This document shows, piece after piece, positions 1 to 20,411 of a stretch of 20,411 nucleotides of DNA. The DNA is from a virus. The notes under the pieces were generated by a model. That model was not told the origin of the DNA, searched no databases, and saw only the letters and a list, made by a program, of their open reading frames with translations. The stretch spans positions 1-20,411 of IMG/VR virus record IMGVR_UViG_3300025769_001103; one strand, 5' to 3'. The position numbers and the translations under genes were made by a program. Numbering within the stretch: the stretch's first letter is position 1; every line of letters begins with the position of its first letter.

Positions 1-1
1 A

Positions 2-148
2 AAGTCTGGGATTGTACAAGAATGCCCACCGTATGAAGAGGTTGTACCTCTTTTAGAAAAGGGTTTAAAAGACAACGAGTATAGAGGTTGGCACGCTACG
101 TGTCAAAAGATTGCTATTATCGTTAAAGGTAAAGGACAACCACTATGA
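2..148 (+). CDS. C-terminal fragment of an unrecognised protein (48 residues visible)
   Basis: An open frame enters from the left edge and runs 48 codons to a TGA at 146-148. The visible protein ends in RGWHATCQKIAIIVKGKGQPL-like sequence: mixed charge, no membrane segment, one Cys pair region (ECPPY and ATCQK). Its stop overlaps the ATG of the holin as ATGA, which suggests translational coupling and co-transcription. In many phages the gene beside a holin is an endolysin or spanin, but I see no catalytic motif in this fragment and do not assign a function. The reading frame looks real because it is uninterrupted and ends exactly at the coupled start. Confidence 0.6.
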   Translation, partial: KSGIVQECPPYEEVVPLLEKGLKDNEYRGWHATCQKIAIIVKGKGQPL

Positions 149-525
149 TTGGCGCTCTAATTGGACCTGTAGCTGGGCTTGTTGGTACGTGGCTACAGGG
201 TAGTGTAGAAGAAAAAAAAGCAAATACCGCTATGAAGGTAGCGCAAGCAGAGGCTAAAGCCAAAGTTATGGTAGAAGCAGCCACACACGAAAGTGGGTGG
301 GAGCGTATTATGGCTGAAGGTACTAAGAATAGCTGGAAAGATGAATATCTTACAATTATTTTTAGTGTACCAATGATTTTAGCTTTTGTTCCGGGTATGG
401 AAAACATCGTACAACGAGGCTTTGAGCAACTACAGTCTATGCCTGAATGGTATCAGTATTCTTTAGGCTGTGTAGTTGCTGCCAGCTTTGGTATTAGGGG
501 TGCTACTAAGCTATTTGGTAAGTAA
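145..525 (+). CDS. Holin, three-transmembrane gene-transfer-agent type
   Basis: This 126-residue protein probably makes lesions in the inner membrane so that the endolysin can reach the cell wall. Three hydrophobic stretches are visible: residues 1-17 (Gly/Ala/Leu-rich), about 69-86 (YLTIIFSVPMILAFVPGM) and about 103-123 (YSLGCVVAASFGIRGATKLF). Between the first two lies a charged, Ala/Lys/Glu-rich amphipathic helix (20-62). The arrangement, with WKDEY before helix 2 and MPEWYQY before helix 3, matches my recollection of the GTA_holin_3TM family common in marine phages and gene transfer agents. An AAAGGA ribosome-binding site at 131-136 sits 8 nt before the ATG. The start overlaps the preceding stop. 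A promoter follows immediately, so this may be the last gene of its transcript. Confidence 0.8.
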   Translation: MIGALIGPVAGLVGTWLQGSVEEKKANTAMKVAQAEAKAKVMVEAATHESGWERIMAEGTKNSWKDEYLTIIFSVPMILAFVPGMENIVQRGFEQLQSMPEWYQYSLGCVVAASFGIRGATKLFGK

Positions 526-556
526 TAGTTGACAACTAAAATAAAATACGTATAAT
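523..556 (+). promoter_or_regulatory. Consensus sigma70-like promoter P1
   Basis: TTGACA (529-534) and TATAAT (551-556) are both perfect consensus hexamers, separated by 16 nt of A-rich sequence. The box begins in the stop codon of the holin gene (TAA at 523-525) and lies in the 43-nt gap before the next gene. The core TAATAGTTGACA recurs in the promoter upstream of the major capsid gene at 8609-8620. The expected transcription start (about 562-563) is only 6-7 nt before the ATG at 569. This points to use of host RNA polymerase for the packaging genes. Confidence 0.72.
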
Positions 557-568
557 TAGGGAAAGTTA

Positions 569-901
569 ATGTCTTTAAGTGAATCTGAAAAAGCAAAGCT
601 AAAAAGATATGGGTTGTCAGGTTTAAGTAAGCCTAAACGCACACCTAAACACCCTACAAAAAAAGCTATTGTTGCAGTGAGGGACGATGGAAAAATTAAA
701 ATCATACGCTTTGGCGATCAAAAGATGGGTCATAACTATTCTCCAGAAGCTCGTAAATCTTTTAAAGCGCGTCACGGTAAAAATATTGCAAAAGGCCCAA
801 CGTCTGCTGCGTATTGGGCGAACAAAGTTTTTTGGTCTGGTAAAGGCGGCAGTACTAAGAGTCCGCCTAAAAGTCAGAAGCATAAAAAGGGCGTGGCGTA
901 A
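569..901 (+). CDS. Small basic conserved phage protein, function unknown
   Basis: The product is 110 residues and strongly Lys/Arg-rich at both ends, with a conserved-looking core: RFGDQKMGHNYSPEARKSF, then KARHGKN and SAAYWANKVFW. I recall a widespread family of small phage proteins with the pattern FGDxxM ... RKSFRARH ... YW, often carrying cysteines around the RH motif. This copy has no cysteine at all, so a metal-binding site like that of its relatives is unlikely. The basic character suggests nucleic-acid contact, but that is inference. The gene begins just after promoter P1, with AGGGA at 558-562 as a possible ribosome-binding site, and its TAA overlaps the ATG of the small terminase by 1 nt. 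Confidence 0.72.
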   Translation: MSLSESEKAKLKRYGLSGLSKPKRTPKHPTKKAIVAVRDDGKIKIIRFGDQKMGHNYSPEARKSFKARHGKNIAKGPTSAAYWANKVFWSGKGGSTKSPPKSQKHKKGVA

Positions 902-1278
902 TGGCTAAAAACTTAACAGAAAAACAACAGGCTTTTATTAATGTTCTATTTGGTGATGCTAGAGGTGATCTATATGCAGCTAAACAGTTGGCTGGATACT
1001 CACCTAATACCGTACTGTCAGAAATTACGGCTGGCATTAAGGATGAGATTATTGAAGCCACTAAAAACTTTATGGCACATAACGCCCCTAAAGCTGCATA
1101 TGCTATTATTTCTGGTATTGACGACCCTACCGAGTTAGGTATTCGTGACAAGCTCAACGCTGCCAAAGACCTACTAGACAGAAGCGGCATCATTAAGTCA
1201 GAAAAAATGCAAGTAGAAAGCTCTGGTGGTGTATTTATTCTACCACCTAAAGCGGTAATTGAGGACGATGACGACTAA
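901..1278 (+). CDS. terS: Terminase small subunit
   Basis: A 125-residue protein that would recognise phage DNA and load it onto the large terminase. The N-terminus LTEKQQAFINVLFGDARGD followed by AAKQLAGYSPNT is the usual small-terminase HTH signature (helix, Ala-rich helix, AGYS turn; about residues 5-37). The middle is helical (GIKDEIIEATKNFMAHNAPKA), probably the oligomerisation part. The segment KLNAAKDLLDRSGIIKSEK and the end VFILPPK plus an acidic EDDDD tail are also typical. The length fits the family. The start codon overlaps the upstream stop, and the large terminase follows two genes on. Confidence 0.82.
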   Translation: MAKNLTEKQQAFINVLFGDARGDLYAAKQLAGYSPNTVLSEITAGIKDEIIEATKNFMAHNAPKAAYAIISGIDDPTELGIRDKLNAAKDLLDRSGIIKSEKMQVESSGGVFILPPKAVIEDDDD

Positions 1279-1720
1279 AGCATTACAACGTAGTATTGGA
1301 AGTTGGAAATTACCACAACCACTTGACGTTAAAGAAGACGGTGAATGGGTTCCTATACCACGTATAGCTAGAACAGTACCGTTTGGCTATGAGCTAGATG
1401 AAGACGACGATAAAGTTTTACTTCCTATTGAAACAGAACTAAATGCGTTGTCGGAAGCAAAGAAACACTTAAAGAAGTATTCTTACAGAGAAGTATCCAA
1501 TTGGTTAAGCACAAGAACGGGTCGCTACATATCACACGTAGGATTAATGAAACGGGTAAGAAATGAGCGAAAGCGTAAAAACAAAGCTAATAGCCTCCGC
1601 AAGTGGGCAGCGTATGTCGAAGAGACGCTCGCCAAAGCGGAAGAACTTGAAAAAGAAAGACTCGACGCCCGAACAGACACTACACGCAGCGGAGCTACTG
1701 AAGAACCCGCAAAAGATTGA
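1268..1720 (+). CDS. HTH and coiled-coil DNA-binding-like protein beside the terminase
   Basis: The protein is 150 residues from the ATG at 1268; a TTG at 1259 in the same frame would add three residues. Residues about 70-97 (SYREVSNWLSTRTGRYISHV, then GLMKRV) read as a helix-turn-helix like those of resolvases and recombinase N-termini. They are followed by a basic patch (RNERKRKNKA) and a coiled-coil (residues 108-133, LRKWAAYVEETLAKAEELEK). I recall similar HTH proteins just before the large terminase in marine podoviruses. It could be a second DNA-recognition subunit for packaging or a late regulator. Its start overlaps the small terminase by 11 nt, and its last 158 nt overlap the large terminase in another frame. 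Confidence 0.68.
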   Translation: MTTKALQRSIGSWKLPQPLDVKEDGEWVPIPRIARTVPFGYELDEDDDKVLLPIETELNALSEAKKHLKKYSYREVSNWLSTRTGRYISHVGLMKRVRNERKRKNKANSLRKWAAYVEETLAKAEELEKERLDARTDTTRSGATEEPAKD

Positions 1721-3149
1721 GTCTTCTGTAGCACATCAACCACCTGAATCTGTAGAACAAAATGCTGTATTTAAACCTAATGATGGCCCTCAAACAGAGT
1801 TTTTAGAGGCAGCAGAACGAGAAGTATTGTATGGTGGTGCAGCAGGCGGTGGCAAGTCTTTCGCTATGTTAGCTGATCCTGTACGTTATTTTTCCCACCC
1901 TGATTTCAGTGGGCTATTGCTTAGACATACAACGGAAGAACTTAGAGAACTTATTTTTAAGTCTCAAGAGATGTATCCTAAAGCAGTTCCGGGCATTAAG
2001 TGGTCCGAAAGAAAAATGCAGTGGACTGCGCCTTCCGGTGCGCGATTGTGGATGTCTTATCTGGATAGAGATGAAGACGTATTGCGTTATCAGGGTCTAG
2101 CATTTAGCTGGATAGGCTTTGATGAGTTGACTCAGTGGGCTACACCTTATGCGTGGGACTACATGCGATCTCGTCTACGGTCCACTGCTCCAGATTTACC
2201 TGTATACATGCGGGCTACAACCAATCCGGGCGGCAGAGGGCATCATTGGGTTAAGAAAATGTTTCTTGATCCTGCACCACCAAACAGCAGATTTGTAGCT
2301 ACTAATATTGAAACGGGTGAAGACTTAAACTATCCGGCAGGTCATGCTAAAGCAGGAAAGCCTTTATTTAAAAGAAGGTTTATACCTGCTAAACTAATGG
2401 ATAATCCGTATCTAGCTGAAAGCGGTGATTATGAAGCAATGCTTCTTTCTTTGCCGGAGCAACAAAAAAGACAGCTACTAGACGGCGATTGGGACATTAA
2501 AGAAGGTGCAGCGTTTACGGAATTTAATAGAAACCTTCATGTCGTTGAGCCATTTGACATACCAAATAATTGGGTTAAGTTTCGTGCTTGTGACTATGGC
2601 TACGGTTCATATAGTGGCGTGTTATGGTTTGCCGTAAGCCCAGATGAACAACTAATTGTATACAGAGAATTATACGTATCTAAAGTATTAGCTACAGACT
2701 TAGCTGATATGGTATTAGAACTAGAAGCAGAAGATGGAAATATTAGATATGGTGTTCTTGATAGCTCTTTATGGCATAAAAGAGGTGATACTGGACCTTC
2801 GCTGGCGGAACAAATGATTAGTAAGGGCTGTCGTTGGAGGCCGTCTGATCGCAGTAAAGGTAGTAGAGTAGCAGGTAAAAACGAAGTTCATCGTAGGCTT
2901 CAGGTAGATGAGTTTACAGAAGAACCTAGATTAATCTTTTTTAATAATTGTACAAATATGGTATCCCAATTACCTGCCCTGCCTATTGACAAGAAAAACC
3001 CTGAAGATATTGATACTCACTCAGAAGATCACTTGTATGATGCTTTACGTTACGGTATAATGTCGAGACCACGCTTTAGTATTTTTGAGTTTGATACACA
3101 GATGCCCAGAAATACTCATACACCAGCCGATGCTGTATTTGGATATTAA
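1563..3149 (+). CDS. terL: Terminase large subunit (packaging ATPase and nuclease)
   Basis: This 528-residue protein pumps DNA into the prohead and cuts it. The ATPase half has the Walker A loop GGAAGGGKS (residues 91-99), Walker B FSWIGFDE (181-188, Asp187/Glu188) and the coupling motif ATTNPGG (218-224). The nuclease half has an RNase H-like fold, with acidic residues at Asp344 (RACDYG), Asp400 (YGVLD) and Asp493 (LYDALRY). Length and motif order are normal. The start is uncertain: ATG at 1563 has GGG four bases upstream, and ATG at 1614 (residue 18) would also work, but the family-like region begins near residue 33. Either start leaves a dual-coding overlap with the preceding gene. The first 35 residues are very basic. 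Confidence 0.93.
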   Translation: MSESVKTKLIASASGQRMSKRRSPKRKNLKKKDSTPEQTLHAAELLKNPQKIESSVAHQPPESVEQNAVFKPNDGPQTEFLEAAEREVLYGGAAGGGKSFAMLADPVRYFSHPDFSGLLLRHTTEELRELIFKSQEMYPKAVPGIKWSERKMQWTAPSGARLWMSYLDRDEDVLRYQGLAFSWIGFDELTQWATPYAWDYMRSRLRSTAPDLPVYMRATTNPGGRGHHWVKKMFLDPAPPNSRFVATNIETGEDLNYPAGHAKAGKPLFKRRFIPAKLMDNPYLAESGDYEAMLLSLPEQQKRQLLDGDWDIKEGAAFTEFNRNLHVVEPFDIPNNWVKFRACDYGYGSYSGVLWFAVSPDEQLIVYRELYVSKVLATDLADMVLELEAEDGNIRYGVLDSSLWHKRGDTGPSLAEQMISKGCRWRPSDRSKGSRVAGKNEVHRRLQVDEFTEEPRLIFFNNCTNMVSQLPALPIDKKNPEDIDTHSEDHLYDALRYGIMSRPRFSIFEFDTQMPRNTHTPADAVFGY

Positions 3150-3160
3150 AGGAATTATAA

Positions 3161-5302
3161 ATGGCTATTGAAGAAGACGATTTTCTAATCGAAGAGATAG
3201 GCGTAGCAGCAGAAGATGTGGATAACGTAGATGAAGTAGACTACGGTTATACGCCTATTCTTAGGTATATTAATGACAAATACGAAAAGGCTAAAACCTA
3301 CCGTTTTACGGAAGAGCAGCGCTGGTTAAAATCTTATCGTAATTACAGAGGCATTTATGGTCCTGACGTTCAGTTTATGGAAACAGAAAAATCTCGTGTA
3401 TTTATTAAAATTACTAAAACTAAAACACTTGCAGCATATGGTCAAATTGTAGATGTACTATTTGGTAATCAGCGTTTTCCTATTACTATTGATCCTACAG
3501 TATTACCCGAAGGTGTAGAAGACACGGTACACTTTGATCCGTCGCTTCCTGATGAACTTAAAGAAGAAGGTCCAGTAGAACAAGATAGCCCGTATGGTTT
3601 TGCCGGTGATGGTAAAGAACTTCCGGCTGGTGCTACATTAAACTCTTTAATGTTGGGTTCTATGGAAGAAAAGTTAAATGATGTAAAAGGTCTTAAACAA
3701 GGTCCGGGTACAACGCCGTCAGCTATTACGTTTCATCCTGCTATGGTTGCAGCAAAGAAAATGCAGAAGAAAGTTATGGATCAATTACAAGAATGTAATG
3801 CTTCTAAACATCTTCGCAGTACATCTTTTGAAATGGCGTTATTTGGTACAGGTGTACTAAAAGGTCCATTTGCTGTAAATAAAGAATACGCAAACTGGGA
3901 TGATGAGGGTACGTACACACCAACCATTAAAACTGTACCTCAAATTGGTCATGTAAGTGTCTGGAACTTCTATCCAGACCCAGATGCAAACAATATGGAA
4001 GAAGCTCAGTACGTCGTAGAGCGTCATAAGATGAGCCGCAGCCAATTACTTAACCTTAAAAAGCGGCCTCTCTTTAGAGGTAACGTCATTGACCAGTGTA
4101 TTGAGCAGGGTGAATCCTACGTAAAAGAATGGTGGGAAGATGATCTTGCTGATTATGAACAAACACATAGCATTGATCGTTTTGAGGTTTTAGAGTATTG
4201 GGGTGTAATTGATACAGACCTTCTTGATGATGAAGACATAGATATTCCAGAAGAACTTGCAGATGCAGATCAAGTGCAAGCTAATATCTGGACAGTTAAT
4301 GGTCAAGTTATTCGTCTTGTAATTAATCCGTTTAAGCCTGTACGTATTCCATATATGGCAGCACCGTATGAATTAAATCCATACAGCTTCTTTGGTGTAG
4401 GCATTGCTGAAAATATGGAAGACACACAAATTCTTATGAATGGCTTTATGAGAATGGCAGTAGATAATGCTGTACTGTCTGGCAATCTTCTTATTGAAGT
4501 AGACGAAACTAATCTAACGCCGGGTCAAGACCTCAGTGTTTATCCCGGTAAAGTGTTTCGTCGTCAGGGTGGTGCGCCCGGACAGGCAATCTTTGGTACT
4601 AAGTTTCCAAATGTTGCGGGTGAAAACCTACAGCTATTTGATAAAGCTAGACAGCTTGCTGATGAAAGCACCGGCTTTCCTTCTTTCGCGCACGGACAAA
4701 CAGGTGTGTCGGGTGTAGGTAGAACTGCTAGTGGCATTAGTATGCTTATGGGCGCAGCAGCAGGCAGTATTAAGAACGTCATTAAGAATGTAGACGACTA
4801 CCTATTAAAGCCTCTTGGTGACGGTCTATTCCAGTTTAATATGCAGTTCTCTTTTGATAAAGATATTAAGGGTGATCTTGAAGTTAAGGCACGTGGCACA
4901 GAAAGTCTGATGGCTAATGAAGTACGTAGTCAACGCCTCATGCAATTTATTCAAGTTACTAGCAATCCAGCACTTGCACCTTTTGCAAAAATGGATTATA
5001 TTATTACTGAGATTGCCAGATCACTTGATCTTGATCCTGAAAAGGTTGTCAACAATATGGGTGACGCAGCACTTCAGGCAGAGATGATGAAGGCGTGGCA
5101 AGCAACTCAGCCACCACCGCCACAACAGGGCGCTCCAGCAGGAGCTAATCCTCAAGACCCAACGGGTGCAGGTGGTGGAAACATTGGTGTAGGTATGGCA
5201 CCCGGACCACAAGAACAAGGATTCTCAGGTAATGAACAACAACAGCCAGCAGAAGGCGGAGCGCCTCAAAGCGCTGGTCAGCAACCCCCACCTGTGGGCT
5301 AA
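3161..5302 (+). CDS. Portal protein
   Basis: This 713-residue protein would form the dodecameric ring through which DNA enters and leaves the head. It follows the large terminase by 11 nt with an AAAGGA ribosome-binding site. It starts with an acidic arm (EEDDFLIEE), then a helix with RWLKSYRNYRGIYG, and a long mixed alpha/beta body containing GTGVLKGPF, WNFYPDPDA and a TGFPSFAHGQTG to GISMLMGAAAGSIKN segment typical of portal stem and crown regions. The end (about 648-713) is a Pro/Gln/Gly-rich low-complexity tail, probably disordered. Length is near that of large podovirus portals. Position and these segments together make the call firm even though no catalytic motif exists for portals. Confidence 0.85.
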   Translation: MAIEEDDFLIEEIGVAAEDVDNVDEVDYGYTPILRYINDKYEKAKTYRFTEEQRWLKSYRNYRGIYGPDVQFMETEKSRVFIKITKTKTLAAYGQIVDVLFGNQRFPITIDPTVLPEGVEDTVHFDPSLPDELKEEGPVEQDSPYGFAGDGKELPAGATLNSLMLGSMEEKLNDVKGLKQGPGTTPSAITFHPAMVAAKKMQKKVMDQLQECNASKHLRSTSFEMALFGTGVLKGPFAVNKEYANWDDEGTYTPTIKTVPQIGHVSVWNFYPDPDANNMEEAQYVVERHKMSRSQLLNLKKRPLFRGNVIDQCIEQGESYVKEWWEDDLADYEQTHSIDRFEVLEYWGVIDTDLLDDEDIDIPEELADADQVQANIWTVNGQVIRLVINPFKPVRIPYMAAPYELNPYSFFGVGIAENMEDTQILMNGFMRMAVDNAVLSGNLLIEVDETNLTPGQDLSVYPGKVFRRQGGAPGQAIFGTKFPNVAGENLQLFDKARQLADESTGFPSFAHGQTGVSGVGRTASGISMLMGAAAGSIKNVIKNVDDYLLKPLGDGLFQFNMQFSFDKDIKGDLEVKARGTESLMANEVRSQRLMQFIQVTSNPALAPFAKMDYIITEIARSLDLDPEKVVNNMGDAALQAEMMKAWQATQPPPPQQGAPAGANPQDPTGAGGGNIGVGMAPGPQEQGFSGNEQQQPAEGGAPQSAGQQPPPVG

Positions 5303-5450
5303 TTTTGTAGAGTATTTAGATTATCACATAGAACAGCAGCATAAAGTGTTAGAACAATCTGAGTGTTCTGTTGGTGTACAAAGAGCGCAGGGCTACATTC
5401 AAGCACTTAGAAAATTAAAGTCTTTGGATAATATAGTTAAGAGGGATTAA
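5232..5450 (+). CDS. Small helical phage protein overlapping the portal 3' end
   Basis: A 72-residue protein read in a different frame from the portal, whose last 71 nt it shares. The sequence looks like a real folded helical hairpin: HLWANFVEYLDYHIEQQHKV and VQRAQGYIQALRKLKSLDNI. Small proteins of this form (LW..F..YLD, then RAQG.I.ALR.L) occur directly after the portal in other podoviruses I know of. No function is established; a chaperone or connector accessory role is possible. The N-terminal 24 residues fall in the overlap and correspond to the portal's disordered Pro/Gln tail, which would tolerate dual coding. Its stop lies 4 nt before the TTG start of the next gene. Confidence 0.7.
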   Translation: MNNNSQQKAERLKALVSNPHLWANFVEYLDYHIEQQHKVLEQSECSVGVQRAQGYIQALRKLKSLDNIVKRD

Positions 5451-5454
5451 TTAC

Positions 5455-7659
5455 TTGAGTGAGGATAAAGCTGAAGCAGGTGAAAAAGATTTTTTTGCTA
5501 TTGGTTTAGGGGATGATGTTGCTTTTGTTCCTACTGATGTATTTGCAAGATATGTAAAATCTAAAACACCAAAAAATCAGGATGGCATATTTACAAAAAA
5601 TAACACCTTTAATGTTGAAGGGGGCGCAGAAATTAGGCTCCCGAACAATAACACAATTCGTTTCGAGGGTAGAGTTAGGCGCACTAAGGGTAAAGTTTTA
5701 TTCCCTGAAAAATTACAAAACAAATATGGGCTACCTCCTGAAGAGACATTTAAAGATAGGGGTACTAATGTAGGTGCGTTTTATAGTAAGCAAAATAAAG
5801 ATGAAAACATTGGGGGCAGTGTTGGCTTAAACTATGACGCTGAGGCAGGAAAGTTTAGAGAATTTAACGCTTCTGGTTTTTTAAGAAATATTTTTGGAAA
5901 CGATAGTCTTAAAGCTTCTGCAAGCTTTAACCCAACAAATAAAAAAGCATCGGGAAAGCTTGAATACACTTCAAAATTTAATGACGGAGGATTGACTATG
6001 AACAAACAAATGGAATTATTTGAAGAGGGTGGTGAAGTTGATCCCGTATCCGGCAATGATGTACCATTAGGTAGCACGGAAAAAGAAGTACGTGATGACC
6101 AGCCTGCTATGCTTAGTGAAGGTGAGATGGTAGTTCCTGCTGACGTTGTTCGTTATTTTGGTGTTGAGCATTTTATGAAGCTTCGAGATGAAGCTAAAAT
6201 GGGCTACAAGAAAATGGAGGCTATGGGTCAATTTGGTACAGATGAAGGAAAAACATTACCAGACGACACACTATTTAATGCAGGTGGTCCACCTTTTACA
6301 ATTGAGGATATTGAGGTTATTGAACCTGACGACTTAGAAAGCTTAGAAGGTGGCGAAGAAGATACTTTAGAAGCTAATGCAGGTGCCTTTGTTCAAGGAG
6401 GGCAGGGAACTAACCCTTTTGATAATAATGCTGCTACAACAGCAGGGCAACAATTTGCATCAGGAAAACCTATAACAGCTAGTAGCTTTAGTCAGCCTGC
6501 TTTTACATTTGATAGTTTTAAAGGTTTTTCTGGTCTTACTTCTGACTATATTCAAAGTTTTTTACCTGATGCTTTTAAAAATAAAAAACCAGAACAGGCT
6601 AGTCTAGCTACTAACATATTAGATACATTTTATGGAAATAAGCTACCACAACAAGCTCAAGGAGCTTCCACAAAGTCTGGTCAAAGTGATGTACCAGATG
6701 GAGGAGGAACATCTGATCTTTCTAGTGCTACACCCGGTATAGGATCAGTAAGTGAACTAGCGGGTAATGCTAGTACAGCTAGTGTAAACTCTCTTGCCGG
6801 ATTAGGTCAAATGTTAGACACTCCTGTTGGGCGTGGTGTTTTAGACGCTGTTGGTTATGCTACTAGTTTTGCAATGACCCCATCAACAGGCATTGTTAGT
6901 GGGCTTATGAGGGGAGCATCTGCGCTTAGTCCTACTATAAGTAAGGGTTTTCGAGATTTACAAGATATAGGTCGAATAGACGCAGCCAGAGCGGCAAATG
7001 CAGCATTGGCTATGAAAGCTGAGTTTGCAGCTTTAAGCCCGGCAGAAATTGCAGACATAAACACCCTTGCTGCATTTAACTCTATAAGTAATGTTACAGG
7101 TTACGACCCTACAGTAGACCCCGCTGTTAGTGCTGTTGGTGTAACTTCTATGGGAGTACCCGGATATTCTGTAGCAGGACCGCTCGGTGCAACATATGGA
7201 TGGAACAACGACTTTGGCTGGGAAGTTGTAGCAGACCCACTTAGTACAAAAGACCTTGATAAAGCTAAACAAAAACAAGATTCTATTAACCAAATAGGTA
7301 CTGAGGCTGCTGCCGTTGGCGCAGTGGATGTTGATCCTAGTGGATCAGAAGGTCTTGCAGGTCCTCCGGGCGGTCAAAATGAACCAAGTCCAAACCAAAG
7401 TCCTAGTCCTAGCTTTGGCGATCAAGAATATGGTGGTGGTCCCGATCAAGATGACGGCCCAGAAGCAGATGGGGGTGCTGTAGGCGGAACGGATAATGAT
7501 GCTGACGGAGACGATACTGGTGGTCCAGATGGAGAAGGAGAAGGAGAAGATGGTGGTCCAGAAGGTATAGCTAAAGGAGGATTAATCAAGCGTAAACCAC
7601 GAAACAAAAAAAGAGGCGGAAGAAAGAGAAAGAAAAGAGGGGGTTTAGGTTCCCGATAG
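5455..7659 (+). CDS. Virion-associated protein of unknown function, 734 residues
   Basis: The TTG start at 5455 has GAGGGA (5441-5446) 8 nt upstream. Residues 1-181 are rich in short polar beta-like segments (GGAEIRLPNNNTIRFEGRV, GGSVGLNYDAEAGKF, KASGKLEYTSKFNDGG). From residue 182 the sequence MNKQMELFEEGGEVDP and then RDDQPAMLSEGEMVVPADVV with MKLRDEAKMG and KKMEAMGQ matches a family I recall downstream of portals in marine podoviruses, where proteins commonly begin at this Met. The middle (about 310-620) is Ser/Gly/Ala-rich. Residues about 640-700 are acidic and Gly-rich, and the last 30 are very basic (KRKPRNKKRGGRKRKKRGG). A packaged or tail-internal protein is plausible; I do not assign a function. 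Confidence 0.72.
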   Translation: MSEDKAEAGEKDFFAIGLGDDVAFVPTDVFARYVKSKTPKNQDGIFTKNNTFNVEGGAEIRLPNNNTIRFEGRVRRTKGKVLFPEKLQNKYGLPPEETFKDRGTNVGAFYSKQNKDENIGGSVGLNYDAEAGKFREFNASGFLRNIFGNDSLKASASFNPTNKKASGKLEYTSKFNDGGLTMNKQMELFEEGGEVDPVSGNDVPLGSTEKEVRDDQPAMLSEGEMVVPADVVRYFGVEHFMKLRDEAKMGYKKMEAMGQFGTDEGKTLPDDTLFNAGGPPFTIEDIEVIEPDDLESLEGGEEDTLEANAGAFVQGGQGTNPFDNNAATTAGQQFASGKPITASSFSQPAFTFDSFKGFSGLTSDYIQSFLPDAFKNKKPEQASLATNILDTFYGNKLPQQAQGASTKSGQSDVPDGGGTSDLSSATPGIGSVSELAGNASTASVNSLAGLGQMLDTPVGRGVLDAVGYATSFAMTPSTGIVSGLMRGASALSPTISKGFRDLQDIGRIDAARAANAALAMKAEFAALSPAEIADINTLAAFNSISNVTGYDPTVDPAVSAVGVTSMGVPGYSVAGPLGATYGWNNDFGWEVVADPLSTKDLDKAKQKQDSINQIGTEAAAVGAVDVDPSGSEGLAGPPGGQNEPSPNQSPSPSFGDQEYGGGPDQDDGPEADGGAVGGTDNDADGDDTGGPDGEGEGEDGGPEGIAKGGLIKRKPRNKKRGGRKRKKRGGLGSR
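5986..6000 (+). promoter_or_regulatory. Probable internal translation start (GGAGG, 7 nt, ATG)
   Basis: GGAGG at 5986-5990 lies exactly 7 nt before an in-frame ATG at 5998-6000, inside the 734-residue gene. It is a better Shine-Dalgarno and start pair than the TTG at 5455. Initiation here would give a 553-residue product beginning MNKQMELF, which is where related proteins seem to start. Confidence 0.6.
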
Positions 7660-7703
7660 TGATAGTCACACTTAAACAGACTAATTTGCTGGCTACTCAT
7701 CCC

Positions 7704-7716
7704 CCTACACAGTAGG
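7704..7716 (+). other. Small hairpin in the 85-nt gap before the scaffold gene
   Basis: CCTAC and GTAGG form a 5-bp stem around an ACA loop. There is no T-run after it, so it is not a convincing terminator. The gap 7660-7744 otherwise holds a weak AGAGAAAG ribosome-binding site and a 16-nt segment that recurs inverted after the scaffold gene. Confidence 0.35.
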
Positions 7717-7727
7717 CTACGGTGGCC
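7712..7727 (+). repeat. Left copy of an inverted repeat flanking the scaffold gene
   Basis: GTAGGCTACGGTGGCC matches the reverse complement of 8658-8673 (GGCCGCATTAGCCTAC) at 13 of 16 positions. One copy lies just before and one just after the scaffold gene. It may be chance, or a site for RNA pairing or protein binding. Confidence 0.35.
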
Positions 7728-7744
7728 CCAGAGAAAGAAATATA

Positions 7745-8608
7745 ATGTCTGAAGTAGATACCGTACAGGTAGAAAAAAAGAAAGCCTTTATTAGTCGTCC
7801 GTATTCCAATGAGGACCGTATTAAGAAGGACGAAGAAGAACTAGAAGAAATGCTACGCCAACAAAAGGGTGAAGTGTCCGAAGAAGAAGAAGAACAAGAA
7901 GCAGAACCCACTACCGCTGAAGAGCGTTCATTTAAAAAGAGATATGGTGACTTACGTAGACACACACAGAAACAGCAGGAAGACCTACAGTCTCAAATTA
8001 GTGAATTAAAGGAACAGCTTACGTCTGCCACTAAAAAGGAGATGAAGCTACCTAAATCAGACGATGAGATTGATGTGTGGATGTCTAAGTATCCAGACGT
8101 AGCGGCCATCGTAGAAACGATTGCAATTAAGAAAGCAAGAGAACAATCTACAGAATTAGAAGAGCGTGTAACTAAAATTAATAAGATGCAAGAAGACGCA
8201 GAGCGTCAAAAGGCAGAAACTATTTTACTACAGTTACACCCAGATTTCGATGAGATCAGGCAGGACGATGACTTCCACACGTGGGCAGAAGAACAGCCAC
8301 GTTGGATTCAACAAGCCCTGTACGACAATGACGATGATGCTAAATCAGCAGCCAGAGCCATTGATTTATATAAGGCAGACAAAGGTATTAATACCAAAAA
8401 GAAAAGCAAGCGTTCTAGTGACGCCGCTGAAATGGTAGATACCAAAGCCTCACGTAATCGGCCTACAGCCGAAGATACTTCGGGCGTCATTAGAGAATCA
8501 GACGTTCAGAAGATGTCAGCTACACAGTACGAAAAGAATCAAGATACTATTATGGAAGCTATCCGTTCAGGAAAGTTTGTATATGATCTTTCTGGTTCAG
8601 CACGTTAA
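7745..8608 (+). CDS. Capsid scaffolding protein
   Basis: This 287-residue protein lies directly before the major capsid gene, the usual place for a scaffold that guides shell assembly and is then removed. It is highly charged and almost entirely helical: an acidic stretch around residues 30-55 (EEELEEMLRQQKGEVSEEEE), a coiled coil at about 60-105 (KKRYGDLRRHTQKQQEDLQS), a central part with a conserved-looking MSKYPDVAAIVETIA, and HPDFDEIRQDDDFHTWAEEQ. The C-terminal part (KKKSKRSSDAAEMV and the end GKFVYDLSGSAR) is basic, as in scaffolds that contact the capsid protein through the C-terminus. No protease gene is visible nearby. The ribosome-binding site (AGAGAAAG) is weak. Confidence 0.82.
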   Translation: MSEVDTVQVEKKKAFISRPYSNEDRIKKDEEELEEMLRQQKGEVSEEEEEQEAEPTTAEERSFKKRYGDLRRHTQKQQEDLQSQISELKEQLTSATKKEMKLPKSDDEIDVWMSKYPDVAAIVETIAIKKAREQSTELEERVTKINKMQEDAERQKAETILLQLHPDFDEIRQDDDFHTWAEEQPRWIQQALYDNDDDAKSAARAIDLYKADKGINTKKKSKRSSDAAEMVDTKASRNRPTAEDTSGVIRESDVQKMSATQYEKNQDTIMEAIRSGKFVYDLSGSAR

Positions 8609-8642
8609 TAATAGTTGACATTAATAAATAACCGTATATAAC
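8609..8642 (+). promoter_or_regulatory. Sigma70-like promoter P2 upstream of the capsid gene
   Basis: TTGACA (8615-8620), 16 nt of AT-rich spacer, then TATAAC (8637-8642) starting just after the scaffold stop. TAATAGTTGACA at 8609-8620 is identical to the core of promoter P1 at 523-534, and both promoters also carry CGTATA near the -10 box. This would give the capsid gene its own transcript. Confidence 0.68.
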
Positions 8643-8854
8643 TATATCAAAATAAGTGGCCGCATTAGCCTACCCACTATTTTGGTGTAGTTTATACACC
8701 TTAGCAACTACAATTTTATCTATAGACTTACCTAAAGCGAGTAGCCCGTTAATAATACGTTAGGCCAAATGTATTTTTAAACGCACCTATTTTAATTAGC
8801 CTCTACAGGAAGTTTGGAGTTAGCATCTGAAAGCTGTTTAAAGGAGTTAATGTT
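8643..8854 (+). promoter_or_regulatory. Long leader of the major capsid gene
   Basis: About 200 nt without any plausible coding frame lie between P2 and the capsid ATG. A clear hairpin is GGTGTA (8684-8689), loop GTTTA, TACACC (8695-8700). Weaker pairings are AGTGG (8655-8659) with CCACT (8674-8678), and CCTAA (8731-8735) with TTAGG (8760-8764). Two GGAGTTA copies occur near the end, and the second belongs to the strong AAGGAG ribosome-binding site (8841-8846) 8 nt before the ATG. The leader may stabilise or regulate the capsid mRNA. Confidence 0.5.
8658..8673 (-). repeat. Right copy of the inverted repeat flanking the scaffold gene
   Basis: This segment is the partner of 7712-7727, matching it on the opposite strand at 13 of 16 positions. 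It lies in the leader downstream of promoter P2. Confidence 0.35.
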
Positions 8855-9910
8855 ATGGCATTTTCAGCAGCAGCAGGACACGGCAACCTACCTAATGGTG
8901 CATTTAGTCCTGTAATTTATTCTAAGCAGGTGCAGCTTGCGTTCCGTAAGTCATCTGTATGTGAAGAGATCACCAACTCTGATTATTTTGGTGAAATTGC
9001 TAATATGGGTGACACCGTTCGCATTATTAAGGAGCCTGAAATCTCCGTTAAAGCGTACACTCGTGGCACCGTTATTACACCTCAAGACCTAGACGATGAA
9101 GACTTCAGCCTCACGGTTGATAAGTCTAACTACTTTGCTTTTAAGGTTGACGACATTGAAGAAGCACATTCTCATGTCAACTTCCAGTCACTAGCTTCTG
9201 ATCGTGCGGCTTTCCGCCTATCGGATCAGTATGACCAAGACGTTCTTGGTTATCTTTGTGGCTTTAAGCAGTCTGCACTGCACAGTGTTGCTAGTGCTGT
9301 TAACACTACTGTTAACGGTGAAGTTGCTGTTGCAACTGCTGGCACAGACGAACTACTTTCTAGCATGAAGATTGAAGCCGACGACTTCGGTGGTTCTTCA
9401 GGAAGTGCTATTGGTATTAAGGCTCGTGCTGGTAATGATGGTGCAGTCGTTGGTTCTGGTAATGCTTATGCTATTCAGGTTATTTCCCGTATGGCTCGTA
9501 AGCTTGACCAACAGAATGTTGATTCAAACGGTCGTTGGCTCGTTATTGATCCAGTCTTTAAGGAAATTCTTCAGGACGAAGACTCCAGACTATTCAACAG
9601 CGACTTCGGCGGTTCTGGTCTTCAGAATGGTCTAGTTCTAAACAACCTACTTGGCTTTAAAGTATATGTTTCTAACAACCTACCTTCGATTGGTACAGGT
9701 TCCTCCACAACTGGTGGTACTAATGCTTCTAACTTTGGTGTTGTTGTTGGGGGTCACTCTTCAGCCGTAGCTACTGCCGAACAAATTAACAAAACAGAAA
9801 CCTATCGTGATCCAGATAGCTTTGCTGATGTTGTTCGTGGTATGCACCTTTATGGCCGCAAGATTCTTCGTCCCGAAGCTCTTGTTAATGCCAAAATTTG
9901 CTTAGTATAA
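8855..9910 (+). CDS. Major capsid protein
   Basis: This 351-residue protein would build the icosahedral shell, presumably with the HK97 fold. Position after the scaffold, strong ribosome-binding site, dedicated promoter and length all fit. The N-terminus NGAFSPVIYSKQVQLAFRKS, then DYFGEIANMGDTVRIIKEPE and the TPQDLDDEDFSLTVDKSNYF segment with FKVDDIEEAHSHV, resemble coat proteins of T7/P22-like and marine podoviruses. WLVIDPVFKEIL, NNLLGFKVYVSNNLP and the end DPDSFADVVRGMHLYGRK are also typical. Arg codons are almost all CGT or CGC (13 of 14 by my count), unlike the AGA-rich terminase, as expected for a very highly expressed gene. Confidence 0.92.
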   Translation: MAFSAAAGHGNLPNGAFSPVIYSKQVQLAFRKSSVCEEITNSDYFGEIANMGDTVRIIKEPEISVKAYTRGTVITPQDLDDEDFSLTVDKSNYFAFKVDDIEEAHSHVNFQSLASDRAAFRLSDQYDQDVLGYLCGFKQSALHSVASAVNTTVNGEVAVATAGTDELLSSMKIEADDFGGSSGSAIGIKARAGNDGAVVGSGNAYAIQVISRMARKLDQQNVDSNGRWLVIDPVFKEILQDEDSRLFNSDFGGSGLQNGLVLNNLLGFKVYVSNNLPSIGTGSSTTGGTNASNFGVVVGGHSSAVATAEQINKTETYRDPDSFADVVRGMHLYGRKILRPEALVNAKICLV

Positions 9911-9923
9911 GGAGTATTGAAAA

Positions 9924-10403
9924 ATGGCTACGATTACTGCTACTCTTGCTCCCGCTCGTGGCAATGAAGCTCGCGGGCGTCAACCCTACTATGTACAACA
10001 AATCATTGATTTGACTGCTAATAGCATCAACCCAAATGGTGATGTTGTACAGGCTCTAACCATTCCTGCCAACACAAAAATTGTGTCGGCTGGTTTTCAG
10101 GTTACGTCAAGTGCTACTCAAAATACAGGTACTGATGCCACTGCCACTCTCGGCACTGGTGCAGATGCTGATGAGTACGTTACAGCATTTGATATTGACG
10201 GGGCTGCGGATGGTGCTTATGCACCTAGCGTTACCGTGTCGGCTGATCTAGTAATTACATCTGCTGATACTCTTGATCTAACGCTCGCTGGTGGCGGCGC
10301 ATCTTTCACTGCTGGTGAAATTCGTGTCTTTGCTTGCTTGCTAGACGTTAGTGACAATGGTATTGCGACTGCTGATGAAGTTGATCGTGACACTCTAGCG
10401 TAA
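9924..10403 (+). CDS. Probable head decoration or minor capsid protein
   Basis: The product is 159 residues, predicted beta-rich, rich in Ala/Thr/Asp, and follows the major capsid gene by 13 nt with a good AAGGAG-type site (9909-9914). The middle contains a repeated small-residue pattern (TGTDATATLGTGADADEYVT and then SADTLDLTLAGGG). Proteins of this form placed directly after the coat gene often bind the shell surface and stabilise it. Arg codons are all CGT/CGC as in the capsid gene, suggesting equally high expression. I do not recognise a named family, and a fibre-base role cannot be excluded. Confidence 0.62.
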   Translation: MATITATLAPARGNEARGRQPYYVQQIIDLTANSINPNGDVVQALTIPANTKIVSAGFQVTSSATQNTGTDATATLGTGADADEYVTAFDIDGAADGAYAPSVTVSADLVITSADTLDLTLAGGGASFTAGEIRVFACLLDVSDNGIATADEVDRDTLA

Positions 10404-10416
10404 GCTAATTAAGTAT

Positions 10417-10446
10417 GGGGGCTGGAGGTTTATACTTCCAGTCCTC
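10417..10446 (+). terminator. Strong RNA hairpin after the decoration gene (partial terminator or processing site)
   Basis: GGGGGCTGGAGG (10417-10428) pairs with CTTCCAGTCCTC (10435-10446) over 12 base pairs, three or four of them G-U, around the loop TTTATA. The downstream sequence TACTCTTATTT is only weakly T-rich, so termination would be partial. It separates the abundant capsid and decoration transcripts from the following structural genes. Confidence 0.5.
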
Positions 10447-10472
10447 TACTCTTATTTAAAAGGTAAAAAATT

Positions 10473-10910
10473 ATGGCAATTACTACTGCAATGTGCAATA
10501 GTTTTAAAACGGAAGTTTTAGGTGCTACGCACGATTTGGATACACACACACTTAAGATTGCGCTAATTAAGTCTGGCATGTCCGGTACATATGGTACAGG
10601 TACAACAAACTATTCAGATGTTACTGGTAACAGTGACGAAGCATCTGGCACTAACTATAGTGCTGGTGGTCAAAACCTAGATAGTGCTGCTATCTCTCTG
10701 TCTGGTTCTACAGCTATTGTTGACTTTGCTGATGAGGTTTTCTCTACAGTAACTGTGTCTGCTGCTGGTTGTATTATTTATAATTCTTCTGCTAGTAACA
10801 AAGCTATTTGTGTTATTGACTTTGGGGGAACAGTAAGTTCTGTTGCGGGTAACTTAACGGTTCAGTTCCCTACAGCAGATGCTTCTAATGCAATTATTCG
10901 TATCGCGTAG
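10473..10910 (+). CDS. Small virion structural protein (MAITTAMC family)
   Basis: A 145-residue protein of a very widespread phage family that I recognise from the opening MAITTAMCNSFK, the middle TTNYSDVTGNSDE followed by GTNYSAGGQ, the IIYNSSASNKAICVIDFGG strand pair, and the ending QFPTADASNAIIRIA. The family is usually found among capsid and tail genes and annotated only as structural or hypothetical. The predicted fold is mostly beta. A role as a head-surface or tail-attached small protein fits, but the exact location is not established. It follows the 12-bp hairpin by 26 nt and is 10 nt before the long fibre gene, with AAAAGG as the ribosome-binding site. Confidence 0.7.
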   Translation: MAITTAMCNSFKTEVLGATHDLDTHTLKIALIKSGMSGTYGTGTTNYSDVTGNSDEASGTNYSAGGQNLDSAAISLSGSTAIVDFADEVFSTVTVSAAGCIIYNSSASNKAICVIDFGGTVSSVAGNLTVQFPTADASNAIIRIA

Positions 10911-10920
10911 GAAACTTTAA

Positions 10921-13900
10921 ATGGCTGTATTAGCTAATAGAGTACGTGTTAACACTAGCACTACTGGAACGGGAACTATAACACTCGGATCAGCAGTATC
11001 AGGATTTCAGTCTTTTGCTGATGGTGGTGTATCAAATAGTGATTCAGTTAGGTATCTAATTGAAGACGGTACTAATTGGGAAATTGGTACGGGTACATAC
11101 ACGTCTAGTGGTACGACACTAAGCAGAGGTGCATACGATAGCACTAACTCTAACAATGCCCTTTCTTTAACGGGTAATGCTATCGTATCTATTGTTTCTG
11201 CTGCTGAAGACTTTTCTGCTGCCACAATTCGTGCATCAGTAGAAGCAGCTTCAGACTCTAATGTTTTTACTGATGCAGATCACACTAAGCTAAACGGCAT
11301 AGAAGCTTCAGCTACAGCAGATCAGACTGACGCTGAAATTAGGGCCGCAGTAGAAGCTGCATCTGACTCTAATGTATTTACTGACGCAGATCACTCTAAG
11401 TTAAATGGCATAGAAGCTTCAGCTACAGCAGATCAGACTGATGCAGAAATTAGAGCAGCAGTAGAGGCAGCATCAGATTCAAATGTATTCACAGATGCTG
11501 ACCATAGTAAGTTAAATGGTATTGCTGCATCAGCAAACAACTACGTCCACCCAGACCACAGCGGCGAGGTAACATCTTCAGCAGACGGTGCTACAGTAGT
11601 AGCTGACAATATTATTGACGAAGCTAATCTAAAGGTTAGCAATAGTCCAACTAACGGGTACGTATTAACTGCACAATCGGGTAATACTGGAGGACTAACG
11701 TGGGCTGAAGCTAGTAGTGGTGCTTCAGCTATTGATGATTTATCTGATGCAGTAACCTACAGCAGCGGAAAAGAAATAGGCATCGGGGCAGGCGCGCTTG
11801 ACTCAAGCAACGGAGTCAACGCAAACGAAAACACAGCCGTTGGTTACAATGCTGGTACTGCTTTAACTAGCGGGCAGGCTTCAACTTTCTTTGGAGCGAG
11901 TGCTGGTAGTTCTGTAACTACGGGATCATCAAATAATATAATTGGTAAATCTGCCGGAATAAATATAACCACGACTGGTAATAATAACTTTATGGGTTCG
12001 TTTGCAGGTTACTCTGTGACCGGCGCAAACAATGTTGCAATTGGCGCTAATGCTATGCTCGGTGGCTGGAGTGGTGGTTCAAGTGTAGATAAAACTGTTG
12101 CTATTGGTACAGATACTTTGTCTGCCAATCAAACTTCCGCAGAAGACACTGTAGCTATTGGTTATCAGGCACTTTATAGTGGAACATCTGCTGACGATTC
12201 TGTTGCTATTGGTGCAACGGCAGCTAGAGCAAATACAACAGGTACCAAATTAGTAGCTATTGGTTTTGAAGCCCTCAAAGCAAACACTACTGCTGCTGGA
12301 AGTGTTGCAATTGGGTATCAATCCGCACTAAAAGCAACTACTGCTAGTAATAGCATAGCTATTGGTTATGCAACTATGGGAACAGGCGTTGTTACTGGGA
12401 CAGATAACACCGCTATTGGTCGTCAGGCTGGTAACGATTTAACCAGTGGCACCTATAATAATTTTATGGGCTATCGGGCCGGATATAACGCAACTACTGC
12501 GGACAATACGATTGCTATCGGCAGACAAGCGATTGGTAGTGGCGTTCTAACTGGTGAGAGTAATATCGCTATTGGCCGTCTTGCTGGCTATGATTTAACC
12601 AGCGGCACTTACAATTTCTTTGGTGGCTATAATGCAGGCGGCAACGCAACTACTGGTAATTATAATATCGCTCTTGGGTATTCACCAATCGGCGTAGGTG
12701 TTCTAACTGGCACGGATAACATCGCTATTGGCCGTCAAGCTGGTAACGATATCAGTAGTGGCAATTACAACGTCGCTGTTGGTTATAGAGCAGGCTACGA
12801 AGTTACGACTGGGGTGGACAATACAATTTTGGGTGTACAGGCTGGCGATGTCTTAACGACAGGCGGCAATAACACCATTATCGGTCACGATGCCGCCGCT
12901 TCATCTGCCACCGTCAGCAATGAAATTACACTAGGCAATACCAGCGTAACTAAATTTAGAGTACCGGGTCTTAACTTCATCATTAAAGACAGCACTGCTA
13001 CGGAAGATTATGTGTTGACCGTTGACTCTAGCGGTGAGGCAGGATGGGAAGCTGCTGCTGCTGGAGGTGCTTCAGAAATCAATGGCCTTAGTGATGGTGT
13101 TACCAACTCATCTGGTGGTACTCTTGGTCTCGGAACAGGCGCACTTGCTGCTGATGATGGTAGTGCTAACAAGAATACTGCGGTGGGTAAAAACGCTTTA
13201 AACGACGTTACTACCGGCGCTTCAAATGATGCTTTTGGTAATGAGGCGGGAGCGCTAATCACGACTGGCACTACAAATTTAGCTATTGGCGCTGGTTCTA
13301 TGGCAGCAGTTACTACCGCAGCTAGTAACATCGCAATCGGCAACAGAGCTATGGAAAAAGCTACGGGACAGCATAATGTTTTTGTAGGTAAAAGTTCTGG
13401 TGAAGGCGGTAGCGGAGGTGGTGCGGCAAAAAGGAATGCTGCTTTAGGTTATAGCTCTTTAGAAAAAATAACTTCCGGCGAAGATAATGTAGCAGTCGGA
13501 AATCAAGCTGGCCTCTCAATAGCCAATGGCAATAAGCACGTAATGCTGGGAGGTAATGCAGGTGACGCGTTAACCGCAGGCGAGAACACAATATGTATTG
13601 GTTACAATAGTGCCGCCTCTAGTACCACTGTGTCTAACGAGATTACTTTAGGCAATACGGATATTACTAAGTTTAGAGTACCGGGTCTTAACTTTATTAT
13701 TAAGGACTCTACTGCTACGGACAATTACGTCCTTACCGTAGATTCTAGTGGTGAAGCTGGCTGGGAGGCTGCTGCTGGAGGTGCTACAGAAATTGATGGC
13801 CTTAGTGATGCTAAAACATTTAACTCTGGATCAAGCATAGGTATTGGAACTGGCGCAGCCGCTGCTGTATCAGGTAGTGCATCTTTAACAGCAGTAGGTT

Positions 13901-15264
13901 TTGAAGCAGGAAACGATTCTACTACGGCAATTCTTGCTACATATATTGGTCACGGAGCGGGTTCTAAGGCAACAGGTAGCCGTAACACTATGATTGGTGG
14001 TTTTAACGCAGATCAAAGTAGTTCGGGTACAGCTACAGGTTCGTGGAATACTATTGTCGGCGTTGAAAGTATGCGTAATTTAACGACAGGCCAGCGTAAT
14101 CTTTTTGCAGGTACAAATATAGCTGAAGCAGGGACGACAGCAAGTTACAATGTTGGGGTTGGCGCAACCTCCTTAAATGCTCTTACTACTGGTACTCATA
14201 ATGCAGCTTTAGCTTATCAAAGTTTAGGAAAACTTACTACTGGTACTTACAATATAGGAATAGGACATCAAGCAGCATATAACGCAACTACTCCTACTAA
14301 CACGGTTGCTATTGGCAGAGGCGCTTTAGGTACGGGTGTTCTTACTGGTACTGACAATATTGGTATTGGCAGAGGTGCCGGTGCAGATGTGACCAGTGGC
14401 GAACACAATTTTTTTGCAGGCTTTAATGCAGGTGCTAATGCAACTACTCCAGAAAACACTATTGCTATTGGTTATGGAGCAATAGATACGGGTGTTCTTA
14501 CAGGCGATAGTAATATTGCTATTGGAAAATGGGCAGGGCAGGACTTAACTAGCGGCACCCTTAACTTTTTTGCTGGCTTTAACGCTGCTAGTAACGCAAC
14601 TACAGCGGGTTACAGTGTTGCTATTGGTCCTTACTCTTTAGGCGGTGCATCGGGGAGTGCTGGTACAGCTAGCACCAATACTGCTGTTGGCTATGGTGCG
14701 GGACAAAATGTAACTAGCGGCGGAAACAACGCTTTCTTTGGAGCATACGCAGGTGGTGCTGTGACTACTGGCGCTAACAACACCATCATTGGTAGAGATG
14801 CTGGCGATGCCCTAACAACCGGCGGAAACAACACTCTTATTGGACACGATGCAGCAGCGTCAGCCGTAGGTGTTAGCAATGAGATTACATTAGGCGATGG
14901 CGTCATAAGCGCTTTGCGCTGTCAAGTAACTAGCATATCTGCTTTGTCAGATCGAAGAGACAAGAAAGACATTAAAGAACTGCCAATTGGACTTGACTTT
15001 ATTAACGCACTAAACCCTGTCGAGTTTACGTGGAATATGCGCGATGGTGCAAAGGTAGGCCAAAAAGAAGCTGGGTTTATCGCTCAAGAATTAGACGAAG
15101 CACAACAAGATGCTGGCGTCGAAGAGCTTATGAATCTAGTTTTAAAGAACAACCCAGACAAGCTTGAGGCTGCTCCATCTAAGCTAATTCCTGTATTAGT
15201 TAAGGCTATTCAAGAATTATCTGCTGAAGTTAAAACACTTAAACTTTGTCAATGTAATACATAA
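10921..15264 (+). CDS. Long tail fibre with YadA-head-like repeats and S74 chaperone domain
   Basis: The protein is 1447 residues. Residues 1-99 are a virion-attachment domain common to marine phage fibres ([20 protein letters not shown], then [10 protein letters not shown] and [20 protein letters not shown]). Residues 103-213 hold three tandem 37-residue repeats. From about 268 on there are three large modules of left-handed beta-roll repeats of the form NxAIGxxA..LTSG, as in YadA/Hep-Hag adhesin heads, beginning near residues 268, 716 and 954. The C-terminus from about 1338 is an intramolecular chaperone (Peptidase S74) with SDRRDK: Ser1343 and Lys1348 match the known self-cleaving dyad, giving a 105-residue released piece. 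A homotrimeric host-binding fibre or adhesin is expected. Confidence 0.88.
11227..11559 (+). repeat. Three tandem 111-nt (37-residue) repeats in the fibre
   Basis: Units start at 11227, 11338 and 11449, each encoding [20 protein letters not shown] and then [17 protein letters not shown], with the third diverging after KLNGI. Units differ mainly at synonymous positions. The sequence type (ADQT..EI..A...DSN.FTDADH.KL.GIE) is a common fibre shaft element. Confidence 0.85.
11722..14940 (+). repeat. Triplicated beta-roll modules in the fibre
   Basis: Module 1 starts near 11722, module 2 at 13066 and module 3 at 13780. Each begins with an EI(N/D)GLSD-type hinge (AIDDLSD in module 1) and ends with [14 protein letters not shown]. 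Modules 1 and 2 also share a 45-residue coda including [18 protein letters not shown] and [17 protein letters not shown]. Within modules, 14- to 30-residue units carry NTAIGxxA and LTSGxxNxFxGxxAG. Codas keep their amino acids but differ at most third positions, apart from one 23-nt identical stretch (12955-12977 and 13672-13694). Confidence 0.8.
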
Positions 15265-15276
15265 GGAAAAAATAAA

Positions 15277-15501
15277 ATGTCAGAAGAACTAACATCCGAA
15301 CAAATTGCCCAACACTACTCAGCAGCAATGGATTCTGTAAATTTAATTAATGCTGTTATAGCATCACCAGATGATTACGCTGATGATGAAACTATTCTTA
15401 ATCGTAATGCAGATCATCTACGACTTGTTGTAGAATGGGACTTCTGGACTACAGAAGACATGACCCCTTTTACTGACGCTATTACTGCTTCTGGAGTCTA
15501 A
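15277..15501 (+). CDS. Small acidic protein after the fibre gene, function unknown
   Basis: This 74-residue, acidic, probably helical protein contains LTSEQIAQHYSAAMDSVNLI, NRNADHLRLVVEWDFWTTED and MTPFTDAI. The RN.DHL....E.DFWT.EDMTPF pattern is one I recall in small genes beside marine phage fibres, without known function. A fibre-folding or attachment accessory is possible by position only. The ribosome-binding site is AAGGA, 12 nt after the fibre stop. Its TAA abuts the ATG of the next gene, and GGAG at 15493-15496 inside it serves that gene. Confidence 0.62.
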   Translation: MSEELTSEQIAQHYSAAMDSVNLINAVIASPDDYADDETILNRNADHLRLVVEWDFWTTEDMTPFTDAITASGV

Positions 15502-16827
15502 ATGCCTGCTTTTTCACCTTTAGCCACTACACCTCTAGCGCATACAACTTTAATTTTTGCTAGTTCTGTAAGTGCTACAGGTGTAGCAGGTACATCTGCT
15601 GTAGGTACTTTAACTACAAGTTTAACAAAAGCACTTACTAATGTAGTAGGTACAACTGCTGTTGGTTCTGTAGTTACACCTCAGACAAAAGCACTGACGG
15701 GTGTAGCAGGAACAACCGCTGTAGGTACTTTAGGTACAACTATAGCTCCTGTAGTTATAACAGGTGTAGCAGGAACAACTGCCGCTGGTTCAGTTAATGT
15801 TCTTTCTGGCGGTGTGTCAATTACGGGCGTAATTGGTACTACCTCTGTAGGCTCTCTTAGCTTTACGTCTACAAACAATATAACACTTAGTGGTACTTCT
15901 AGTACAGGCAGTGTTGGTTCACTAACAACCGCTTTAGACGTAGCTCTATCTAGTGTGTCTGCTACGAGTTCTGTAGGTACAGTAAGTGCTACTGTAAGTG
16001 AGGCTGTTTCACTAGTAGGCGTAGCTGCAACATCTAGTGTTGGTTCTGTTACCCTAACGGCAACTAGTAACATTACTGCAAACGGTGTAACAGGTACATC
16101 AAGTGTAGGTTCTATCGGGGGTAGTGTTTCTAAAGCCCTCACTGCTGTAGCTGCAACATCTAGTGTTGGTTCTATTCAGACTAGCTTAGTTAAAGCACTT
16201 ACTGGAGTAACGGGTACTTCAAGCGTTGGTTCTGTTACACCAACATCCTCTAGTAATATTACCGTAAGCGGTGTATCAGCTACTTCAAGCGTAGGTTCTG
16301 TTTCACTTACTGTAGTTTCAACTGTTTCAATAACAGGTGTAGTAGGCACTACCGCAGTATCCGCTGTCACATCTTTACTTACTACTAATGTAGCGTCCGT
16401 ATCTGCAACAGGTTCTATTGGTTCTTTAACTATTGAAGTTAATAGTACAGTAGAGGTATCACAAGATAGCTTAATTTCTTCAGTAGGTAGTGTTAGTAGT
16501 TCTATAGAAACAAATGTTACTGGTGTTTCTTCTACTATATCTTTAGGTACTGTATCTTTAGAGGTAAATACTAATATTGAAGTTGTAGGTGTATCAGCAA
16601 CACATAGTATTGGTATACTAAAGACTAACATAGTAAAAATACTTACTGGCAATGTTTCTACTTTTGCAGTGGGTTCTGTAGGTGTAGCTAATGACTTTAC
16701 ACTTTCAAGTGTTTCGGGTACTATAAGTACTAACAGTGTTACCGCATCTGGTGTAACCTTTAACTTTAATAATGTTAAAACACTATACAGTAGAAAACGC
16801 TGTGTATATGTACCGAGAGCCGCATAA
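15502..16827 (+). CDS. Beta-repeat structural protein (20/22-residue repeats)
   Basis: A 441-residue protein made of about 18 repeats between residues 27 and 405, with consensus GV.[GA]T[ST].VG[ST][VL] followed by 10-12 Thr/Ser/Val-rich residues. Most units are 20 or 22 long. Val, Ser, Thr and Gly dominate, and there is almost no charge until the basic end SRKRCVYVPRAA (residues 430-441). This would suit a beta-solenoid fibre or a Velcro-like coat protein on the virion. Proteins of this design with a VYV.R end occur in marine phages and cyanophages near fibre genes. Its stop overlaps the next ATG by 1 nt. Confidence 0.7.
   Translation: MPAFSPLATTPLAHTTLIFASSVSATGVAGTSAVGTLTTSLTKALTNVVGTTAVGSVVTPQTKALTGVAGTTAVGTLGTTIAPVVITGVAGTTAAGSVNVLSGGVSITGVIGTTSVGSLSFTSTNNITLSGTSSTGSVGSLTTALDVALSSVSATSSVGTVSATVSEAVSLVGVAATSSVGSVTLTATSNITANGVTGTSSVGSIGGSVSKALTAVAATSSVGSIQTSLVKALTGVTGTSSVGSVTPTSSSNITVSGVSATSSVGSVSLTVVSTVSITGVVGTTAVSAVTSLLTTNVASVSATGSIGSLTIEVNSTVEVSQDSLISSVGSVSSSIETNVTGVSSTISLGTVSLEVNTNIEVVGVSATHSIGILKTNIVKILTGNVSTFAVGSVGVANDFTLSSVSGTISTNSVTASGVTFNFNNVKTLYSRKRCVYVPRAA
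15580..16750 (+). repeat. About 18 degenerate 60/66-nt coding repeats
   Basis: Each unit encodes 20-22 residues around TSSVGS. Some units are near-identical in DNA: 16021-16047 and 16147-16173 share 27 nt exactly, 126 nt (two units, 22+20 codons) apart. Others have drifted (for example the unit starting QDSLISSVGS). Confidence 0.8.
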
Positions 16828-17000
16828 TGTCAACAGCATTTGATAGAACAGCCAACGTACCTTTTGAAAATCGTATGGTTACAGTAGCTAGACAGTCTAC
16901 CACAGACGACAGAATAGTAGAAGTACCTAAAGAAATACGTTCCGTTTATGTAGAACGTCAGTTAGGTACTTTTGATCGAACAGTATACGCAACGGAGTAA
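16827..17000 (+). CDS. 57-residue small virion-like protein
   Basis: The ATG at 16827-16829 overlaps the preceding TAA, and the frame runs to TAA at 16998-17000. The product begins MSTAFDRTANVPFENRMVTV and ends RSVYVERQ..TFDRTVYATE. The two VYV/VYA motifs following Arg resemble the end of the upstream repeat protein (RCVYVPRAA) and small marine phage proteins of the type RTVYVERR...DRTVYVE. The function is unknown; a shared attachment or assembly role with the upstream protein is an inference. The gene is short but supported by coupling on both sides and by its family-like sequence. Confidence 0.66.
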   Translation: MSTAFDRTANVPFENRMVTVARQSTTDDRIVEVPKEIRSVYVERQLGTFDRTVYATE

Positions 17001-17004
17001 TTAT

Positions 17005-17349
17005 ATGTCATTCAAATGGCCCATCAAAGACCCAGATGAAACACTAGATTACAGTGTAGATTGGCTACGTTTTTTAGGGGACGCAACAATTAGCTCTGTT
17101 GTTTGGTTTGTTAAAACTAGTGAAATAGGTAAGACACAATTAGGGTCAGGGCAAACTTTAACTACTGCTTCTAGCAGTGCAGTTACAGACAATATTCAAA
17201 ATGTATCACAATCTAATACAAGTACCGTAGCAACCATTAACATTGGTGGTGGAGTACTAAATAGAGAATATACCTTCTCGTGTAAAATGACTGACAGTAC
17301 AGGAAGTACAGCAGAGCGGTCTATTAAATTATCAATAAGAGAGAAATAA
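17005..17349 (+). CDS. Small beta-rich virion protein, function unknown
   Basis: The product is 114 residues from the ATG at 17005, which has GGAG (16994-16997) 7 nt upstream. An upstream in-frame TTG at 16972 lies inside the preceding gene and has no such site, so I reject it. The opening FKWPIKDPDETLDYSVDWLR followed by FLGDATISSVVW and the end REYTFSCKMTDSTGSTAERS look like a single Ig-like beta-sandwich. I recall similar WP.KDPDE.LDY.VDW proteins next to adaptor genes in marine podoviruses. A tail- or neck-associated role is likely but unproven. The TAA shares its last base with the next ATG. Confidence 0.66.
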   Translation: MSFKWPIKDPDETLDYSVDWLRFLGDATISSVVWFVKTSEIGKTQLGSGQTLTTASSSAVTDNIQNVSQSNTSTVATINIGGGVLNREYTFSCKMTDSTGSTAERSIKLSIREK

Positions 17350-18101
17350 TGGCATACAATTTTCTCGGTCTAGTAAACGAAGTTAACCGTAGACTAAACG
17401 AAGTTGAGTTAACCTCAAGCAATTTTAGTTCTTCTAATGGTTTTTATGCTCACGCTAAAGATGCAGTCAATGCGTCTTTACGCTACGTTAATCAATCAGA
17501 GTATGGATGGCCTTTTAATCACGTAACACAAGAAGACGTGCTTACAGCAGGCACAACAAGATATCCATTTCCTAATGACTGTAAAGTAATTTCGTTTGAA
17601 ACATTTAGAATTAAAGAAGACTCTACACTAAACAACAATACTAAAAAACTAAAAATAGTTAATTATGAAGAATATTTAGAAAAAAGTATTTCACAGGAAT
17701 ACAAAACAAGTACCTCAAATAATGCTCTTCCTAACTATGTATTTCATGCACCGTCTTTAGAGTACGGAATGGTTCCTCCACCAGATAAAGCCTACACAGT
17801 AGTATATGAGTACTATCGCATTCCCGTTGACTTAGAAATTTCTACAGATGTTCCAGCTATTCCTGAACGCTTTAAACATATTATTGTAGATGGCTCTATG
17901 TATTATGCTTATTCTTTTAGGGGTGACGCTCAAATGGCAGGGTTGTCCCTTCAAAAGTTTGATGACGGAATCAAACATATGCGTAGTATGCTAATTAATA
18001 GATTTGAATACCTACGTAGCTATATGGTTTCAAACAATCAGGGAAGTGGTCGTTTTGCTGCTTCCTCTTCTAACGCAGGTTCTTCATTGGATTCACTATA
18101 A
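17349..18101 (+). CDS. Head-tail adaptor (tail tubular protein A-like)
   Basis: A 250-residue protein expected to bind under the portal and start the short tail, like T7 gp11 and the adaptor of phage SU10. Visible hallmarks are the helical N-terminus MAYNFLGLVNEVNRRLNEVE, AKDAVNASLRYVNQSEYGWP followed by FNHVTQEDVLTAG, the beta segment VISFETFRIK, YVFHAPSLEYGMVPPPDKAY, YEYYRIPVDL and a C-terminal helix GIKHMRSMLINRFEYLRS. Length is close to the family norm. It overlaps the preceding gene and the nozzle gene by one base each, a three-gene coupled set. The last 30 residues are Ser/Gly-rich and probably disordered. Confidence 0.83.
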   Translation: MAYNFLGLVNEVNRRLNEVELTSSNFSSSNGFYAHAKDAVNASLRYVNQSEYGWPFNHVTQEDVLTAGTTRYPFPNDCKVISFETFRIKEDSTLNNNTKKLKIVNYEEYLEKSISQEYKTSTSNNALPNYVFHAPSLEYGMVPPPDKAYTVVYEYYRIPVDLEISTDVPAIPERFKHIIVDGSMYYAYSFRGDAQMAGLSLQKFDDGIKHMRSMLINRFEYLRSYMVSNNQGSGRFAASSSNAGSSLDSL

Positions 18102-20089
18102 TGGAAAAGTGGCAAACATTCCCAGTAGAGTTTAGGGGTGGTCTTGTAACCAATCTTAGTCCTTTACAGCAGGGTATAAATGCTCCGGGTAGCGCTACTA
18201 TCTTACGTAACTTTGAGCCTTCTATTGAGGGTGGTTACAGGCGTGTTAATGGCTTTGATAAATACGATAGCACTATTGTTCCGCCTTATGGTTTGCCTGT
18301 TGTTCACGGTGCCTCACAAAGTGGCACTACTCTTATTATAGCTAACATACATAAAACACCAGAAGCAGGTGACACTTTTACAGTCACAGGTGTTTCCGGT
18401 ACATATACTATTGCGTCTGGTGGTGTTAGTTTTGATGCTACAAACAACAGAGCAACTTTAACTTTAACAACATCCTTAGATAGTAGTCCTGCTAATGCTG
18501 TAGCTGTTACTTTTGTAACCACAACCACAGAGCATATTTTAACAGGACTAGCAGTATTTGAAGATACTGTGCTTGCACAAAGAAACTTTGATATATTTAA
18601 AACAGCAGGTTCAGGCTATACTCATGTAAACGTACCTACGTATGGTACTGTATTAGTCAACGCAGGTTCTCAAAGCGGTTCTACTTTAGCTGTAGACGGT
18701 CTGTCTGCTGCACCTCGTGCGGGTGACGTATTTAAAATTGCTGGTATAAATTTAGTATATACAGTTACAGCTAACGCTACTGTTAGTTCTGGTGAGTCAA
18801 CACTTGCTATTGATCCTGCACTAGCTAGTAGTCCTGCTGACGATGCAGCAGTTACTTTTTTGTCTATCTCTCGTGACGGTGCTAGTAAATTAAGATTTGA
18901 CCGTTATAACTTTGACGGTACAGATAAGATGATATTAGTAGATGGATCAAATGCTCCTGCTATTTATAATGGTACTACATTTACTGTTTTAAACAGTGCG
19001 CCGTCAGATGTAGTTGGGGCCGCACACGTAAAAAACTTTAAAAATAACTTGTTTTTTGCTAAAGGTTCTGCTATAACTTTCACAGCAGTATATACTGATA
19101 CAGACTTTACCGCTGCTAACGGTGCAGGTACTATTAATGTAGGCGATGATATTACAGGACTATCTGTTTTTAGAGATACTTTATTTATATTTACAGAAAA
19201 TGCTATTTTTAAATTAGCTGGTTCTACCATAGCTGACTTTAGACTAGACCCTGTAACAAGAGACATTGGTTGTTTGGCTGGAGATTCTATTCAAGAGGTC
19301 GGCACCGACGTTATGTTTTTAGCGCCCGATGGTCTTAGGTTATTAAGTGCAACAGAACGAATTGGTGACTTTAACTTTGCTAATATATCTAAAGCAATTC
19401 AAAGTGACTTTACAGACTTCGTTTCTTCTAGTACCGTTTTTTCTAGTTTAGTTATTAGGTCTAAGTCTCAATACAGAATATTAGGATATGCTGCGTCATT
19501 TACTAAAGAAAACTCTAAGGGCGTAATTGTTACACAGTTAGCTCAAGAAGGTGGTGGTGGTGTTGCATGTGCTGAAACTAGAGGCATTAAAGCACACGTA
19601 GCAGACAGTCATTTGCATGAAGGTGTTGAGTATATAGTTTTTGGTAATAACGATGGTTACATATATCAACTTGAACAGGGTAATAGCTTTGATGGTTCAG
19701 ATATACAAGCAGCATTTTCAACACCACATTTGCCACTAGCTGATCCGAGAGTACGTAAAACTTTTTACAAGATGTTTTTATACACAGACCCTAAAGGTAC
19801 AGTAACTATTAGTGCAAACTTAAAGTTAGACTTTGATGGTATATCAAGCATTCAACCAGATGCTATCAGTATAAACAATTTAGTAGCTGGCGGTTCTAGT
19901 GATGTTTCTTTATATAGCTCTGCCGTATATGGTACAGCAAGATTTGGCGGTAAATTACAATACGTATTTGAGGCACAGCTAATAGGTTCAGGATACACAG
20001 GGTCTTTAAACTTTACTAGTAACGGTACAGACCCATCATTTGCACTAGATGCAATGACAATAGAATACGCTAACAACGCGAGGAGATAA
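18101..20089 (+). CDS. Tail nozzle (tail tubular protein B-like)
   Basis: This 662-residue protein would form the tail tube tip, by analogy with T7 gp12 and SU10 nozzle proteins. The N-terminus FPVEFRGGLVTNLSPLQQG and then APGSATILRNFEPSIEGGYR (GG..TNLSP...PGSA..L.NFEP) is a strong family marker, followed by beta-propeller-like repeats (GLAVFEDTVLAQ, FKNNLFFAKG, GLSVFRDTLFIFTENAIFKL, VMFLAPDGLRLL, GVEYIVFGNNDGYIYQLEQG). Two similar insert domains occupy about residues 64-137 and 182-253. It starts within the stop of the adaptor gene. The final 100 residues contain more beta sandwich-like sequence ending in EYANNARR. Confidence 0.82.
   Translation: MEKWQTFPVEFRGGLVTNLSPLQQGINAPGSATILRNFEPSIEGGYRRVNGFDKYDSTIVPPYGLPVVHGASQSGTTLIIANIHKTPEAGDTFTVTGVSGTYTIASGGVSFDATNNRATLTLTTSLDSSPANAVAVTFVTTTTEHILTGLAVFEDTVLAQRNFDIFKTAGSGYTHVNVPTYGTVLVNAGSQSGSTLAVDGLSAAPRAGDVFKIAGINLVYTVTANATVSSGESTLAIDPALASSPADDAAVTFLSISRDGASKLRFDRYNFDGTDKMILVDGSNAPAIYNGTTFTVLNSAPSDVVGAAHVKNFKNNLFFAKGSAITFTAVYTDTDFTAANGAGTINVGDDITGLSVFRDTLFIFTENAIFKLAGSTIADFRLDPVTRDIGCLAGDSIQEVGTDVMFLAPDGLRLLSATERIGDFNFANISKAIQSDFTDFVSSSTVFSSLVIRSKSQYRILGYAASFTKENSKGVIVTQLAQEGGGGVACAETRGIKAHVADSHLHEGVEYIVFGNNDGYIYQLEQGNSFDGSDIQAAFSTPHLPLADPRVRKTFYKMFLYTDPKGTVTISANLKLDFDGISSIQPDAISINNLVAGGSSDVSLYSSAVYGTARFGGKLQYVFEAQLIGSGYTGSLNFTSNGTDPSFALDAMTIEYANNARR
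18290..18860 (+). repeat. Duplicated insert domain in the nozzle gene
   Basis: The segments starting at 18290 and 18644 encode GASQSGTTL..ANIHKTPEAGDTFTV...TYT and GSQSGSTLAVDGLSAAPRAGDVFKI...VYT, both ending SSPA[ND].A.AVTF. The copies are 354 nt apart and separated by the propeller-like strand GLAVFEDTVLAQRNFDIF. Confidence 0.72.
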
Positions 20090-20093
20090 TAAT

Positions 20094-20411
20094 ATGGGAA
20101 CGGGTTATACAAGAAATGACGCATCTAATAATATTGCTACGGGTAATGTTATTAATGCGGCTGATCTTGATGGTGAATTTGATGCCATTGTTACTGCCTT
20201 TGGTACGTCAGGACACACACATGACGGAACTGCGGCAGAGGGTGGTCCCGTTACTGTTGTAGGTCCAGTACAAGATTTTGTTGTTAGTGCAGGCGAAATC
20301 AAACCTAAGACTACTAATACATTAGATATTGGTACAGCGTCTTTACAATTTAAAGATATGTACATTGATGGTATAGCTTACATTGATGGTATTGGTGAAG
20401 ACGTTCTTGTA
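20094..20411 (+). CDS. 5' part of another tail fibre protein (106 residues visible)
   Basis: The gene opens at ATG 20094 with AGGAG at 20081-20085 and runs off the right edge without a stop. MGTGYTRNDASNNIATGNVI, then NAADLDGEFDAIVTAFG, SGHTHDGTAAEGGPVTVVGP and EIKPKTTNTLDIGTASLQFK is the N-terminal attachment region of many marine podovirus tail fibres. The repeat-like LDIGTASLQFKDMYIDG is the usual lead-in to fibre shaft or pyocin-knob-type segments. The receptor-binding end lies outside this window. Confidence 0.8.
   Translation, partial: MGTGYTRNDASNNIATGNVINAADLDGEFDAIVTAFGTSGHTHDGTAAEGGPVTVVGPVQDFVVSAGEIKPKTTNTLDIGTASLQFKDMYIDGIAYIDGIGEDVLV

What the first reader, a model, noticed from the sequence alone, without database searches (positions are those of the whole stretch)
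5455..7659. Probable two-product gene: internal start inside the 734-residue protein
A GGAGG-7 nt-ATG signal at 5986-6000 lies in frame. The downstream protein (553 residues, MNKQMELFEEGG...) begins where I recall homologues starting. The upstream start is a TTG with GAGGGA. The gene may express a long and a short form, as in phages that make nested scaffold or tail proteins.
Basis: partly seen in the sequence, partly recalled or inferred. Interest (0 to 1): 0.55.

Follow-up and report, generated by a model that had tools for sequence, protein, structure and literature searches.

The report
Swappable front end on phage protein
In this ocean-phage gene a replaceable front piece has been joined in frame to a conserved protein whose old start signal still sits at the seam, so the phage may make the protein with and without the front piece, although only an experiment can show that the short form exists.

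Summary
Chance alone gives such a motif (1 found, 1.56 expected), but this one lies where relatives start their gene. The window is a fragment of an HMO-2011-type marine phage. From codon 182 runs a conserved core; 59 of 132 related loci start at or near it, 73 carry N-terminal extensions, mostly unrelated to the window's. Extensions behave as cassettes: L021 matches the window at 95% upstream and 91% downstream but lacks it; L022 and L030 share one (99.5%) although their portals are 80% alike. In seven relatives the cassette is a separate gene. For a short product: the seam ATG is kept in 45 of 48 fused genes and 0 of 4 split ones, apparently one clade. Against: seam codons are not tuned towards Shine-Dalgarno pairing, and cassette turnover alone could keep the ATG. 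Two products are plausible, unproven. The broader find is a cassette-exchange seam in a probably virion-associated protein.

The parts
3161..5302 (+). portal protein gene (713 aa)
   Evidence: PHROG portal and head-tail adaptor matches; relatives' portals used as background in the tree
5232..5450 (+). small 72-aa ORF overlapping the portal end, in the position of HMO-2011 gp50 and CRP-2 gp59
   Evidence: translated; annotated counterparts by position
5441..5446 (+). GAGGGA, native ribosome-binding site: before the core start in cassette-less L021, before the TTG here
5455..5997 (+). N-terminal cassette, codons 1-181, TTG start; orphan module
   Evidence: absent from L021, an unrelated 194-codon cassette in L022; frame open where 0 of 20000 shuffles are; no Pfam hit and one PHROG hit of E 0.055 only
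5986..5990 (+). GGAGG, Shine-Dalgarno-like, also codons for the Gly-Gly of the seam FNDGGLTM
5998..6000 (+). internal in-frame ATG, at the gene start of cassette-less relatives
5998..6285 (+). conserved core (NKQMELF ... DPVSGN ... VRDD ... LSEGEMVVPADVVRYFG ... MEAMGQ)
   Evidence: alignments A1, A4, A5
6363..7548 (+). C-terminal region, replaced in L022 (but alignable over most of its length in L021)
7549..7659 (+). basic, glycine-rich C-terminal tail, alignable again in L022 and L021
   Evidence: sequence
7745..8608 (+). next gene (287 aa), scaffold-like by position only
   Evidence: PHROG 13678, function unknown; lies before the major head protein gene at 8855

Best explanation
The 734-codon gene is an in-frame fusion of an interchangeable N-terminal cassette (codons 1-181) to a conserved core protein of HMO-2011-type phages. 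The cassette lies between the gene's native ribosome-binding site (which now starts the long form at TTG 5455) and the core's own start codon (ATG 5998), which stays at the seam behind a Gly-Gly-coding stretch that can act as a ribosome-binding site. Shown by comparison: presence, absence and exchange of cassettes with sharp borders at these two points; seam ATG at the homologous start; split versions of related cassettes. Inferred: the long form is the main product; the seam ATG is still used to some degree, so that a cassette-free core (553 aa) is also made; the core is a virion-associated, probably internal or ejected protein, and cassettes are cargo that acts at entry or early in infection.
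For: Sharp borders: window and L021 are 95% identical over 1955-5451 and 91% over 6004-7383, with nothing in L021 for 5452-6003. L022 and L030 share a cassette (99.5% aa) with portals 80% identical. Portal tree of 110 loci (57 extended, 53 not; quick method): at least 27 changes of state, 11 forced by starred branches. Of 115 loci with a portal in the contig, 54 have no extra DNA and 61 do; of these 53 are fused in frame through the stretch, 5 are split, 3 are unclear; two more look split on cut contigs. The five split cassettes are homologous to fused ones. In L070 the cassette ends KSKGGLI-stop, overlapping the ATG of the separate core gene, so the same kind of GGTGGA there precedes a gene start. 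Seam ATG kept in 45 of 48 fused, 0 of 4 split. Residue -3 before QM is Met in 39 of 51 extended loci, against 7 of 30 cassette-less genes whose start lies further upstream. Spacing GGNGG-ATG is 7 nt in 26 and 10 nt in 10 of 39 seams.
Against: No product was observed. Hybridisation to the anti-Shine-Dalgarno is weaker than for synonymous recodings (mean -8.25 against -9.41; 39 sites, summed z +3.0), match length 4.72 against 5.02 expected. First-Gly codon GGA is 4 of 46 at seams, 62 of 569 elsewhere. Nine fused non-redundant loci have no QM motif at the seam; 10 of 61 representatives (three of them split) have no ATG with a Shine-Dalgarno match of 4 or more near the core start. The 0 of 4 rests on what is apparently one clade. 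Frequent gain and loss of cassettes alone could keep the ATG. Virion location is inferred from gene order.
Confidence: 0.55

Rival explanations
1. Vestige. Only the long form matters. The seam ATG and GGAGG are remains of the original gene start, kept because cassettes are gained, lost and exchanged often; the Gly-Gly is a linker motif of the protein.
For: Codon choice does not favour Shine-Dalgarno pairing. At least 27 changes of cassette state among 110 loci. Identical seam DNA in window and L022 despite unrelated cassettes suggests exchange at the seam. 53 of 61 loci with extra DNA keep the fusion in frame, so the fused chain seems to be selected. Residue -3 is M, I, L or V in 50 of 51 extended loci, so a hydrophobic residue may be what is wanted.
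Against: ATG kept in 45 of 48 fused against 0 of 4 split genes; Met at -3 in 39 of 51 extended against 7 of 30 non-start positions of cassette-less genes; local RNA folding at the seam is slightly weaker than in synonymous recodings (mean z +0.37 at 39 seams; -0.43 at 156 control ATGs).
Confidence: 0.35
2. The seam Gly-Gly is a processing site: a protease cuts there and releases the cassette from the core, so two products arise from one start.
For: The motif F/Y/L/M-N/A-x-GG is found 39 times at seams and 12 times elsewhere in 18,613 residues of non-redundant extensions, for example FNEGGLAE inside the CRP-9 extension. Polyvalent proteins are thought to be processed by zincin-like metallopeptidases (abstract passage of PMC5512222); split cassettes L095, L103 and L108 show weak metallopeptidase similarity (DUF6782, below the cut-off).
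Against: No protease was looked for or seen in the window's own genes; Gly-Gly pairs are common elsewhere in these ORFs (569 other pairs); a linker explains the motif as well.
Confidence: 0.1
3. The upstream TTG is not used and the cassette is not translated; only the 553-aa form is made.
For: TTG is generally a weak start codon (recalled); the downstream ATG has the stronger-looking ribosome-binding site (longest match 5 nt against 4).
Against: The cassette frame is open over 181 codons (0 of 20000 composition-preserving shuffles; 7 and 36 stops in the other two frames); other cassettes at the same place are open and in frame with the core in 53 of 61 loci with extra DNA; some encode recognisable enzymes.
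Confidence: 0.04

Closest known systems
Polyvalent proteins of phages and conjugative elements (Iyer et al. 2017, PMC5512222; abstract and passages seen)
   Same: Gene among virion genes; related cassettes carry lysozyme or cell-wall hydrolase, LPD23 and methyltransferase domains; modules are shuffled.
   Different: The window's own cassette matches no known domain; here the modules are attached to one conserved core at one seam that mostly keeps a start codon; packaging was not tested.
In-frame nested phage genes with an internal start (lambda C/Nu3, T7 4A/4B; recalled, from no call)
   Same: A second in-frame start with a ribosome-binding site inside a longer ORF.
   Different: Here the upstream part is absent in nearly half of the relatives, differs between close relatives and is sometimes a separate gene; no product has been detected.
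Crassvirus cargo protein gp45 (PMC10172136, passages seen)
   Same: A protein stored in capsid and tail, with a portal-bound domain, thought to be ejected at infection: a model for what the core could do.
   Different: Only 2 of 89 core members match the Pfam crassvirus cargo model, best E 0.074, not significant.
Tail tape measure proteins
   Same: The core gives matches to a PHROG tape-measure family in 60 of 89 members, best E 1.4e-6.
   Different: The window's own core has no hit at E 0.01; the relatives are podovirus-like (one record is titled Podoviridae sp.; otherwise recalled).

Membership tests
Polyvalent protein | two or more disparate effector domains in one chain | tested here: not met
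   Window protein: no Pfam and no PHROG hit for the whole chain at E up to 1. Relatives: 9 Pfam families among 55 extensions scanned.
Polyvalent protein | gene in the neighbourhood of virion genes | tested here: met
   Between the portal and major head protein genes.
Polyvalent protein | packaged in the virion and delivered to the host | not testable with these tools
   Needs virion proteomics.
Dual-start (nested in-frame) gene | in-frame internal start with ribosome-binding site | tested here: met
   but the bare motif is at chance frequency in the window.
Dual-start (nested in-frame) gene | internal start conserved beyond what the protein sequence demands | tested here: inconclusive
   ATG retention speaks for it, the codon-level Shine-Dalgarno tests against it.
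Dual-start (nested in-frame) gene | two products detected | not testable with these tools
   Needs peptide or ribosome data.
Tape measure or ejection protein | homology to a characterised member | tested here: inconclusive
   PHROG tape-measure matches in relatives but not in the window's core; best PDB sequence match E 0.036; core model of low confidence (pLDDT 65.0).

The most novel reading that the evidence does not exclude
A plug-in seam: the Gly-Gly codons at the seam double as a ribosome-binding site for the core's own start codon, so that any cassette inserted in frame gives both a cargo-bearing chain and an unburdened core. Cassette exchange then never costs the phage its core protein, which would explain why cassettes from tens to over a thousand residues turn over so fast in this widespread marine phage group.
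Probability: 0.35. Interest if true: 0.72.

Novelty: new variant of a known kind. Interest (0 to 1): 0.5.

Why it matters
HMO-2011-type phages are described as dominant and broadly distributed in the ocean (start of the abstract of PMC9038755, as listed). The gene next but one to their portal gene proves to be a hot spot where modules, some of them cell-wall hydrolases, are swapped onto one conserved protein. If the seam makes two products, it shows how a phage can try new cargo without losing a needed protein. Either way it warns annotators not to trust a single start in this gene, and it points to a source of probably delivered effector domains to test.

Tried and rejected
Cassette structure: AlphaFold with 3 sequences gave mean pLDDT 45.1 and 0 PDB matches at E 0.001 or below; my first impression of a beta-barrel-like strand pattern is not supported. 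Core structure: pLDDT 65.0; 7 matches at E 0.001 or below in the viral library, 45-58% identical, so probably the same family. The cassette elsewhere: 3 near-identical viral contigs, none in bacterial genome contigs (58 pattern matches, 0 relatives), no relation to any other extension of the set. Substitution test of coding in the cassette: window against L003 differ in 10 codons (4 synonymous, 6 not), against L002 in 4 (1 and 3), against L001 in none; too few to judge. Third-position GC around the seam shows nothing clear (0.25, expected 0.30, control ATGs 0.23).

Papers. A virion proteome of a relative: in the listings of searches I recognised none; in PMC6256558 the one hit for 'proteom' is in the reference list. 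A description of this variable gene: listings of two searches and the passages shown for chosen terms in PMC9038755 and PMC6918029 mention none; no more than that was checked, and no paper was read whole. Searches 31 (0 papers), 64 and 80 for internal starts or variable N-termini in phage virion proteins gave nothing that I used.

Limits. Loci L139-L151 from bacterial genome contigs were fetched but not analysed. The pattern for the QM anchor missed the seam of CRP-2 (L006), which does have an ATG; it is counted, where the pattern was widened. Seven loci that repeat contigs already held (L004, L018, L019, L020, L060, L078, L123) were dropped before the counts. The Fisher test printed used a hand count (7 of 34) and is replaced (7 of 30). 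Extensions L072, L118 and L137 were left out of the 55 scanned. The portal tree is of the quick kind; 36 of 95 inner branches are weak, and the cassette state is more clustered on it than shuffled labels (27 changes against a mean of 36).

Full report
What is there. The ORF 5455-7659 begins with TTG, has 734 codons, and lies between the portal gene and a gene that is scaffold-like by position, followed by the major head protein gene. GGAGG 5986-5990, a 7-nt spacer and ATG 5998-6000 are as reported. A motif of that kind is expected 1.56 times in the window and found once, so on its own it means nothing; its place has to be judged by relatives. The window is a whole virus record of 20,411 bases, a fragment; the annotated relatives of the gene are HMO-2011, Roseobacter CRP phages and one Podoviridae sp. 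record. A 72-aa ORF (5232-5450) overlaps the portal end and has annotated counterparts in the same place in HMO-2011 and CRP-2; its stop ends 4 bases before the TTG.

Relatives. Three scans of viral contigs, the window's own record and 13 of 14 phage-record hits (the one left out is a second copy of HMO-2011) gave 138 loci that encode the core, with the window 139. After dropping 7 loci that repeat contigs already held, 59 of 132 start the gene at the core or fewer than 20 residues before it, and 73 of 132 carry an extension of 20 residues or more; the latter reduce to 61 non-redundant ones of 20 to 1072 residues. Deposited annotations agree: HMO-2011, CRP-1, CRP-345 and CRP-603 start near the core; CRP-2, CRP-9, CRP-13, CRP-207 and ctYwJ313 are annotated with long extensions. 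CRP-3, CRP-212, CRP-235 and CRP-738 also have extensions, but without the QM motif at the seam.

The extension is a cassette. Window and L021 align at 95% over 1955-5451 and at 91% over 6004-7383; L021 has nothing in place of 5452-6003. L022, 92-95% identical to the window on both sides, holds an unrelated cassette between the same two borders, with the same start (TTACTTGAGT) and seam (GACGGAGGATTGACTATGAACAA) DNA. L022 and L030 have a nearly identical cassette (99.5% aa) while their portals are 80% identical: a recent transfer. On a quick portal tree of 110 loci the state changes at least 27 times, 11 of them forced by starred branches; shuffled labels need 36 on average, so the state is still partly inherited. 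Fifty pairs with portals at least 95% identical differ in cassette state; the pairs are not independent. Of 61 loci with extra DNA between portal and core, 53 keep it open and in frame with the core throughout, 5 have it as a separate ORF, 3 are unclear (L033 frame-broken, L133 portal frame-broken, L137 short).

What cassettes encode. In 55 extensions scanned (of 58 of 30 residues or more), Pfam finds Phage_lysozyme2 in 3, LysM, DUF7178, LPD23 (large polyvalent protein domain) and a phage L5 gp82 family in 2 each, and Hydrolase_2 (cell wall hydrolase), Phage_lysozyme, SinI and a methyltransferase in 1 each; PHROGs adds several endolysin families. Such domains, peptidoglycan-cutting ones among them, are described for polyvalent proteins (PMC5512222, passages). 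The window's own cassette has no usable match and no relation to any other extension in the set, so its activity is unknown; a role at entry or early in infection is inferred from the others.

Split versions. In L070, L095, L103, L108 and L109 a cassette ORF of 518-834 aa stands directly before a separate core ORF; L102 and L104, cut contigs, look the same. The five cassettes are homologous to fused ones: L095, L103, L108 and L109 to L066, L076 and L073 (24-32% identity); L070 to L130, L125, L094 and L077 (43-58% in the best piece). In L070 the cassette ends in KSKGGLI and its stop overlaps the ATG of the core gene, so GGTGGA of the Gly-Gly codons lies at ribosome-binding distance from a gene start. 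So cassette and core can be two polypeptides.

The seam. By a strict pattern it reads Gly-Gly, two residues, Met in 26 and Gly-Gly, three residues, Met in 10 of 61 non-redundant extended loci; 3 more have a Met before QM without or closer to the Gly-Gly (1 with 4-nt spacing, 2 without Gly-Gly), CRP-2 was missed by the pattern, and the rest differ.

Is the internal start in use? For: an ATG with a Shine-Dalgarno match of at least 4 nt within 8 codons of the core start in 51 of 61, against 12.5% of random placements; hybridisation energy of -5 or lower at 39 of 39 seam ATGs against 15% of 901 other internal ATGs in the same ORFs; ATG in the six codons before QM in 45 of 48 fused against 0 of 4 split genes (Fisher p 0.00013, but the split ones are apparently one clade: L103, L108 and L109 group on the portal tree, L102 has no portal); Met at -3 in 39 of 51 extended loci against 7 of 30 cassette-less genes in which that residue is not the start. 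Against: with the amino acids held fixed, codons at the seam do not favour Shine-Dalgarno pairing, rather the reverse; the first Gly is GGA in 4 of 46 seams and 62 of 569 other pairs. The second Gly is GGA more often (29 of 46 against 143 of 569), which I cannot interpret because the seams share ancestry. Nine fused loci have no QM motif at the seam. Folding around the seam ATG is slightly weaker than in synonymous recodings. The window's own seam was represented by L003 (one base different in the 21 tested) and is identical in its last 15 bases to L022; both give -9.5, with five of the 39 seams stronger. The 16S tail used is recalled and general, since the host is unknown. I judge a used internal start somewhat more likely than not in this lineage; a selected function of the short form is less certain.

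Function of the core. It is conserved (A4: 89 sequences, mean column identity 50%), with matches to a tape-measure PHROG in 60 of 89 members, no significant PDB relative and a low-confidence model. By position, basic tail and cassette content an internal or ejected virion protein is the best guess; nothing here tests it.

Verdict. Observation confirmed; interpretation partly supported. The larger finding is a cassette-exchange site with a recurrent seam in HMO-2011-type phages.

Noticed in passing
L108:2345-4345, L095:1847-4351, L109:2358-4334, L103:2436-4316, L070:2507-4063: Separate cassette proteins begin with a short stretch like that of the core (LNDQMDTLF, LNDQMNTLF, VNEQMDEML, LKEQTEKAF, LTEQMQEA; core of HMO-2011: LNKQMELF). 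Of 48 extended ORFs, 7 (two of them, L070 and L104, really core starts) have QM followed by E, D, Q, N, S or K in their first 20 residues, against 1.2% of other windows: possibly a portable packaging tag.
   Followed up: partly
window 5232-5450 (+): 72-aa ORF overlapping the portal end, with annotated counterparts in place in HMO-2011 (gp50) and CRP-2 (gp59); below the length limit of my first ORF listing.
   Followed up: partly
window 6363-7548 (+): The C-terminal part of the same protein is also replaced between window and L022, so the chain varies on both sides of the core.
   Followed up: no
window 15502-16827 (+): 441-aa ORF of near-tandem GVTGTSSVGSV-type repeats, with long open frames on the opposite strand.
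   Followed up: no
window 10921-15264 (+): 1447-aa protein with many AIG-type repeats and an end that resembles an intramolecular chaperone domain (recalled, not tested): perhaps a tail fibre.
   Followed up: no
L033:583-3326: The cassette of the L034 family is broken into two frames in L033; a sequencing error or real decay.
   Followed up: no
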